Position numbers and translations under genes: made by a program
NCBI RefSeq assembly: GCF_947492555.1
Contig: NZ_CANLNE010000001.1
Coordinates: 558,001 to 622,000, forward strand
Length of the DNA: 64,000 nucleotides
Source of the DNA: an uncultured Roseobacter sp.
GTDB taxonomy: Bacteria; Pseudomonadota; Alphaproteobacteria; Rhodobacterales; Rhodobacteraceae
Direction: 5' to 3'
Shown: positions 1 through 64,000 of the stretch, one piece after another
How positions within the stretch are numbered: the stretch's first letter is position 1
Layout: every line of letters starts with the position of its first letter
The notes under the pieces: generated by a model
Told to the model about the DNA's origin: nothing
Database searches by the model: none
The model's input: only the letters and a program-made list of their open reading frames with translations

Positions 1-48
1 CCCTTTGACGTTTCAGTGGAAATCGACGGCGTCTTCGAGATCGCCTGA
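1..48 (+). CDS. C-terminal end of a truncated gene
   Basis: Reading from base 1 gives fifteen codons ending ...VEIDGVFEIA and a TGA at 46-48. The gene begins left of the window, so it cannot be identified. The acidic and hydrophobic tail is compatible with many soluble proteins. It lies 78 bases upstream of the quinone oxidoreductase on the same strand. Confidence 0.4.
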   Translation, partial: PFDVSVEIDGVFEIA

Positions 49-126
49 TCCTGCCACGTCTCCGCCCGCAGTTCTGGACAAGACCAGCGCGGGCAGAAAC
101 GGCACCTAAAACCCTAAGGAGCGAAA

Positions 127-1104
127 ATGGCTTATGCTATCGCCGCACGAACGCCCGGCGACCGGGACGTTCTTCACAAAATACACCTCGACGTTCCCTC
201 GCCGCGCGCAGGGCAGGTTTTACTGAAGCAGACGGCCGTTGGTGTGAATTTCCTCGATATCTACTTTCGCAGCGGTCTCTACCCTTGGCCGGTCGAGTCG
301 GACCTTGTGCTCGGCAGCGAAGCCGCAGGTGTTATCGAAGCCGTTGGACCAGACGTTGACGGTTTCAAAGCCGGCGATCGGGTCGCCTATACCATGCCGA
401 ACAACGCTTACGTCAGCCACCGCGTGATCGACGCGGCACAGTTGGTCACCCTGCCAGACGAGGTGACAGACGCGCAGGCCGCCGCATCGGTTCTGAAAGG
501 CCTGACAGCCTACTATCTCATCCATGACAGCTTTACGCCGAAAGCCGGGGATACCGTCCTGTTTCACGCGGCGGCGGGCGGGGTTGGACTTCTGGCCGGG
601 CAGTGGCTGGCCGAAAAGGGAGTGACAACAATTGGTACGGCAGGCGGCCCGGAGAAATGCGCGATTGCCAAGACCACCGGTCGCTACACCCATGTGATTG
701 ACTACAAATCGGAGAATTTCGCCGAAAGGGTCAGCGAGATCACCGGCGGCGAGGGTGTCGACGCAGTATATGACAGTATCGCAAAAGACACCTATCCGGG
801 TTCGCTGAACTGCCTCAAGATGTTCGGAACGCTGGTTCTTTTCGGTCAGGCATCAGGTCCGGCAGACGATTTCAAGATTGCCGATCTCGCGGCAGGATCA
901 TTTCGTCTGACGCGACCGATACTGTACCACTTCACGCAGGACAAGAAGTGGTTGAATGACGCGTCGCGTTCTCTCTTTGAGATGATTGCTTCAGGAAAGA
1001 TCAGTGTCGCCATCAATCAGGAACTGCCTCTGGATCAGGCGCAAAAAGCACATGAGCTGCTTGAGAACCGGCTGACGACCGGCTGCACGATCTTGCTCCC
1101 TTAG
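127..1104 (+). CDS. NADPH:quinone oxidoreductase (zeta-crystallin/Qor type)
   Basis: A 325-residue zinc-free medium-chain dehydrogenase/reductase of the quinone reductase family, expected to be a cytosolic NADPH-dependent enzyme reducing quinones. The N-terminal catalytic fold carries a GSEAAG-type segment near residue 66. The nucleotide-binding fold follows with an AAAGGVG dinucleotide motif near residues 147-153. The zinc-ligand cysteines of alcohol dehydrogenases are absent, which favours Qor over alcohol dehydrogenase. The length matches the family (about 325 residues). The ATG is preceded by a purine-rich AAGGAGCGAAA at 116-126. The physiological substrate cannot be told from sequence. 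The gene stands alone and is followed by a hairpin. Confidence 0.85.
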   Translation: MAYAIAARTPGDRDVLHKIHLDVPSPRAGQVLLKQTAVGVNFLDIYFRSGLYPWPVESDLVLGSEAAGVIEAVGPDVDGFKAGDRVAYTMPNNAYVSHRVIDAAQLVTLPDEVTDAQAAASVLKGLTAYYLIHDSFTPKAGDTVLFHAAAGGVGLLAGQWLAEKGVTTIGTAGGPEKCAIAKTTGRYTHVIDYKSENFAERVSEITGGEGVDAVYDSIAKDTYPGSLNCLKMFGTLVLFGQASGPADDFKIADLAAGSFRLTRPILYHFTQDKKWLNDASRSLFEMIASGKISVAINQELPLDQAQKAHELLENRLTTGCTILLP

Positions 1105-1125
1105 TGCGTTGAGCAGCCGTCAAAA

Positions 1126-1158
1126 CTGTCCCCTGTCCGATCAACAGGCAGGGGACAG
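1126..1158 (+). terminator. Long-stem hairpin after the quinone oxidoreductase
   Basis: A perfect 10-bp stem (CTGTCCCCTG at 1126-1135 pairing with CAGGGGACAG at 1149-1158) with a 13-base loop lies 22 bases after the stop codon. No T-tract follows, so it is not a textbook intrinsic terminator. It may protect the mRNA 3' end or work with Rho. Confidence 0.4.
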
Positions 1159-1308
1159 GGATCGGCCCGCAAAGCCCCGTAAACTTGCAGGCTTCCAGCG
1201 TTTACTCACGAATGGTTCCACTTTTCTGCAAAAAAACGTTCGCACATTGTTCAAGCTTAACGGTTCCTAGTCGTCTGGCGGCTATGCAAACGTGGAACAA
1301 CGTAGAAC

Positions 1309-3141
1309 TTGTCCGTGATCCCTGCTCAGATATTCAATCAAATCAATGATAAGTGCACTGAAGGCCTCGCACTCGCTCTGGCGTCGAATGACGACGGTGC
1401 TGTCATGGAATTCCAATGGTGCAACAAAGCCTTTTCAAAGATTACCGGCTATGACGCAGACGAGGTTTTAGGTCAACGCGGAACCATTTTGATCGGTCCG
1501 GATCTGGAGCAAGGCGTTCATCTCTACATCATCGAAAAACTGATGAACTGGGAGAATTTTTCAACCAAGGCGCTCAACAACCGCAAAAACGGCGAAAACT
1601 ATCTGCAGCGTATGGGCTGGACACACCTCTCCGATCCCGAAACCGGCAACCATTGGTGGCTCTGCTCGATCATTGAACTCGAGGAGGAACGTGCCAAACC
1701 CGCCACGCGACAGGACGATCTTTCCGCGATACCGGATCAGGCAGGCTACGCAAAAGCCGTCGAAAAAATTCATCGGCTGGAGAAGGAAAATACGCGCCTG
1801 CATGAACTTGCAAGGTCGGTGGCCAAGGACGCTAACGAAGATGCTTTGACCGGCCTGTCCAATCGGCGGCATTTCGAGGTCGAGTTGAAGACCTGGATAG
1901 GAAATCTCAAGACGCATGGAACAGAATTCGCGGTACTCTATATCGACCTCGACCGGTTCAAATTCGTCAACGATACGCTTGGTCACGATGCTGGCGACCG
2001 ACTGCTGGTGTCCGTTGCCCATATGCTGCGGGATCTGACCGATGAGACCGATCTGGTCGCGCGTCTTGGCGGCGACGAATTCGTGATCCTGAGACCGCTC
2101 GGGACCAGCGCCCTGAATGTAAGCAGCCTGGCCGACGAAATTGTTCAAAGGATGCAAGCGCCATTTTCATTTGATGGCAAATCGACCGCCTGCAGCGCGA
2201 GCGTCGGCGTAGCGATCGCAAATGCCAGCATGGATGTTCCGGAACAGGTCGTCGCAGATTCCGATGCGGCCCTCTATCACGCGAAATCCCAAGGGCGGGG
2301 ACGGTGGTCGTTTTTCACCGAAGAGATGCACGCGAATTCCATTGCGACCAAGCAACTGGCATCGGATCTCCTCATTGCCTGCGAAAGACGAGAATTCATC
2401 CCGTATTTTCAACCCTTGATCGATGCGGAAACGGGTCGAATTGTTTGCGCAGAGGCACTGGTCAGGTGGCCTCATCCCACCAGAGGACTTCTCGCTCCGG
2501 CGGCCTTTCTCGACACCGCTTCACATCTGGGGATTCTTAAGAGGATCGATGAGATCGTCTTTGCCAGTTTGTCAGGTGCCCTGTCGGATTTTGACGAAGC
2601 AGGCGTTGATCTTCCTCGGGTTGCGGTGAATGTCTCCGCCGCCAGGCTGGCTGATCCAACCTTCATTCATGATATCAAGAGCTCCGGCATCGATCCAAAG
2701 CGGTTGACCGTCGAAATTCTGGAGTCCGTCTATCTGGATCGCATAGGCGACGTGGTTCGGTGGACCATCGACGAGCTTGACGAGTTGGGTGTTACGATTG
2801 CGCTCGACGACTTCGGCACCGGGCACGCATCAGTGCGGGGGTTGCTGGAAATCAGGCCGACGATCCTGAAGATTGATCGCCATTTCATTCAACCAGTCGT
2901 ATCGGACGTCGGCGCCAGATCACTAACCGCGTCCATAATCGGTATCGGAAAGAGCCTCGGCATGCGGGTGGTCGCCGAAGGCGTAGAGTCGGAAGAGCAT
3001 GCACGGATCATGAGCAAGATGGGTTGTGATTACCTGCAGGGTTTCTACTTTGGCAGACCAATGAGCAAGACCGAATTGCGTGACAGGCTGCTTGAAACAG
3101 GGGGCCAGTTCTGGTCGCCGGAGATACGGGACGTCGGTTGA
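1309..3141 (+). CDS. PAS-GGDEF-EAL bifunctional cyclic-di-GMP protein
   Basis: A 610-residue protein with an N-terminal PAS domain (about 15-125), a short coiled linker (145-175), a GGDEF diguanylate cyclase domain (about 176-338) and an EAL phosphodiesterase domain (about 345-600). The GGDEF motif is intact at 254-258 and the EAL motif at 382-384, with DDFGTG at 500-505 and EGVE at 557-560, so both activities are possible. The inhibitory RxxD site before GGDEF is not present (DETD instead). There is no membrane segment or signal peptide, so it should be cytoplasmic. The PAS domain presumably senses a ligand or redox state. The start is uncertain: TTG at 1309 or GTG at 1315, with no clear ribosome binding site for either. 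Confidence 0.9.
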   Translation: MSVIPAQIFNQINDKCTEGLALALASNDDGAVMEFQWCNKAFSKITGYDADEVLGQRGTILIGPDLEQGVHLYIIEKLMNWENFSTKALNNRKNGENYLQRMGWTHLSDPETGNHWWLCSIIELEEERAKPATRQDDLSAIPDQAGYAKAVEKIHRLEKENTRLHELARSVAKDANEDALTGLSNRRHFEVELKTWIGNLKTHGTEFAVLYIDLDRFKFVNDTLGHDAGDRLLVSVAHMLRDLTDETDLVARLGGDEFVILRPLGTSALNVSSLADEIVQRMQAPFSFDGKSTACSASVGVAIANASMDVPEQVVADSDAALYHAKSQGRGRWSFFTEEMHANSIATKQLASDLLIACERREFIPYFQPLIDAETGRIVCAEALVRWPHPTRGLLAPAAFLDTASHLGILKRIDEIVFASLSGALSDFDEAGVDLPRVAVNVSAARLADPTFIHDIKSSGIDPKRLTVEILESVYLDRIGDVVRWTIDELDELGVTIALDDFGTGHASVRGLLEIRPTILKIDRHFIQPVVSDVGARSLTASIIGIGKSLGMRVVAEGVESEEHARIMSKMGCDYLQGFYFGRPMSKTELRDRLLETGGQFWSPEIRDVG

Positions 3142-3295
3142 GCGGTGTGACAGTTGTCTGGCAACGCAAAACTTGGCGACGCTAACCTTTGTCGCCTTAG
3201 GTATGAGGCGCCATCTCGTCCCAGCCTCATGCCGCTCAAATAGACTCGGCCGCCCTAGCGGATGAGCCATCAATCGCAATCCGTAACAAACCGCC

Positions 3296-3562
3296 CTATG
3301 CAGCAGCAGTGACAGCGAGTTCAATCGCACGAGAAAGCGCTTCATCGGCAGAATATGTGGGTTGAGCAGCGGAACAAACCTGCCTGCGCCCTGGCCCGAC
3401 TTCATAAACACAGGACACGTACGCGCCATTCACGATTGCGGACGCGCATGGAATCCACCGTCCTCCAGGGCCTTCGACAGCGTTTCCAATGCATACATTC
3501 ACCGACCCGGGAGGTGGGCTGCCCACACAGGAAGACACATCAAGAAGTTGATCAATATTCAT
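3296..3562 (-). CDS. Small protein with regularly spaced cysteines
   Basis: An 88-residue protein that I do not recognise. Its ATG is preceded by a good ribosome binding site (AAAGGGA, about 5 bases away), which supports it being real. It has five cysteines at 12, 24, 39, 51 and 63, spaced 12, 15, 12 and 12 residues apart, and many Gly, Pro, Ser and Val residues. No signal peptide or membrane segment is evident. The C-terminal 25 residues look helical (SADEALSRAIELAVTAAA). The regular cysteines suggest disulfides or metal binding, but the odd number argues against a simple fully paired set. It lies convergent to the PAS-GGDEF-EAL gene, 154 bases away. Confidence 0.5.
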   Translation of the reverse strand: MNIDQLLDVSSCVGSPPPGSVNVCIGNAVEGPGGRWIPCASAIVNGAYVSCVYEVGPGRRQVCSAAQPTYSADEALSRAIELAVTAAA

Positions 3563-4159
3563 AGCCGTCCCTTTCGCAACGCAATATCCAAGCCGGATTT
3601 GGCAAAAATATGGCTGTGCCTCCGACGCCGCCTTCCGAATGCCACATTTCGGGAAGTCGAGAGAAACAGATCGGACTTGGAGCTCGGCTGCGCGAGTTAC
3701 TTGGAAGCTTAAAACATAATTAACCCATTAAAAGCAAAGCACTAATCGCACTTCGGAATTATGGGAGACTTTCATTAAATTCTATGAATCTTTCTTGTTT
3801 TGATCGCATTCGCCTCGGGTGTCTGAGGCGGGCAGAACAACAACGATGGATTGCGTAGATTGAATGATGGACCGGATGACAGAATCCAAAGAACTACTGC
3901 TGCTGCGGCCCCACGCCCGACATTTGCGGACATGAACAATCCCCGGAAACGTCTGCGATGCAGCGACGCACTCGAGCCAAACGAAGAGCCTTACTTCAAA
4001 TAATCATCCACGTTTACCGGCAAAAGGCCGCGCGCGCAGGAGACGTCACGCAGTCCAGGGGCTCTCTTTCAAACCAACAACCCCAAAGACCTGAGACCGG
4101 GAAGCCGTTAAAATTTCTGTTTGCAGATCAAACTTGGCTAACAAATCCTTAACCAATTG
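3563..4159. other. Gene-poor spacer
   Basis: About 600 bases of AT-richer DNA between the Cys-rich small gene and the next gene. Short open frames here (for example 3362-3712 and 3958-4152 on the plus strand) have no convincing start signals or protein character. I see no RNA gene, repeat or transposon relic. The promoters of both flanking divergent genes should lie here, but I cannot point to a convincing one. Confidence 0.5.
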
Positions 4160-4987
4160 ATGGGAATGTACTTGCCTGACCGGAAACAATTGGCCAATTG
4201 GGTGGGCATGTTACCAAGTAGACTGTTTAATATCACGGCCAGCCTGTCTGGCATTCTTCGCGATCTTGAAGGCATGGGAATTCAGGTTGAAGTCGGCGAC
4301 GACTTTGCCAAATACCGCGCTTATCGAAGCCAGCAGCCTGATCGCGGTCCAATCTATCCGATGTTCGATGTGGCGAGTTCTTACGTCGATCGTACAAACG
4401 GCTTCTGGATTTGCGGCTTCAATGCCAATGGTGAGCTCGTCCACACGCAGGCAGTGCGTCTTCTGGACCTGTCGGGCATTTCGCTGGCGACGCACCTGAA
4501 CGACCACCGCCACAAGTATATCACCCCCGATACGACGCCCGATCCGAATTGTACCTTTTACTCGGGGCCGGAAGCGCTGCAGACGATCACGGGACAGGTT
4601 TGCTATCAGGGCGATTTCTGGCTTCGTGCCCACGGCCTTGGCGGTCCGCGCAGCCAGGGCGCAACCGCACTGCTGTCACGTGTCCTTTTCGAAATCATGG
4701 TCGGAACCTGGAACCCATCATTTGTTTTTGCATTAGTGCCCAAACGATTGGGCGCAAAGGGCGCCCACCTGCGGTACGGCTACACGCATTGTGAACCCGG
4801 ACGATGGCTGGGCCCGGACCAACAGGTAACCGAAGAGGATTACCTGATCTGGATGGGAGCCCGGGACATGGCCAATATGCTTGCGCCGGTGCCGGAAGTA
4901 TCTCAACACGCGCTTGGCGTTTCAGCAGTCCGTTCCACCAAAACTGTTGATGCAAAGGACCATCTCGACGCACGTGCAAATGTCTGA
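4160..4987 (+). CDS. Unrecognised protein coupled to an MFS transporter
   Basis: A soluble-looking protein of about 275 residues that I cannot assign to a family. It contains conserved-looking aromatic and glycine-rich stretches, such as TNGFWICGFNANGELVHTQA in the middle and a HCEPGRW stretch towards the C-terminus. The layout (small-molecule-like N-half and a helical C-half) loosely recalls acyltransferase folds, but that is speculation. The start may be TTG 4157, ATG 4160 or ATG 4166. The stop is only 16 bases before the MFS gene on the same strand, so the two are probably co-transcribed and may act on the same compound. Composition is lower in GC than the core genes to the right. Confidence 0.65.
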   Translation: MGMYLPDRKQLANWVGMLPSRLFNITASLSGILRDLEGMGIQVEVGDDFAKYRAYRSQQPDRGPIYPMFDVASSYVDRTNGFWICGFNANGELVHTQAVRLLDLSGISLATHLNDHRHKYITPDTTPDPNCTFYSGPEALQTITGQVCYQGDFWLRAHGLGGPRSQGATALLSRVLFEIMVGTWNPSFVFALVPKRLGAKGAHLRYGYTHCEPGRWLGPDQQVTEEDYLIWMGARDMANMLAPVPEVSQHALGVSAVRSTKTVDAKDHLDARANV

Positions 4988-5003
4988 TCGGTGGGGTTGA
5001 TCG

Positions 5004-6188
5004 ATGACGGCCCATACGTCGGATATTGAAAAGGAAACTCTGGCGTCCGGGCCGCCGCGCAAAGCGATCATAGGACCGGTCGCAGCAAACGTTGCGTTCG
5101 TGATGGAACTCACACTGGTTCCGCTGCTATTGCCAGCGATCCAATTACACTTCGATCTGTCGATCAGCAAATTGGCCTGGGTTTTCAATTCTTATGGCAT
5201 TGCGGTTGCGGTTGGCGTGCTGCTCGGCGGCTGGTGTGGTGACGCTTTTAGTACGAGAAAAGTCTTCGGCTATGGGGTCGCATTCTTCGCTGCCGGATCG
5301 CTCATCGTGGCCGCCGCAGACAGCTTCGAGATGCTCATCGCAGGGCGCATACTTCAAGGCCTTGGCGGCGGAATCTTTGCGCCGCTTGTGCCCCTTCTCC
5401 TTACACGAGCCTTGCCGCAGAAGCCAGGAAGGGCACTGATCGTCTGGGGTAGTATTTCTGGTTACCTTGCTGCTTTCGCACCACTTTTCTATGGCAGCTT
5501 CCTTGGTGGAGATGGGTGGAAAACCGCATTCATTTTCATCGCAATCATAGCAGCAATCGCATTATTGGTCCTGAGCGGCTCCCCATCCAGCAAAGATCCT
5601 GCGCCATACACAGGCCGTCCCGCCGACTATTCGGCGCTTTTTCAAGCTCGTGACCTATGGATGACATTTCTCTACGTGTTCTGCACATACGGATCCATCA
5701 CTTATTATTTGTTTCGACTCCCGGTCTGGCTGTCAGAAAATGAAGTCGAAGCAGCCAGCATCGGCTTTGTACTGTCGATCATGTGGCTTACCTTCTCTTG
5801 TCTGAGTACACTGTTGCGAAACATGGTAGACAGTCCACATCTTGGGGCGATCATGTTTGCAGCACCGCTGCTTATCGTCGCCGGATTTCCGCTTTTGTAC
5901 CTCGGCGATAACTTCTTGCTGCTTATTGCGTCGTCAGTTCTGGTTGGGTCAGGTTTGGCCTGCAGCAACGCACCCTCGACACAGTTGATCCTGAGGTTCG
6001 CGCCAAAGGGGATGAGCGCGGTGTCAACCAGCCTCGACATCACCTTCGCGCGCTTCGGTGGAATTGCGGCGGTTGCACTACTCGCGGAGACCGAGTTTGC
6101 ATATGCCGCAGTTGCGATGGGCCTTTCGTGCCTGGCCGCAGCCGTCTGCGCGCTTGCGGCAAACAAGGGGCTGGCTGACGAAGGGTGA
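5004..6188 (+). CDS. MFS transporter (12-TM type)
   Basis: A 394-residue major facilitator superfamily protein with about twelve hydrophobic segments. The first half carries a GRILQGLGGG-like segment near residues 114-123, typical of drug:H+ antiporter members, after a GGWCGDAFSTRK loop near 74-85 that corresponds to the cytoplasmic loop 2-3 motif. Expected to sit in the inner membrane and export or import a small molecule by proton exchange. The substrate is unknown. It lies directly downstream of the unrecognised gene at 4160, which suggests a two-gene unit. The ATG start has a G-rich stretch (GGTGGGG) about 7 bases upstream. Confidence 0.85.
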   Translation: MTAHTSDIEKETLASGPPRKAIIGPVAANVAFVMELTLVPLLLPAIQLHFDLSISKLAWVFNSYGIAVAVGVLLGGWCGDAFSTRKVFGYGVAFFAAGSLIVAAADSFEMLIAGRILQGLGGGIFAPLVPLLLTRALPQKPGRALIVWGSISGYLAAFAPLFYGSFLGGDGWKTAFIFIAIIAAIALLVLSGSPSSKDPAPYTGRPADYSALFQARDLWMTFLYVFCTYGSITYYLFRLPVWLSENEVEAASIGFVLSIMWLTFSCLSTLLRNMVDSPHLGAIMFAAPLLIVAGFPLLYLGDNFLLLIASSVLVGSGLACSNAPSTQLILRFAPKGMSAVSTSLDITFARFGGIAAVALLAETEFAYAAVAMGLSCLAAAVCALAANKGLADEG

Positions 6189-6300
6189 TAAGCGGACCTT
6201 CGTCTTGAGCCGCAAGTGACGGCAGCGCTGACTTTTCTTCCGTCCGAGCAAGGTTTTAGGGTGCCTGCCCCACCGATCCTTGCAGTATTGATGACGTGTC

Positions 6301-7527
6301 TCAGGCTGGCGACGGAGACCGGACTTCCGGTTTGTCCTTCATCAAAAACACCAAAATGCCCGCAAACACTGCCAGCCAGACAGAGGACCACCAAACCAAA
6401 TCATACTGAGCATAGAGATCATACAACATTCCCCCAAAGTAGGCCCCGGCGGCAGCGCCGATCTGATGTCCGGCCGAAATCAATCCGAAGGCCAATCCCA
6501 TGACCCCCCTGCCGATATGGGAGGCCACAAGGCTCGCCGTCACCGGCACGGTTGAATAGTCCACCAGCCCAAACAGGATTGAGAAGAAGACAAGCGTCTC
6601 GAAACTCGCACCGACGTTGAGCAGGATAATGAAGGTCAGGCCGCGCATCAGATAAATCAGCCCCAACAGGAGCGGTCTGTTCACGCGATCCGTCAACCAC
6701 CCAGCCAGGATCATCCCGACAAGGTTGATCGCGGACAAGAGTCCGTAAGCTGTGGCGGACGGAAGCGGCCCGAACCCGCAAAATGCAGCATAAGGCAGAA
6801 AGTGGGTCTCGATCACACCCGAGGTCGTGTACCCGCAAATGAAATAGCTCCAGAACAGGATTTGAAACGCTGGTAGTCTCAGGATGTTCCGCAAATCCTG
6901 TAGCAGTGTGCTGGCTGAACTTTTCTCTTTGCCTGCGATGTCTTTACTTTCCACGTTTTTGGGAAACCATCGAAAGACGCAGCCCATGATGATGAGTGTC
7001 CCGATGCCAAGAGCCGCAAAGGCCATGCGCCAGTCATAAGTGCTGATGAGCAATGCTAGCAGCGGGACAAAGATAAATTGGCCGCCCGTTGAACCTGATG
7101 TCGCAATACCGGTCGCCAGACCTCTGTTCGTCTCAACCTCTTGTTCGACGGCAGTTGAAACGACATGCGTGGCGACCAGGCCAAATCCGACAGCCGCGAC
7201 GCCACTGAACGCCAGAAAAAAGGCAATAGGGTTGGCCGTGGCAGCAATCAGAAAACACCCTGTCGCCAAAGCCCCAAGCCCGATTAACAAGATCGCGCGC
7301 GCGCCCTGTTTGTCGACGAGTCGCCCCCCGAATGGGGCAATTGCGGCCATGACGAGGAGGGCAGCAGCCGCAGCGCCAGACGTAAAGCTCCTGGACCAGC
7401 CAAGCTCCTGTTCCAGAATAGGCATAACCAATCCAAGGGCCGCTCTTGCCGAAAATGTCAGGGCGAGGGCAACAAAGGACAATCCGATGATCAGTGTCGC
7501 TGTCTTGTTTTGAGATGCTAAGGGCAA
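6301..7527 (-). CDS. MFS transporter (OxlT/MCT-like)
   Basis: A 408-residue inner-membrane protein with twelve predicted hydrophobic segments. Its features fit MFS carriers of the monocarboxylate/oxalate branch: an early FSARAALGLVMP segment in the first helix, a LVDKQGAR loop between helices 2 and 3, and a G-rich helix 4-5 region. A TTG start at 7527 is favoured because a GGAG motif lies about 8 bases upstream and any upstream ATG in frame is followed at once by a stop. It is divergent from the GlxA-like regulator, which may control it. The solute is unknown. Confidence 0.85.
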   Translation of the reverse strand: MPLASQNKTATLIIGLSFVALALTFSARAALGLVMPILEQELGWSRSFTSGAAAAALLVMAAIAPFGGRLVDKQGARAILLIGLGALATGCFLIAATANPIAFFLAFSGVAAVGFGLVATHVVSTAVEQEVETNRGLATGIATSGSTGGQFIFVPLLALLISTYDWRMAFAALGIGTLIIMGCVFRWFPKNVESKDIAGKEKSSASTLLQDLRNILRLPAFQILFWSYFICGYTTSGVIETHFLPYAAFCGFGPLPSATAYGLLSAINLVGMILAGWLTDRVNRPLLLGLIYLMRGLTFIILLNVGASFETLVFFSILFGLVDYSTVPVTASLVASHIGRGVMGLAFGLISAGHQIGAAAGAYFGGMLYDLYAQYDLVWWSSVWLAVFAGILVFLMKDKPEVRSPSPA

Positions 7528-7564
7528 ATGACTGGCTCCAATGTGTATGACCAGATCGGTTTAC

Positions 7565-7583
7565 ATGCCGCAAAGAATGGCAT
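7565..7583. promoter_or_regulatory. Inverted repeat between the divergent transporter and regulator
   Basis: ATGCC at 7565-7569 and GGCAT at 7579-7583 form a small inverted repeat with a 9-base spacer, in the only non-coding gap between the divergent MFS gene and the GlxA-like gene. A half-site spacing of about 1.4 helical turns would suit a dimeric AraC-type regulator. This is a guess from position and symmetry. Confidence 0.25.
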
Positions 7584-7593
7584 AAATGACAAT

Positions 7594-8586
7594 ATGCAAT
7601 CAAAAACAGCCAACTCGATCCGTCGCGTCGTCTTTATCATCTATCCGGGCGTCACTCTTCTGGATGTCACGGGGCCGCTTCAGGCATTTTCAAGTGCGAA
7701 CAACACTGAGATTGCGAATGGCAAACGGCACTATCAGATTGAAGTGGCATCTCCCGAGGGCGGACCTGTTGCTACAGATTGTCAGGTGGACCTGAGCAGC
7801 ATCCCTCTCGAACAGGTGGCCCGCGATCCTATCGACACATTGATCGTTGCGGGTGGGGAAGGTGTCTTTGATGCGGTAGAGCAAAAAGATCTTGTGGACT
7901 GGCTTGCCGCGACCAGCAAAGGGTGCAGGCGCATCGCCTCGACATGTATGGGATCCTTTCTGACCGCAGCTGCCGGATTGATCAACGGACACAGCGTGAC
8001 GACCCATTGGCGTCAGGTAGATGAATTGAAGCGGCGCTTTCCTGAAATTGATGTAAAGCGCGATCCGCTATTCATTCGAAATGGGAATATGTGGTCGTCA
8101 GCCGGGGTTACGGCGGGTATCGACCTTGCGCTTGCCATGATCGAAGAGGACATGGGGCATGAAGCCGCCATGCAGGTTGCACAAGCCCTTGTGGTGTTTT
8201 TCAAGCGACCGGGCGGACAAGCCCAGTTCAGCGATGTACTCAACATTCAGGCTTCGGAAACCGAGGGGCTGTTCGCTGACCTTCATGCCTGGATCGCAGG
8301 GCATCTGCAAAGCGACCTGAGCGTTCCGAAACTCGCAGAACGGATCGCCATGAGCCCGCGCAGCTTTTCTCGGAAATACAAAGAGAAGACGGGCATGACC
8401 CCCGCTAAAGCTGTGGAGATCATGCGTGTCGATGCCGCCAAACGCGCACTTGCCCGAAGCGATTTGCAATTGGGTGAGATCGCCTTCAACGCAGGTTTTT
8501 CAGATGAACAACGTCTTCGGCGGGCGTTTCAACGTCACGTGGGCGTATCGCCTTTGGCCTATAGAGACACGTTCGGCGAAAACTAG
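7594..8586 (+). CDS. GlxA family transcriptional regulator (DJ-1/PfpI plus AraC HTH)
   Basis: A two-domain regulator of about 330 residues. The N-terminal DJ-1/PfpI-like domain begins VVFIIYPGVTLLDVTGP and carries the ASTCMGSFLTAAAGL nucleophile-elbow region, as in GlxA-type proteins. The C-terminal AraC-type double helix-turn-helix includes MSPRSFSRKYKEKTGMTPAK and GEIAFNAGFSDEQRLRRAF. It likely binds DNA near the divergent MFS gene. An upstream ATG at 7528 would add 22 residues and abut the opposite gene; the ATG at 7594 fits the family N-terminus better, although its ribosome binding site is weak. The ligand is unknown. Confidence 0.85.
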   Translation: MQSKTANSIRRVVFIIYPGVTLLDVTGPLQAFSSANNTEIANGKRHYQIEVASPEGGPVATDCQVDLSSIPLEQVARDPIDTLIVAGGEGVFDAVEQKDLVDWLAATSKGCRRIASTCMGSFLTAAAGLINGHSVTTHWRQVDELKRRFPEIDVKRDPLFIRNGNMWSSAGVTAGIDLALAMIEEDMGHEAAMQVAQALVVFFKRPGGQAQFSDVLNIQASETEGLFADLHAWIAGHLQSDLSVPKLAERIAMSPRSFSRKYKEKTGMTPAKAVEIMRVDAAKRALARSDLQLGEIAFNAGFSDEQRLRRAFQRHVGVSPLAYRDTFGEN

Positions 8587-9401
8587 TATTCAACACCTGA
8601 CGAGCCCCGGAGCCGTCATTCGCCATTCTGCAACGATATGGAAATAGGTCTCCTAACCCTCGTCTGAGAGTTTTGGCCAGATGACAACGACCAGCCCGAA
8701 GCGGACTTTGAACCGCCTGAATGAAGCGTTATGCTTGCTGGTTCGCTCCCTGTTGGGGCCGCAAAACTGAATTCCATTAGTGTTTCTCAGCTTTTTCCTA
8801 GAGGATCGCGCCAATACGTTCTCAGGAAACCTCACTCCTGAGCAGATGGCGAAGTGGCAAGTGATCTTCCATCCTCACATTCTTCATTAGGATCTCAAAG
8901 GACACCTCAGCAGCCACCACAGCGTCTTCTGTAAGGGGCTGTGAAGGAGTCAGCCACGGAGGGGTGCGAGAAGCGCAAGACGGCGCTTAGGTGCGGGGCT
9001 TTCTATGTCCCATCCAGCGCCGGCGAGTACGTACAACAGTGTAGCTCAAGGATAACTCACCGGGGCCATGGGTTACCACGCTCAAGCAAATGCTTTCCGG
9101 GTTGTGGTCCCAACCTTCGCCAAAAGCAATTCTGCTTGAGATACCAACCCTTAGGCGGGCTCTCGGATAGATAAACTTCGACCAGACGTTCCATAAAAAT
9201 CAGCAGTGGAAAGAGCTAGCGATGCGAACGAAGTAGTAGTTGCCCAATCAGAGGTGGTCACTTTTCAAATTCTTGTGCCTTTGAAAGCGTATCGTTCTTG
9301 GTATGCGATCTTCCATCGCTACTGTGGACTAGTCCAAACGGGCTTTTCACTGGTCAATTGCAGCCCATGATTTGTCGTAAAACATTGAAATGAATAATTA
9401 A
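8587..9401. other. Gene-free stretch beside tRNA-Ser
   Basis: About 815 bases without a supportable gene. Open frames at 8653-8835 (minus) and 8941-9174 (plus) lack start signals and look random. GC content is visibly lower than in the operon to the right of the tRNA. The stretch touches the 3' end of tRNA-Ser, a common integration site, but I could not find a second copy of the tRNA 3' sequence within it, nor any integrase or insertion-sequence ends. Confidence 0.5.
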
Positions 9402-9491
9402 TGGCGGAGGAGGTGGGATTCGAACCCACGGTACGCTTTCACGCACGCCGGTTTTCAAGACCGGTGCATTCGACCACTCTGCCACTCCTCC
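9402..9491 (-). tRNA. tRNA-Ser (anticodon UGA)
   Basis: The minus strand reads a 90-base class II tRNA. The acceptor stem GGAGGAG pairs with CTCCTCC, followed by discriminator G and an encoded CCA. The anticodon arm CGGTCTTGAAAACCGG presents TGA. A long variable arm (GCGTGCGTGAAAGCGTAC region) and a T-arm GGGTTCGAATCCC follow. The long variable arm and UGA anticodon identify serine. The next gene to the right is transcribed in the opposite direction. Confidence 0.97.
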
Positions 9492-9686
9492 GGCTGAACC
9501 GTCCTAAAGGTCCATGAACGATTCTGAAACCGGTAAAATCCATGTCCATTCTTTGGGGAATATCGCCGATTTGATGCGCAACATCTTCCCAGACCGTGCA
9601 AGCCAAGGTACACTGCCGCCAAAGAACCCTATTCAAGGGACAAAAAAACGTGCCGGAAACCCGGAAAACAGGCAAGGACTATCATT

Positions 9687-10577
9687 ATGCGCGGCGATAT
9701 TAACCCCCCTCGAAATCCCGCATTCAAGGTCATGACGGGGCTTTTTGCCTTGAGCATATTGGCCGGTTGTGACGATGCTGGCTCCTTTAGCTTTAAAGAT
9801 GTTTTTACCCCCAAACCGGAAGCGACCGAAGAGGCCGTGGAAGCTGGTCCGGCGGCCACAGTAGTCGAACGCGATGTGGAAGCGCCTGAGGTGTTTTCAG
9901 CCACCGAAGCCGGCCTCTGGGACGGTCGCCCATCTTTGGGCGGTGTGTGGGTGGCGCATCCCGATGTAACCGAACCGGAACGCGTGATCATTCGCAATCA
10001 GACCAATGGCCAGTTCGTCGTGGGCGCTCTGTTCCGCCGCGAGCGTGACATCCCTGGCCCGCGCCTGCAGATGTCTTCTGACGCCGCCGAAGCGCTTGGC
10101 GTGCTGGCTGGCGCGCCCGTTGAACTGGACGTGACGGCCCTGCGGAAGGAAGCCGTGGAACAAGCGCCGCCCGTTGCGGAAGAACCCATCGCAGAACCAG
10201 CTGAAATCAGCGAAACTTCACTGGACCCAATCGCCGCCGCCGGGGCAGCGATTGACGCATCCGAACCGACACCAGTTACTCCCGCGGCAGCGGCTCCAGC
10301 CCCATCTGCACCGGTCATCGAATCCAGCCTGCCAAAATCCACATTGAAAAAACCCTTCATTCAGATTGGAATTTTCAGTCAGGAAGCAAATGCCGAACGC
10401 GCCGCCAAGCAGATGCGCGGCGCAGGTCTGATCCCCACGGTGAAGCAGCAGGAAGCCGGCGGGAAGCCATTCTGGCGCGTCGTTGTTGGACCAGCGACAA
10501 CAGCGGCGGAGCAGAAAAAACTTCTGTCGACCATCAAGGGCGAAGGCTTCTCTGACGCCTACGCCGTGACAAACTAA
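9687..10577 (+). CDS. SPOR-domain lipoprotein
   Basis: A 296-residue envelope protein. The N-terminus is hydrophobic with a lipobox LSILAGC, giving Cys28 as the predicted lipid-modified residue. A middle region is rich in Ala, Pro and Glu (about 140-215) and is probably a flexible linker across the periplasm. The C-terminus (about 222-296) matches the SPOR fold, which binds denuded glycan strands at the division site: PFIQIGIFSQEANAERAAKQ, then PFWRVVVGP. It lies 21 bases upstream of the D,D-carboxypeptidase gene, so both are probably co-expressed in septal peptidoglycan turnover. It lacks an evident double-psi barrel, so I do not call it RlpA. Confidence 0.8.
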   Translation: MRGDINPPRNPAFKVMTGLFALSILAGCDDAGSFSFKDVFTPKPEATEEAVEAGPAATVVERDVEAPEVFSATEAGLWDGRPSLGGVWVAHPDVTEPERVIIRNQTNGQFVVGALFRRERDIPGPRLQMSSDAAEALGVLAGAPVELDVTALRKEAVEQAPPVAEEPIAEPAEISETSLDPIAAAGAAIDASEPTPVTPAAAAPAPSAPVIESSLPKSTLKKPFIQIGIFSQEANAERAAKQMRGAGLIPTVKQQEAGGKPFWRVVVGPATTAAEQKKLLSTIKGEGFSDAYAVTN

Positions 10578-10598
10578 CTGATTGAGGAGCTTGTCGCC

Positions 10599-11768
10599 AT
10601 GATCCGTCTTGCCGCAGCCCTTCTGGCTCTCAGCCTTTCGGCCACCACCACCGCCGCGTTTGATACGCGGGCCACTTCCGCCTTCGTCGTGGACCAGACA
10701 ACCGGGACTGTTCTGCTCAACAAGAATGCAGATGACCCGCTGCCACCGGCCTCCATGTCCAAGCTGATGACGCTTTACATGGCGTTCGAAGCGATCCGGC
10801 GTGGCAAGGCCGATGGCGGTCTGGACCTCAATGAGGAATTGCCGGTGTCCGAGCACGCGCAATCCTACGGCGGCTCCAGCATGTTCCTGCGGTCTGGCGA
10901 GCGCGTGTCCGTCGAAGACCTGATCCGCGGCATCATCGTCCTGTCAGGGAATGACGCCTGCGTCGTGATTGCCGAGGCGCTGTCGCCGGACGGCACCGAA
11001 TATGGCTTTGCCCGCCTGATGACCCAGCGTGCGCAGCAGCTGGGCATGACCAATTCCACCTTCAGCAATGCCAGCGGCTGGCCGCAACCCGGTCATCTGA
11101 TGTCGATGCGCGACCTTGCCCTGCTGGCCAATCGCCTGATCACCGATTTCCCGGAATTCTACCCGCTTTTCGCGGAAACGGAATTTGAGTTCGACAACCG
11201 TGTGCCGAGCAACAAGCGCAACCGCAACCCTGTTCTGACCATGGGCATCGGTGCCGATGGGCTCAAGACCGGCCACACCGAAGAGGCGGGCTATGGTCTC
11301 ACCGGGTCCGCGAAACAGGGCGACCGCCGGGTGATTTTCGTGATCTCCGGTCTCGACACGGTACAGGCGCGCGCGCAGGAATCCCAGGCTATCGTTAACT
11401 GGGCCTTCCGCCAGTTTGCCATGCGTCCTCTGGCGACAGCGGGCGAACAGTTTGCCCAGGCCAATGTCTGGATGGGCAGCGAGCCAACGGTGGGGCTCGT
11501 TGCGGCCGAAGACATCAGCATTCTGATGCCGGCGCTGGCCGCCAACGAAATCGAGGGCGAAGTGGTCTATACCGGGCCGGTAAACGCGCCGATCAAGGCC
11601 GGGGATCAACTGGCGGAGCTGGTGTTCACGCTGGAGGGCCTGCCGGAGACACGCTTGCCGCTGGTGGCGGATCGCGACATTGCGGCGGGCGGGTTTGTCA
11701 GCCGCGTCAGCACCGCAGCGCTGGTGCTTTTCAAGAAGCTCGTTCAGGGACCCGAGGAGGCGACGTGA
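10599..11768 (+). CDS. D-alanyl-D-alanine carboxypeptidase (PBP5/DacA family)
   Basis: A 389-residue penicillin-binding protein that trims the terminal D-Ala from peptidoglycan pentapeptides. A signal peptide precedes the mature domain. The serine-type motifs are all present: SMSK (nucleophile Ser52, Lys55), SGN in IIVLSGNDACV, and KTG in GLKTGHT. A C-terminal beta-rich PBP5 domain follows, and the end (FVSRVSTAALVLFKKLVQG) may be an amphipathic membrane anchor. The stop codon overlaps the tmk start (GTGA), indicating translational coupling. The upstream SPOR lipoprotein and this enzyme likely serve the same cell-wall process. Confidence 0.93.
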   Translation: MIRLAAALLALSLSATTTAAFDTRATSAFVVDQTTGTVLLNKNADDPLPPASMSKLMTLYMAFEAIRRGKADGGLDLNEELPVSEHAQSYGGSSMFLRSGERVSVEDLIRGIIVLSGNDACVVIAEALSPDGTEYGFARLMTQRAQQLGMTNSTFSNASGWPQPGHLMSMRDLALLANRLITDFPEFYPLFAETEFEFDNRVPSNKRNRNPVLTMGIGADGLKTGHTEEAGYGLTGSAKQGDRRVIFVISGLDTVQARAQESQAIVNWAFRQFAMRPLATAGEQFAQANVWMGSEPTVGLVAAEDISILMPALAANEIEGEVVYTGPVNAPIKAGDQLAELVFTLEGLPETRLPLVADRDIAAGGFVSRVSTAALVLFKKLVQGPEEAT

Positions 11769-12403
11769 GCGCAGACACGCGCGCGACGGCAAGGTTCATC
11801 ACCTTCGAAGGCATCGACGGCTCCGGAAAATCCACGCAAATCAAGCGATTGGCGGCCCATCTGACAAAAGCCGGTCATGATGTCGTGGTCACGCGTGAGC
11901 CGGGCGGCTCTCCGGGCGCTGAGGAAATCCGCGCGCTGGTGTTGCAGGGCGATCCGGACCGCTGGTCGGCGGAGACGGAAATCCTGTTGTTCACGGCTGC
12001 CCGTCGGGACCACATGGAGCGCACCATCCTGCCTGCATTGAAGGCCGGAAAGATCGTGCTCTGCGACCGGTTTGCCGACAGCACACGCATGTATCAGGGG
12101 CTGTCCCGGGGCGATCTGCGTGGCGTCGTGGATCAGCTGCACAGCCTGATGATCAAGCGGGAGCCGGACCTGACCGTTCTGATCGACATGGACCCTGCGG
12201 TCGGCCTGTCCCGCGCTCTCTCGCGACAAACGGTGGATGAACGGTTCGAAGCCTTTGGCGAAGATCTGCAAACCGCCATGCGGCAGGGGTTTCTCGATCT
12301 GGCCACGGAATTCGCAGACCGTTTCCGGATCATTGACGGCGCCCGCGATGTCGACGCCGTGGCACAAGACATCGCCACGCTGGTGGATGCGGAACTGGCA
12401 TGA
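11765..12403 (+). CDS. tmk: Thymidylate kinase
   Basis: A 212-residue cytosolic kinase converting dTMP to dTDP. The P-loop EGIDGSGKST is at residues 15-24, followed by the TREPGGSPGAEEIR segment that carries the DR/E-type dTMP-binding residues and by LCDRFADSTRMYQG. The length is normal for Tmk. A GTG start overlaps the previous stop by four bases. The stop overlaps the holB start (ATGA). The order tmk-holB-tatD is a classic bacterial arrangement. Confidence 0.96.
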   Translation: MSADTRATARFITFEGIDGSGKSTQIKRLAAHLTKAGHDVVVTREPGGSPGAEEIRALVLQGDPDRWSAETEILLFTAARRDHMERTILPALKAGKIVLCDRFADSTRMYQGLSRGDLRGVVDQLHSLMIKREPDLTVLIDMDPAVGLSRALSRQTVDERFEAFGEDLQTAMRQGFLDLATEFADRFRIIDGARDVDAVAQDIATLVDAELA

Positions 12404-13506
12404 GCACACCGGATCAGATCGAAGGTGCGCCGCATCCGCGCGATACGCCCACGCTCTTTGGTCAGAACGCAGCAGAGCAGGCCTTTCTCGACGCCTTCAC
12501 GACCGGGCGGTTACATCATGCCTGGCTGCTGACCGGCCCACGCGGCATCGGCAAGGCCACGCTGGCCTGGCACATCGCGCGGTTCCTGCTGGCGACACCA
12601 CCGCTGGAGGACGATGGCCTCTTTGGTGCCCCGCCGCCGCCAACATCGCTGGCGATTGATCCCGAACACCCTGTCGCCCGCCGCATTGCCGCCGGGGCCG
12701 AACCGGGATTGAAGGCCATCACCCGCACGCCAAATCCGACGACCGACCGGATACGTGACCAGATCGTCGTGGATGACATTCGCGCGTTGGCCGGGTTTTT
12801 CCAGCTGTCGGCCACCGACGGCGGACGCCGCGTGGTGATTGTGGATGCGGCGGATGACATGAATACTTCTGCGGCAAACGCACTGCTCAAGATGCTCGAA
12901 GAGCCGCCTGAAAGGGCCACGCTTTTATTGATCAGCCACCAGCCTTCCGGCCTTCTGCCAACGATCCGCTCGCGCTGCCGGACCCTGCGGCTCAATACGC
13001 TGTCGGCGGAGGACATGGCACAGGCCTTTGATCAGGCCGGTATCGATGTGGGCGATGCCACCGGGGCGCTGGCAGAGCTCTCTGGCGGATCGGTTGGCGC
13101 GGCCATCCGACTGTCCCTGCTTGACGGTCTGAAAACCTATGCCGATCTGGTCGCCCTGATCCAGACCCTGCCGCAATTCGACCGGGCCGCCGCCCTGAAG
13201 CTGGCCGAGGCAGCTGCAGCGCGCGGGGCAGACGCCAAACGGGATCTTCTTTTTGAGTTGATCGACCTGCTGCTGTCGCGCCTGGCCCGCACCGGTGCAA
13301 CCGGCCTGGCACCAGGGATCGAAGCCGCCCCCGGGGAGGCCGCGACCCTTGCCCGGCTTGCCCCGGATCAGGCCGCGGGCCGTGCCTGGGCGCAGATTGC
13401 CCAAGAGACCGGCGCGCGCGCGCGCCATGGGGTTGCAGTGAACCTTGACCCTGCCGCTCTGGTCCTAGATACCCTCATCAAGATTAGCCAAACCGCCACC
13501 GGGTAA
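12400..13506 (+). CDS. holB: DNA polymerase III subunit delta'
   Basis: A 368-residue AAA+ clamp-loader subunit. It has the degenerate Walker A region GPRGIGKATLAWHIARFL, a sensor-like DAADDMNTSAANALLKMLEEPP segment, and the SRC motif in IRSRCRTLRL that supplies the arginine finger to neighbouring subunits. The zinc-binding cysteines seen in many delta' proteins are not obvious, as in other alphaproteobacteria. It overlaps tmk by four bases and is followed by tatD after 32 bases, all on the same strand. Confidence 0.93.
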   Translation: MSTPDQIEGAPHPRDTPTLFGQNAAEQAFLDAFTTGRLHHAWLLTGPRGIGKATLAWHIARFLLATPPLEDDGLFGAPPPPTSLAIDPEHPVARRIAAGAEPGLKAITRTPNPTTDRIRDQIVVDDIRALAGFFQLSATDGGRRVVIVDAADDMNTSAANALLKMLEEPPERATLLLISHQPSGLLPTIRSRCRTLRLNTLSAEDMAQAFDQAGIDVGDATGALAELSGGSVGAAIRLSLLDGLKTYADLVALIQTLPQFDRAAALKLAEAAAARGADAKRDLLFELIDLLLSRLARTGATGLAPGIEAAPGEAATLARLAPDQAAGRAWAQIAQETGARARHGVAVNLDPAALVLDTLIKISQTATG

Positions 13507-13538
13507 GCTTTGCCCGGTCGCCGAACGACCGGACCGGC

Positions 13539-14345
13539 ATGACCGACACGCCTCAGATCACCGACAGCCACTGTCATCTCGATTTCCCCGATTTCGACGG
13601 CCAGCATGACCAGATCGTCGCCCGCGCGGCAGAGGCCGGCGTGACCCGCATGGTCACCATCTGCACGAAGCTGAAAAACGAACCCGCCGTCCGCGCGATT
13701 GCCGAGGCGCATGCGCCGGTTTTCTATGCCGCGGGCACCCATCCGATGAGTGCCGCGACCGAGCCAATGGCGACAGTCGATCAGCTGATCGTCATGGCCC
13801 GGCATCCGAAATTCGTGGGCATCGGTGAGACGGGACTGGACTACCACTACACGGCGGAAAGCGCCGAGATACAGCAAGCCTCGCTGCGCGTTCACATCGA
13901 GGCCTCGCGTGCCACCGGCCTGCCGCTGATCATCCACGCCCGCGATGCGGACGACGACATGGCCCGCATCCTGAAAGAGGAACATCAGAACGGCGCATTC
14001 ACCTGCGTGATGCACTGCTTTTCCTCCTCAGCCGCGCTTGCGCGCACCGCACTCGATCTGGGCTTCTACCTGTCGATGTCCGGCATCACCGCTTTTCCGA
14101 AATCCGGCGTGCTGCGCGAGATATTCGCCGCCGCGCCACTGGAGCGCATTCTGGTCGAAACCGACGCGCCTTATCTTGCGCCGCCTCCCTTTCGGGGCAA
14201 GCGCAATGAACCGGCCTATACGGCGCAAACGGCAAAGCGCGGCGCCGAAACAATGGGCATCAGCTACGGCGCTTTCGCGGCCCACACACAAGCCAATTTC
14301 GACCGGCTCTTTTCCAAGGCAGCGCAATTCGGGATCCCTGCCTGA
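13539..14345 (+). CDS. tatD: TatD family metal-dependent hydrolase
   Basis: A 268-residue TIM-barrel amidohydrolase expected to act as a metal-dependent deoxyribonuclease. Metal-binding motifs in order are HCHLDFP near residue 11, GETGLDYHY near 96, IIHARDADDD near 130, a MHCFSSSAA segment near 157, and ETDAPYLAPPPFRGK near 206. The length is typical. The TGA stop shares its A with the ATG of the next gene (TGATG), so the metallo-beta-lactamase-fold hydrolase is translationally coupled. Family members are often annotated YcfH; the symbol here is by family only. Confidence 0.93.
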   Translation: MTDTPQITDSHCHLDFPDFDGQHDQIVARAAEAGVTRMVTICTKLKNEPAVRAIAEAHAPVFYAAGTHPMSAATEPMATVDQLIVMARHPKFVGIGETGLDYHYTAESAEIQQASLRVHIEASRATGLPLIIHARDADDDMARILKEEHQNGAFTCVMHCFSSSAALARTALDLGFYLSMSGITAFPKSGVLREIFAAAPLERILVETDAPYLAPPPFRGKRNEPAYTAQTAKRGAETMGISYGAFAAHTQANFDRLFSKAAQFGIPA

Positions 14346-15145
14346 TGGCTGACATGCGCGTGACCATCCTGGGCTGCGGATCCTCGGGCGGCGTGCCGCG
14401 TCTGGGCGGTCACTGGGGCGATTGCGATCCGTCGAACCCGAAAAACCGCCGCCAACGTTGTTCCCTGCTGGTGGAACGTCAGGACGCGGGCAGCAGCACT
14501 ACCGTATTGATCGACACATCCCCCGATCTGCGCAACCAGTTGCTGGCAGCTGAAGTCGGGCGGCTCGACGCAGTCATCTACACCCACGCCCATGCGGATC
14601 ACGTGCACGGCATCGACGATCTGCGCATGATCGTTTTCAACATGCGCGCCCGGCTGCCGGTCTGGGCGGATGCGCCGACGCGGGATGCGCTGATGCAACG
14701 GTTCGACTACGCCTTCGTGCAGCCCGAAGGCTCCACCTATCCACCCATCCTCGACATGAACCTGATCGACGGCGATGTAACCATCGAGGGCGCCGGCGGG
14801 GCCATCACCTTTAGACCGTTCGAAGTGGCCCATGGCGGCATGGACGCGCTTGGCTTTCGCATTGGTGATCTGGCCTACCTGCCGGATGTCGCGCAGATCC
14901 CGGACGCCGTCTGGCCGATGCTGGACGCGCTTGACTGCTGGATCGTAGACGCCCTGCGCCGGGATCCCCATCCGACGCACGCCCACCTTGCCCAGACGCT
15001 GGCGTGGATTGATCAGGTAAAGCCAAAACGCGCCGTGCTCACCAATATGCACATCGACCTCGACTACGACACGCTGATGGCTGAAACGCCCGCCCATATC
15101 GAACCGGCCTATGACGGGCTGACCCTCACCTTCCCCGCGCCCTGA
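14345..15145 (+). CDS. MBL-fold metal hydrolase (PhnP-like)
   Basis: A 266-residue metallo-beta-lactamase-fold enzyme. The signature THAHADHVHGIDDLR near residues 80-94 supplies the HxHxDH metal ligands. The start (ILGCGSSGGVPRLGGHWG) and a CDPSNPKNRRQRCSLLV segment match the PhnP/cyclic phosphodiesterase-like branch commonly found after tatD in Rhodobacterales. The reaction is probably hydrolysis of a phosphodiester, but the substrate is unknown. It is coupled to tatD by a TGATG overlap and ends the tmk-holB-tatD operon. Confidence 0.9.
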   Translation: MADMRVTILGCGSSGGVPRLGGHWGDCDPSNPKNRRQRCSLLVERQDAGSSTTVLIDTSPDLRNQLLAAEVGRLDAVIYTHAHADHVHGIDDLRMIVFNMRARLPVWADAPTRDALMQRFDYAFVQPEGSTYPPILDMNLIDGDVTIEGAGGAITFRPFEVAHGGMDALGFRIGDLAYLPDVAQIPDAVWPMLDALDCWIVDALRRDPHPTHAHLAQTLAWIDQVKPKRAVLTNMHIDLDYDTLMAETPAHIEPAYDGLTLTFPAP

Positions 15146-15214
15146 TCTTCTCTTGGCGACAAATATCCCCGCCGGAGGCTCCCGCACTCTGCCGCCGCGC
15201 GCAAAGGCCCGCTC

Positions 15215-16144
15215 ATGCAAACCCTGCTTGACGTCATCATCCCGGTCTTCCTGGTTATCGGCTTTGGGTATGTCGCCGTCTGGCGCAACCTCTTTACGGC
15301 GGAGGGTGTCGACGCGCTCATGCGGTTCACCCAGCATTTCGCGATCCCCTGCCTGCTCTTCCAGGCCATCGCCAAAATCGACCTTGGCAGCTCCTTTGAC
15401 CCGGCCCTTTTGGGTAGTTTCTACGCCGGGGCCAGCATCTGTTTCACCGCAGGCTTCATCGGCGCACGCCTGTTCTTCGGGCGCGCCTGGGAAGACTGCG
15501 TGGCCATCGGCTTTTGCTGTCTTTTCTCCAACTCCGTCCTGCTGGGCCTGCCCATCACCGAGCGCGCCTACGGGCCCGAAGCACTGACCGGGAATTTTGC
15601 CATCGTGGCGCTGCACTCGCCCTTCTGCTATGGCCTTGGGATCACGGCGATGGAAATCGTACGCAACCGCGGCCAGTCGGTCCTGGTGATGCTGCGTGGT
15701 GTGGCCCGAGCCATGTTCCGCAACGCGCTGGTGCTGGCCATCGGGCTGGGATTCATCGTCAACCTCTCCGGTTTCGCGGTCCCGGATGTTGTCGACGACG
15801 CGCTGTCATTAGTAGCCCGCGCCGCCCTGCCTGCAGCACTCTTCGCACTTGGCGGCGTGTTGGTACAATACCGACCCGAAGGCGACGGTCGCACGATCGC
15901 CATGGTCTGCGTGATCGCCCTTGTGCTGCACCCCGCACTGGTCTGGCTCTTTGGCAGTGCGCAGAACCTGCCCACCGACGGGTTCCGCTCCGGCGTGCTC
16001 ACGGCGGCCATGGCGCCGGGGGTCAATTCGTATATTTTCGCCAATATGTACGGTCGTGCCAAACGAGTCGCAGCCTCGTCAGTGCTGATCGCCACCGGCG
16101 CGTCGGTCTTTACCGTCTGGCTCTGGCTGATGGCGCTCAATTAG
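15215..16144 (+). CDS. AEC family transporter
   Basis: A 309-residue inner-membrane protein with about ten hydrophobic segments. The opening segment LLDVIIPVFLVIGFGYVAVW and the second-half glycine- and proline-rich helices (LAIGLGFIVNLSG, LPAALFALGGVLVQY) match the auxin efflux carrier family. Bacterial members move organic acids such as malate or malonate. The substrate is not predictable. It follows the operon after 69 bases and may be transcribed with it or separately. It is very GC-rich, in contrast to the next gene. Confidence 0.88.
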   Translation: MQTLLDVIIPVFLVIGFGYVAVWRNLFTAEGVDALMRFTQHFAIPCLLFQAIAKIDLGSSFDPALLGSFYAGASICFTAGFIGARLFFGRAWEDCVAIGFCCLFSNSVLLGLPITERAYGPEALTGNFAIVALHSPFCYGLGITAMEIVRNRGQSVLVMLRGVARAMFRNALVLAIGLGFIVNLSGFAVPDVVDDALSLVARAALPAALFALGGVLVQYRPEGDGRTIAMVCVIALVLHPALVWLFGSAQNLPTDGFRSGVLTAAMAPGVNSYIFANMYGRAKRVAASSVLIATGASVFTVWLWLMALN

Positions 16145-16307
16145 AAAACTTGGTTTCATCGTCATCGGTTTACAAACACCACCCCGATTGGTCTGTCACG
16201 TAACACACCCCAACCTGTGTCGAAGCGTGATTCATGTTCAAAAGTGTAGAACGAAGGGCCATTTCACTGCAGCTGCGCCAAGGTCTGCTTTCCCACCTGC
16301 GGGACGA

Positions 16308-17324
16308 TCAAGCGTCACGTTTGCTTACCGCTTTCCGCAAGCTTTGGATCACGATTTCTGTGGCCTGTTCATGCACTTTTCTTCGGTCAACACTCTCATG
16401 ATCCGAAAAGATGTCTGCTTTCCCGATGAGCGACTTATCAGATGGGAAGTCCAGGAATGTGTAGTGCCCGACATGTCCGCCAAGGCAGTGGAGATGGAAC
16501 CTGTCGTTCTGGGAAGCAATCCAATCGGCACAATGCTCTGATGGCGCTTCGTCATCGGCACCGCCGGTAAGGACCACAACGTGCAACTGGAGTTCAGTGA
16601 TCGATGCAGGAACGAATGAACGGATTGGTGGCGCGGGCGCAATCGCAACGACAGAGGTGATCCGAATGTCTGAAAAGTCATTACCGTGTCGTGCCCAAGA
16701 AACGCGGAAGGCATTCGATGTTTCCATCAGAGTTGGAATGCTGTCCTCCGCATCCGGAAACTCTTTCGGACCACCTTCGGTGATCTTGTTAGCCCTCCGC
16801 CAAAGGTCAAACTCATCCAAAGAAGTTCGCGCCCCGGACAGAGCTAACACAGTGTATCCCCCAAGAGAAAAGCCCACAGCAGCGACGTGATCGAAGTCCA
16901 GCCTGTTAGCGAAGAAGCCGCTCACTCCAAGTTCTGAAAGCAGTGCCGACAAGTCCGTTGCCCGTTCCCACCAGCAAAGAAAGCCCTCTGGGAGGTAAGG
17001 TTCCAGGCCCGTGTTGCCATGGTGATTTGCGCCCAAGACCACATAGCCTTCCGACGCGAGCGCGCGCGCGAGCCAACCAAGGCTCTCAGCCGTGCCACCA
17101 GTGCCATGGGATAGCAGTATGACGGGAAACTTTTCCTTCAGGGCCAGCGTGGCCTCCCAGATAGCATTTCCAGGTTCAAAGAATTTCCCTGGAGGCCGCT
17201 CAAGCCTCTCTACAACTTCCGCTGGATACCACGCTGACCATGCGATTGGGCGCGCTCCATTGTTTTGCCAGTTTGAGCGTGACGCGTCCCAGATCACGCC
17301 GGTTCGATAACCACAGATTGCCAT
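16308..17324 (-). CDS. Alpha/beta hydrolase (dienelactone-hydrolase/PAF-AH-like)
   Basis: A 338-residue alpha/beta-hydrolase with no clear signal peptide. The oxyanion-hole segment VILLSHGTGGTAESLGWLA lies near residues 69-87. The nucleophile elbow VGFSLGG is near 148-154, giving a candidate catalytic Ser, and a late HVGHYTFLD segment offers the catalytic His. This resembles secreted or cytosolic lipases and platelet-activating-factor acetylhydrolase-like proteins (dienelactone-hydrolase superfamily). Its GC content is close to 52 percent in sampled lines, compared with over 70 percent in the gene before it, which suggests recent acquisition. It is flanked by spacers of 163 and about 200 bases. 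Confidence 0.82.
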   Translation of the reverse strand: MAICGYRTGVIWDASRSNWQNNGARPIAWSAWYPAEVVERLERPPGKFFEPGNAIWEATLALKEKFPVILLSHGTGGTAESLGWLARALASEGYVVLGANHHGNTGLEPYLPEGFLCWWERATDLSALLSELGVSGFFANRLDFDHVAAVGFSLGGYTVLALSGARTSLDEFDLWRRANKITEGGPKEFPDAEDSIPTLMETSNAFRVSWARHGNDFSDIRITSVVAIAPAPPIRSFVPASITELQLHVVVLTGGADDEAPSEHCADWIASQNDRFHLHCLGGHVGHYTFLDFPSDKSLIGKADIFSDHESVDRRKVHEQATEIVIQSLRKAVSKRDA

Positions 17325-17520
17325 CTTGAGCCTCCATTATTGGCAACGCTCTGGAAATTTTTGAGAATTTTCAATGGTCATTCTGCTCAGCTACCCAGTT
17401 TTGTAGAAGCTGACATTCGTGGACACCGCTGCATCGGTCAAAGTGGGCTCGTTGCTGCCATTGGCCCAGCCTCTCCACTTAGGGGCCGAAGGTATCTGAC
17501 GTTATATACCCAGGGATGAC

Positions 17521-18975
17521 TTACCCATGGTGCGCAGCGACCGTCTTTAACGTTGAAAACCCGTAGAGCGCCTCGAACCCCTTCTCGCGCCCGTGTCCGG
17601 ACAACCCGGTGCCGCCGAAGGGCAGTTCGACGCCGCCGCCTGCCCCGTAGTTGTTCAGGAATACCTGTCCTGCCCGCAACGCCTTGGCCAGCCGCATTTG
17701 CCGCGCGCCTTCCCGCGTCCAGACCGAGGCCACCAACCCGTAGGCGGTGCCATTCGCGATGGACAGAGCCTCTGCCTCATCATCAAATGGGATCACCACC
17801 TGAACCGGGCCAAAAATTTCCTCCTGTGCCAACCGGTGATTCTCTGTGGCTCCTGCAAACAGCGTCGGTTGCACATAGGCCCCGTTTTCGGGCAGGCCAT
17901 CTGGCAAGATTGCGGCTCCCGCAATCTCCAGATCAGACCCCTGCGCCAGGTACCCCTCGACGATATCTTTCTGCCGGGCAGAGATGAGTGGCCCCACGTC
18001 CAGATCGTGCAGCGCAGGCCCCACCTGCAAGCCGCAATAACGGTCCGCCATCCGGCTCACCACCTGATCATAAACGCCACGCTGGACCAGGATACGCGAC
18101 GCCGCAGAGCAGGTCTGCCCGGCATTCTGGATGCCCGCGTTGACCAGAAAGGGCAGTGCCGCATCGATATCCGCATCCTCGAACACCAGTTGCGGGGATT
18201 TTCCACCAAGCTCCAGCGTCACCGGCACCACGTTCTTACCCGCCGCCTGCTGTACCGACCTGCCAACGCCCACAGAGCCCGTGAAGGAGATATGATGCAC
18301 GTCCGGATGCGCCGCCAGCGCCGCCCCGGCCTCTGCCCCCAACCCCGGCACCACATTCAGAGCGCCGTCGGGCAGACCGGCCTGCCGCGCCAGCTCAGCA
18401 AAGGCCAGCGCGGTCAGACAGGCCTCTTCCGCGGGTTTCAACACCGCCGCATTGCCCATGGCCAAGGCCGCGCCCACCGACCGTCCGATGATCTGCATCG
18501 GATAATTCCATGGCACGATATGGCCTGTCACCCCGTGGGGCTGGCGCAGGGTGTAGACCGTGTAGCCATCCATGTAAGGGATCGTGCTGCCATGCACCTT
18601 GTCGGCGGCACCGGCGTAAAACTCCATGTAACGCGCCAGGGCAATGACATCCGCCCGCGCCTGTTTCAAGGGCTTGCCAACGTCACGTGCCTCAAGGGCT
18701 GCCAGCGCTTCCGTCTGATCCAGCACCAGCTGCCCCAGACGCGCCAGCACCCTGCCGCGTTCTACCGCCGTGGATCGCCCCCAGTCCCCGTCCAGCGCCA
18801 TCTGTGCTGCGGCCACGGCGCGATCAATATCCTCCGCCTGCCCCCCTGCGATCTCGCAGAGCGCGTCCCCTGTCGACGGATCGGTCAGCGTGAGCCTCTC
18901 GCCCTTGGCGGCGGCCTGCCACCTGCCAGCAATGAAACACAAAGATGGATCAAGACCCAAGGGTTGTAGTGTCAC
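17521..18975 (-). CDS. Aldehyde dehydrogenase family protein
   Basis: A 484-residue NAD(P)-dependent aldehyde dehydrogenase. It contains the cofactor-binding TGHIVPWNYPMQIIGR segment, FTGSVGVGRSVQQAA, the general-base LELGGKSPQ motif and the catalytic cysteine in NAGQTCSAASR. The C-terminal half has the ENHRLAQEEIFGPV segment. Family members oxidise betaine aldehyde, semialdehydes or aliphatic aldehydes; the true substrate is unknown. A GTG at 18975 is preferred because a GGGAGAG ribosome binding site lies about 3 bases upstream; a longer TTG start at 19035 would add 20 residues without family support. It is divergent from the copper-related pair. Confidence 0.92.
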   Translation of the reverse strand: MTLQPLGLDPSLCFIAGRWQAAAKGERLTLTDPSTGDALCEIAGGQAEDIDRAVAAAQMALDGDWGRSTAVERGRVLARLGQLVLDQTEALAALEARDVGKPLKQARADVIALARYMEFYAGAADKVHGSTIPYMDGYTVYTLRQPHGVTGHIVPWNYPMQIIGRSVGAALAMGNAAVLKPAEEACLTALAFAELARQAGLPDGALNVVPGLGAEAGAALAAHPDVHHISFTGSVGVGRSVQQAAGKNVVPVTLELGGKSPQLVFEDADIDAALPFLVNAGIQNAGQTCSAASRILVQRGVYDQVVSRMADRYCGLQVGPALHDLDVGPLISARQKDIVEGYLAQGSDLEIAGAAILPDGLPENGAYVQPTLFAGATENHRLAQEEIFGPVQVVIPFDDEAEALSIANGTAYGLVASVWTREGARQMRLAKALRAGQVFLNNYGAGGGVELPFGGTGLSGHGREKGFEALYGFSTLKTVAAHHG

Positions 18976-19119
18976 GCTCTCTCTCCCTGTTCGTGCGTCT
19001 GCATTGATCAGCGCATCGCAGGCGTCGCGGGTCAAGTCGTCTCATTGCGCCTTGCGACAGAGCTACGCAGCCGCGTATCCGGTCTGGACCCGCCTCAGCC
19101 AAGCCCCTAAGACAGGATC

Positions 19120-19479
19120 ATGGTCCGCCGTCTCCTCTCCCGCGCTGGTTTCGCTGCACTGCTCCTTGCGAGCCTTGCCATGACGGCCTCCGCCTTTGCG
19201 CATCGGGTCGCGAGCGAAGACCGTTCACCCGAGTTGCTGAGCTATCTCAGCATGGGTGGGCTGCTGGAGGAGATCTGCGGCGAGAACGATGCCGCACATG
19301 CGCTGAGTTCCTGCGCCGCCTGCATCATCAGCAGCAACGCCCTGACACCCCGGCGCGTGGACATCGCAGTTCGCCGCCTGGATGCACAAGCTGCCGTGTT
19401 TGAGATCCAGATACGGAAACCTTTCATCCATCGTGCGCCCGATCGCACCCACCCGACCCGAGCGCCGCCAACCGCGTGA
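19120..19479 (+). CDS. Small secreted Cys protein (DUF2946-like)
   Basis: A 119-residue protein with a signal peptide (MVRRLLSRAGFAALLLASLA..., cleavage near ASAFA). The mature part has Cys residues in a LLEEICGEND and LSSCAACIISS arrangement, the latter a CxxC. This pattern recalls small DUF2946 periplasmic proteins found beside copper genes. An AGGA ribosome binding site precedes the ATG. The PCu(A)C copper chaperone follows after 61 bases on the same strand, which suggests a shared role in copper handling. The family call is tentative and rests on Cys pattern and context. Confidence 0.6.
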   Translation: MVRRLLSRAGFAALLLASLAMTASAFAHRVASEDRSPELLSYLSMGGLLEEICGENDAAHALSSCAACIISSNALTPRRVDIAVRRLDAQAAVFEIQIRKPFIHRAPDRTHPTRAPPTA

Positions 19480-19540
19480 TCCCTTCCAAACCTGTCTTTA
19501 CTCCGCGCTCTGAAGAGCGCAGCCTTCAAAGGATCACACC

Positions 19541-20026
19541 ATGAAAACCCTGACGTTCGCGGCGACCGCCGCCTTGCTTTCCTTCTCGACCGCCAGTTTC
19601 GCCCATGAATACAAATTGGGCGACCTGGTGATCGACCATCCGATGGCCTTCAACACTGCGGCCACGGCCCAAACAGGTGGCGGCTACCTGACCATCACCA
19701 ATACCGGCGACAGCGCCGACCGCCTTGTGGGCGTGCGCGCCGACTTTCCCAAGGTCGAATTGCATACCACGGAAGAAAAAGATGGTGTTGCCCGCATGAT
19801 GCATGTCGAAGGCATCGACGTTCCCCCCGGTGAAACCGTCCTGCTGCAGCCCGGTGGGTTCCATGTGATGTTCATGGGGCTGGGCGGCGATCCTTTCGAG
19901 GTGGGCGAAAAAATTCCAGCCACGCTGATTTTTGAAGAGGCCGGCGAGGTTGAGGTCATGTTCAGCATCGAAGAACGCGGCGCCGCCGACAAAGTCGACC
20001 ATTCAGACCACAAAATGTCGCACTGA
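19541..20026 (+). CDS. Copper chaperone PCu(A)C
   Basis: A 161-residue periplasmic protein with a signal peptide ending near ASFAH. The mature domain is the cupredoxin-like PCu(A)C fold: DHPMAFNTAATAQTGGGYLTI, then the HTTEEKDGVARMMHVEGIDVPPGETVLLQPGGFHVMFMGL core. The Cu(I) ligands of the H(M)X10MX21HXM motif are visible as His, Met, His and Met in that core, and the C-terminus has a His/Asp/Met-rich tail (DHSDHKMSH). It delivers Cu(I) to the CuA or CuB site of cytochrome oxidase, consistent with ctaD elsewhere in the window. Confidence 0.93.
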   Translation: MKTLTFAATAALLSFSTASFAHEYKLGDLVIDHPMAFNTAATAQTGGGYLTITNTGDSADRLVGVRADFPKVELHTTEEKDGVARMMHVEGIDVPPGETVLLQPGGFHVMFMGLGGDPFEVGEKIPATLIFEEAGEVEVMFSIEERGAADKVDHSDHKMSH

Positions 20027-20033
20027 GACTGGC

Positions 20034-20056
20034 GCGGGGCCTGCCAAGGGCCCCGC
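20034..20056. terminator. GC-rich hairpin between convergent genes
   Basis: GCGGGGCC (20034-20041) pairs with GGCCCCGC (20049-20056), with a 7-base loop, just after the PCu(A)C stop and before the convergent end of the dehalogenase gene. There is no T-tract on either strand, so intrinsic termination is uncertain. Confidence 0.4.
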
Positions 20057-20108
20057 TACTGCCGCCCCGCGCTACGCCGTGGCTGGCCTCAGACCGCGGC
20101 TCACTCTT

Positions 20109-23100
20109 TCAGAGATCAATTTCGAGGACGCCGCCCGGTTTAGCCGCGCGGCTCTGGCAGAGGATCACTGCCTCCTCGCGCTGTTTCTTTGACAGAACGA
20201 AATCGCGATGCTCGACCTCGCCCGAGATCAGCCCGCATCTACACACCCCGCAAATCCCGTCCGAGCATTTGACGTCGATGGGAATGCCATTCTCGGTCAG
20301 TACATCGGTGGCGGATTTATCGGCAGGCACCTGCAATTCTCGTCCGCTGCGCGCCAGCCGTAGCGTGAAATCGTGATTTTCGTATTCCGGCAGTTCGGGC
20401 ACAGAAAAGTACTCCACGTGGCACGCGTCCTCCGCGATGCCCTGCCGCGCAGCAGCCTCCATGACGCTGGACATATAGATCTCGGGCCCGCAGGCGTAGA
20501 CATGTGTGCCCGCCCCCTGCCCGGCAAGCACCGCGTCCAGATCGGCGCGGCTGCCCGCGTCCGAGATATGCACGGAGGCATTCTCGGCCCAGGGCACGCG
20601 CTGCAGCGCATCCATGAAGGCCGCCGAGGCTTGCGTGGATGCGGAATAGTGCAGCTCGAAATCAAGACCCCGGGCATGGCATTCATGGGCAAATGCCATC
20701 ATCGGGGTTACCCCGATCCCACCGCCCATCAGCATGTGTTTTGTCGCCTCTTCGGCCAGCGGGAAGTGGTTGATCGGCTTTGAGATAAACACCTTGCGGC
20801 CTTTGGCGAAAATCTTGTGCATCAGTTTGGAACCACCGCGCCCCGCGTCTTCACGCAGCACCGCAACCTTGTAGCATGTGCGATCCGCCGGGTCCCCGCA
20901 GAGCGAAAACTGGCGGAAGAATTCTGGCGCGACCACGATGTCGATATGCGCGCCAGCCTGCCATTCAGGTAGCAGACCACCGTCAAGAGCGTGCAGCTCA
21001 TAAAGGGAGACGTCGTCGTTCAGCGGGGTGACCTTCGCGATCTCAACCCGAACCACCGGCGCATCCCCATCGCCCAGATAGGTATGCGCCAACCCTTGTG
21101 TCTCACCCCGCTCCAGACGCGCCTGATACTCCTCGGCGGTGATCAGCGCCTGATATGCCTCGATCCCCTTTTCGCGATCCATGGGGAAGGGAAAGGGATG
21201 CGGTGGCGGCGCAAGATTTGCCGGATAAACCGCAAGGGTCTGATCCTCATAGTCAAGCTTCAGATCGGTTTGAAGTTCCCGGTAGTTCTTGGGTTCTTCC
21301 ACGGGATCGAAACCGCCCCGGTCATTGACCTTCAAGTCCCACCACCAGCGCTTTTGCGGGTTGATCCGACCGTTGCCGACCAGATCATCCGCCCGGGCCA
21401 ATACCCCGGCCATCGCGGGCACATTCATCGCGATCCAGCGCAGAGGCTTTTCGTGCTGCAACCCTTCCACGTTCCAGGGGCAGGTCTTCATGCAGCGTCC
21501 GCACATCGCCCCGCCCTTTTGCGTCAGCCGGTAGGTCAGGCATTTCTGGCTGTCCGACTTCCAGATTTCATAGCCGTTGAACATCAGCTTGGGCCCGGCG
21601 GTGATGGCCCCTGACGGGCATTCGCGGGCGCATTTGTTGCAGGCTTCACAGAACGCCTGCATGCCGAAATCGATAGGCTTGTCATGGGTGAGCGGCATGT
21701 TGGTGGTGATGCATCCCGACTTCAGGCGAGGCCCGAGGAATGGGTTCACGATGACCTCACCGATGCGGCTGACCTCCCCCAACCCGGCCAGCAGCAGCAA
21801 TGGCGGCTGCAGCACCTCGCCATCGAGGTTGGTATGGACGCGCGCCTCGTAGCCCAGATTGCGGATCTGCTTGCCGATCACCCCGCCGAGCAGCGAGAAA
21901 CGCAGATAGGCGCGCATGGATTGCGTGACCGCGATCCAGTCATCCCCCGAGGAGCCTTCCGTGGTTTCAAAGCCCTGGTCGATGATCAGGCTGATGGCGT
22001 TGTCGTGGGTGGGTGTGATCGGCTCCCCCACGGCGTCATGCGAGTACCAAGCCCAGTCCGGACAGCGCGATATGCCCACCGCGTCCGCGCCCATGAAGTA
22101 GGCCGCGGCCTTGATCCCCTCCGCGTTGCGGGCTGCATCCTCTGCCTGTGGCGCAACCGTCTCTGCCACCGGCCCTTGCTGCAACAGTAAAAGCGCGCCC
22201 GAAGGCCTCCGGATCGCATTGCTGATCGGCGCCTTCTGCGCAAAATAGCCACCGGTCGTCGCCTGCTGATTGGCCTTGCCCATGTCGCCGAACTGAGCAC
22301 GCGCGAACATGTCCGTGCGTTTGGGCACCCGCGCCACACGCGCTTCATCGATGTAGGTTGTGGGGGTATCCACCCGCTTGAGCGTCTCGAAAGGATGTGG
22401 TCCATCGGCGTAGCGCCGTTTGGCGTAAGGATCCAGCGTGCGGGCGCTTTTCTGCGATCCCTTGCCCAGCTTCCAGGCCAGCCCGCGTGTCAGCGACCGG
22501 GGTTGTTCTGCCAGAGGCCGCAGGGGTTTGTCGGGTGCCATGGCAAAATCCGTGGTCACCGCCGATACCTGAAAGCGGTCTTTCACAAAGGGGTTCACCA
22601 GCTGCCCGTCTTCGACGCTCGCGAGGCCCGCACCGACGGCCAATTTGTTAAGATCAACATCCGTGGACGTGGTCGTATGCGCCTTTGCGTCAAACCCAAG
22701 AACCCGCAAATACCCGGCGATGATGACAGCCGTCTCTGCCGCCCGGAGGCTGGCGCGCTGTGGATGGGCCTCAGCAATCCAGTCATATCCGGGTTCGTCC
22801 TGGGCGGGATCGCGGCTGTAGTCGTAGAGAAACACAATCGTATGCGTATGGGCGTCGATGGTGCGCGGCGGCGCGGTCATGCTGTCCCGCAGATCTGCCA
22901 TGATCGTGTCGATCCCGGCAGCCAGCGTCTTGGTCTGTTTCGTCTTGAGGTCTTCGGCAAGGCGGTCGATACCCGGATTGCGCAGAGGGGTCTTCAGAAG
23001 CTGCGTGCGGTCGAACTGTCCGACGCCAACCATCGGCGCATCCTGAAAGTACCCAAAGGATTTCACATGGCGCGCTCGCTCCGCCGGATCGGTTGGGCAG

Positions 23101-23351
23101 GTCGATGTCTCGCGGTTGATCAACCCGTCGCGGATCGCGTCGAGCATGGCCTGATATTCGGCCATCGCATTGACCAGCGAGGCGGGCATGTCGCCGCGAT
23201 CAAAGGACACCGGCTGCAGGGGCGGAACATTCGTCAGATCTGGTGTGGTGTCGATCCTTGCCAGACGCTCCAACGGAAAGGGACCCAGATGAAATGGCCG
23301 ATTTCGGGTCGAGAATATTCGAGTAGTCAAGACGTTTCCCTTTGCGCGCAA
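20109..23351 (-). CDS. Self-sufficient reductive dehalogenase (RdhA fused to VanB-like reductase)
   Basis: A 1080-residue fusion. Residues 1 to about 710 form a soluble corrinoid-dependent reductive dehalogenase unit with two ferredoxin-type [4Fe-4S] sites, C568-C571-C574-C578 and C604-C617-C620-C624. Residues about 760-1000 are an FMN/NAD(P)H reductase of the phthalate dioxygenase reductase/VanB type (RQFSLCGDP, GGGIGVTPMM at 876-885, CGPEIYM at 954-960). The C-terminus is a plant-type [2Fe-2S] ferredoxin with C1029, C1034, C1037 and C1065. No twin-arginine signal or RdhB partner is present, so it should be cytosolic and respiration-independent, like Nitratireductor NpRdhA and Comamonas BhbA. 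Candidate catalytic residues are Tyr436, Lys494 and Arg542, by position only. A TTG at 23330 has a good AAAGGG site and may be the true start. The organohalide substrate is unknown. Confidence 0.88.
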   Translation of the reverse strand: MRAKGNVLTTRIFSTRNRPFHLGPFPLERLARIDTTPDLTNVPPLQPVSFDRGDMPASLVNAMAEYQAMLDAIRDGLINRETSTCPTDPAERARHVKSFGYFQDAPMVGVGQFDRTQLLKTPLRNPGIDRLAEDLKTKQTKTLAAGIDTIMADLRDSMTAPPRTIDAHTHTIVFLYDYSRDPAQDEPGYDWIAEAHPQRASLRAAETAVIIAGYLRVLGFDAKAHTTTSTDVDLNKLAVGAGLASVEDGQLVNPFVKDRFQVSAVTTDFAMAPDKPLRPLAEQPRSLTRGLAWKLGKGSQKSARTLDPYAKRRYADGPHPFETLKRVDTPTTYIDEARVARVPKRTDMFARAQFGDMGKANQQATTGGYFAQKAPISNAIRRPSGALLLLQQGPVAETVAPQAEDAARNAEGIKAAAYFMGADAVGISRCPDWAWYSHDAVGEPITPTHDNAISLIIDQGFETTEGSSGDDWIAVTQSMRAYLRFSLLGGVIGKQIRNLGYEARVHTNLDGEVLQPPLLLLAGLGEVSRIGEVIVNPFLGPRLKSGCITTNMPLTHDKPIDFGMQAFCEACNKCARECPSGAITAGPKLMFNGYEIWKSDSQKCLTYRLTQKGGAMCGRCMKTCPWNVEGLQHEKPLRWIAMNVPAMAGVLARADDLVGNGRINPQKRWWWDLKVNDRGGFDPVEEPKNYRELQTDLKLDYEDQTLAVYPANLAPPPHPFPFPMDREKGIEAYQALITAEEYQARLERGETQGLAHTYLGDGDAPVVRVEIAKVTPLNDDVSLYELHALDGGLLPEWQAGAHIDIVVAPEFFRQFSLCGDPADRTCYKVAVLREDAGRGGSKLMHKIFAKGRKVFISKPINHFPLAEEATKHMLMGGGIGVTPMMAFAHECHARGLDFELHYSASTQASAAFMDALQRVPWAENASVHISDAGSRADLDAVLAGQGAGTHVYACGPEIYMSSVMEAAARQGIAEDACHVEYFSVPELPEYENHDFTLRLARSGRELQVPADKSATDVLTENGIPIDVKCSDGICGVCRCGLISGEVEHRDFVLSKKQREEAVILCQSRAAKPGGVLEIDL

Positions 23352-23474
23352 CGATCACCCACACCCTGCAATGCCCGGCACGCAAGGGGATGTCAAAATG
23401 AATGCGGGATTCGCACAATCCGCAGCGCGCAGTTCAACCTGAGCACTAAACCGGGCGGCGTTGAGGGAAAGGGG

Positions 23475-23560
23475 TGGTGCGGATGAGAAGACTCGAACTT
23501 CCACGGGTGTTACCCCACAGCGACCTCAACGCTGCGCGTCTACCATTCCGCCACATCCGC
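23475..23560 (-). tRNA. tRNA-Leu (anticodon GAG)
   Basis: The minus strand reads an 86-base class II tRNA. The acceptor stem GCGGATG pairs with CATCCGC, followed by discriminator A and encoded CCA. The D-arm TGGCGGAATGGTAGACGCG is typical of leucine tRNA. The anticodon arm CAGCGTTGAGGTCGCTG presents GAG, a long variable arm follows, and the T-arm is AGTTCGAGTCT. It lies just upstream of the dehalogenase gene on the same strand. Confidence 0.96.
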
Positions 23561-23627
23561 ACGCTTAGGAACGATTGCGTCTTTAGCCTGCCCGCGACGC
23601 CTTGTGAAGAGCCATTTTAAGCAAATC

Positions 23628-23654
23628 GCCCCGGCACGCAGAAGCGGCCGGGGC
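23628..23654 (-). terminator. GC hairpin downstream of the peptidoglycan-binding gene
   Basis: GCCCCGGC at 23628-23635 pairs with GCCGGGGC at 23647-23654, with an 11-base loop, placed about 30 bases after the minus-strand stop codon at 23684. It is followed on the minus strand by GATTTGC rather than a strong U-tract, so efficiency is uncertain. Confidence 0.4.
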
Positions 23655-23683
23655 GTAAAAGTCTGCGCTGTCACGTGCGTACG

Positions 23684-24970
23684 TTACTCGGTGACGGAAA
23701 ACACCGGCAAGACACCAGCTTGCGCCGGAGCACCACCAGTCAATTGCAGCGAGGCCTTGCGCAACAAATCGGTGCGCTCAGGCTGGCCCGGCACGAATAC
23801 CGCATCCGCGCCCGCATCCGTCGCAGCAAGGGCCGCTTCGTACCATGTCCCGGCTGCCGCCACATTTTTCTGTGTGCCAAATCCCAATGCCAGGTGGTGA
23901 CCCATCAGCTCGCCATAGACCGTTTCACCCAGCGCATAGAGAATCAGTGCGGAACCCAACGCTACATTCGTGTTGTCGGTGCGGTATCCCACGCCGAGAC
24001 AAATCTTGGCCGTGCCGGACAGTTGTTGGGGTGTCGTTCCCGTGGACGCTACAAAACCCGACACCTCCTGCGCCACCACGTCGCGCGGCTTCTGCGACAG
24101 GCTATTGACATAGGGCTGAACCACCGGTCCGAACCCATCACATTGCGCTGCAACCTGCTGCGGCGTGAAGCCGTTAACCTGGCTGATCAATTCCTCGCTG
24201 CGCGCGATCGCATAGGTCCGTGCGAGGCAGAATTGTTCGTTCAGGGCGGCTGTCGGATCCGTCATAGAGGCCGCGGTCGTGTAGCCGTTCGTGCTGGTAA
24301 GGAGCGACACAGTGTTACAGTGAGATGCCAAAGACGCCTCCGGCGCGCCGCTTTCAAAGAAGTTCGGCAAAGCCGCGTTCAACGTGGGTGCTGCAGTTGC
24401 AACCGGTGCGGCGGCAGGTGCAGTGGCGACGACGGACTGCGTCACAGGCGCGGGCTGCGGCGCTGCCACGACAACAGGTGCCTGCGCTTGCGGTACAACC
24501 TGACCGGCGAGTTCAGCCCGGTAGGTTTTCAAAAGCCCACGGGTGCCTTCGGGGTTTGCCGCAACCAACTGCGTCGTCTGATAACCACCAGCCTGTGCAC
24601 GATTGTAGGACGTCACCAGGAGGTCCTGTTCAAATGCACTCAGCTGGCCCGTCGCAGGATAGCCCATGTAGGCCTGATAGGACGAAATAGCATTGCGAGA
24701 CTGACGCCCCAACTGGCCATCGACAGTGCCTGCATTGAACCCGAAGTAATTCAGTGAAGACTGAATTTGACGACCTTGCTGCGTGGAGGGAATGCCTGAC
24801 CGGTAAACGCGCTGCTTTTTCTTCTGGTTGTTCTTGGTCACAGCGTGACCCACAACTCCGCCAATCAGGGCGCCCGCAATAAAGTCGCCAGCATCGGCTG
24901 CAACACGTGACGCAGGCATGGCCGCAACAGAAGCGGCCAACGCTGCAGCAGTCAAACGTTTGGAAAACAT
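23684..24970 (-). CDS. Peptidoglycan-binding domain protein, long form
   Basis: A 428-residue exported protein. A signal peptide (MFSKRLTAAALAASVAAMPASRVAA) leads into a glycine-rich DFIAGALIGGVVG segment and a basic stretch. The peptidoglycan-binding_1 domain follows at about 65-125: QIQSSLNYFGFNAGTVDGQL, then GRQSRNAISSYQAYMG. An Ala/Pro/Val-rich linker (about 165-205) precedes an unassigned C-terminal domain of about 220 residues with several cysteines (CNTVSLL, FCLARTY, CDGFGP, KICLGVGY). A shorter paralog at 32192 shares the N-terminal 140 residues. The protein probably anchors a periplasmic activity to the wall; the C-terminal function is unknown. Confidence 0.8.
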   Translation of the reverse strand: MFSKRLTAAALAASVAAMPASRVAADAGDFIAGALIGGVVGHAVTKNNQKKKQRVYRSGIPSTQQGRQIQSSLNYFGFNAGTVDGQLGRQSRNAISSYQAYMGYPATGQLSAFEQDLLVTSYNRAQAGGYQTTQLVAANPEGTRGLLKTYRAELAGQVVPQAQAPVVVAAPQPAPVTQSVVATAPAAAPVATAAPTLNAALPNFFESGAPEASLASHCNTVSLLTSTNGYTTAASMTDPTAALNEQFCLARTYAIARSEELISQVNGFTPQQVAAQCDGFGPVVQPYVNSLSQKPRDVVAQEVSGFVASTGTTPQQLSGTAKICLGVGYRTDNTNVALGSALILYALGETVYGELMGHHLALGFGTQKNVAAAGTWYEAALAATDAGADAVFVPGQPERTDLLRKASLQLTGGAPAQAGVLPVFSVTE

Positions 24971-25126
24971 GGAAAATCTCCGACATAAAATACAGATGGC
25001 TTTAGGCTATCACAGCTTTCGATTCGACCGAAGCCCCGGTCAAGCGGGCTTTTGCTTATTCCGACCTTGTCTTTTGGACCGGGGCGTCCAACTTTGGGCG
25101 CACCTCGTCCAACATGGATTTCTGCT

Positions 25127-25795
25127 ATGGCCGCCTCTGACCTCACCTCCGACACCGTGCAAATTGATATCGTCTCAGATGTTGTGTGTCCCTGGTGCAT
25201 TGTCGGATACAGACAGCTTGAACAGGCACTGGAGATGACAGGCGTCACCGCCGAGCTGCGCTGGCATCCGTTTGAGCTCAACCCATCTATGCCGCCGGAC
25301 GGCCAAAACCTCATCGAGCATATGGCCGAGAAGTATGGCGCGAGTGCCATACAATCACTGGAAAATCGCGCGCGGTTGCAGCATTTGGGCGCGGATCTTG
25401 GAATTGCGTTCAATTTCACCGATCACAGCCAGATCGTGAATACATTTCGTGCTCATCAGCTGTTGGATTGGGCGGAAGAACACGGAAAACAGCATCCCCT
25501 GAAACTGGCCCTGTTCGAAGCCTATTTCAGCGACGGACTCGATGTCTCTGATAAGGGTGTTTTGACTCAGGTTGCGCGCAGCGTCGGTCTCAATGCGGCG
25601 GATGCCAGCGAGGTCCTGACCGGCGGGGCGCATGCGCAGTCGGTCCGCGACAAGCAGCAATTCTGGACCAATCGCGGCATTTCCGGCGTGCCTGCAATGG
25701 TATTTGGCGGAAAATATCTGCTCACCGGGGCACAGGGCGCGCCAACCTACGCCGACATCTTGCGCAAGGTGCAGGCTGAAACCGCTGCAGCCTGA
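25127..25795 (+). CDS. DsbA family oxidoreductase (FrnE-like)
   Basis: A 222-residue thioredoxin-fold protein of the DsbA/FrnE group. The N-terminus QIDIVSDVVCPWCIVGYRQLE carries the CPWC active-site pair. The all-alpha insertion follows, and the GVPAMVFGGKYLLTGAQG segment supplies the cis-proline loop. There is no signal peptide, so it is likely cytosolic, as FrnE-type proteins are. The ATG at 25127 is preferred over an upstream frame start at 25052 because the extra 25 residues look like translated spacer. It lies 41 bases before lipB on the same strand. FrnE homologs act in disulfide exchange under oxidative stress. Confidence 0.9.
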   Translation: MAASDLTSDTVQIDIVSDVVCPWCIVGYRQLEQALEMTGVTAELRWHPFELNPSMPPDGQNLIEHMAEKYGASAIQSLENRARLQHLGADLGIAFNFTDHSQIVNTFRAHQLLDWAEEHGKQHPLKLALFEAYFSDGLDVSDKGVLTQVARSVGLNAADASEVLTGGAHAQSVRDKQQFWTNRGISGVPAMVFGGKYLLTGAQGAPTYADILRKVQAETAAA

Positions 25796-25836
25796 GCAGG
25801 CTTTGCTTCGGTCCCGCGCTGGGATAGGGAACGGCC

Positions 25837-26535
25837 ATGGTTGAATGGATTGTAACCGAAGGGCTGACCGACTACCGCACAGCAGAGGCGTGGATGGAAG
25901 CCCGTGCCGATGCCATTGCGCGGGGTGAGGCCGCCGAATGCATCTGGCTTGTTGAGCACCCTCCCCTCTATTCCGCCGGAACCAGCGCCAGGCCAGAGGA
26001 TCTGACCGACCCGGATCGCTTTCCCGTCTATCCCACACGCCGCGGCGGACAATACACGTATCACGGCCCGGGTCAGCGCGTCGCTTACGTGATGCTGGAT
26101 GTCGGGACGCGCGGACGGGATGTACGCCGCTTTGTTCAGGCTCTTGAAGCATGGGTAATCACCACACTTGAGGCCTTCAACGTCACCGGCGTCATCCGAG
26201 AAGGGCGTGTTGGTGTGTGGGTCGAGAGACCGGAGAAACCGCGTCAACCGGACGGGACCATAGCCGAAGACAAGATCGCCGCCATCGGCATCCGTTTGCG
26301 GAAATGGATCAGTTTTCACGGCATCTCGATCAATGTCGAGCCGGACTTGAGCCATTTTGACGGGATCGTGCCCTGCGGCATCCGCGAGCACGGGGTGACG
26401 AGCCTCGTCGATCTTGGACTTCCCGTGGATCTGCCGGATGTGGATGTGGCATTGCGCAGCAGCTTTGCGAAGGTTTTCGGGGATAGCCCCGTCGAAGCGC
26501 CCGTCACGGAAGCGACCCCTGTCGTCACAACCTGA
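25837..26535 (+). CDS. lipB: Lipoyl(octanoyl) transferase
   Basis: A 232-residue cytosolic enzyme transferring octanoate from acyl-carrier protein to lipoyl domains. Diagnostic segments are [21 protein letters not shown], the lysine-bearing [20 protein letters not shown] and the catalytic cysteine in [15 protein letters not shown]. The length is normal for LipB. A GGGAACGGCC stretch precedes the ATG. It is followed by a convergent two-component pair, with a weak hairpin in the 35-base gap. Confidence 0.95.
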
Positions 26536-26537
26536 AG

Positions 26538-26567
26538 CACCCCTGACAAACGTCGGGTGGCGGTTTT
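26538..26567. terminator. Imperfect hairpin between convergent genes
   Basis: CACCCCTGAC and GTCGGGTG form a stem with one or two bulges, followed on the plus strand by CGGTTTTA. It sits in the 35-base gap between lipB and the receiver gene and could end transcription from the left. Confidence 0.35.
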
Positions 26568-26570
26568 AGG

Positions 26571-26999
26571 CTATCCTGCCAACCGCTCCTGACAGGCATG
26601 CACGAAGCCTGCGATGTCATCACTCTTCACCGGTTTGCTGACAAAGGCATAGACATTCGGGTCCGCCTCCGCGCGCTCATGATCAGCTCTGAGATCGGAA
26701 GTGGACAGCATGATGATCAAGGTACCGGATTTGCGTATCTGCTCCGGCAGGGCCGCATAGTTTTCCAGAAATTCAAAGCCATCCATCCGGGGCATATTGA
26801 TATCCAGCAAGATCAGTTCCGGCAGCGGCTCACCGGCAGCGTCTTTTTCCTCAAGATATTCCAGCGCGGCGACGCCGTCCGTGGCCACATCAATCTGTTC
26901 AATCAAACCGGTGCGCTTGATCAGCCGCCCATGCATGAGATTGGTGACCTTGTCATCGTCCACCAGCAGAACCTTCCTGAGAGATGTTACCGCGGGCAT
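26571..26999 (-). CDS. Single-domain response regulator
   Basis: A 142-residue receiver-only protein. The acidic pair (VLLVDDDKV, Asp14-Asp15), the phosphoacceptor Asp66 in LILLDINMPRMDG, Thr/Ser in IIMLSTSD and Lys122 in FVSKPV are all present. There is no output domain, so it acts through protein interaction or as a phosphate relay. This subtype resembles Rcp1-like receivers that pair with photoreceptor or PAS kinases. Its ATG overlaps the stop codon of the kinase (TGATG), so kinase and receiver are translationally coupled and are almost certainly a cognate pair. Confidence 0.92.
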   Translation of the reverse strand: MPAVTSLRKVLLVDDDKVTNLMHGRLIKRTGLIEQIDVATDGVAALEYLEEKDAAGEPLPELILLDINMPRMDGFEFLENYAALPEQIRKSGTLIIMLSTSDLRADHERAEADPNVYAFVSKPVKSDDIAGFVHACQERLAG

Positions 27000-28246
27000 C
27001 AGGCGGCCCCACGGTCAGGAAACCGCAGTGTGAAACAGCTGCCGTGTCCAGGTCTGCTGGTCACATCGATGGATCCGCCAACGCGCTCCAGTATGCGACG
27101 GATGGAATACAACGACACGCCGGCGCCTTCAGGCGTGCTGTGTGCCCGTTTGAAGAGCCCAAAAACCTTGTCCATGTCCTTGGGTAAATCCAACCCTGTG
27201 CCATTGTCGCGGATGGAAATCTCCACGCTACCGGATCGCCGCTCTGACAGTATGTTCACGCGCGGGCGCCGGCCGGGTTCATGATACCTGATCGCATTGC
27301 CGATCATTGACTGCAGGATGTTCTCCATTTCCCGCGAAACAAACCACACCGTGTCCACAGCAAAATCCGTCTTGATCACGGCACGCGCCTTACTGATCTG
27401 GAAATGCAGATTGACCAGCGCGCCTTCGGTCACCTTTGCCAGATCGACATGTTCAGAATCCGGCATATTGCCAGAATGGGCCTGCGCAACGCAGATCAAG
27501 GCGTCCAGCTTTTCACTCGCCTGATCGCACACATCACGCATCCAGCCCAGCGTTTCCACATGTTCCGGCGGTAAATAGGGTTCAGCCTCGCTCAGCATAT
27601 GCGTCAGGCTGCTCATGTTGTTGATTGGCCCCTTGAGGTCATGGGTCGCCACGTAGGTCAAATCCTTCAGGTCCTTATTGATCTCGTTCAGCTCGGCGGT
27701 GCGTTGCGCCATACAGGTGCCCAGCTCTCTATTGAGCACTTCAAGCAGCATTGTGCGGGCCTTGACCCGTTCTTCGAGGTCCTCGTTGACTTCCCTGAGG
27801 CGCGCTTCGGCGGTTTTCTGGGTCGTGATGTCCAGTGCAACACCGATATGGCGTACAACATCGCCATCAGCACCTTTCTCAATCACGCTGTCGATACTGC
27901 GCAGCCAGCGGATTTTCCCATCCTTGGCAAGCACGCGGTATTCGTGACACGCCTCCTCCCCTTCTGACAGGTTGCCAAGCGCCTCCAGGTATTCAAACAG
28001 CGCAGGCTGATCCTCTTCAACCACGACCGTTTTGAGCAGATTGGTTCCCATTTGAACTACTTCCTGGGGAGAATACCCCAGAAAATCCTGCAAAGACCGG
28101 TTCGCATACTCGTTCGACATCGTCTTCTGGTTGAAAATATAGATGACGCCAGGTACCAGGTCGGCCATCCTCTCCCAGAACGCAAGGCTACTGGCGTCGG
28201 CGGAAACCGGCGTTTTTTCAGCGTGTTGCGGCGAGAACACCTGCAT
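26999..28246 (-). CDS. PAS-domain sensor histidine kinase
   Basis: A cytosolic kinase of about 415 residues. A PAS/PAC domain (about 20-145, with YRVLAKDGKIRWLRSID and DITTQKTAEARL) is followed by a coiled coil (about 148-195) and a HisKA-type domain. The phospho-acceptor histidine is in LTYVATHDLKGPINN. The HATPase domain has the N box (MIGNAIRYHEP), a G1 box (DNGTGL) and a variant G2 box (GAGVSLYSIRRI). No membrane segment is seen. The PAS domain may bind a cofactor, but no flavin or heme signature residue stands out. ATG 28246 has an AAAGGA site just upstream; GTG 28264 is an alternative. Confidence 0.9.
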   Translation of the reverse strand: MQVFSPQHAEKTPVSADASSLAFWERMADLVPGVIYIFNQKTMSNEYANRSLQDFLGYSPQEVVQMGTNLLKTVVVEEDQPALFEYLEALGNLSEGEEACHEYRVLAKDGKIRWLRSIDSVIEKGADGDVVRHIGVALDITTQKTAEARLREVNEDLEERVKARTMLLEVLNRELGTCMAQRTAELNEINKDLKDLTYVATHDLKGPINNMSSLTHMLSEAEPYLPPEHVETLGWMRDVCDQASEKLDALICVAQAHSGNMPDSEHVDLAKVTEGALVNLHFQISKARAVIKTDFAVDTVWFVSREMENILQSMIGNAIRYHEPGRRPRVNILSERRSGSVEISIRDNGTGLDLPKDMDKVFGLFKRAHSTPEGAGVSLYSIRRILERVGGSIDVTSRPGHGSCFTLRFPDRGAA

Positions 28247-28539
28247 TTTTCCTTTAACTCCCACTCAGACACCCACCGGTCAGGGAAAAACCTGTGCTGA
28301 TCGTGGATCAGGAGTGTTAAACCGGCGTAAATGAACATGGTGATAGATTAAATTGGCACTAATCTTTTCAACCGGAGCGGGATGACCCGATAATTGCAGG
28401 ATTGGTGACGAAATTTTCTTAGCCTGCGTCAAATACGGACATTGCTCCCGCGGACAACTCCCTCTAAAACAACCGAGACTCTGTCGCCGGGCTTGGGAAC
28501 CGTCCGGTAACGGCTAACACCAATGCAGGAGGCAAGAGC

Positions 28540-30210
28540 ATGGCAGACGCAGCCATTCACGGCCACGAACACCATGACGAACGCGGGTTTTTCACCCGTT
28601 GGTTCATGTCCACAAATCACAAAGACATCGGCATTCTTTATCTGGTGTTCTCGGCCTTCGCGGGCTTCATCTCGGTCGCCTTCACCGTCTACATGCGGCT
28701 GGAACTGATGGATCCGGGCGTTCAATATATGTGCATGGAAGGCGCACGGCTCTTCGCAAACGGCGAAGCCTGTACTCCCAATGGGCATTTGTGGAACGTA
28801 CTGATCACGGGCCACGGCATCCTGATGATGTTCTTTGTCGTGATCCCCGCCCTCTTCGGCGGATTTGGCAACTATTTCATGCCCTTGCAGATCGGCGCGC
28901 CCGATATGGCCTTCCCGCGCATGAACAACCTCAGCTTCTGGCTCTATGTCGCAGGCACCACGCTGGCGGTCTGCTCGGTGCTGGCACCTGGCGGCAACGA
29001 CCAGTCGGGCTCCGGCGTGGGCTGGGTGCTTTATCCACCGCTCTCCACGCTTGAGGGCGGCTTCTCCATGGACCTCGCGATCTTCGCGGTGCACGTCTCG
29101 GGCGCGTCTTCCATTCTTGGCGCGATCAACATGATCACCACCTTCCTGAACATGCGCGCGCCGGGGATGACGCTCTTCAAGGTGCCGCTGTTCTCCTGGT
29201 CGATCTTCGTCACGTCTTGGCTGATCCTGCTGTCGCTGCCGGTGCTGGCGGGTGCCATCACCATGCTGCTGATGGATCGTAACTTCGGCTTCACCTTCTT
29301 TGACCCCGCAGGCGGTGGTGACCCGGTGCTCTATCAGCACATCCTGTGGTTCTTCGGCCACCCAGAGGTCTACATCGTGATCCTGCCCGGTTTCGGCATC
29401 ATCAGCCACGTCATCGCGACCTTCTCCCGCAAACCGATCTTCGGCTACCTGCCGATGGTCTGGGCGCTGATCGCCATCGGCGCATTGGGCTTCGTGGTCT
29501 GGGCACACCACATGTACACCGTGGGGATGAGCCTCAACCAGCAGGCCTATTTCATGCTGGCGACCATGGTCATCGCGGTGCCGACGGGCGTGAAGATCTT
29601 CAGCTGGATCGCCACCATGTGGGGCGGCTCGGTTGAGTTCAAAACACCCATGCTCTGGGCCTTCGGGTTCCTGTTTCTCTTCACCGTGGGCGGCGTCACC
29701 GGCATCGTGCTCTCCCAGGCCGCCGTGGACCGTTACTACCACGACACCTATTACGTGGTCGCCCACTTCCACTATGTGATGAGCCTCGGTGCCGTATTTG
29801 CCATCTTCGCGGGGATTTACTTCTACTTCCCCAAGATGACCGGCAAGATGTACCCCGAATGGGCGGGCAAAGTGCACTTCTGGGCGTTCTTCATCGGTGC
29901 CAACCTGACGTTCTTCCCACAGCACTTCCTGGGCCGTCAGGGCATGCCACGCCGTTACATCGATTACCCGGATGCCTTCGCCTACTGGAACTGGTGGTCA
30001 AGCATCGGGGCCTTCATCAGCTTCGCCTCCTTCCTGTTCTTCTTCGGCGTGATGTTCTACGCCCTGCGCAAGGGGAAGGCTGCGACCGAGAGCAACCCGT
30101 GGAACGAATACGCCGACACGCTGGAATGGACCCTGCCCAGCCCGCCGCCCGAACACACGTTCGAGCAGCTGCCCAAGCAGGAAGACTGGGACAAACACCC
30201 GGCCCACTAA
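28540..30210 (+). CDS. ctaD: Cytochrome c oxidase subunit I
   Basis: A 556-residue inner-membrane heme-copper oxidase subunit with twelve transmembrane helices. The heme and CuB ligands are visible: His in [20 protein letters not shown], the [21 protein letters not shown] segment with the Tyr-His crosslink pair, the His-His pair in [10 protein letters not shown] and the [10 protein letters not shown] histidines. K- and D-channel residues lie in the same segments. An N-terminal His-rich tail precedes the first helix. It is the aa3-type terminal oxidase subunit. The ATG is preceded by an AGGAGGCAAGAGC stretch. Other cox genes are not in this window, and an intrinsic terminator follows directly. 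Confidence 0.97.
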
Positions 30211-30225
30211 GGCAAACCTCATCAC

Positions 30226-30259
30226 AAAAAAGGCCCCGGATCACCGCCGGGGCCTTTTT
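30226..30259 (+). terminator. Intrinsic terminator of ctaD
   Basis: GGCCCCGG (30232-30239) pairs with CCGGGGCC (30247-30254) around a 7-base loop, preceded by AAAAAA and followed by TTTTT. The stem starts 21 bases after the ctaD stop. The A- and T-tracts would allow termination on both strands. Confidence 0.9.
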
Positions 30260-30367
30260 CGTCGCACGAGCCAAACCCGCGCAGGGCTGCATTGATCCAG
30301 CATCGCTGCCACACCCGATTGTCGCGCGTGGCTCAACCTGCGCACAAAAAGGTGGCGGACCCCGACC

Positions 30368-30751
30368 CTATTTTACGATAAAGAGTATGTCGTCGCCGAA
30401 CACCTTCACGCGCTCGCGTCCCGGCGTCGTGGCGACGAAGATCAGCTCCATCGCGGGCGTGTCCCCATTGCATGACCCGCTGCGCCGCACGCCCGGTTTT
30501 CCGTATTGCACACGCCCCGTGGTCAGGGCGGCATTCACCCGTTCGGCCGATTTTTTCATCCGCGCCGCTGTCGGAAGCTGTCCACAGTCTCCCCGATACC
30601 CATGCACGACCATTGCCTGGCCTACGTTCAACTTGACGCGCTGTTGGTATTTGATCCGGTTTGACGAATCCGCATAAGCAGCCACCACTGTCGACAGGAC
30701 GAGCGCACCCGCCACAAGGCCCAATGGCAACTTTGATCTTCTGGTCTTCAT
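30368..30751 (-). CDS. Small exported protein of unknown function
   Basis: A 127-residue protein with a signal peptide (hydrophobic PLGLVAGALVLSTVVAAYA, cleavage near AYAD). The mature part has two cysteines (GDCGQLP and GSCNGDTP) that could form a disulfide, and a C-terminal MELIFVATTPGRERVKVFGDDILFIV segment that looks like paired beta strands. An AGAGGA ribosome binding site lies 7 bases before the ATG. I do not recognise the family. It lies between ctaD and a divergent LuxR-type regulator. Confidence 0.6.
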   Translation of the reverse strand: MKTRRSKLPLGLVAGALVLSTVVAAYADSSNRIKYQQRVKLNVGQAMVVHGYRGDCGQLPTAARMKKSAERVNAALTTGRVQYGKPGVRRSGSCNGDTPAMELIFVATTPGRERVKVFGDDILFIVK

Positions 30752-30944
30752 TTACCATTCCTCTAATCTGTTCAGAGCATAAGGCGGCGACAGCGCCGCC
30801 TGTCCGACCATAGGCAAGCGCACGCGCACTGCCCCCCTCAAACTTGATGGGTCACGGGGCGCAAATCGGACCTCGCCTCGCGGATGCGGCAAAAGACAGC
30901 CCCGCGTCGGTCTGCTACTCTACAGCAGGAATCAGATTGGATTT

Positions 30945-32027
30945 TTGACCATTTCATTGCACAGTGACATTGCAAATCTTTACAGCGCGGCCTTTGACGA
31001 CGCCGCACTGGTCCGGGCGCTCCGGGCGCTCGAAAAGCACACGCATTCCAGCATCATCCACTTCCTCGCCTTCGACATACACACCCGCATGCCCGTTGCC
31101 GGTCTGGCCAGCGGCACACCGGAACAGGATTCGGAGTTTCGCAAGACCTGGGCCAGCATGGATGTCCGCATTGAGCGCGGTATGGCGCAGCCGCTGGACC
31201 AGACATGGCATCAGGCCGATCTCTACCGCGACAATGAGCGCGAGAGCTGCCCGGTCTACAATGAATGGCTCAAGACGAATGATGCGCAATCGGGCTTGGG
31301 CGTCATGACGCGGGTCTCCAACAACCTGATCCTGTGCAGCGCGGCATTCCGTCCGGAGCGCCAGGGCCGCTATACCGATTGCGAAGCGGCACTGTGGTCG
31401 GACATTCACCTGCATCTGCTCGGCATCGGACGCCTACGCCACCAGTATTTGGATCAAATATCCCACACTGGTAAGCCCGATGCCTTCACGCTCCATCTCG
31501 ACGCGGCAGGCACCGTGCTGCACGCCTCGGCAGGTACGCGAAACCTGATCGCGCGCAACGACGGCATGGCCCTGAGGGCAGGCCATCTGACACTGGGCAC
31601 ACCGGCACGGACGCAGGCCTTTCATCGGCGTCTGCGCGCGGTTCTGGACGGAAAACCCGCGCCACCGGTACCGGTGGTCACCGCAGACGGTCGACCGGAT
31701 CTGGTCCTGCACATCTGCCCCGCGTCCGCTGTTCCCTTCGAGACATTCGGCAAGAAGCCGGCCCGGGTGCTGGTCCTGATCCAGAAGCTGCAAGCTATGG
31801 CGCCACCCGAACCGCAGATCGTGGCCGATGTCTTCGGGCTCACCCTGACGGAGGCCGAGGTCGCCTGCGCCATTGCCTCCGGTGCCACGGCCACCGACAT
31901 CGCGCGGGCCCGTGGGCGGGCGCTCAGCACCATCCGGTGGACCATTCGCAATGTGCTGGACAAGATGGACCTCCACCGGCAGTCCGATCTGCGCGCGCTC
32001 GTCAGCGCGGCAAGCCCAAACCATTGA
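30945..32027 (+). CDS. LuxR-family helix-turn-helix regulator
   Basis: A 360-residue regulator. The C-terminal HTH (about 295-355) carries the LuxR-type pattern: FGLTLTEAEVACAIASGATA, then DIARARGRALSTIRWTIRNVLDKM. The N-terminal region has a PAS-like character in the middle (HLDAAGTVLHASAGTRNLIARNDGMAL), and there is no autoinducer-binding signature or receiver aspartate. A TTG start at 30945 is used because no ATG is near; a second TTG at 30957 is possible. No partner gene or signal synthase is in the window, so the inducing signal is unknown. Confidence 0.8.
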   Translation: MTISLHSDIANLYSAAFDDAALVRALRALEKHTHSSIIHFLAFDIHTRMPVAGLASGTPEQDSEFRKTWASMDVRIERGMAQPLDQTWHQADLYRDNERESCPVYNEWLKTNDAQSGLGVMTRVSNNLILCSAAFRPERQGRYTDCEAALWSDIHLHLLGIGRLRHQYLDQISHTGKPDAFTLHLDAAGTVLHASAGTRNLIARNDGMALRAGHLTLGTPARTQAFHRRLRAVLDGKPAPPVPVVTADGRPDLVLHICPASAVPFETFGKKPARVLVLIQKLQAMAPPEPQIVADVFGLTLTEAEVACAIASGATATDIARARGRALSTIRWTIRNVLDKMDLHRQSDLRALVSAASPNH

Positions 32028-32191
32028 GCGCCGCCTGAGATCCGGATTTCAGGATAGCAGATTTCCGCTGAGCGATCAGATCACAGGGAACCTCCATTGC
32101 TGGAAAGAGTTGAACGACCAGAGATTCGGGTCTTGTTCGGATCTTTCAAATGCCGTGCCCGAACGCGGCCAGCATGTGAAAGGATGAGGTT

Positions 32192-32794
32192 ATGATCACC
32201 AAGAGAACACATTTTGTGACAACGACCGCGGTAGCATTGGTTGCGGCTCTGAGCCTGGTGCCTGCGGGCTCTGCCAAAGCCGATGGCAAAGATTTCATCG
32301 CCGGCGCGCTGATCGGCGGTCTGGTCGGCTCTCAGGTCCAGAAAAACGTGGACCGCAACCGGGCTCAGCAACAACAGGTTTACCGGGCCCCTGCGCCACG
32401 CCACAGCACCACAACGAAAACACGCTCCTACCGGTCATCGATCCCTGCGACCCAGGAAGGGCGCCAGATTCAGTCGTCGCTGAACTATTTTGGGTTCAAT
32501 GCCGGAACCGTTGACGGCCAGTTGGGGCGTCAAAGCCGCAGTGCAATCTCCGACTATCAGAATTACATGGGGTATCAGGCAACCGGTCAATTGACAGGGT
32601 TTGAGCAAGAGCTGCTCCTGCGCTCCTACAATCGTGCGCAGGCCGGTGGCGATCAGACCTTTCGTCAAATCGCGGCGCACCCCGATGGCACACGTGGACT
32701 GCTGAAGACTTACCGGTCAGAAATCGCCAATGGCGCATCCCAGACAGGGTATACGGCCAGCAACCAACAACCCGTCTACAACGGTGGTTCCTGA
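32192..32794 (+). CDS. Peptidoglycan-binding domain protein, short form
   Basis: A 200-residue exported protein. A signal peptide ends near the SAKA segment, followed by DGKDFIAGALIGGLVGSQVQKN and a Gln/Arg-rich spacer. The peptidoglycan-binding_1 domain at about 85-150 is almost identical to that of the long form at 23684-24970: IQSSLNYFGFNAGTVDGQLG, then RQSRSAISDYQNYMG. The long form's C-terminal domain is missing here. A strong GGATGAGG ribosome binding site precedes the ATG. The pair suggests an ancient duplication followed by loss or gain of the C-terminal domain. Confidence 0.8.
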   Translation: MITKRTHFVTTTAVALVAALSLVPAGSAKADGKDFIAGALIGGLVGSQVQKNVDRNRAQQQQVYRAPAPRHSTTTKTRSYRSSIPATQEGRQIQSSLNYFGFNAGTVDGQLGRQSRSAISDYQNYMGYQATGQLTGFEQELLLRSYNRAQAGGDQTFRQIAAHPDGTRGLLKTYRSEIANGASQTGYTASNQQPVYNGGS

Positions 32795-33097
32795 GACGAC
32801 CGGAGGTGCCACCTGCCGCGCTGATCCGCCTTTGGCGCGGCAACTTCGCTTTCAACATCCCGGTTCATTGACCACCGCATATCGACCGACAAAACGCGGC
32901 GGGCTTTTCGGTTTGGTAATCCGGCGGTTCGCAAGCACCCCATTTTACCGGCCTAGATAGCAGCAAACGCATCAGGTACTTGAGGGTACCTCATGCTCCT
33001 GAGGCATTCTGCACGAGAAAAATCTGCCGGTATCGAGGTGGTGTGAAAGCCGACCTGTCGCATTGCCTCGGTCCGGATCACTGACTAGGATTTGGTC
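32795..33097. other. Spacer with a small palindrome
   Basis: About 300 bases without a gene. AGGTAC (32974-32979) and GTACCT (32986-32991) form a 6-bp inverted repeat with a 6-base spacer, roughly 110 bases before the DUF2244 gene. I see no terminator with a T-tract, RNA gene or other repeat. Confidence 0.4.
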
Positions 33098-33598
33098 ATG
33101 CCGTACCAATGGACATCCGAACCCGGAGAAAGCCCGCAAACGCTCAAGCTCTGGCCTCACAATTCGCTGCCTGTACGCGGCATGGCGGCATTTGTGCTGG
33201 TAACCTTCACGTTGATCCTGATCCCGGCTTTCCCACTGCTTGGCTCTCCTATCCTCTGGGGCCTCCTGCCCTTTCTGCTGGCAGCGGTCTGGGCCATCTA
33301 CCACGCGCTGCAACGCAACTACCGGGCGCGGCAAATCACCGAAGTTCTGACACTGGACGAAGAAGACGCACATCTGCTTCGGCAGGAACCGACGGGTGTG
33401 GTGAAGGAATGGGACTGCAACCGCTATTGGACCACCATCACCAAGTACGAATCCGACGGTCCCGTGCCGCATTATGTGACCCTCAAAGGCAAAGGCCGCG
33501 AGGTAGAGATCGGTGCGTTTCTCAGCGAAGAGGAACGCGTTTCTCTTTATGAGGAATTACAGATCGCCTGGCGGCGAAAGACGCCGCAACAGATATAG
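33098..33598 (+). CDS. DUF2244 domain membrane protein
   Basis: A 166-residue protein with two closely spaced hydrophobic helices (MAAFVLVTFTLILIPAF and ILWGLLPFLLAAVWAIYHAL) followed by a cytosolic beta-rich domain with RNYRARQITEVLTLDEEDAHL, EWDCNRYWTTI and KGKGREVEIGAFLSEEER. This is the DUF2244 layout, common in Rhodobacterales, of unknown function. ATG at 33098 is preferred to TTG at 33092. The gene ends 24 bases before the convergent YqeY gene. Confidence 0.88.
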   Translation: MPYQWTSEPGESPQTLKLWPHNSLPVRGMAAFVLVTFTLILIPAFPLLGSPILWGLLPFLLAAVWAIYHALQRNYRARQITEVLTLDEEDAHLLRQEPTGVVKEWDCNRYWTTITKYESDGPVPHYVTLKGKGREVEIGAFLSEEERVSLYEELQIAWRRKTPQQI

Positions 33599-33622
33599 TC
33601 GCGGCCCTCCGGGCTGGCGCCT

Positions 33623-34081
33623 TCAGCTCAGGCGCTCTTTGACTTTCGGACCGACCGAGCCAAAGTCCATCTGGCCCGTGTATTTGGATTTCAGCACCGC
33701 CATCACCTTGCCCATGTCGCGAATGCTGTCAGCACCCACTTCCGCAACGGCAGCAGAGACCGCCTTTTCCGCTTCGGCATCAGAGAGTTGCTGCGGCAGG
33801 AATTCTTCAATCACGCCGATCTCCGAACGCTCACGTTCCGCCAGATCGAGCCGTCCACCTTCCTCGTAGGCACGCGCACTTTCAAGGCGCTGCTTGGACA
33901 TCTTGCCGAGGATCGCAAGAACCTCCGCCTCGCCAACACCGTCTTCATTGCCCTCCGCCCGCGCGGCGATGTCTTTGTCCTTGATCGCGGCATTGATCAG
34001 ACGCAGGGTCGACAGCCGATCCGCCGCCTTGTCCTTCATTGCCTGCTTCAATGCGGCCGAGACTTTTGCGCGCAATTCCAT
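33623..34081 (-). CDS. GatB/YqeY domain protein
   Basis: A 152-residue protein of the YqeY family, related to the tail domain of GatB and thought to bind tRNA. Typical segments are ELRAKVSAALKQAMKDKAAD, LSTLRLINAAIKDKDIAAR, AILGKMSKQRLESA and the C-terminal IRDMGKVMAVLKSKYTGQMD. A longer frame starts at 34192, but the extra 37 residues look unrelated and Met at 34081 starts the family domain. The function in the cell is not settled. It is divergent from carA by about 225 bases. Confidence 0.9.
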   Translation of the reverse strand: MELRAKVSAALKQAMKDKAADRLSTLRLINAAIKDKDIAARAEGNEDGVGEAEVLAILGKMSKQRLESARAYEEGGRLDLAERERSEIGVIEEFLPQQLSDAEAEKAVSAAVAEVGADSIRDMGKVMAVLKSKYTGQMDFGSVGPKVKERLS

Positions 34082-34305
34082 GGCTGTGTATCCTCTACAA
34101 CTGGCAGCGTGGGCACCGGCCCACGTGGGAGCGTGTAAGCCTTGGACCTTATCCAAAGCGCTTCGGCACCGCAACACAATCCGCGACGTCACTTCCAGGC
34201 CTCCATCTTCGGCAATTGCGCCCCATGATGCCCTTGACCCGCCCCGCGCCCGCGTCTAGATATCGCCAGATTTCAAAGCCGCCTGCCCGCCCGAAAGGAT
34301 CGCCC

Positions 34306-35466
34306 ATGCAGCCTTCTGCGTCCGACCGCCCAACCGCTTGTCTGGCGCTTGCTGATGGCACCGTCTTTTACGGAACCGGCTTTGGCGCCACAGGCCAGAC
34401 CGTGGCAGAGCTGTGCTTCAACACGGCCATGACTGGCTATCAGGAAATCATGACCGACCCTTCCTATGCAGGCCAGATCGTGACCTTTACCTTCCCACAT
34501 GTCGGGAACGTTGGCGTGAACCCCGAGGATGACGAAACCGGTGATCCGGTAGCCGAAGGCATGATCGTGAAGTGGATGCCCACCGACCCCTCCAACTGGC
34601 GGGCCGTGCAGGATCTGGACGCATGGCTGTCGTCGCGGGGCCGGATCGCGCTCGGCGGCGTGGATACGCGCCGTCTGACCCGCGCCATTCGTCAATCCGG
34701 CGCGCCCCATGTTGCTCTGGCCCATGACCCCGAAGGCAACTTCGACGTCGCGGCGCTGGTGGCAGCGGCCCGGGCCTTCACCGGGTTGGAAGGTCTGGAC
34801 CTCGCCAAGGAAGTGACCTGCGCACAGTCTTACCGCTGGAACGAGATGCGGTGGGCCTGGCCGGAAGGCTACACCCCGCAGACCGATCCGAAATACAAGG
34901 TTGTCGCGATCGACTACGGTGCAAAACGCAACATCCTGCGCTGCCTGGCCAGCGCGGGCTGTGATGTGACCGTCCTGCCGGCAACCGCGAGCTATGAAGA
35001 CGTGATGGCGCATCAGCCGGACGGCGTTTTCCTGTCCAATGGTCCCGGCGATCCGGCGGCCACGGGTGCCTACGCGGTCCCGATGATCCAGTCGGTGCTG
35101 GACAAGACCGATCTGCCGGTCTTTGGCATCTGCCTCGGCCACCAGATGCTGGCCCTCGCCCTCGGCGCCCAGACCATCAAGATGAACCACGGCCACCACG
35201 GTGCGAACCATCCGGTCAAGGATCATGACACTGGCAAGGTTGAAATCACCTCGATGAACCACGGGTTTGCCGTCGATGCCCAAACGTTGCCAGACGGCGT
35301 GATCCAGACCCACACGTCGCTTTTTGACGGGTCGAACTGCGGTATTCGCGTGGATGGTCGCCCGGTCTGGTCGGTGCAGCACCACCCCGAGGCCAGCCCC
35401 GGGCCACAGGACAGCTATTACCTTTTCGAGCGCTTTGCGAAAGCCATGGCACATCGCGCAGCCTGA
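34306..35466 (+). CDS. carA: Carbamoyl-phosphate synthase small subunit
   Basis: A 386-residue glutamine amidotransferase subunit that supplies ammonia to the large subunit for arginine and pyrimidine synthesis. The N-terminal domain has TVFYGTGFGATGQTVAELCFNTAMTGYQE and DPSYAGQIVTFT. The class I glutaminase domain has the FGICLGHQM nucleophile cysteine and the HHPEASPGPQD histidine. An AAAGGAT ribosome binding site precedes the ATG at 34306; a frame extending to 34039 is not supported. The large subunit gene is not in this window. Confidence 0.97.
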   Translation: MQPSASDRPTACLALADGTVFYGTGFGATGQTVAELCFNTAMTGYQEIMTDPSYAGQIVTFTFPHVGNVGVNPEDDETGDPVAEGMIVKWMPTDPSNWRAVQDLDAWLSSRGRIALGGVDTRRLTRAIRQSGAPHVALAHDPEGNFDVAALVAAARAFTGLEGLDLAKEVTCAQSYRWNEMRWAWPEGYTPQTDPKYKVVAIDYGAKRNILRCLASAGCDVTVLPATASYEDVMAHQPDGVFLSNGPGDPAATGAYAVPMIQSVLDKTDLPVFGICLGHQMLALALGAQTIKMNHGHHGANHPVKDHDTGKVEITSMNHGFAVDAQTLPDGVIQTHTSLFDGSNCGIRVDGRPVWSVQHHPEASPGPQDSYYLFERFAKAMAHRAA

Positions 35467-35568
35467 ACGGGCTCAATACGCGCTTAGGTTGAAAAGTGTT
35501 AATTTAACACATCGTTAACCCTGTTCTGACAGCTTGCCCTGCGTTGAGTTTATGCAAGGCATTTCAAG

Positions 35569-37464
35569 ATGAACACCCTGCGGCTGGTTGTGTCGGACCC
35601 GGTGCCGGACCCGGATCTGTCAGCGCCCGCAATCACATATGAACCGATCGGCCGCATGCTTGTGGAACGGGGCAAGATTGCGCATAGCGATCTTGATCAT
35701 GCGCTGAAAATCCAGGGCCATATCGACGCGCCACTGGGTGAGATCATGGTGTCCGAAGGTCTGCTCAGCAAACGTGATGTGCTGGGTGCCCTGGCCGAGC
35801 AGTGCCACGCGCGCGGGGCCGATCTCGACCTTGAGCCGCCGGACCCCAGGATGGCCAAAACCCTGCCCGCCGAGGTTTGCCTGCGCCACGGGGTCGTGCC
35901 GTGGAAGCGGGACGGCTTGCGGATTCTCGTCGCCACCAGCAGCCCCTCGGATTTCTCGGCGCTCTGTCAAACAATGAAGCGGCGCGGCTTGTCGCTGTTC
36001 CCGGTGATCGTTGATGAGCTGCAAATTCAGTCACATTTGAGCCGCCTCTACGGCAACGAGCTGGCCCAAAAGGCGGAAACCCGTGTCGCCGACGTCGAAA
36101 GCTGCCGCACCTGGGGGACCCAGACGCAACATCGTGCGCTCTGGGCGTCTGCGGTCAGTGGCGTGCTGGCCGCCCTCCTTCTCCTTGCCCCGGCCTGGAC
36201 GGTCACGATCGGCGTTCTGTGGGCCGTGCTCACGCTCGCCATGACAACGGCTATGAAAGGCGCCGCCTTTTTCGCGCAGCTGACGCAAAAGCCCGCCCGG
36301 CCCCGCGCCAACTATGATCTGAGTTCCGCAAAGTTCCGTCTGCCGCGCGTCTCCGTCCTGGTGCCCCTGCTCAAGGAAAAGGAAATCGCCGGGCAGCTGA
36401 TTGCGCGGCTCAGCCGTCTGACCTATCCCAAATCACTGCTGAACGTGGTGCTGGTGCTGGAAGAAGGCGACGAAACAACGCGCGACACCATTGCCCGGAC
36501 CGAATTGCCCGATTGGATGAGCGTGATTGAAGTGCCCGGCGCCGGGGGCCTCACCACCAAGCCCCGCGCCCTGAACTACGCGCTGGATTTCTGTCGTGGC
36601 AGTATCATCGGCGTCTGGGACGCCGAAGACTGGCCGGAAGCGGATCAGATCGAGCGCGTGGTTACCCGGTTCAAGGAAGCCCCCAAGACTGTCGTCTGCC
36701 TGCAGGGCGTTCTGGACTACTACAATTCGCGCACGAACTGGCTGTCACGCTGTTTCACCATCGAATATGCAACATGGTGGCGGGTGATCCTGCCCGGCAT
36801 CGCCAAGCTGGGGCTGGTACTGCCCCTGGGTGGCACCACGCTGTTTTTCCGCCGCGAGGCGCTGGAGGAACTGGGCGGCTGGGATGCGCATAACGTCACC
36901 GAGGATGCGGACCTTGGTGTCCGTCTGGCCCGGCACGGCTACGTCACGGAACTGCTGCCAACGGTCACCCATGAAGAGGCCACAAGCCGCGCCTGGCCCT
37001 GGGTCCGGCAGCGTTCTCGCTGGCTCAAAGGGTTCATGATCACCTATTTCGTGCATATGCGGCACCCGGGGCAGCTGCTGCGTGACCTTGGTCTCAAGCG
37101 CTTTCTGGGGCTGCAGACCATCTTCCTCGCGACCTTTTCCCAGTTTGCGGCAGCACCGTTGCTGTGGTCCTTCTGGCTGACTGTTTTCGGCATGACCCAT
37201 CCGGTCGAACTCACCCTCGGGACACAAGTGCTCTGGACCTTCGTAGGAATATTCATCCTGTCCGAAGTCCTGAGCCTGACAATGAGCATCTATGCCGTTT
37301 CAGGCCGAGCGCACCGGCACCTGGTCAGTTTCGTGCCCACCATGATGTTCTATTTCACGCTGGGCGCCCTGGCCAGCTACAAGGCCTTGTGGGAAATGGT
37401 CCGCGATCCGTTCTTTTGGGACAAAACCCAGCACGGCGTCTCTCACCAGACTGACCCGCGCTAG
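35569..37464 (+). CDS. MshEN-type cyclic-di-GMP module fused to family 2 glycosyltransferase
   Basis: A 631-residue inner-membrane protein. Residues 26-78 fit the MshEN (T2SSE N-terminal) cyclic-di-GMP-binding layout: two 24-residue repeats (26-49 and 55-78), each ending in Gln, with a 5-residue spacer. The repeats begin PIG and PLG instead of the usual RLG, which may weaken ligand binding. Two hydrophobic segments (about 191-226) follow, then a GT2 domain with the DAED motif at 351-354, TEDADLG at 444-450 and QRSRW at 481-485, and C-terminal membrane helices (about 515-605). It probably polymerises or transfers a sugar to an exopolysaccharide under cyclic-di-GMP control. It overlaps the convergent GntR gene by four bases. 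Confidence 0.88.
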   Translation: MNTLRLVVSDPVPDPDLSAPAITYEPIGRMLVERGKIAHSDLDHALKIQGHIDAPLGEIMVSEGLLSKRDVLGALAEQCHARGADLDLEPPDPRMAKTLPAEVCLRHGVVPWKRDGLRILVATSSPSDFSALCQTMKRRGLSLFPVIVDELQIQSHLSRLYGNELAQKAETRVADVESCRTWGTQTQHRALWASAVSGVLAALLLLAPAWTVTIGVLWAVLTLAMTTAMKGAAFFAQLTQKPARPRANYDLSSAKFRLPRVSVLVPLLKEKEIAGQLIARLSRLTYPKSLLNVVLVLEEGDETTRDTIARTELPDWMSVIEVPGAGGLTTKPRALNYALDFCRGSIIGVWDAEDWPEADQIERVVTRFKEAPKTVVCLQGVLDYYNSRTNWLSRCFTIEYATWWRVILPGIAKLGLVLPLGGTTLFFRREALEELGGWDAHNVTEDADLGVRLARHGYVTELLPTVTHEEATSRAWPWVRQRSRWLKGFMITYFVHMRHPGQLLRDLGLKRFLGLQTIFLATFSQFAAAPLLWSFWLTVFGMTHPVELTLGTQVLWTFVGIFILSEVLSLTMSIYAVSGRAHRHLVSFVPTMMFYFTLGALASYKALWEMVRDPFFWDKTQHGVSHQTDPR

Positions 37465-38138
37465 GCCTCTTCTTCGCGCCGCGCCGCATCCTGCTTCAGC
37501 CGCGTCATGAAGGCAACCGAGATGTGTTCCCGCAACGCCCGATCGGCCCCCTCGGCGTCTTTCGTTTCGATCGCGCTGACAATCGCATCATGTTCCGCCT
37601 GCGCAATCGCGCCACGCCCGTCCACGGCGAGCGACGTGGTCGCCATTAGCGCCATGGTGCGGTGCACAAGGTCAAGCTGTTGCACCAGATAGCGGTTATG
37701 AGAGGCCAGATGGATCTGCTTATGAAAGCGTCGATTGGCGCGCGCCAGTGCTGCCGGGTTCTTGGTCAGCGCGTTGTCCGCCTCGACCATATCCCGCAGA
37801 ATGCGCACTTCCTCATCCGTCGCATGCTGAGCGGCAAGCCGTGCAGCCAGCCCTTCCAGCTCACGCCGCACCACGTAAAGCTCGGCCATCTGGTTGTGAT
37901 CGAGCGACGCTACAATCAGGCTGCGCCCGTCCCGCGACAGCAGCGATTGTGTCTCCAGCCGTTGCAAGGCCTCGCGGATCGGGGTGCGCGACACGCCGAA
38001 ACGTTCCGCCAGCTCGCTTTCCACCAAGCGGTCACCGGGGCGATAGACGCCCAGATCGATGGCATCGAGGATCATTGAATACGCGTCGGTCTGCTGTGCT
38101 TTCTGCAAGCCCATGTCGGCGGCCTTTTTCAAAGTCAT
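37461..38138 (-). CDS. GntR family regulator (FadR/FCD type)
   Basis: A 225-residue repressor or activator. The winged helix at about 15-85 (DLGVYRPGDRLVESELAERF, then GVSRTPIREALQRLETQSLL) is followed by an all-helical FCD ligand-binding domain (LYVVRRELEGLAARLAAQ; NRRFHKQIHLASHNRYL; AEHDAIVSAIETKDAEGADRA). Histidines in FHKQIH, EHDAI and REHI could bind a metal that helps hold an acid ligand, as in other FCD proteins. The target is unknown. Its end overlaps the end of the glycosyltransferase gene. Confidence 0.9.
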   Translation of the reverse strand: MTLKKAADMGLQKAQQTDAYSMILDAIDLGVYRPGDRLVESELAERFGVSRTPIREALQRLETQSLLSRDGRSLIVASLDHNQMAELYVVRRELEGLAARLAAQHATDEEVRILRDMVEADNALTKNPAALARANRRFHKQIHLASHNRYLVQQLDLVHRTMALMATTSLAVDGRGAIAQAEHDAIVSAIETKDAEGADRALREHISVAFMTRLKQDAARREEEA

Positions 38139-38219
38139 TTCGCTACACTAACGACCCGGTGTAGTCCCGCGCAACCCCGCGCCCTTGTGTGCCGGTGAAT
38201 GAGGTTCTAGGAAAGCGCC

Positions 38220-38864
38220 ATGCCCAAAGCCGCCTTCACTAACGTTCAGACATGGGTCTTTGACCTCGACCACACGCTCTACCCGCCCTCGGCGCGGCTC
38301 TTCGATCTGATCGAAGTGCGCATGACGGCCTATGTGATGGAGGCGCTCAAGGTCGATCACGCCGAGGCGGACCGCCTGCGCAAACACTATTGGGCGACCC
38401 ATGGCACCACTCTCGCCGGGCTGATGCGGGAACACGACTTGGATCCGGGCCCTTACCTCACGGACGTGCATGACATCCCGATGGACAGCCTGACGCCAGA
38501 TCCGGTTCTGGCCGGGCAAATCAAATCGCTGCCCGGTCGCCGGATCGTCTACACCAACGGCTGTGCCCCCTATGCGGAACGCGTTCTGGAAGCCCGCGGG
38601 CTGGACGGTATCTTTGACGCGGTCTACGGGGTCGAGCACGCAGACTTTCACCCCAAGCCCGATCACGCGGCCTTTGACAAGGTGTTCCGTACGGATGGCC
38701 TGGTCCCGGAAAACGCCGCGATGTTCGAAGATGATGCACGCAATCTTAAGGTTCCCCATGCGATGGGTCTGCGCACGGTACACGTCGCAGAAACGCACGA
38801 ACCAAGCGCGCATATACAGTTTCATACCGATGACCTGAGCGGTTTTCTCGCCCGCCTGATCTGA
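38220..38864 (+). CDS. Pyrimidine 5'-nucleotidase (HAD family)
   Basis: A 214-residue HAD-superfamily phosphatase. Motif I is TWVFDLDHTLYPPSARLFDL (nucleophile Asp and general-acid Asp in DLDHT). Motif II Thr lies in RIVYTNGC, a Lys in PKPDHAAFDKV gives motif III, and FEDDARNL gives motif IV. This matches the SDT1/PHM8-like pyrimidine nucleotidases common in Rhodobacterales, which hydrolyse UMP or CMP. It is divergent from the GntR gene, with an 81-base gap. Whether GntR controls it cannot be told. Confidence 0.9.
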   Translation: MPKAAFTNVQTWVFDLDHTLYPPSARLFDLIEVRMTAYVMEALKVDHAEADRLRKHYWATHGTTLAGLMREHDLDPGPYLTDVHDIPMDSLTPDPVLAGQIKSLPGRRIVYTNGCAPYAERVLEARGLDGIFDAVYGVEHADFHPKPDHAAFDKVFRTDGLVPENAAMFEDDARNLKVPHAMGLRTVHVAETHEPSAHIQFHTDDLSGFLARLI

Positions 38865-38944
38865 ACGACCTGCGACAATCGGGCCTCTGTGAAAACTGTC
38901 CTTGGCACCTATCTGTCCCGGTAATGCCGATCAAGGAGCCTCAT

Positions 38945-39193
38945 ATGTCCGCTGCTGCCCACATCCACGCCCTGCCCTTCTGGCAACGGCTGTTTTTCAA
39001 AATTCCCGTGCTGGGCTGGGTGGCCCGCGATCTGCTGTTTGGTGACAAGAACAACGTCTGGTTTGCGCTCATTGGTTTTGTCAGCCTCTGGATGAGTTCC
39101 GCGCTGACCTTTGGCCTGCCGGGTCTTTATCTGCCTGCCGTCGCCATGGTCCCGGTCGTCTTTCTGCTGCTCTTGTTGATCACCAAAGGCTGA
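38945..39193 (+). CDS. Small inner-membrane protein of unknown function
   Basis: An 82-residue protein with two hydrophobic segments (about 38-55 and 58-80), a basic amphipathic N-terminal helix (PFWQRLFFKIPVLGWVARDLL) and short loops. It has a strong AAGGAG site 6 bases before ATG 38945; an upstream in-frame ATG at 38924 lies before that site and is not favoured. I do not recognise the family. It lies between the HAD gene and the ubiquinone-type hydroxylase on the same strand. Confidence 0.75.
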   Translation: MSAAAHIHALPFWQRLFFKIPVLGWVARDLLFGDKNNVWFALIGFVSLWMSSALTFGLPGLYLPAVAMVPVVFLLLLLITKG

Positions 39194-39254
39194 CCCGGCC
39201 ACTGGTCAAAGACACGCCGCGGAATTACGGTGCCACCCAGGAGGCGGAGCATGC

Positions 39255-40475
39255 ATGGCTGACCAAAAATGCGACATCTTTATCTCCGGCGGTGGGATTG
39301 CCGGGCTGACGGCAGCCGCCGCTTTTGGCACCGCCGGTTTCGACGTCATCTGCATCGACCCGGCCCCGCCCGTGACCGAACGCGCGGCAACGGGCGCAGA
39401 CATGCGCACAACCGCGATGCTGCAACCGGCCCGCAGGGTTTTGCAAGCCGCTGGCCTCTGGGAAAAGCTGGAGCCCCATGCCTCAGCCCTTCAGATCATG
39501 CGCATCGTCGACGCGGGCGGCGCGGAACCGGAACCGCGGCTCACACGTGACTTTGACGCCGCTGATCTGTCTGACCAGCCCTTTGGCTGGAACTTTCCCA
39601 ACTGGCTACTGCGCCGGGAAATCATGTCCAGGCTCGACGAGCTCCCGAATGTGCACTTTCACGCGGGGCTTGGGGCCAAGACGCTGTTTACCCGCGAAAG
39701 CGAAGCCCGTGTGGGGCTGAGCGATGGGACGCGCCTGCGGACCAGGCTGGTGATCGCTGCGGATGGGCGGAACTCACCGATGCGGCAAGCCGCCGGGATT
39801 GACGTGCGCACCACCCGCTACGGGCAAAAGGCGCTTGCCTTTGCGGTGACCCACCCGATCCCGCATGAGAATGTCTCCACCGAAATTCACCGGACGGGTG
39901 GCCCCTTCACACTGGTGCCGTTGCCGGATCAGCAGGGTCTGCCCTGCTCTGCCGTGGTCTGGATGGATGACGGGCCGCTGTCGCAAGCGCGCCATGACAT
40001 GGATGTGGCCGCCTTCGAGGCCGAGATGTCCGACCGCAGCTGTCACCTTTTTGGCCCGCTGACGCTGGCCTCGCCGCGCAGCATCTGGCCCATCATCAGC
40101 CAGCAGGCCACACACCTGTCCGGGGAGCGTCTGGCGCTGATCGCGGAGGCGGCGCATGTTGTCCCCCCCATCGGCGCACAGGGGTTGAACATGAGCCTTG
40201 CCGATACCGCAACACTGTTGTCTCTCGCGCAGGAACGGCCCGAAGGTCTTGGTGACCGCCGGATGCTCGATGCCTATCACAAGGCCCGCTACAGTGATAT
40301 TGCGCTGCGGGTGCAGGGGATTGACCTGCTGAACCGTGCCAGCCAGATGCGGGCGCCCCTGCTGAGGGACGCTCGGGCTGCGGGGCTGAACGCGCTTTAT
40401 TCTCTGGCCCCGGTCCGCAAGACGCTGATGCAGATGGGACTGGGTGTGAAAGCCGCCAGCGCTCAGAGTACCTGA
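39255..40475 (+). CDS. UbiH/UbiF-family FAD-dependent hydroxylase
   Basis: A 406-residue flavoprotein monooxygenase of the ubiquinone-hydroxylase family. The FAD-binding beta-alpha-beta motif is at the N-terminus (IFISGGGIAGLTAAAAFG), the DG-type motif is VIAADGRNSPMRQAAGI, and the GD-type motif region is LALIAEAAHVVPPIGAQG. It probably hydroxylates the ubiquinone ring. Which position (C5, C6 or C1) cannot be decided by eye. An AGGAGGCGGAGC region precedes the ATG. Its last 13 bases overlap the end of the convergent aminotransferase gene. Confidence 0.9.
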   Translation: MADQKCDIFISGGGIAGLTAAAAFGTAGFDVICIDPAPPVTERAATGADMRTTAMLQPARRVLQAAGLWEKLEPHASALQIMRIVDAGGAEPEPRLTRDFDAADLSDQPFGWNFPNWLLRREIMSRLDELPNVHFHAGLGAKTLFTRESEARVGLSDGTRLRTRLVIAADGRNSPMRQAAGIDVRTTRYGQKALAFAVTHPIPHENVSTEIHRTGGPFTLVPLPDQQGLPCSAVVWMDDGPLSQARHDMDVAAFEAEMSDRSCHLFGPLTLASPRSIWPIISQQATHLSGERLALIAEAAHVVPPIGAQGLNMSLADTATLLSLAQERPEGLGDRRMLDAYHKARYSDIALRVQGIDLLNRASQMRAPLLRDARAAGLNALYSLAPVRKTLMQMGLGVKAASAQST

Positions 40476-41590
40476 TCGATCACGCGTTTCAGACGGCCAA
40501 GCGTGCCATCCACATCATAGAGCTTGTCCAACCCGAAGAGCCCGAGGCGGAAGGTTCTGAAATCCGCAGGCTCATCGCATTGCAGCGGGACCCCGGCGGC
40601 AATCTGCATCCCTTCGGCGGCGAATTTCTTGCCGTTCTGGATGTCCGGATCGCCGGTGTAGCTGACCACCACACCGGGCGCGCCATAGCCATCGGCAGCC
40701 ACGGACACGATGCCCTTATCCGCCAGCATCGCGCGCACGGAATCTCCCAGCCGCCACTGCGCCTCGCGCAGGCGGTCGAACCCGTATTCCCTGGTCTCCA
40801 GCATCGTGTCGCGGAAAGCGCGCAGCGCATCCGTCGGCATGGTCGCGTGATATGCGTGGCCACCGTCTTCATAGGCCTTCATGATGCTGCGCCACTTGCC
40901 CAGATCAATCGCAAAACTGTCAGACTGGGTGTCGGCCAGACGTGCCTCTGCCCGCGCGGACATCATCACCAGCCCTGCGGAGGGGGACGCCGACCACCCC
41001 TTTTGCGGTGCCGAGATCAGCACATCGACCCCCAGTTTGCGCATATCCACCCAGGCACAGCCCGAGGCGATGCAATCCAACACCATCAGCGCCCCGACCT
41101 CATGCGCGGCGGCGGCCATCGCAGCGATGTAGTCATCCGGCAGGATCACGCCAGCGCTTGTCTCTACGTGCGGGGCAAAAACCACATCCGGTTTCTGCGC
41201 GGCGATGGTTTCCACCACTTCCTCGATCGGGGCAGGCGTGAAAGGCGACGGCGTTGCATTGCCGTTTTGGCGGGCTTTCAACACGGTCGTATTTGCCGTC
41301 ACGCCGCCGGTTTCGAAAATCTGGCTCCAGCGGTAGGAGAACCAACCGTTGCGCACGACCACCACTTCGGCGTTGCGGGCAAACTGCCGGGCAACCGCCT
41401 CCATGCCATAGGTGCCGCCGCCGGGAATGATCGCAACCGCGTCTGCGGCGTAAACTTCTTTCAACATCGATGAGATGTCGTTCATGACCTGCTGGAATGC
41501 CGCACTCATGGAATTCAGCGACCGATCGGTAAAGACCACCGAGAATTCTTCCAATCCCATTGGATCAACCGTGTCGAGCAGTGCAGCCAT
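40463..41590 (-). CDS. Class V PLP-dependent aminotransferase
   Basis: A 375-residue enzyme of the alanine/serine-glyoxylate aminotransferase branch. The PLP lysine sits in LISAPQKGWSASPSAG. An Asp that stacks with the cofactor lies in ALMVLDCIASG, and a VAIIPGGGTYGMEAVARQF segment forms the phosphate-binding loop. It probably transfers an amino group between a small amino acid and glyoxylate or another 2-oxo acid. The family cannot be narrowed by eye. It is divergent from nothing close and convergent with the ubiquinone-type hydroxylase, overlapping by 13 bases. Confidence 0.88.
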   Translation of the reverse strand: MAALLDTVDPMGLEEFSVVFTDRSLNSMSAAFQQVMNDISSMLKEVYAADAVAIIPGGGTYGMEAVARQFARNAEVVVVRNGWFSYRWSQIFETGGVTANTTVLKARQNGNATPSPFTPAPIEEVVETIAAQKPDVVFAPHVETSAGVILPDDYIAAMAAAAHEVGALMVLDCIASGCAWVDMRKLGVDVLISAPQKGWSASPSAGLVMMSARAEARLADTQSDSFAIDLGKWRSIMKAYEDGGHAYHATMPTDALRAFRDTMLETREYGFDRLREAQWRLGDSVRAMLADKGIVSVAADGYGAPGVVVSYTGDPDIQNGKKFAAEGMQIAAGVPLQCDEPADFRTFRLGLFGLDKLYDVDGTLGRLKRVIDQVL

Positions 41591-41716
41591 GATGATATCT
41601 CCCTAATCTGGCGTCAGACCTAGCCTGTCGCAGAGGGCTTGGCAAAGTCTACTTGGGTATACAAGCATGGCCTCCGGGCAGGGCTTGCAGCCAATAGGAA
41701 ACCCGCGACGCCGACC

Positions 41717-42175
41717 TTAGGCAATCGGGCCCGCGCGCCGCTCTTCGCTGAGCAGCACATTCGCCTCGACCTCGCCCACGCCCGGCAAAGTCATGATCCG
41801 CCGCCGCAGCACCCGTTCGAAATCCGGCAGGTCCCGCGCGACAACGCGGAGCCGGTAGTCATAAAGGCCAAGGATATGCTCCACCCGCTGCACTTCGGGA
41901 ATGGCGCTGACGGCGCGCTCGAAATCCTCAAGGCTCACCCTGCCTTTTGTCGCCAGTTTCACGCCCAGAAACACCGTAACGCCGAACCCAAGCTTTTCCG
42001 CGTTCAGCCGAAGCCGCCGTCCCGTCAAGATACCGGCCGTCTCCAGCTTTCGGATACGGCGCCAGGTTGCCGGTTGCGACAAGCTCAGCCTGCGCCCCAA
42101 GGCGCCCGCACTTTGTGTTGCATCCAGCGCCAGGGCGCGCAGTAAGGCCCGGTCCAGATCATCCAGATCGATCAT
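41717..42175 (-). CDS. Lrp/AsnC family regulator (downstream of pair)
   Basis: A 152-residue Lrp-type regulator. The N-terminal HTH is LDDLDRALLRALALDATQSA and RRLSLSQPATWRRIRKLETAGIL. A C-terminal RAM domain (FLGVKLATKGRVSLEDFERA; VEHILGLYDYRLRVVARDL) binds amino acids and forms octamers. Its ATG overlaps the stop of the first Lrp gene (ATGA), so both are translated together and may form mixed assemblies. The divergent ilvC gene is the obvious candidate target. Confidence 0.9.
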   Translation of the reverse strand: MIDLDDLDRALLRALALDATQSAGALGRRLSLSQPATWRRIRKLETAGILTGRRLRLNAEKLGFGVTVFLGVKLATKGRVSLEDFERAVSAIPEVQRVEHILGLYDYRLRVVARDLPDFERVLRRRIMTLPGVGEVEANVLLSEERRAGPIA

Positions 42176-42627
42176 AGCGGCAGCGCCTCTTCATCCTTGA
42201 TCTGCGCGATCTGCATCAACGCCTCGATATCGGCGATATGTGGCAAGGTCAGAACGCGGCGACGGTAGATGTCCTGATAATGCGGCATGTCACGGGCGAT
42301 GATGTTCAGCCGCACGTCCACCCGACCCAGGAAGGTCTGGATTTCGGTAACCTCGGGCACCGCGCGCGCGGCTTCAATGAAGTCGTCAAAGGCGCGGGCC
42401 TGTGTCTTGTCCAGCGTGATGCGCAGCGAGACCTCAACTGCATATCCCAACGCGGCCCAGTCGATCACGGCACTGATGCCTTCGATCACGCCGATCTCCT
42501 GCATCCGGGTCAGGCGCCGGGCTGCTTTGCCGGAAGTAATTCCAACCCGCTCGGCTAACTCGGCAGGGCTGAGGCTGGCATCTGACTGCCAGTGGCGCAG
42601 GAGGCGTCTGTCAACATCGTCAAGCAT
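42172..42627 (-). CDS. Lrp/AsnC family regulator (upstream of pair)
   Basis: A 151-residue Lrp-type regulator. The HTH is LDDVDRRLLRHWQSDASLSP and GITSGKAARRLTRMQEIGVI. The C-terminal RAM domain has YAVEVSLRITLDKTQARAFD and IQTFLGRVDVRLNIIARDMPHY. It overlaps the second Lrp gene by four bases. An AT-rich inverted repeat lies 10-38 bases upstream of its start codon and may be an operator for autoregulation or for control of ilvC, which begins 137 bases away on the other strand. Confidence 0.9.
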   Translation of the reverse strand: MLDDVDRRLLRHWQSDASLSPAELAERVGITSGKAARRLTRMQEIGVIEGISAVIDWAALGYAVEVSLRITLDKTQARAFDDFIEAARAVPEVTEIQTFLGRVDVRLNIIARDMPHYQDIYRRRVLTLPHIADIEALMQIAQIKDEEALPL

Positions 42628-42636
42628 GAATTTTAC

Positions 42637-42665
42637 GAAATTTCATTTTTCAAAGAATGAATTTC
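42637..42665. promoter_or_regulatory. AT-rich inverted repeat before the Lrp pair
   Basis: GAAATTTCATT at 42637-42647 and AATGAATTTC at 42656-42665 form a near-perfect inverted repeat (one base longer on the left) in the divergent gap between the Lrp pair and ilvC. Lrp-family sites are AT-rich and weakly palindromic, so this fits as a candidate operator. Confidence 0.4.
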
Positions 42666-42694
42666 CCGAACAAACTGAAAATCGTCGCTCCTGA

Positions 42695-43786
<1,092 letters not shown>

Positions 43787-43835
43787 TCCTTCGATCCGGA
43801 TCGAAACATATTCAGATCCGAACACGCTAGCTTGA

Positions 43836-43863
43836 ACGGGGCGGAGATTTTCGCCCCGTTTTT
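43836..43863 (+). terminator. Intrinsic terminator of ilvC
   Basis: ACGGGGCG (43836-43843) pairs with CGCCCCGT (43852-43859) around an 8-base loop and is followed by TTTT. It lies 49 bases after the ilvC stop and 14 bases before the start of the DMT transporter gene, so it may also affect read-through into that gene. Confidence 0.85.
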
Positions 43864-43876
43864 CAGGAATACTCAC

Positions 43877-44797
43877 ATGACCGCGCGCTCCGACATCACA
43901 CTCAAAAGCTGGCTGATGGTCGGTATCCTGGGGTTCACCTGGGGTGGCACCTTTCTGGTGACCGAGATCGCGCTGGAAGGGTTGACGCCGTTCTGGCTTG
44001 CGGCGGGTCGTATCGGCTTTGCCGCCCTGCTCATGACCGCCATCTGGGCAACCTTGGGCTTTCGCCTGTTCGAGGCCCCGGCGACGCGCGGCGATTGGGC
44101 GGCTGCAACGGTCATCGGAGGGCTTAGCTCAGCCGTGCCCTTCATGTTGCTGGCCTGGGGCCAGCAATTCGTAACCTCCGGGTTTGCGGGGGTGTCCATG
44201 GCTGCGGTCGCCCTGATCGTCCTGCCGCTTGCGCATTTTCTGGTGCCCGGTGAAGCGCTCACCCTGCGCAAGAGTCTGGGCTTCGTCATCGGGTTCGTCG
44301 GTGTCTGCGTGCTGATTGGCGCGCAGGCCTTCGAGACAACGGGCGCGTCAATGGAACCGGCAGGCAGGATGGCCTGCCTCGGGGCGGCGTCCTGTTATGC
44401 CGTATCTTCAATCTTGATGCGCCGTTTGCCGCCGGTGGATACCATCGGGCTGTCAACGGTGCTCTTGTTGATCGGCGCCATGATCGTCTTGCCGATGGCT
44501 TTGATTGTGGAGGGGCCACCCCCCTTGCCGGATCGCAAGACGATCATCGTCGTCGTTTTGCTAGGTCTCATCCCGACCGCAGCGGCAAATTTGCTGCGCG
44601 TGCTCGTGGTGCGCGGGGCCGGGCCGGTGTTCATGTCGCTAACCAACTACCAAGTGCCCATCTGGTCGGTGGTCCTCGGCGCCCTGATCCTGGGCGAACC
44701 ACTGCCACCATCGCTGTTGTGGGCCCTTGTACTGATCCTGGCCGGCGTTGGATTGAGTCAATACGGTGCGCTCAGACGGCTTTTTTCAAAAAAGTAG
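43877..44797 (+). CDS. DMT transporter (EamA/RhaT family)
   Basis: A 306-residue inner-membrane protein with ten hydrophobic helices arranged as two EamA repeats. Typical features are GILGFTWGGTFLVTEIALEGLTPFWLAAGR at the start and PVFMSLTNYQVPIWSVVLGALILGEPLPPS near the end. It is likely a metabolite or amino-acid exporter. The substrate is unknown. ATG 43877 has an AGGA site 8 bases upstream and is preferred over TTG 43832, which would fall inside the ilvC terminator. It is convergent with glmM, 8 bases away. Confidence 0.9.
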   Translation: MTARSDITLKSWLMVGILGFTWGGTFLVTEIALEGLTPFWLAAGRIGFAALLMTAIWATLGFRLFEAPATRGDWAAATVIGGLSSAVPFMLLAWGQQFVTSGFAGVSMAAVALIVLPLAHFLVPGEALTLRKSLGFVIGFVGVCVLIGAQAFETTGASMEPAGRMACLGAASCYAVSSILMRRLPPVDTIGLSTVLLLIGAMIVLPMALIVEGPPPLPDRKTIIVVVLLGLIPTAAANLLRVLVVRGAGPVFMSLTNYQVPIWSVVLGALILGEPLPPSLLWALVLILAGVGLSQYGALRRLFSKK

Positions 44798-44805
44798 GGC
44801 CATTG

Positions 44806-46152
44806 CTAAACAGAGACGGCGTCTGCCACTGCCTCGACCACACGATCAACGGCGCGCTCCATCAGGTCCGCGTCCTCATGCTCTGCCATGACCCGCACCA
44901 GGGGTTCCGTGCCCGATTTCCGGATCAACAGGCGTCCTCGTCCGGCCAGATCGGCCTCGGCCTGGGTAATTGCTGCTTTTACATTCTCAACTTCAAGCGG
45001 GGTTTGACCCACAGAAAACCGCACGTTCTTAAGTAATTGCGGGATCGGCTCAAAGTTATCCAGAAGCGCGCTGGCAGGCTGCCCGGAGCGCATCATTTCA
45101 CCCAGAAACTGCAGGCCAGCCATCAGGCCATCGCCTGTGGTGGCATAATCCGACATCACGATGTGCCCGGATTGCTCGCCACCCAGGTTAAAACCGCCCG
45201 TGCGCATGCGCTCCACAACGTAGCGGTCCCCGACCGCCGTGCGTTCCAGCCGCAGCCCCTTGTCGGTCAAAAAATGCTCCAGCCCAAGGTTGGACATGAC
45301 GGTTGCAACCAAGGCGTCATTGGCCAATCGGCCTTCAGCCGCCCATCGCGACGCCATAAGCGCCATGAATTGATCGCCGTCTCCCACCGTACCACGCTCA
45401 TCGAGCAGGATAACCCGATCCGCATCGCCATCGAGGCAAATGCCGACATCCGCGCCATGCGCCACAACCGTTTCCGCAGCCATCTGCGGATGTGTGGAGC
45501 CACAGCCATCGTTGATGTTGTGCCCATTCGGCGCCACACCCACCGGAATGACGGTCGCTCCCAATTCCCACAAGGCCTCCGGTGCGACGCGATATGCGGC
45601 CCCGTTAGCGCAATCCACCACGACTTTAAGACCGTCCAGTAACTGCTGACGAGGAAAAGAAGATTTCACGCGTTCAATATAGCGGAAACGCCCGTCGTCA
45701 ATCCGCTTTGCGCGCCCGATATCGGAGGCTTCAGCGGAATTGACGCCTTCGGCAATAATGCCCTCGATCTCCGCTTCCATCTGATCGGACAGCTTGTAGC
45801 CGTCCGGACCAAAGAACTTGATCCCGTTGTCGATCGCCGGGTTGTGGCTCGCCGAGATCATCACCCCAAGATCAGCCCGCATCGACCGTGTCAAAAGACC
45901 CACAGCAGGCGTTGGCACCGGCCCCAGGAGCAACACGTTCATACCCGTCGAGGTCAGGCCCGCCGTCAGCGCGTTTTCAAACATATAGCCCGACAGGCGC
46001 GTGTCCTTGCCGATCACCACCCGGTGCACGCTCGATCCGTCCCGGCTGAAATAGCGCCCGACAGCGGCCCCAATACGCAGGGCCATCTCCGCCGTCATCG
46101 GATGCGTGTTGGCGGTGCCGCGCACCCCGTCTGTTCCAAAGAGCTTATCCAT
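44806..46152 (-). CDS. glmM: Phosphoglucosamine mutase
   Basis: A 448-residue enzyme making glucosamine-1-phosphate for UDP-GlcNAc and cell-wall synthesis. It starts [20 protein letters not shown], the phosphoserine loop is [18 protein letters not shown], the metal-binding loop is [11 protein letters not shown], and the phosphate-binding C-terminal loop is [12 protein letters not shown]. The conserved start is Met at 46152; a longer frame to 46239 reads into folP sequence. Its start overlaps the end of folP by eight bases, so the genes folB, folP and glmM are probably one transcription unit. Confidence 0.97.
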
Positions 46153-47158
46153 GCGCGCAACCTGCCACGCTCGCGCGCCAGAGTGCAATGGCCTGAACGG
46201 TCTCGGGCACGTCATGAACGCGCACAATTTGTGTCCCATGTTTCAACGCCGCGAGCGCAACCGCCAGCGATCCGGGCATCCGGTCCTCCGCCGCCTCCGC
46301 CTTGCCAATCGTGCCAATGAAGCGTTTGCGCGATACCCCCAGCAAAATCGGCACGCCCAGCCCGTGAAAGAGCGAGAGCCGCGCCAGCAAGGACAGATTG
46401 TGATCAAGCGTCTTGCCAAAACCGATGCCCGGGTCCGCGATGATTTGCGACCGTTGGACCCCTGCCCGCACCAGCCTGGCAATCTGGTCATCGAGGAAGT
46501 CATAGACGTCCAGCAGCACATTGTCGTACTGCGGATCTTTCTGCATGGTGGCCGGGTCGCCCTGTGCGTGCATCACACAAACGGGCGCGCCGCGTTCCGC
46601 ACAGAGCGGTGCAAGGTCCGCATCGAAAGTGAAACCGGACACGTCATTGACCAGCGTGGCGCCGGCCTCCAGCGCGGCAGCGGCCACGGTGGCCTTTCGG
46701 GTGTCGATTGAAATCAACTGTGACACGCCCGCTGCGCGGATGGCCTCGATGGCCGGTGCGGTGCGCGCGATCTCTTCCTCTTCGGACACAAAAGCAGCGC
46801 CCGGCCGGGTGGATTCGCCACCAATGTCCAGAATGTCAGCCTCTGCCATAGACAAAGCCCCGGCGCACGCCGCAGCAACAGAGTTATGCTTGCCACCGTC
46901 AGAAAAGCTGTCGGGCGTCGTGTTGAGAATGCCCATGACGCGCGGACGATCCATGGTCAGCCCCGCAACAGGAGCTCGTGGGGCGATAAGGGCATCAAGG
47001 GCGGTTGCGTTCATATCGCGTGCAGGCACGATGCGGGGCGCAGCACTGCGCGACAGCACTTCGACGTCGGTGAACCATCCCCACCCCCCTGCCAGTTCAA
47101 GAGAAGTTGAAGGTCGGGCGATATCTGTCTGAACTATAGGCCGAAAATACTCTTTCAT
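46145..47158 (-). CDS. folP: Dihydropteroate synthase
   Basis: A 337-residue folate enzyme condensing 4-aminobenzoate with hydroxymethyl-dihydropterin diphosphate. The two DHPS signatures are [17 protein letters not shown] and [12 protein letters not shown], followed by [34 protein letters not shown] and [10 protein letters not shown]. The first 55 residues are an extension absent from E. coli DHPS. It starts 3 bases after the folB stop and overlaps glmM by eight bases. FolE2 elsewhere in the window supplies the first step of the same pathway. Confidence 0.96.
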
Positions 47159-47161
47159 AGC

Positions 47162-48085
47162 TCAGAGCGTGGCGTGCAGAGCGGAGATGGCGCGCAAGGG
47201 CACAGACGCCTCTTGCGGAAGGTCTGCGCCAATCACGATCATCTCGCCTGCGTCAAAAGTCGCCGCGAACCATGCGGCCAGGGCCACCGCGTCGCGCGGC
47301 TGTGCAGAGGGTCCATCCACCGCATCCAGCACGATTTTCGACGGTGCCCAAACGCAGGTTTGCCCGTTGCGCATCGCCCAGTCGAGCTCGGTTCGTGTGT
47401 CCACAACTACACAGCGGTCGTCCTTGGAGGCCAGCACCCAGGCGTTTTGCTCAATGGCGAGCAGATCGATCCGGCGTTGGGCCATTCTATGCGCGACCTG
47501 CGGGGCGGCGGTGTCGGAGGCACCGACGCAAAAGATCAGGGGTTTTCCACAGGCTTCCAGCTGGTCAATCCAGCCTTTCAGGTGATCCGATGCGATGGCG
47601 TCATTACTGAGATAGACCAGTTCCGGCTGCGGGGCGGGACCTTCTTCAACCCGTGCCGGGGCGGTTTCCTGCCGCGCCCGCACGATTTCCACTCCAAGCG
47701 CGCCGGACCCCCGGTCCAGTTTTTCGATCCGCACGAACGCCCGCATGGCCTGTGGTTCCAGCAGGATGCGTTCCGCCACCCGCTCCGCCAGCGTTTCCAG
47801 CAGGTTGAGCCGCTCATCTGATAACTCGAATGCAATCGCTTCTGTGACCTTGTCATAGCTGAGAATGCGGTCCACATCGTCGTCAATGGGCGCATCCAAG
47901 GGCTGCACCTCAACCACGACGTTGAAACAGATGCGCTGTGTCACGCCCCGCTCGGCCTGAAAAGCGCCGATTTCGACCTCGACGATGTAGTCGCGCAGAG
48001 AAATTCGGTCCAGCGGGCCGGCATCCGCGGTCGCCTCCGACCGTTCGGATGGATGCGCAAAGGCAAGTCTGATCTCGGAGCTCAT
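47162..48085 (-). CDS. folB: Dihydroneopterin aldolase with C-terminal extension
   Basis: A 307-residue protein. Residues about 25-135 form the FolB/tunneling-fold domain: DRISLRDYIVEVEIGAFQAERGVTQRI, then the DDDVDRILSYDKV and LLETLAERVAERIL segments, as in aldolases converting dihydroneopterin to hydroxymethyl-dihydropterin. Residues about 150-307 are an extra domain that FolB normally lacks, with LVYLSNDAIASDHLKGWIDQ and VWVLASKDDR-like patches that I cannot assign. It lies 3 bases before folP. The extension may be a second enzymatic or regulatory unit. Confidence 0.88.
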   Translation of the reverse strand: MSSEIRLAFAHPSERSEATADAGPLDRISLRDYIVEVEIGAFQAERGVTQRICFNVVVEVQPLDAPIDDDVDRILSYDKVTEAIAFELSDERLNLLETLAERVAERILLEPQAMRAFVRIEKLDRGSGALGVEIVRARQETAPARVEEGPAPQPELVYLSNDAIASDHLKGWIDQLEACGKPLIFCVGASDTAAPQVAHRMAQRRIDLLAIEQNAWVLASKDDRCVVVDTRTELDWAMRNGQTCVWAPSKIVLDAVDGPSAQPRDAVALAAWFAATFDAGEMIVIGADLPQEASVPLRAISALHATL

Positions 48086-48179
48086 CGGACGGGCTTTCTG
48101 TTACATTCGGGCAGCCGTCACGATAGACGACGCCTGCCCTTTAACAGTCTTCAGAACGGCGCGCCAAGACCAGAAAGCG

Positions 48180-48818
48180 TCAATTGCTCGCTGTGCGCCA
48201 CGTATGGCGGTAAAAGACGTGAACGCCGATGGCCGCTGTTTTTGTGTAAACACGGCTCCAGCGCGGGTTCACCGCCGTCGTGTGATAGTGCGTTGCCCCT
48301 TCGGTCAGCTCGGGTGCCACGCCGTCCAAAGCGGCGCGTGCCACTTTCGACACACGCTCATAGGCGCGTGGCTCGGAGATGACTTCCTTGTGGCCATCAC
48401 ATGTATAGGTGAACTGGCACTGGTACTTTTTGCCTGTGCCCTGATTGATCACACCACAGGCCGAGCTCGGAAAACGGTCCGACTGCACCCGGTTGAGGAT
48501 AACTTCGGCGACGGCAAACTGACCTTTGACGGTCTCGCCCCGTGCCTCGAAGTAAAGCGCCTCCGCCAAGCATTGCAATTCGTCACCGCCCCGCGCCTTG
48601 GGTTGTGCATCAACCCAGCTCTTCGAGAACTCCAGCGGATCCGATTTTCGTGTGGTCAAAGTGGTGTCCTGCATCCGGCGTACAGTCACCGCTTGCAAGT
48701 CAGCTTCAGATGATTTTTCAGATTGGTCACCCTGACGGGCAAGGCCCGGATCGGCCACAAAAAAGCCCAAAAGCAACCCTAATGATAACGATAAAATCGT
48801 TTTGCAGATAACACGCAC
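48180..48818 (-). CDS. Cell-wall hydrolase (SleB/Hydrolase_2 family)
   Basis: A 212-residue exported hydrolase. A signal peptide (TILSLSLGLLLGFFVADPGLA) precedes a domain with the catalytic glutamate in LAEALYFEARGE, followed by GQFAVAEVILNRVQSDRFPSS and CGVINQG, typical of the SleB-type lytic transglycosylases. It probably cleaves peptidoglycan in the periplasm. The GTG start has a GGGGGA site 6 bases upstream. Palindromes lie in the promoter region. Confidence 0.9.
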   Translation of the reverse strand: MRVICKTILSLSLGLLLGFFVADPGLARQGDQSEKSSEADLQAVTVRRMQDTTLTTRKSDPLEFSKSWVDAQPKARGGDELQCLAEALYFEARGETVKGQFAVAEVILNRVQSDRFPSSACGVINQGTGKKYQCQFTYTCDGHKEVISEPRAYERVSKVARAALDGVAPELTEGATHYHTTAVNPRWSRVYTKTAAIGVHVFYRHTWRTASN

Positions 48819-48873
48819 GACGCGTCCCCCAACGGCATTTCAATGGGCGTGCTCTACAGATAATAAAAGTTGA

Positions 48874-48895
48874 CGTAAAGTTTACGGCCGTAAAG
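48874..48895. promoter_or_regulatory. CGTAAA palindrome upstream of the SleB gene
   Basis: CGTAAAGTTTACG at 48874-48886 is a perfect 6-bp inverted repeat, and CGTAAAG recurs at 48889-48895, 15 bases after the first copy. It lies about 55-77 bases upstream of the GTG start of the SleB gene and could be a regulator binding site. Confidence 0.4.
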
Positions 48896-48937
48896 ATGGT
48901 TAACGTCGGCACGCAACCGCTCAACACGCCATCCTAG

Positions 48938-48985
48938 AAAACACTATATATTGAATATGTTAGCGGACAAAAACACTACATATTG
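48938..48985. repeat. Two 16-base direct repeats
   Basis: AAAACACTATATATTG at 48938-48953 and AAAACACTACATATTG at 48970-48985 match in 15 of 16 bases and start 32 bases apart, about three helical turns. The second copy reaches into the end of the PPDK-like gene. The pair could bind a protein on one face of the DNA. Confidence 0.45.
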
Positions 48986-51540
48986 CTTAATATCGCAAGC
49001 TGTGCGGCAGCTAGTCGCGCCACCGGAACACGGAACGGAGAACAGGAAACATAATCAAATCCCGCGTCTCGGCAGAATGCAATTGATTCGGGGTTGCCCC
49101 CGTGCTCCCCGCAGATGGAGAGCGTGACATCGGGCTGTGCCGCCCGCCCTCTTTCTGCCCCAAGTTTAAGCAATTCGCCCACGCCTTCGGTATCCAGCAC
49201 GTGGAATGGGTCCTCGGGAAAGACCCCCTGCTGCACGTAATCGGACATGAACCGCCCCGCGTCATCGCGCGACAAACCGTAAGCCATCTGGGTCAAGTCG
49301 TTTGTGCCAAAACTCAAGAACGCGCAATGGGGCGCAATATCGGCGGTGCGCAGTGCCGCACGCGGTGTTTCGACCATGACCCCAAGACGGTAGTTAAAAT
49401 CCATGTCCGCTTCATTGCGCACAGCCGCCGCCACCGCGTCGATGAAGGTCTTGACCAATTCCACCTCTCGCCGTGCTGACACCAGCGGGATCATGATCTC
49501 CGGCACCACCGCGGACCCTTCAACGCTGGCTGCAATCGTGGCCTCGAAAATCGCGCGGGCCTGCATTTCGTAGATTTCCGGCACGGTCACGCCGAGCCGT
49601 ACGCCCCGCAGCCCGAGCATCGGGTTATACTCCGACATCGCTTCGATGCGCTGCGTCACATGCGACAGGGGCAGATCGAGCGCTTCGGCCAATTCACGCT
49701 GACCGGCGCGATCCGTCGGCAGGAATTCGTGCAGGGGCGGGTCAAACAGCCGGATGCATACAGGTTGCCCTTCCATGATCCGGAAAAGCTGCGTGAAATC
49801 GTCCCGCTGCATTGGCAGCAGACGCTCCAGCACCGCACGACGATCTTCGGAGGTCTCCGCAAAGATCATCTCGCGCATGACCGTCAGCCGCCCCGGTTCA
49901 AAAAACATATGTTCGGTCCGACACAGACCGATGCCCTGGGCGTTGAAGTTTCGTGCCGTCTGCGCATCAGCCGGCGTGTCCGCATTGGCCCGAATGCCGA
50001 TGTCACAGAAGGACGATGCCCAATCCATCAGCTTTTGAAAGCTTTCATCAAGCGCTGCCTCGCGCATCTCCGGCGCACCGGCCAGCACCTCTCCACTGGA
50101 ACCGTCAATGGTAATGACCTCGCCCGCGTTGAACACGCGACCATCCTTGGTGATCAGTTGCTTCTTGCCGCGGTTGAACCGCATGTTCGACGCCCCCACC
50201 ACGCAGGGCAGGCCAATGCCGCGCCCGATCACGGCGGCGTGGCTGGTGATCCCACCGCGTTCTGTCAGGACAGCGTGGGCGGCGTGCATGCCGCGAATGT
50301 CCTCAGGCGACGTTTCCCGGCGCACCAGAATGCAAGGGTCTCCCCGCGCCGCACTGGCCTGCGCATCCGCCGCCGTAAAGACGATCTGTCCGGTGGCCGC
50401 CCCCGGGCTCGCCGCGATGCCCCGCCCGATCACATCGCGTTTGGCCAGCGGGCTGACCTGCCGGTGCAGCAGTTCCGACAGCGTGCGCGGCTGCACCCGC
50501 ATCAGGGCCTCGGCCTGTGGGATGATCTTGTCTTCGGCCAGTTGCACCGCGATCCGCACCGCCGCCTGGCTGGACCGGGCCACGCGCACCCCATCGAGGA
50601 TGAAGAGCTGGCCGTTTTCGATCACGAATTCCACCTGCATCTCTTCGCGCAGCTTGTGGCGCATCAGGGCCGCATGGGTTTTCAGAGCGGCAAAGGCGTC
50701 GGGCGCCAGTTCTTCCAGCGACGGCCCCCGCGGGTCGCGCCCCAGATAGAGCGCTGCTGCGTCCCCTTCAAGCGCATCGCGCCCCTGGCTCTGGCTCAGG
50801 TAGCGACCGGTGATCTGCGGCAGCCCCGTCTCGCTGTCGACCAGTTGCAGCACACCAGACCCGCATTCCCCCTGCCCCAGCCCCAGCGCCATTTCCTGCA
50901 CAACAAGGCCAAGCCCCGCATCCACAGGCGCGCCTTTTGCCTGTCGCAACAACCGCGCCGACGTCCCGTCCCAGGCGCGGGCCATCGATTTCAGAACAGC
51001 CGCCAGTTGCTCCGCAGGGTCGTTCGGAAACGGCTCTTCCAACTCCGCTTCATAGGCGCGCAGGGCTTCGGTCAACCCTTCACATCCTTCCCCCTGCACA
51101 TCCTCGAACACATCCGGGTCGAGGCGCGCGACATCCACCGCGTAATTCTGCACGAACCGCGTGTAAATCGCGCGTGCAGCATCAGCGCCCAAGCGGCCTT
51201 TGAGCGCATCCAGCCGGGTTCTATTCATACCGATGTTCAGCACAGCCCCCGGCCCACCCCAGTCAGGGTCCTGAGACGAGGGGCGGACACAGAGCAAGGT
51301 ACCGTCGGGAAACTGCGAGACAATCGCCGTGATATCCGGCAACTCGCCCCGCGCGATCCGCTGCACCGCGTCAAAGGAGAGGGCCACGGTGCGCGGCACC
51401 GGCAGATCAAGCCGCACCAACCGCTGCAGACATTTCGCGCGCCCGCCATGCGTATTATTCGCGATGGGCGCTTTTGCCGTGACAAGCGTGGTGTTCGGAT
51501 TATTCTGCACTGCAGCACCCTCATTGTTCCGGTGCAGCAT
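48976..51540 (-). CDS. PPDK-like PEP-utilising protein
   Basis: An 854-residue protein related to pyruvate, phosphate dikinase. The swivelling phospho-His domain is intact, with the catalytic histidine His434 in LTERGGITSHAAVIGRGIGL. The PEP/pyruvate TIM-barrel domain is also intact (CRTEHMFF, FGTNDLTQMAYGLSRDD, CGEHGG at 810-815 and Cys833 in SCSPFR). The N-terminal ATP-grasp domain diverges: the usual SMPGMMDTVLNLG loop is replaced by DPDWGGPGAVLNIG. The enzyme may be a true PPDK with an altered nucleotide site or a relative with another partner. It lies 55 bases downstream of glyS on the same strand. Confidence 0.85.
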   Translation of the reverse strand: MLHRNNEGAAVQNNPNTTLVTAKAPIANNTHGGRAKCLQRLVRLDLPVPRTVALSFDAVQRIARGELPDITAIVSQFPDGTLLCVRPSSQDPDWGGPGAVLNIGMNRTRLDALKGRLGADAARAIYTRFVQNYAVDVARLDPDVFEDVQGEGCEGLTEALRAYEAELEEPFPNDPAEQLAAVLKSMARAWDGTSARLLRQAKGAPVDAGLGLVVQEMALGLGQGECGSGVLQLVDSETGLPQITGRYLSQSQGRDALEGDAAALYLGRDPRGPSLEELAPDAFAALKTHAALMRHKLREEMQVEFVIENGQLFILDGVRVARSSQAAVRIAVQLAEDKIIPQAEALMRVQPRTLSELLHRQVSPLAKRDVIGRGIAASPGAATGQIVFTAADAQASAARGDPCILVRRETSPEDIRGMHAAHAVLTERGGITSHAAVIGRGIGLPCVVGASNMRFNRGKKQLITKDGRVFNAGEVITIDGSSGEVLAGAPEMREAALDESFQKLMDWASSFCDIGIRANADTPADAQTARNFNAQGIGLCRTEHMFFEPGRLTVMREMIFAETSEDRRAVLERLLPMQRDDFTQLFRIMEGQPVCIRLFDPPLHEFLPTDRAGQRELAEALDLPLSHVTQRIEAMSEYNPMLGLRGVRLGVTVPEIYEMQARAIFEATIAASVEGSAVVPEIMIPLVSARREVELVKTFIDAVAAAVRNEADMDFNYRLGVMVETPRAALRTADIAPHCAFLSFGTNDLTQMAYGLSRDDAGRFMSDYVQQGVFPEDPFHVLDTEGVGELLKLGAERGRAAQPDVTLSICGEHGGNPESIAFCRDAGFDYVSCSPFRVPVARLAAAQLAILSNM

Positions 51541-51595
51541 AGGCCGTAATGATCGGCTGGCAAGGCTTTCTGCGCGCCGCTGGACGGGCCCAGTC

Positions 51596-53860
51596 TCAGC
51601 CCTCGATGCGCGTCAGATCGGCGACGGAGGTGCAGAGTTTCGTGATCCGGCTGAGCAGGTTCAGCCGGTTGCGCCGCACCGTGGCGTTATCGGCATTGAT
51701 CATCACCGCCTCGAAAAACGCATCAATCGGGCCGCGCAGTCCTGCAAGTGCGGTCATGGCCGTGGCGAAATCCTGCTGTTGCAGCGCCGGTTCGATCTGT
51801 GCCTCGGCCTGGTCCAACGCGGCAAAGAGCGCCCGTTCTTCGTCGGTCTCTGCGAACTTGACATCGGCGCCATAGGAATACTCCACCCCATCCGCCGCTT
51901 CGGCCTGCGTCAGGATATTGTTGGCCCGCTTGAAGCCCTGAATGAGGTTTTCCCCATCCTCGGTTTTGAGCGCGTCCGACAGCGCCCGCGCGCGCTTTAC
52001 CAGCAAGGTCAGATCGTCATTCCCCTCCATCGCGATACAGGCGTCGATGATGTCATGGCGGATGCCTTGGTCGCGCAGGTAAACTTTGAGACGGTCGTGG
52101 AAAAATGACAATAAACTTGCACAAATCTCCGGTAGCTTCGGCAACGGTTTCTCGCCTTTTTCGTCCCAAGCCAGTTCACCAGCATCAAAGAGTTTCTTAG
52201 TCTCATACGAAGAAAACGGTTCTTCAATAACCGTGTCTTCAGAAACGACTATCATCGCAGGTTGCCAATGGTCTCTACCCTCCAACTCACCAGCGAGATA
52301 GTAAACGCGCCAACGAGCCCCCCATCTGCGCACCAGTTCAACAATGTGATTCCCGATACCATCCCCAAGTTGAAGCGTCGTATCATTTTCCAGAACAATC
52401 CGAACAACTCCCAACGCGGCCCGCCGCAGCGCAAAGGGGTCCTTACTCCCGGTCGGTTTCTCGTCAATCGCCCAGAACCCTGCTAGCGTGTCGATCTTGT
52501 CGGCCAACGCTACGGCGACCGACACCGGCGCGGTGGGCACCTCATCGGACGGACCAAGTGGCGAATAGTGTTCTTCTGCTGCTGCCGCGACCGCTGCATC
52601 TTCGCCCGCTGCGGCAATGTAATAACGCCCCATAAGCCCTTGAAGCTCAGGGAATTCGTAAACCATCTCGGAACTCAGGTCGGCCTTGGCCAGACGCGCG
52701 GCCCGTTCGGCCTGATCTGCATGCGCCCCCACCGTCGGGGCCAGTACGCGGGCCAGCGCGGCGATGCGGTCGATGCGCTCCGCTTGCGTGCCGAGCTTGG
52801 CGTGGAAGGTCACGTTTTTGAGCTGCTCCAGCCACGGCTCCATCCCCGCCTTGGCGACGCGCAGGTCGTTCTCCCAGAAGAACTTGGCATCCGCCAGCCG
52901 GGCCGAGAGCACCTTTTCATTGCCAGCCAGAATGGTCGCGCCATTGTCCGCCGTCTCGCGATTGGCCACGGTGATGAAACGCTCAATCCGCCCGGTCTTG
53001 GGATTGCGTACGGAAAAGAATTTCTGGTGCTCCTTCATCGAGGTCTGCAGCACCTCGGGCGGCAGGTCCAGAAAGTCATCCGCGATCCGGCCCATCAGCA
53101 CCACGGGCCATTCCACCAGCCCCGCAACCTCGGCCAGCAGGCCCTTGTCCTCGACCAGTTCCAGACCGCTGGCAAAGGCCATGTTGGTCGCGTCATGCCA
53201 GATCACATCCGCGCGTTCAGCGGGGTCGAGCACGACGTAAGCACGCTTGAGCTTTGCCGTGTAATCATCGAAATTCACGACGGAAAACCGGTCAGGCGAC
53301 ATGAACCGATGCCCCGCGGTTCGATCCCCCGCAACGATCCCCTCGATCTCCAACGGCACCACCTCTGCCCCGGCCTCGTCGCTCAGGATGCAAAGGATGG
53401 AATGCAGCGGGCGCACCCAGCGCAAAGACCCCGCGCCCCAGCGCATGGATTTCGGCCAGGGGAAGGTGCGGATCGTCTTTTCCAACACTTCCGCGACGAT
53501 CTCCGCCGCCGACCGCCCCTGTTTCTCGATCCGCGCAAACAGCACGGGGCCTTTGGGTGTCTCACGCTCTTCCAGCTGGTCGCGTGTCAGCCCGGCCCCG
53601 CGCAGGAAACCCTCGATTGCCTTTTCGGGAGCATCGGCGCGCGGGCCCTTACGCTCCTCGACCGTCGTCGGGCTGTTGGCCAGAACACCCTCAACGGTGA
53701 GGGTGAGACGACGTGGCGTCGAAAACTCCGCAGCCGACGCATAGGTCAGACCCGCTTCGACCATGCCATCCGTGACCATCTTTTTCAGATCCTGCGCTGC
53801 GCGGCGCTGCATGCGCGCGGGAATTTCCTCGGAGAAGAGTTCGATCAACAGGTCGGGCAT
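51596..53860 (-). CDS. glyS: Glycyl-tRNA synthetase beta subunit
   Basis: A 754-residue subunit of the alpha2-beta2-type glycyl-tRNA synthetase. The N-terminal LLIELFSEEIPARMQRRAAQDL motif and the segments GVLANSPTTVEERKGPRADAP, LVEWPVVLMGRIADDFL, GRYYIAAAGEDA and FALRRAALGVVRIVLEN match the family. The C-terminal DALR-like domain has SFFHDRLKVYLRDQGIRHDII. Bases 52087-52460 (residues about 467-591) are strikingly AT-rich compared with the rest of the gene. The ATG is coupled to the previous gene (TGATG). It closes the glyQ operon. Confidence 0.95.
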   Translation of the reverse strand: MPDLLIELFSEEIPARMQRRAAQDLKKMVTDGMVEAGLTYASAAEFSTPRRLTLTVEGVLANSPTTVEERKGPRADAPEKAIEGFLRGAGLTRDQLEERETPKGPVLFARIEKQGRSAAEIVAEVLEKTIRTFPWPKSMRWGAGSLRWVRPLHSILCILSDEAGAEVVPLEIEGIVAGDRTAGHRFMSPDRFSVVNFDDYTAKLKRAYVVLDPAERADVIWHDATNMAFASGLELVEDKGLLAEVAGLVEWPVVLMGRIADDFLDLPPEVLQTSMKEHQKFFSVRNPKTGRIERFITVANRETADNGATILAGNEKVLSARLADAKFFWENDLRVAKAGMEPWLEQLKNVTFHAKLGTQAERIDRIAALARVLAPTVGAHADQAERAARLAKADLSSEMVYEFPELQGLMGRYYIAAAGEDAAVAAAAEEHYSPLGPSDEVPTAPVSVAVALADKIDTLAGFWAIDEKPTGSKDPFALRRAALGVVRIVLENDTTLQLGDGIGNHIVELVRRWGARWRVYYLAGELEGRDHWQPAMIVVSEDTVIEEPFSSYETKKLFDAGELAWDEKGEKPLPKLPEICASLLSFFHDRLKVYLRDQGIRHDIIDACIAMEGNDDLTLLVKRARALSDALKTEDGENLIQGFKRANNILTQAEAADGVEYSYGADVKFAETDEERALFAALDQAEAQIEPALQQQDFATAMTALAGLRGPIDAFFEAVMINADNATVRRNRLNLLSRITKLCTSVADLTRIEG

Positions 53861-54381
53861 CAGTTTTCATCCAGTCTGGGGCATTCCTCGCCCACAATCG
53901 TTCCGTCGTAGGCTTTTTCGCCACAATCGTTCAGCTCGTGCCAGATGTAGCCGCGGCCATCGTCAGTGATCACCACGATCCGGTCGACTCCGAAGGCCAC
54001 GTTTTTCTGACCCAGAAACGGCAGCGCGGTACCGGCCTGCATCTCTGCCGCGATGGCCGCGGCATCAAAGCAGTCGAACCAGTCGGGCGCGTTGCGCGGC
54101 GTGACCCGTTCGAGGCTCACGTAGGTTTCGGTCAGAAAGGGCAGGCTGGCAGGGGTCTTGAAACAGGCCCGAAAGCGGATGGGCGAGCTGTCGGCATCGA
54201 TGGCGTCGATGGCCTCGGTCCGGATCGGCTCTGGGACGCCCGACGTCAGCGAAACCAGCTGCACCTCCGTCATCTCGGCGGTGACTTCTTCATAGAAACC
54301 GTAGACCTGCAAGTAATAGAGCGCTGCCCCCGCAACGACGGCCGAGATCAGGATGACACTGCCCACGATCTTGCCGTTCAT
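53860..54381 (-). CDS. DUF6446-type membrane-anchored protein
   Basis: A 173-residue protein with a single N-terminal hydrophobic helix (GSVILISAVVAGAALYYLQVYG) and a periplasmic domain containing two or more cysteines (RACFKTPASLPF, DWFDCFDAAAI, NDCGEKAY, EECPRL). It lies between glyQ and glyS in the same operon, as a conserved small protein does in other Rhodobacterales. The function is unknown. The ATG at 54381 is coupled to the previous gene by an ATGA overlap; a longer frame to 54402 reads into that gene. Its stop overlaps glyS (TGATG). Confidence 0.8.
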   Translation of the reverse strand: MNGKIVGSVILISAVVAGAALYYLQVYGFYEEVTAEMTEVQLVSLTSGVPEPIRTEAIDAIDADSSPIRFRACFKTPASLPFLTETYVSLERVTPRNAPDWFDCFDAAAIAAEMQAGTALPFLGQKNVAFGVDRIVVITDDGRGYIWHELNDCGEKAYDGTIVGEECPRLDEN

Positions 54382-54737
54382 CCCGCGTCTTGCCCGAAGC
54401 ACAGGACATTGCCGTCGGGGTCGGTCACCTCGATCTCGCGCATGCCGTATTCGGTCACCCGAGGTCCCTTGAACGCCTGCCCACGCGCCGTAAGATGCGC
54501 GACCAGACCATTGAAATCACGTGGATAAAAGTAGGCACGCCACTTGTCATAGGCCGCCTCTGGCCCGTCCCAGGACACCAGGAAAATCTGTGCGTCTCCA
54601 GCGCGGAAAATGCCGAACCCGACCACCGGCTCGCCCGCCTCTTCCTTCGCCTCAAAGCCCAGCAGGTCGGTGTAGAAGGTTTTGGCGCGCGCATAGTCCG
54701 ACACGCGGATCACGGGCGTTGCGTTGGAATAGCTCAC
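54378..54737 (-). CDS. Glyoxalase/bleomycin-resistance-like protein
   Basis: A 119-residue vicinal-oxygen-chelate fold protein. It has the typical start [21 protein letters not shown], the middle strand [18 protein letters not shown] and the end [22 protein letters not shown]. The substrate is unknown. A GTG at 54737 overlapping the glyQ stop (GTGA) is the likely start; a longer frame to 54794 reads into glyQ. It sits in the glycyl-tRNA synthetase operon, where it has no obvious link to tRNA charging. Confidence 0.88.
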
Positions 54738-55675
54738 GCGGCGCCCTCCGGCTGCCAGCCGCCGGCCGCCGTCTGCACGAAAGCATCGGCACACAGCTTG
54801 GCCAGCGCCCGTACCCGCCCGATGTAGGCCTGCCGCTCGGTGACCGAGATCACGCCACGCGCATCGAGCAGGTTGAACAGATGGCTCGCCTTAATGCATT
54901 GATCGTAAGCGGGATGTACCATGACGATGCGCGTGCCGGTCTTTGGGTCGTCGTGCGGCGCCTCAAGGATTTCGCGGCAATGGGTCTCTGCCTCGTCGAA
55001 ATGACGCAGCAGCACGTCTGTATCCGCAACGTCGAAATTCCAGCGCGCATATTCCTCTTCGGTCTGCTTGAACACATCACCATAGCTGAGCGGGATCGGT
55101 GTCTGCGGATCGTTAAAGGGCATGTCCATCACATGATCAACGCCCAGCACATACATCGCCAGCCGTTCGAGCCCGTAGGTCAGCTCGCCCGACACGGGGT
55201 GGCAGTCATGCCCGCCCACCTGTTGGAAATAGGTGAACTGGCTGACCTCCATCCCGTCGCACCAGACCTCCCAGCCCAAGCCCCAGGCGCCCAGCGTCGG
55301 GCTTTCCCAGTCATCCTCGACAAAACGGATGTCATGCAGGGCCATATCGATGCCGATGGCCTCCAGTGAACCCAGATAAAGCTCCTGCAGGTCGGGCGGG
55401 CTGGGTTTGATCAGCACCTGATACTGGTAGTAGTGCTGCAGCCGGTTCGGGTTTTCGCCATAGCGCCCGTCGGTCGGGCGGCGCGAGGGCTGCACATAGG
55501 CCGCGGCCCAGGGCTGCGTGCCCAAAGACCGCAAGGTGGTCGCCGGGTGGAAGGTGCCCGCACCCACTTCCATGTCGTAGGGTTGCAGCACCGCGCAGCC
55601 CTTTGCGGCCCAGTAGTTCTGGAGCCGCAGGATGATTTCCTGAAAGGATTTCGGCGCAGTGGTCGTATCGGACAT
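54734..55675 (-). CDS. glyQ: Glycyl-tRNA synthetase alpha subunit
   Basis: A 313-residue subunit carrying the aminoacylation site of the alpha2-beta2 glycyl-tRNA synthetase. Landmarks are [77 protein letters not shown] and [17 protein letters not shown]. The length is normal. It is the first gene of the minus-strand operon glyQ - glyoxalase-like - DUF6446 - glyS, with three overlapping junctions. Confidence 0.97.
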
Positions 55676-55837
55676 GGGGGTGGAGCCTCGGGCTGGTCTT
55701 GCGCGCCTTTCCTACGTGTGTGTGCCGGGTGCGTCAATCGCGCCACGACTGATATTTCGGGCCTTCATCATATGGTAAACGGCGTGGTTTCCTGATTATC
55801 TATGCCGAATTTCCAAAGCCCAGAGGTGAGCGGTCTA

Positions 55838-57616
55838 ATGATGCGGTTTTTGATGGTATGTGTGGCGCTTTTTGCCACGGTCGGACAGGGCGCGCGCGCG
55901 CAATCCGCAGAGGCGGTCGTTTGGGTGCAGATCGAAGCGCAGCCGAACCTGCAGGACGGGCTTGACCGGGCAGAGGACTACGCCCGCAGGCTTGAGGATG
56001 TGAACGGCTTTGCCCTGGGCGGCGGCTGGTTCGGCATCGTGCTGGGTCCCTATACTGCCGAAGATGCGCAGCAGGTCTTGCGCGTTTACCGCGCCGAAGG
56101 GCTGATCCCACGAGACAGTTACATTGCCTTCAGCACGTCGTTGCGTCAGCAATTCTATCCGCAGAATGCCGATCTGTTGCGGCGCGGCGCGCTGACGACG
56201 CCCGCACCGCAGGAAACTCCACAGATCACCCCTGAGGAGCAACCTGCCCCCACCGAAGAAACACCAGAAGTGCCGGAACAGGTCACAGCCCTACCGGATG
56301 AGACCCCCGCCGAGGCCCGCCGGAGCGAGCGGACCCTCACCGCAGGTGAACGGCGCGGGCTGCAGATCGCGTTGCAATGGGCCGGGTTTTACAATGGGGC
56401 GATTGATGGTGCCTTTGGCCGTGGCACACGCAATTCGATGGCGGCCTGGCAGGCGGCAAATGGATTTGAGGGCACCGGCATTTTGACAACGGCGCAGCGC
56501 GCGGCTCTGATCGGACAGTACAACGCCGTGCTCGAAGGTCTGGACTTGCAGCGTGTGGCAGATAGCAAGACCGGTATCGAACTGGTGCTGCCCACCGCCC
56601 TCGTGGCGCTGGACCGTTACGAGCCGCCCTTTGCCCAGTTCAACGCAAAGAGTGATGGTGTTGCGCGGGTTCTCCTGATCAGCCAGGAAGGCGACCGAAA
56701 CACGCTCGCCGGCCTCTACCAGATCCTGCAAACGCTGGAGATCGTGCCGCTGGAGGGCGAACGGTCGCTGGATCGCGACAGTTTTTTGCTCATCGGGCGC
56801 AGCGATGAGATTGTGAGCGAAACACGCGCCCGTCTCGAAGGTGGCCAGATCAAAGGTTTTACCCTGATCTGGCCTGCGGGCGACGAGGAGCGTCGGACGC
56901 GCGTCCTGGCCGAGATGCAGGCGAGCTTTACGCGTCTGCCCGGCGTGCTGGATGCCGCGGCAGGCAACGCGGCGGACCAACAGATTGATCTGATCGCAGG
57001 TCTGCAAATCCGCAAACCGCGCCTGTCCCGCTCGGGGTTCTACGTGGATGGCAGTGGCGCGGTCGCCACCACATCCGATGCAGTGCAAAGCTGTACGCGG
57101 ATCACGCTGGACGAGGAGATCGAGGCGAAACTGAGCACAGTGGACGCAGGGCTGGGCATTGCCATCCTGAAGCCCGCCCAGACGCTTGCCCCGCCGCAGG
57201 TCGCGCAGTTCAGCCCGATTCCGCCACGGCTTCAGTCCGATGTTGCCGTTGCCGGCTATTCCTACGAAGGCATCCTCGAAGCCCCCAGCATGACCTTCGG
57301 CACGCTCGCCGATCTCAAAGGGTTGCGCGGGGAGCAGGACCTGAGCCGTCTCAGCCTGACCAGCCTGCCCGGCGATGCCGGTGGCCCGGTCTTTGATGCG
57401 AACGGGAATGTGCTTGGCATGCTGCTCCCCCGGGGCGGCGGTGAGCGGCGACTGCCCGAGGAGGTGACTTTTGCCCTCGCCGGGTCAGCCATCGCGCAGG
57501 TGATGGAAAAGGCCGGTCTGGTACCAGGGGCCCGTAGCGGCACAGAAGCTCTGGCGCCCGAGGATATCACTACCCGTGCCGTGGGCATGACCGTGCTGGT
57601 CAGTTGCTGGGAATAA
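55838..57616 (+). CDS. SPOR / peptidoglycan-binding protein with inactive trypsin-fold domain
   Basis: A 592-residue exported protein. The signal peptide is MMRFLMVCVALFATVGQGARA. A SPOR-like repeat (about 24-100) is followed by a Pro/Glu-rich linker, a peptidoglycan-binding_1 domain (about 172-226), a middle region, and a C-terminal HtrA/trypsin-fold domain (about 395-540). All three catalytic positions are replaced: the His site reads SDAV (Ala415), the Asp site GLGIAIL (Gly440) and the Ser site GDAGGP (Ala514). It is therefore probably a wall-bound scaffold or inhibitor, not a protease. The start at 55838 gives a clean signal peptide; an upstream start at 55802 is possible. No partner gene is visible. 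Confidence 0.85.
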   Translation: MMRFLMVCVALFATVGQGARAQSAEAVVWVQIEAQPNLQDGLDRAEDYARRLEDVNGFALGGGWFGIVLGPYTAEDAQQVLRVYRAEGLIPRDSYIAFSTSLRQQFYPQNADLLRRGALTTPAPQETPQITPEEQPAPTEETPEVPEQVTALPDETPAEARRSERTLTAGERRGLQIALQWAGFYNGAIDGAFGRGTRNSMAAWQAANGFEGTGILTTAQRAALIGQYNAVLEGLDLQRVADSKTGIELVLPTALVALDRYEPPFAQFNAKSDGVARVLLISQEGDRNTLAGLYQILQTLEIVPLEGERSLDRDSFLLIGRSDEIVSETRARLEGGQIKGFTLIWPAGDEERRTRVLAEMQASFTRLPGVLDAAAGNAADQQIDLIAGLQIRKPRLSRSGFYVDGSGAVATTSDAVQSCTRITLDEEIEAKLSTVDAGLGIAILKPAQTLAPPQVAQFSPIPPRLQSDVAVAGYSYEGILEAPSMTFGTLADLKGLRGEQDLSRLSLTSLPGDAGGPVFDANGNVLGMLLPRGGGERRLPEEVTFALAGSAIAQVMEKAGLVPGARSGTEALAPEDITTRAVGMTVLVSCWE

Positions 57617-57752
57617 GCACAAAATCGTCTCAAATCTGCCCTAAAGAAAGGGTCCCCTCACCCCCATCATTTGCGATGCGTTAATCCCCGAACGCCATTC
57701 TCTGCTCGCGTGGGGGCGCATCGTATTTCGGTACGAGCATGGAGTGAGTGAG

Positions 57753-58034
57753 ATGCTTAAACACTTTATGGCGCTGGCCCTCGGCTCAGCGCTTGCGCTG
57801 CCAGTTTCCGCTGAAGGAATCTCGGCTGGTTCGACTAAAGCGACGATGGTGACCTACACGTCACCAATGATGCCGCCTGCAAACTACCGCGGGCAATGGT
57901 GGACGTCGCCGGACAAATGCCAGTATTCCCGCGCGGGCCGTCCGGGTGAAACCGTATGGTATCTGATCGTGAATACCGCACATGAAGGCTGCGCTCAGCG
58001 GCTTATTCAACGCGCCTATTCCGACTATCAGTAA
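57753..58034 (+). CDS. Small secreted two-cysteine protein
   Basis: A 93-residue protein with a signal peptide (LKHFMALALGSALALPVSAEG). The mature part has a Trp-rich patch (NYRGQWWTSPDKCQYSRAG) and two cysteines (KCQYS and EGCAQR) that could form a disulfide. An GGAG site lies about 8 bases before the ATG. I do not recognise the family. It ends 6 bases before the convergent ThDP enzyme gene. Confidence 0.65.
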   Translation: MLKHFMALALGSALALPVSAEGISAGSTKATMVTYTSPMMPPANYRGQWWTSPDKCQYSRAGRPGETVWYLIVNTAHEGCAQRLIQRAYSDYQ

Positions 58035-58040
58035 CTGGCG

Positions 58041-59633
58041 CTACTCGGTCAGTTCCGGCGTGATGTAAATCAGCGTCGGGCCTTGGGCCGCAAAAGCTTC
58101 CGTGACGGCGTTCTGAAGAGCTTCAAGGCTTTTCGGAGCCGCCGCGCGGGCGCCAAACGCTTCCGCTAATTTGCAGAAATCCGGGTTTTGCGCGACCACA
58201 GCGTTCGGCGCGATTTGCGCACGGATCATGCTGTCTTCGATTTCCTTAAGTTTGCCGTTGTCCCACAGGATGATCGGGATGGGCAGGCCCAGTTCGACCG
58301 CCACGCCCAACTCCTGCATCGTGTAATGGAACCCGTAGTCCCCGATCATAGCCATCGTCGGTTTGCCACGCCGCGCGACAGCCCCACCAATGGCCGCAGG
58401 TGTGGCATAGCCCAGCGTGCCGAAGCCATAGGGGTGATGCCAGTGACCGGGACGATCCATGTCCCAAACCTCCTTGGCGACATAGGCAAGTTGGGTCATG
58501 TCGGAATAGATCATCGTATCCGCTGGCACGACGTCTCGCAGGGCGTCACAGATCGGCACGATGCCGGGCCGCTCCGCATCGGTTTCAGCCCGCCAGCGGG
58601 CGCGGGTGGCGGCGACATCATCGGCGCGCCAGTCGGTCGTTCCCGGCGCCGCCTCCAGCGCGACCGCAAGCGTGGTCAGCCAGCCAAAAGCGTCTGCCTG
58701 ATGGGCATCATCTGCTGCCTCGGCCCGCGCAAGCACCTGCGGATCGAGATTGACGTGAATGGCTGGACACGTGTGGCCGGGTTCCTCGCGCCACAAGTCC
58801 ACTTCCGCCAGATCCGTGCCAACAAAGATCACAAGATCGGCCTGAGCGAAGATATCGGCACTGCCCGGTCGCGCGAGGGAAGCACCAAAATGCAGCGGAT
58901 CGTCAGGCGAGGCGATCCCGCGCCCGGCATAGCTGGTAAAGGATGCAGCTTTCGACCTCTCAAGAACCGCGCGCGCCGGACCGTCTTTGCCACCTGCCCG
59001 AACAGCACCACCCCCAAAGACAAAAAGCGGTCGCTGAGCATTGCCGATTTGCTTTGCGGCGGTCGCCACAGCGTCCTGATTGACGCCAGGCAGCCGCATG
59101 GCGCGCGGCGCGGGTGGTGCTGGATCGGCATCCGCAACCAGCTGTGCAATGGGTACCTGAATGTGCTTTGGCAGTGGGCTTTGCGTCTGAAATTCCGCAA
59201 AAGCGCGCGCCACCAAAGCATAGGCAGCATCCGACGTTTGCGCTTCCTCTGACCAGTCACAAACCGTCTCGGCTGCCGCGCGCTGGTCTTTCATCTGGTG
59301 CAGCTGCCCCTTGCGGGCAGCAACCTCGTCGAGGCAGCTGGAAATCACCAGCATCGGCACCGAATCCGAATAGGCCTGTCCCATTGGCGTCATGATGTTG
59401 CACAGCCCCGGCCCGGTGATCACATAGGCCACCCCGGGCTTGCCGGTTGCGCGCGCATAACCGTCCGCCATGAAACCCGCGCCCTGTTCGTGCCGCGCCA
59501 ACACGTGGGTGATGCCCGCCTCTTCGATCCCGCGGTACATTTCCTGATTGTGCACACCGGGAATGCCAAAGATCACATCGACCCCACGATCCTTGAGCAT
59601 GTGCGAAATCTGCGCGCCCAGCGGCCTTTGCAT
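58041..59633 (-). CDS. ThDP-dependent enzyme (acetolactate-synthase-like; AruI-related)
   Basis: A 530-residue thiamine-diphosphate enzyme. The N-terminal domain has the catalytic glutamate in VLARHEQGAGFMADGYARATG, then GPGLCNIMTPMGQAYSDSVPML. The C-terminal ThDP-Mg motif spans MIGDYGFHYTMQELGVAVELGLPIPIILWDN. It resembles 5-guanidino-2-oxopentanoate decarboxylases (AruI) and other 2-oxo acid decarboxylases more than true acetolactate synthase, based on overall feel only. There is no small regulatory subunit beside it, which also argues against IlvB. It abuts the TrkH gene. Confidence 0.85.
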   Translation of the reverse strand: MQRPLGAQISHMLKDRGVDVIFGIPGVHNQEMYRGIEEAGITHVLARHEQGAGFMADGYARATGKPGVAYVITGPGLCNIMTPMGQAYSDSVPMLVISSCLDEVAARKGQLHQMKDQRAAAETVCDWSEEAQTSDAAYALVARAFAEFQTQSPLPKHIQVPIAQLVADADPAPPAPRAMRLPGVNQDAVATAAKQIGNAQRPLFVFGGGAVRAGGKDGPARAVLERSKAASFTSYAGRGIASPDDPLHFGASLARPGSADIFAQADLVIFVGTDLAEVDLWREEPGHTCPAIHVNLDPQVLARAEAADDAHQADAFGWLTTLAVALEAAPGTTDWRADDVAATRARWRAETDAERPGIVPICDALRDVVPADTMIYSDMTQLAYVAKEVWDMDRPGHWHHPYGFGTLGYATPAAIGGAVARRGKPTMAMIGDYGFHYTMQELGVAVELGLPIPIILWDNGKLKEIEDSMIRAQIAPNAVVAQNPDFCKLAEAFGARAAAPKSLEALQNAVTEAFAAQGPTLIYITPELTE

Positions 59634-59634
59634 A

Positions 59635-61083
59635 TCAGTCTCTCCAGAAGCTAACGGTCAGAATGGCGTAGACGGCCAGAAGTTCGAGGCGTCCCAGCAG
59701 CATGGCGAGAGACAACAGCCATTTGGCGGTGTCGTTCAGGCCAGCAAAATTCCCGGCAGGCCCGATTTTATCCCCAAGGCCGGGGCCGACGTTGGAGAGG
59801 GCCGTGGCGGCCCCCGACAGCGATGTGATGAAATCAAGGCCGGTCAGGCTGAGGGCGACGGCAAGAAGCCCCAGTGTCACCACGAAGAACATGAAAAAGG
59901 AGATCACCGAACTGAGGACATCCTCACCCACAGGGCGTTTGTCATAGCGGACGACAAAAACGCCATTAGGCGAGCGGATGCGCCGCAGCTGCATCTTGAT
60001 GGAGGCAAAAAGCAGTTGGTAGCGAAAGACCTTGATTGAACAGGTGGTGGAGCCCGCGCAGCCCCCGATCAGACCGATGAAAAAGAACATCGCAATCGGC
60101 AAGGCACCCCATGTCATGTAGTTGGCCGAGGCATAACCGGTGCCGGTGATGATCGAGGTCACGTTGAACAGCGCCTCGCGGGATGATCTGCCCCATTCCT
60201 GCGGAAACATCTGGAACAGAACGGCCGACATGATGGCCACGATGACCAGCAGTGTCAGGACAAAGACCCGTATCTGGCTGTCCCGCCACAGCGGCGCGGC
60301 CTGACCGTTGATTAGCTGCACGTAACGCACGAAAGGCAGGGCCGCGAGGATCATGAAAAACGCGGCCGCAATCTCCAGGTTGCCTTTGAAAACGCCAAAA
60401 GACGCGTCGTAATTTGCGAACCCACCCGTCGACACCGTGGTCAGCGCATGTACGGTTGCGTCAAAGGCGTTCATGCCAAGAACAAGATAGCTGAGCGCGC
60501 AAACCATCGTCAGACCAAGGTAGATACTGGAAATCTGGCTGGCGATCTGCCCTGCGCGGGGCAGGATTTTCCCCATGGTATCAAAAGATTCGGACTTGAA
60601 GATTTGCATGCCGCCAACACGCAGTTCGGGCAGGAACACCATCGCCACAACGATGATGCCGATACCCCCCAGCCACTGCAGAATGCCGCGCCACAGCAGC
60701 AGCCCCTTGGGCAGGTCCTGCAGGCCGGAAAACACCGTGGAGCCCGTGGTGGTCAGTCCCGACATCGCCTCGAAAAATGCATCGACAAAGCGGGCTTCGG
60801 TCGCACCAAAAATAAAGGGCAAGGCACCAAAAAGCGGCAGCGCCACCCAGACACCGGTGGTGAGCAGAAAGGTCTGCTGAATCGTGAGACCTTCTTTCAC
60901 GCCGTTTGCGCAGGCCAGCGCGATCAACCCGCCCGCGAGCATAGTGATCAGCGCCGACTGGATGAACACCGGCCAATGATCGCGGCCTTCCGCGATATCG
61001 ACCAGCATCGGCAGCAACATCGCCGCGCCCAGCACGGCAACCAGCAGACCGATCACATATCCAACGGGGCGCAAGTCCAACAT
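59635..61083 (-). CDS. trkH: TrkH family potassium uptake protein
   Basis: A 482-residue inner-membrane protein with the four-fold pore-loop helices of Trk/Ktr potassium channels. Signature filter segments are FFEAMSGLTTTGSTVFSGL, HALTTVSTGGFANYD, SIITGTGYASANYM and SGAATALSNVGPGLGD. It imports K+ with a cytosolic TrkA partner that is not in this window. ATG 61083 gives the usual N-terminus; TTG 61119 is an alternative. It runs into the ThDP enzyme gene with only one base between. Confidence 0.93.
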   Translation of the reverse strand: MLDLRPVGYVIGLLVAVLGAAMLLPMLVDIAEGRDHWPVFIQSALITMLAGGLIALACANGVKEGLTIQQTFLLTTGVWVALPLFGALPFIFGATEARFVDAFFEAMSGLTTTGSTVFSGLQDLPKGLLLWRGILQWLGGIGIIVVAMVFLPELRVGGMQIFKSESFDTMGKILPRAGQIASQISSIYLGLTMVCALSYLVLGMNAFDATVHALTTVSTGGFANYDASFGVFKGNLEIAAAFFMILAALPFVRYVQLINGQAAPLWRDSQIRVFVLTLLVIVAIMSAVLFQMFPQEWGRSSREALFNVTSIITGTGYASANYMTWGALPIAMFFFIGLIGGCAGSTTCSIKVFRYQLLFASIKMQLRRIRSPNGVFVVRYDKRPVGEDVLSSVISFFMFFVVTLGLLAVALSLTGLDFITSLSGAATALSNVGPGLGDKIGPAGNFAGLNDTAKWLLSLAMLLGRLELLAVYAILTVSFWRD

Positions 61084-61143
61084 GCGCGCAGGGTTGGCCG
61101 CGCGCACCGGCAGTGTCAAGCGGATGCGATAGAGACCCGCGCG

Positions 61144-61383
61144 TCAGATGTAATAGAGGTCGTGAAAGACGTGATGAACGATGTCGTCGCGCTTGATGTT
61201 CATCGCCGCCAGCTCTTCGTCAGACTTCGCCTGCAGCGCCTGCACCTTGTTGACGCGCGCGGTGTAAGAGCTCGACACGATCATCGCTGTGCCGACGGAG
61301 GACAGAAATCCGCGTACTGCGCTGTATATGCCGTGAAGGGTGCGACCGAAACCGCTGTCGATATGTGTAGAGTGATATGCCAT
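61144..61383 (-). CDS. DUF1127-type small protein
   Basis: A 79-residue protein whose C-terminal half (KSDEELAAMNIKRDDIVHHVF) matches the DUF1127 pattern of small alphaproteobacterial proteins, some of which affect phosphate and RNA metabolism. The N-terminal half is polar. A palindrome (TTCTCAAATGAGAA) lies 58 bases upstream and may be part of its promoter. The function is not settled. Confidence 0.85.
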   Translation of the reverse strand: MAYHSTHIDSGFGRTLHGIYSAVRGFLSSVGTAMIVSSSYTARVNKVQALQAKSDEELAAMNIKRDDIVHHVFHDLYYI

Positions 61384-61440
61384 TGGAGATCCTTACTCAG
61401 TATAAAGTCTCCTCCCGTTGCGCCTAACATAAGGCGTTGC

Positions 61441-61454
61441 TTCTCAAATGAGAA
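61441..61454. promoter_or_regulatory. Palindrome upstream of the DUF1127 gene
   Basis: TTCTCAAATGAGAA is a perfect inverted repeat with 6-bp arms and a 2-base centre, 58 bases upstream of the DUF1127 start codon. A nearby region at 61419-61434 also forms a weak hairpin (CGCCT...AGGCG). Possible operator. Confidence 0.35.
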
Positions 61455-61500
61455 TTGCAACTTATGCATAGCCGCTATCGGATCGTGCCGCAGCGCAGCA

Positions 61501-61530
61501 AAAAACCGCGCCCGGAGGGACGCGGTTTTT
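61501..61530 (-). terminator. Bidirectional intrinsic terminator
   Basis: AAAAACCGCG (61501-61510) pairs with CGCGGTTTTT (61521-61530) around a 10-base loop. It follows the minus-strand folE2 stop at 61552 by 22 bases and has T-tracts on both strands, so it can end transcription either way. Confidence 0.88.
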
Positions 61531-61551
61531 CAGATCTCGACGTCGACGGTA

Positions 61552-62655
61552 TCAGCCGACGTGGAACAGCGTGTTGAAGAGCTTTGGATCAAGGCTTTCT
61601 GCAGCAAACGTCTCGCCTTCCACCAGGATGCTGACCGCGTCGTGGCTGTGCAGGCTTTCCTGATGGCTGGCGATGATCCGGAAATCACCGACCCGCACGT
61701 CGGCCTGCATCTGTTCGCAGAAAAGCCGCGCCGCATCTTCGACAAAGATCGGGTTGGCCGCGTTCAGCTCGGCAAAGGCCTGTTCGTCCTCGCGCTTGAC
61801 CATGACCTGCGTTTCCGTGGGCACAGCGCGGCGGCAGGCTTCGATCAGATCTTCGAACCACAGGCATCCCGCATTTTCATCGATCTCCACCGACACACGC
61901 GCAACAGAGCGTTGCGAATGTGGCGTGGCCAGCTGCCCGCGGGTGGCGCGCGCGTGTTCCGACAGCTCCAGGGAACAGGGGCAGGTCGAAGAATACACAT
62001 AGTCGAGGTGCATGATCTTCTTGCGCACGCCGCCCTGCTCCACCAGTTCCAGCGCGATATCATAATACTGATAGCCCGACAGGCCGGAGCGCAGGCTGTC
62101 GACTTTCATCGGAAAACTGAACCGCATCTGGATGCGTGCGTCAAAACTCTCCAGGTCGGTAATGTAATCGTCCAGCGCGCCCTCGATCACCTCGAAACTG
62201 AAGGTCTCTTCGGCGTGCTTGTAGAACGACCGCATGATACGGGACATGTTGATGCCCTTCTTGTCGGCCTCAAGGCTGACAGAACCGGTTACCGATGTCT
62301 CCAATGTCAGATCACCGTTATCCCGGGTATGAAACCGGATGGGCAGCCTAAAATTCGAAATACCCACATGCTGGATCTGCTGTTTCGCGCCACGAATGAG
62401 GCTGGACGGCCCGTTCTGCAAATCAGGCAGCGTGGATTTATAGCCGTCATCGGTCGCAAAATCTTCCGGATAGTCACGTGAAAACGCTGGATAGGCGACC
62501 GTGTCGCTGCCCGGGATGAGCCGCGCAACCGAGGGGTCCAGCTCAAGAATTTCAGTGGTCGTCGCGCCTTTTGCCCAGTTTCGGAGAATGGCGAGCGCTG
62601 TTTCTGCTTCCTCGCGATCCGGTGTGGCATCAAGTACGGGTGTGTGGATGTTCAT
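61552..62655 (-). CDS. folE2: GTP cyclohydrolase FolE2
   Basis: A 367-residue type IB GTP cyclohydrolase (tunneling fold), making dihydroneopterin triphosphate for folate or tetrahydrobiopterin-type pathways. The family Cys motif is STCPCSLELSEHARATRGQ, and the domain starts LDATPDREEAETALAILRNW with the GSVSLEADKKGINMSRIMRSF segment. FolE2 works with several metals besides zinc. The conserved start is Met at 62655; the longer frame to 62715 adds 20 unconserved residues. It supplies the pathway completed by folB and folP at 46-48 kb. Confidence 0.95.
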   Translation of the reverse strand: MNIHTPVLDATPDREEAETALAILRNWAKGATTTEILELDPSVARLIPGSDTVAYPAFSRDYPEDFATDDGYKSTLPDLQNGPSSLIRGAKQQIQHVGISNFRLPIRFHTRDNGDLTLETSVTGSVSLEADKKGINMSRIMRSFYKHAEETFSFEVIEGALDDYITDLESFDARIQMRFSFPMKVDSLRSGLSGYQYYDIALELVEQGGVRKKIMHLDYVYSSTCPCSLELSEHARATRGQLATPHSQRSVARVSVEIDENAGCLWFEDLIEACRRAVPTETQVMVKREDEQAFAELNAANPIFVEDAARLFCEQMQADVRVGDFRIIASHQESLHSHDAVSILVEGETFAAESLDPKLFNTLFHVG

Positions 62656-62809
62656 CGCTATGTCCCTCATGACGGCGTCTGACTTAAAGATAGGGCGCGC
62701 AGGCGGCCCGGCCAACTCTCCTCACAAATACGTCAGGATCAAGCAACAAGATCAGTTTTCACACAAAATTCCTGACAAGGGGAAAATCTGGCGCGCGTTG
62801 TCAGTTTCG

Positions 62810-63991
62810 TCAGGCCGTCTCCAGCGCTTGCAGAATGTCAGCCACCAGATCCTCGGGATCTTCGATGCCAACGCTGATGCGCACCAGACCGTCGGTGATC
62901 CCCAAGGCATCCTTCTGATCCTGCGGCAGGCGCTGGTGGGTCGTGGTTGCCGGGTGGGTCATGATGGTTTTTGCGTCGCCCAGATTGTTGGAGATCACGC
63001 CAACCTCGATCGCGTTCAGAAAGCGAAAGGCCGCGTCCTTGCCCGCTTTCAGGTCAATCGACAGCACCGTGCCGCCCTGCCCCATCTGGCGCTGCACCAG
63101 ATTACTTTGCGCGTGGCTGCTATGGCCGGGATAGATCACCCGCGAGAGTTTTGCGTGACCCTGCAACGCCTCCGCGATGGTGGTTGCATTGGTGGTCTGG
63201 GCGCGGACCCGTAGATCGAGCGTCTCCAATCCCTTGAGCATCACCCAGGCCGTAAAGGGGCTCATCGATCCGCCCGTGTGTTTCATATAAGGCTCAACGG
63301 TCTTGCGGATGAACTCCTGCGTGCCAAGGATCACGCCCCCCAGCGCGCGACCCTGTCCGTCAATGTGTTTGGTCGCGGAATAGATCACCACATCAGCACC
63401 CTGCGCCACGGCGTCTGACCAGACCGGCGTCGCAAAAACGTTATCTACCAGCACCTTGGCCCCCTTGGCATGGGCAAGTGCGGCGACACCGGCGATGTCC
63501 ACAACCTGCAGTGTCGGGTTCGAAATGGATTCGAAAAACACCGCTGCGGTGTCGTCCCGGATCGCTGCTTCCCATGCCGCAAGATCGGTGCCATCGACAA
63601 ATGTCACCTCGACACCAAAGCGGGTCAGCACCTCTTCGAGGACATAAAGACAGGACCCGAACAAGGCGCGGGCGGACACGACATGATCGCCAGCCTTGAG
63701 CATTGATGTCAGCGCGCCCGACACCGCCGCCATGCCGGAGGCCGTGGCGAAGGCGTCTTCCGCCCCCTCCAGCGCGGCGATGCGTTCTTCGAACATTGCA
63801 ACCGTCGGATTGCCGTAGCGGGCGTAGATAAACTCATCCGGTCCAGCCTCGAGAAACCGCGCCTCGGCGGCCTCGGCCGTGTCGTAGACAAATCCCTGTG
63901 TGAGAAAAATAGCCTCGGATACTTCGCCATACTGGCTGCGGCGCGTACCGCTATGGACGGCGCGGGAGCGTGGTTTCAAATTGCGTGTCAT
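62810..63991 (-). CDS. metZ: O-succinylhomoserine sulfhydrylase
   Basis: A 393-residue PLP-dependent enzyme of the cystathionine-gamma-synthase/sulfhydrylase family making homocysteine from a homoserine ester and sulfide. The PLP lysine sits in VVIYSATKHIDGQGRALGG. Other landmarks are YARYGNPTVAMFEERIAALEG at the start and YPGHSSHAQSNLVQRQMGQGG later. The GQGRALGG and LGVISNNLGDAKTIM-type segments favour MetZ, but MetY is possible. The start codon at 63991 is close to the window edge, and any upstream riboswitch lies outside it. Confidence 0.9.
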   Translation of the reverse strand: MTRNLKPRSRAVHSGTRRSQYGEVSEAIFLTQGFVYDTAEAAEARFLEAGPDEFIYARYGNPTVAMFEERIAALEGAEDAFATASGMAAVSGALTSMLKAGDHVVSARALFGSCLYVLEEVLTRFGVEVTFVDGTDLAAWEAAIRDDTAAVFFESISNPTLQVVDIAGVAALAHAKGAKVLVDNVFATPVWSDAVAQGADVVIYSATKHIDGQGRALGGVILGTQEFIRKTVEPYMKHTGGSMSPFTAWVMLKGLETLDLRVRAQTTNATTIAEALQGHAKLSRVIYPGHSSHAQSNLVQRQMGQGGTVLSIDLKAGKDAAFRFLNAIEVGVISNNLGDAKTIMTHPATTTHQRLPQDQKDALGITDGLVRISVGIEDPEDLVADILQALETA

Positions 63992-64000
63992 GTCTTCATC

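Follow-up and report, generated by a model that had tools for sequence, protein, structure and literature searches.

What does the open reading frame examined here encode in a Roseobacter genome, and to what end would such a protein be used? The window (the whole stretch of DNA that was analysed, 64,000 nucleotides) had been described, from its letters alone, as carrying a soluble, self-sufficient corrinoid/Fe-S dehalogenase in a Rhodobacterales-like genome. The nearest records, titled Roseobacter sp., agree with that origin, and the frame, henceforth rdhA-PDOR, lies exactly where this sequence-only reading had placed it (Table 1), with homologs aligning across almost its whole length.

Results

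rdhA-PDOR is an intact gene with a probable internal start

The first codon of the 1080-aa frame is a TTG at 23351. In a comparison with 79 relatives, from which the truncated L062 was excluded, the start codon lay 3–5 codons ahead of a conserved F-S/T in 77 and exactly five codons ahead in 47, and the equivalent codon here is the TTG at residue 8, which has AAGGGA upstream. Because of the start position in relatives and the upstream AAGGGA, translation probably begins at this TTG (position 23330), giving a protein of 1073 aa. The dN/dS values against two close relatives were 0.057 and 0.073; the gene is real and under strong purifying selection, and on these values (0.06–0.07) the reading of a decaying gene was rejected.

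Table 1. Positions in the window of rdhA-PDOR, its parts and its neighbours.
Feature	Position	Strand	Remarks
rdhA-PDOR fusion gene, self-sufficient catabolic reductive dehalogenase (assigned by homology)	20109..23351	-	frame 1080 aa
C-terminal [2Fe-2S] ferredoxin domain	20145..20354	-	Fer2 residues 1000-1069; PF00111 41.2 bits
PDOR-type flavin and NAD(P)H domains	20403..21053	-	residues 767-983; RQFS at 813, GGIGVTP at 877
Catalytic corrinoid/Fe-S core	21252..22169	-	residues 395-700, TIGR02486
[4Fe-4S] cysteines C568, C571, C574, C578, C604, C617, C620, C624	21480..21650	-	Fer4 families
Arg608 codon	21528..21530	-	aligns with NpRdhA Arg552
Lys544 codon	21720..21722	-	aligns with NpRdhA Lys488
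Tyr482 codon	21906..21908	-	aligns with NpRdhA Tyr426, proton donor
Vestigial N-terminal RdhA/cobalamin-domain copy	22521..23093	-	residues ~87-277, without [4Fe-4S] cysteines
Stretch unaligned to NpRdhA	22854..23009	-	residues 115-166, alignment gap
tRNA-Leu(gag)	23475..23560	-	directly upstream of rdhA-PDOR
PCu(A)C copper-chaperone gene	19541..20026	+	convergent neighbour; PF04314
Permease gene	15215-16144		PF03547

A duplicated RdhA part is fused to a complete reductase

The protein scored 210.1 bits against TIGR02486 (cut-off 160.35), which places it among the RdhA proteins, and a profile search of the genome matched the gene twice, at 162.5 and 44.9 bits. The weaker match (G000:C1:580521-581093) is a degenerate N-terminal RdhA copy, missing from the sequence-only reading, that is 32% identical to the catalytic half over ~110 aa (E 3.5e-13) and, by the list of cysteines in the protein, holds none of those that bind [4Fe-4S] clusters. 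Residues 115-166 are ~40 aa longer than in NpRdhA and are possibly the fusion-specific insert in the RdhA part described by the JtRdhA authors (PMC10463259). The eight [4Fe-4S] cysteines form two motifs after the corrinoid domain and are kept in 101/101 rows of our conservation alignment; its rows were selected by similarity, and two of 103 proteins (one interrupted, one truncated) were dropped.

The PDOR module matches 2pia (1.3e-52) and 6kbh (1.3e-62), its flavin is predicted by homology to be FMN, and the [2Fe-2S] domain contains C1029, C1034, C1037 and C1065. Phthalate dioxygenase reductase and the reductase of CYP116-type P450s (2pia, 6kbh, 6laa) share this C-terminal arrangement of flavin, NAD(P)H and [2Fe-2S] domains, which here is joined to a dehalogenase core instead of serving a P450 or a separate oxygenase. 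The presence of this module in the same chain as RdhA is a feature that marks the BhbA/JtRdhA class. An AF2 model of the protein (pLDDT 78.5, pTM 0.76), in which the Fe-S and linker regions are of low confidence, returned only NpRdhA chains as its top 14 PDB hits in Foldseek (TM 0.89–0.91 by target length); CYP116-type P450s and phthalate dioxygenase reductase came next. Overall, family, sequence and fold searches found the modules that the sequence-only reading had named.

The ortho-halophenol pocket is kept

The best solved relatives of the protein are the structures of NpRdhA from Nitratireductor pacificus (4ras, 6zxu, 6zxx, 6zy0, 6zy1; E 1.3e-164), with 256 of 574 aligned residues identical, or 173 of 353 from residue 395 on. 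NpRdhA consists of a like catalytic unit and vestigial N-terminal copy (TM 0.90), but has neither the fused reductase nor the ~40 additional residues within 115-166. All six published residues of its ortho-halophenol pocket (F291/S422/M423/Y426/K488/R552 in NpRdhA numbering) are present, as F349, S478, M479, Y482, K544 and R608, and these are invariant in all 101 rows, BhbA included. In NpRdhA the variants K488Q and R552L lost activity. Loss of the corrinoid pocket or of the catalytic residues had been named beforehand as a result that would speak against a dehalogenase; the residues are kept in the alignment, and the model matches NpRdhA. The catalytic residues had been wrongly given as Y436, K494 and R542, for which the NpRdhA alignment substitutes Y482, K544 and R608. 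Two further positions differ, NpRdhA F290 and A419 being replaced by M348 and V475 (the same residues in 95 and 99 of the 101 rows), and because of these replacements the substrate range may differ from that of NpRdhA.

rdhA-PDOR thus joins BhbA and JtRdhA in a published class of catabolic dehalogenases that are self-sufficient; it adds no new mechanism and is not new in kind. JtRdhA of Jhaorihella thermophila, a marine host according to its authors, turns over bromo- and iodophenols with NADPH and shares the duplicated cobalamin domain, the two [4Fe-4S] clusters, the PDOR fusion, the lack of a TAT signal and the six active-site residues, a likeness drawn from its published description (PMC10463259). 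JtRdhA was produced anaerobically in E. coli carrying BtuCEDFB. The proposed chain NAD(P)H–FMN–[2Fe-2S]–[4Fe-4S]–cobalamin is supported by this working enzyme of the same layout. BhbA (WP_015585978, L088) aligns over nearly its full length (527 of 1062 residues identical, 49.6%) with all six residues kept, but it is encoded on plasmid pBHB of Comamonas sp. 7D-2, near protocatechuate 4,5-dioxygenase genes and transposases. In the tree BhbA and the Nitratireductor OM-1 copy share a long branch of their own.

From the homologs we infer the cofactors, the electron path, the roles of the Tyr, Lys and Arg residues and a preference for bromine and iodine. NAD(P)H would pass a hydride to the FMN of the C-terminal PDOR module, and electrons would then move one by one through the [2Fe-2S] domain and the two [4Fe-4S] clusters to base-off cobalamin. 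The ortho halogen of the substrate would lie against cobalt, with the phenol OH held by Ser478, Lys544 and Arg608; Tyr482 would supply the proton, and bromide or iodide would leave. Candidate substrates are phenolic acids with ortho bromine or iodine, namely 3-bromo- or 3,5-dibromo-4-hydroxybenzoate, 3-bromo-4-hydroxyphenylacetate and comparable natural halophenols from the sea. Once dehalogenated, they would enter ordinary aromatic catabolism via PobA or homogentisate, for carbon recovery or detoxification and not for respiration. Building on what was observed directly (the anatomy, the residue identities, the predicted fold, purifying selection and the genome's own cobN, cobT, QueG, pobA and hmgA), we put at roughly 0.86 the probability that rdhA-PDOR encodes a cytosolic, self-sufficient catabolic dehalogenase that delivers ortho-brominated or -iodinated phenolic acids to aromatic catabolism.

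Neighbouring genes point to catabolism in a minority of relatives

rdhA-PDOR is flanked by the PCu(A)C gene, 82 bp away, and by tRNA-Leu, 144 bp from position 23330, and has neither a catabolic neighbour nor a regulator of its own. The PCu(A)C gene forms one border of a conserved block (ALDH, AEC permease, MBL, TatD, holB) that rdhA adjoins in 9 of 19 genomes of the genus. A nearby transporter or corrinoid gene had been said to be lacking; this holds for corrinoid genes, whereas a permease gene lies ~4 kb off, with no sign of a link. In profile searches of the genome cobN, cobT (the two B12-synthesis genes checked), pobA and hmgA scored over cut-off, all away from rdhA-PDOR, and with cobN and cobT sited elsewhere the missing corrinoid neighbours are uninformative. 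Of the 18 genus loci compared, only that of G011 also has a tRNA in this stretch. In another genus member, G001, an integrase lies at a tRNA-Leu that points, with respect to PCu(A)C, in the reverse direction. Since the adjacency is common to one genome and the G001 tRNA-Leu runs the other way, integration of this copy at tRNA-Leu is only a lead.

In three relatives (L028, L048, L062) pobA begins, as longest frame, 7–9 bp past rdhA; in two genus members, G001 and G012, rdhA lies near a fumarylacetoacetase gene and an FAD-hydroxylase-like gene, with hmgA also near in G001; and pobA-like and ring-cleavage genes are also found close to the copies of BhbA and Nitratireductor OM-1. A sulfatase gene stands beside rdhA in some relatives. 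We surveyed 81 loci, this one included. Their open reading frames came from a crude script that takes the longest frame, and part of the neighbour calls are therefore in the wrong frame; for rdhA itself, grouping succeeded at 78 of the 81 loci. No neighbour family occurred in more than 17 of the 81 loci, and the catabolic linkage therefore belongs to a minority of relatives. TRAP transporter and regulator neighbours were present at some of these loci. Fourteen of the 81 loci have the aldehyde dehydrogenase gene that lies here at 17521-19035, but we did not accept it as linked to rdhA, because the 14 include this locus and five close relatives with the same block and because ALDH families are large.

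The apparently single-gene unit seen here, and its occurrence in all 19 genus genomes examined though not at one chromosomal site, would also suit an enzyme of the same class that serves defence by detoxifying halophenols that algae, sponges or competitors make, independently of growth on them. We consider this a tenable but lesser possibility, since the tight rdhA-pobA spacing, the homogentisate-block linkage and the pobA and hmgA of this genome all point to catabolism.

Other assignments of the gene are improbable

With the positions of NpRdhA F290 and A419 altered, the same fold and electron chain could in principle serve another substrate, such as some other ortho-substituted phenol. This is improbable: the Ser/Lys/Arg/Tyr halophenol set is invariant in every row, and according to PMC10463259 ortho-halogenated phenols are the substrates of all catabolic RdhAs characterised by 2023.

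A respiratory, energy-conserving dehalogenase, with which rdhA-PDOR has its RdhA core in common (PceA, 9.1e-31), is very improbable and was rejected. The absence of an export signal, proposed earlier, was borne out by a hydropathy and RR-motif check of the protein, which showed no membrane helix and no TAT signal either: the Kyte-Doolittle 19-residue mean peaked at 1.44, did not exceed 0.17 near the N-terminus, and no RR pair preceded residue 312. Likewise, both flanking gaps are too small for an rdhB, which confirms its absence at this locus. The fused reductase and the vestigial N-terminal copy, as in catabolic RdhAs, also argue against respiration.

Weak QueG similarity (27.9 bits) and the adjoining tRNA gene might point to an epoxyqueuosine reductase, which had been named as one possible competing family, or to another corrinoid protein that modifies tRNA. 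This assignment is dismissed as having next to no probability, given a score far under the TIGR00276 cut-off of 200, a separate QueG in the genome (C2:653306, 444 bits), a tRNA adjacency common to only one of 18 genus loci and an intact ortho-halophenol pocket.

The long enzyme occurs in every genus genome examined

Such dehalogenases had been described as known from a few marine and soil bacteria. This rarity is rejected, since a match was found in all 19 genomes of the genus and in 123 of 296 of the family, and at least 589 genome contig stretches encode a relative (E <= 1e-3), part of them possibly less than full length. The genus copies are not at one shared chromosomal site and form three RdhA groups that a tree of the single marker GlyS does not recover: placed on that tree, the groups need 4, 4 and 2 changes, but no more than 2, 1 and 2 are enforced by its well-supported branches. 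The group labels also show some clustering, with values as low in 18 and 21 of 500 shuffles. Exchange of rdhA copies is therefore likely without being proven; an old duplication followed by differential loss is a possible alternative. Ruegeria HKCCD8929 has two copies (L010, L059).

A short cytosolic RdhA was matched in 10 of the 19 genomes. The one in this genome (L003) is 76% identical to Ros_A3X954 of Roseobacter sp. MED193, a cytosolic marine debrominase of the same superfamily (PMC13101508), and is likely its ortholog. Ros_A3X954 differs from rdhA-PDOR in being a short form; the MED193 open reading frame in L119 (395 aa from Met) has CDICTKCADACP at 283 and CAICMRVCP at 337, just where that paper places them. 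MED193 also encodes a separate long enzyme (L031), a homolog of the rdhA-PDOR protein at 66%.

Discussion

We suggest, tentatively and as a less than even prospect, that B12-dependent debromination may be a core, ever-kept function of this aerobic marine genus: all 19 genomes examined have the long enzyme, while its copies fall into three RdhA groups without one chromosomal site, as though the function had been exchanged repeatedly without being given up, and 10 of the 19 also match a short cytosolic RdhA. The linkage of some relatives to pobA, sulfatase-family or homogentisate-pathway genes suggests that the real diet may be natural halophenolics rather than pollutants, among them sulfated bromophenols of algae and products of halotyrosine breakdown.

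In this enzyme class a B12 chemistry of the kind known from anaerobes is coupled, in aerobic cells, to ordinary NAD(P)H; its use against brominated pollutants is already shown by JtRdhA (PMC10463259). The useful additions made here are ecological and evolutionary: the gene is in every genus genome examined, it falls into three sequence groups, it coexists with a second debrominase-type gene, and the neighbour genes of relatives name natural substrates that can be tested.

The rdhA-PDOR gene and its product

Reductive dehalogenase (RdhA) genes of the window's own genome (G000, 4.44 Mb; the window is C1:558001-622000)
Feature	Position	Strand	Length	Remark
rdhA-PDOR open frame	20109-23351	-	1080 codons	no interruption
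short cytosolic RdhA	L003:1168-2358 (G000:C1 ~108 kb, outside the window)	+	396 aa	TIGR02486, 167.7 bits

In a homology search, relatives aligned to nearly the full length of the rdhA-PDOR frame. Translation probably starts seven codons inside it, at TTG 23330 (1073 aa), since this position matches the starts of relatives and AAGGGA precedes it: the start codon lies 3-5 codons ahead of a conserved F-S/T in 77 of 79 relatives, and the spacing is 5 codons, as in the window, in 47 of the 79. Residue numbers follow the 1080-aa frame (minus 7 gives 1073-aa numbering).

A profile search assigned the protein to reductive dehalogenase family TIGR02486 (210.1 bits; cut-off 160.35), and Pfam placed 4Fe-4S families at residues 567-628 and Fer2 at 1000-1069. 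The nearest solved structures were entries of the characterised NpRdhA (E 1.3e-164; residues 5-114 and 167-747), followed by P450-fused reductases and phthalate dioxygenase reductase (residues 767-1076). An additional TIGR02486 match (44.9 bits) covers residues ~87-277, and the N-terminal half aligned with the catalytic half at 32% over ~110 aa (E 3.5e-13). Residues ~87-277 are thus the vestigial cobalamin-domain copy described for catabolic RdhAs in PMC10463259; no [4Fe-4S] cysteines were found in this copy, and hydropathy indicated no export signal or membrane helix in the protein. An AlphaFold2 model (pLDDT 78.5, pTM 0.76, confidence low near the Fe-S region and linkers; input alignment built from the window protein plus 54 of the 80 loci) gave NpRdhA chains as all top 14 PDB fold matches (TM 0.89-0.91 by target length; best E 7.1e-64), then CYP116-type P450s, then phthalate dioxygenase reductase.

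Active site and proposed mechanism

In a phmmer alignment (256/574 identical), whose register was set by 6zy0, the K488Q entry, NpRdhA F291, S422, M423, Y426, K488 and R552 correspond to window F349, S478, M479, Y482, K544 and R608. The Tyr436, Lys494 and Arg542 that the sequence-only reading had taken as catalytic exist but differ from these Tyr/Lys/Arg equivalents, Arg542 aligning with NpRdhA Arg486. The six pocket residues, the eight [4Fe-4S] cysteines and C1029, C1034, C1037 and C1065 were invariant in all 101 aligned rows (95 distinct; 103 extracted proteins minus the interrupted L041 and truncated L062). Because the rows were picked by similarity, such invariance is what any working family would show and gives no independent proof. 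The NpRdhA F290 position is M in 95 rows and the A419 position V in 99. The gene is under purifying selection, with dN/dS of 0.057 (versus genome G011) and 0.073 (versus G008) for the whole gene and 0.006 and 0.064, respectively, for the catalytic part.

PMC10463259 showed JtRdhA to be soluble and driven by NADPH, its cofactors being FMN, [2Fe-2S], two [4Fe-4S] clusters and cobalamin; by homology, electrons in the window protein would pass from NAD(P)H through FMN, [2Fe-2S] and [4Fe-4S] to cobalt. According to PMC7565698, the ortho halogen in NpRdhA touches cobalt, the phenol OH is held by S422, K488 and R552, and Y426 is positioned as proton donor. JtRdhA, according to PMC10463259, accepts brominated and iodinated phenols, not chlorinated ones, acts best on 3,5-dibromo-4-hydroxybenzoate and 3-bromo-4-hydroxyphenylacetate, and enabled E. 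coli W to grow on the latter. We infer that mechanism and substrate range would carry over to the window protein. The anatomy and, by homology with JtRdhA, the likely mechanism proposed earlier agree with the domain, residue and fold results; the model matches NpRdhA, with neither lost pocket or catalytic residues nor assignment to a non-dehalogenase family such as QueG. The window protein belongs to the class of self-sufficient catabolic RdhAs, of which it is an ordinary and well-preserved member.

Genomic context and candidate substrates

No general neighbour of rdhA was found, the best family occurring in 17 of 81 loci. pobA follows rdhA at a distance of 7-9 bp in L028, L048 and L062; the two scanned, L028 and L048, exceed the TIGR02360 cut-off, and the L062 counterpart is 86% alike. 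In a 102-locus set containing some genomes twice, pobA-like matches, some partial, occurred in six loci, including the BhbA plasmid and Nitratireductor OM-1, and sulfatase-family matches in eight, six of them 58-100% alike with the query's own locus counted. A sulfatase-family gene lies 5-10 bp upstream of rdhA in L017, L037 and L039 (PF00884 in L017 and L037, the two scanned; L039 84% alike), possibly releasing sulfated halophenols. Both genus members of the third RdhA group described below carry a fumarylacetoacetase/FAD-hydroxylase-like block, with hmgA too in G001. As candidate natural substrates, these pobA, sulfatase and homogentisate-type neighbours point to halogenated 4-hydroxybenzoate and 4-hydroxyphenyl-acetate/pyruvate and perhaps sulfated bromophenols.

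The window's own genome contains pobA (690.6 bits) and hmgA (647.3 bits), making 4-hydroxybenzoate and homogentisate routes plausible. Profile searches also found cobN (1051.5 bits together with its neighbours) and cobT, suggesting B12 synthesis, and a separate QueG (444 bits). Both long and short RdhA kinds are present. The short one shares 76% identity with an ORF of MED193. Counted from its Met, that ORF is 395 aa long and has CDICTKCADACP at 283 and CAICMRVCP at 337, the same positions that PMC13101508 prints for the debrominase Ros_A3X954. Ros_A3X954 therefore belongs to the short kind, not the long one, and the window genome's short RdhA is likely its ortholog.

Distribution and probable exchange within the genus

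At E <= 1e-3, at least 589 related stretches were confirmed among 593 matched; the relatives examined were the best 80 of these. A full-length copy occurred in 19/19 genomes of the genus, and 10/19 also matched a shorter frame (388-510 aa) with the catalytic part only, one with a stop; among these ten, the one examined was L003. In the family, sampled mostly at one genome per genus, 123/296 genomes matched at E <= 1e-120, most over nearly the whole length, a few partially, and G159 over the PDOR part only. These frequencies contradict the earlier claim of rarity. Genome G254 carries long rdhA as two frames (C1:2006484-2009686), one covering the vestigial half (query 3-395), the other the catalytic and PDOR parts (404-1073), apparently either a natural split or a frameshift. 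Ruegeria sp. HKCCD8929 has two long copies, L010 and L059, in separate tree parts (77% and 65% to the window protein).

In an RdhA tree built by a quick method, the genus label requires three changes, also forced by the starred branches. Nine genus copies, the window's own included, form one group, eight adjoin Phaeobacter/Tritonibacter-type copies (support 94, not starred) and two cluster with copies from Ahrensia, Sulfitobacter and Jannaschia (support 92, likewise not starred). These groups are not recovered in a GlyS tree built for the same genomes: there they need 4, 4 and 2 changes (2, 1 and 2 forced by well-supported branches alone), and each occurs in 0% of 200 bootstrap trees. All nine window-type copies adjoin one block (PCu(A)C, ALDH, AEC permease, MBL, TatD), 0.05-2 kb off; it was absent within the ~5-7 kb inspected around the other ten. 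G001, G004 and G014 have this block without adjoining rdhA, their own copy being sited elsewhere; a 4.3-kb gap separates ALDH and AEC in G004 and G014, and in G014 a contig end leaves 3.6 kb of the rdhA side visible. Duplication with differential loss is a possible explanation of the three groups; exchange of rdhA copies is the simplest reading.

Near its PCu(A)C block without rdhA, G001 has an integrase frame (phrog_95; L142:836-2458) overlapping tRNA-Leu(gag) at 2365-2450; a weaker DNA-invertase match, as we read it, suggests a serine recombinase. This tRNA may be an integration site in the genus. In the window, G+C is 0.53-0.56 over the first ~10 kb and mostly 0.56-0.65 in 10001-64000, with tRNA-Ser (9402-9491) close to the transition, which may mark the edge of an island.

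The value of the window gene lies mainly in its genus-wide retention and in the genomes with two enzymes.
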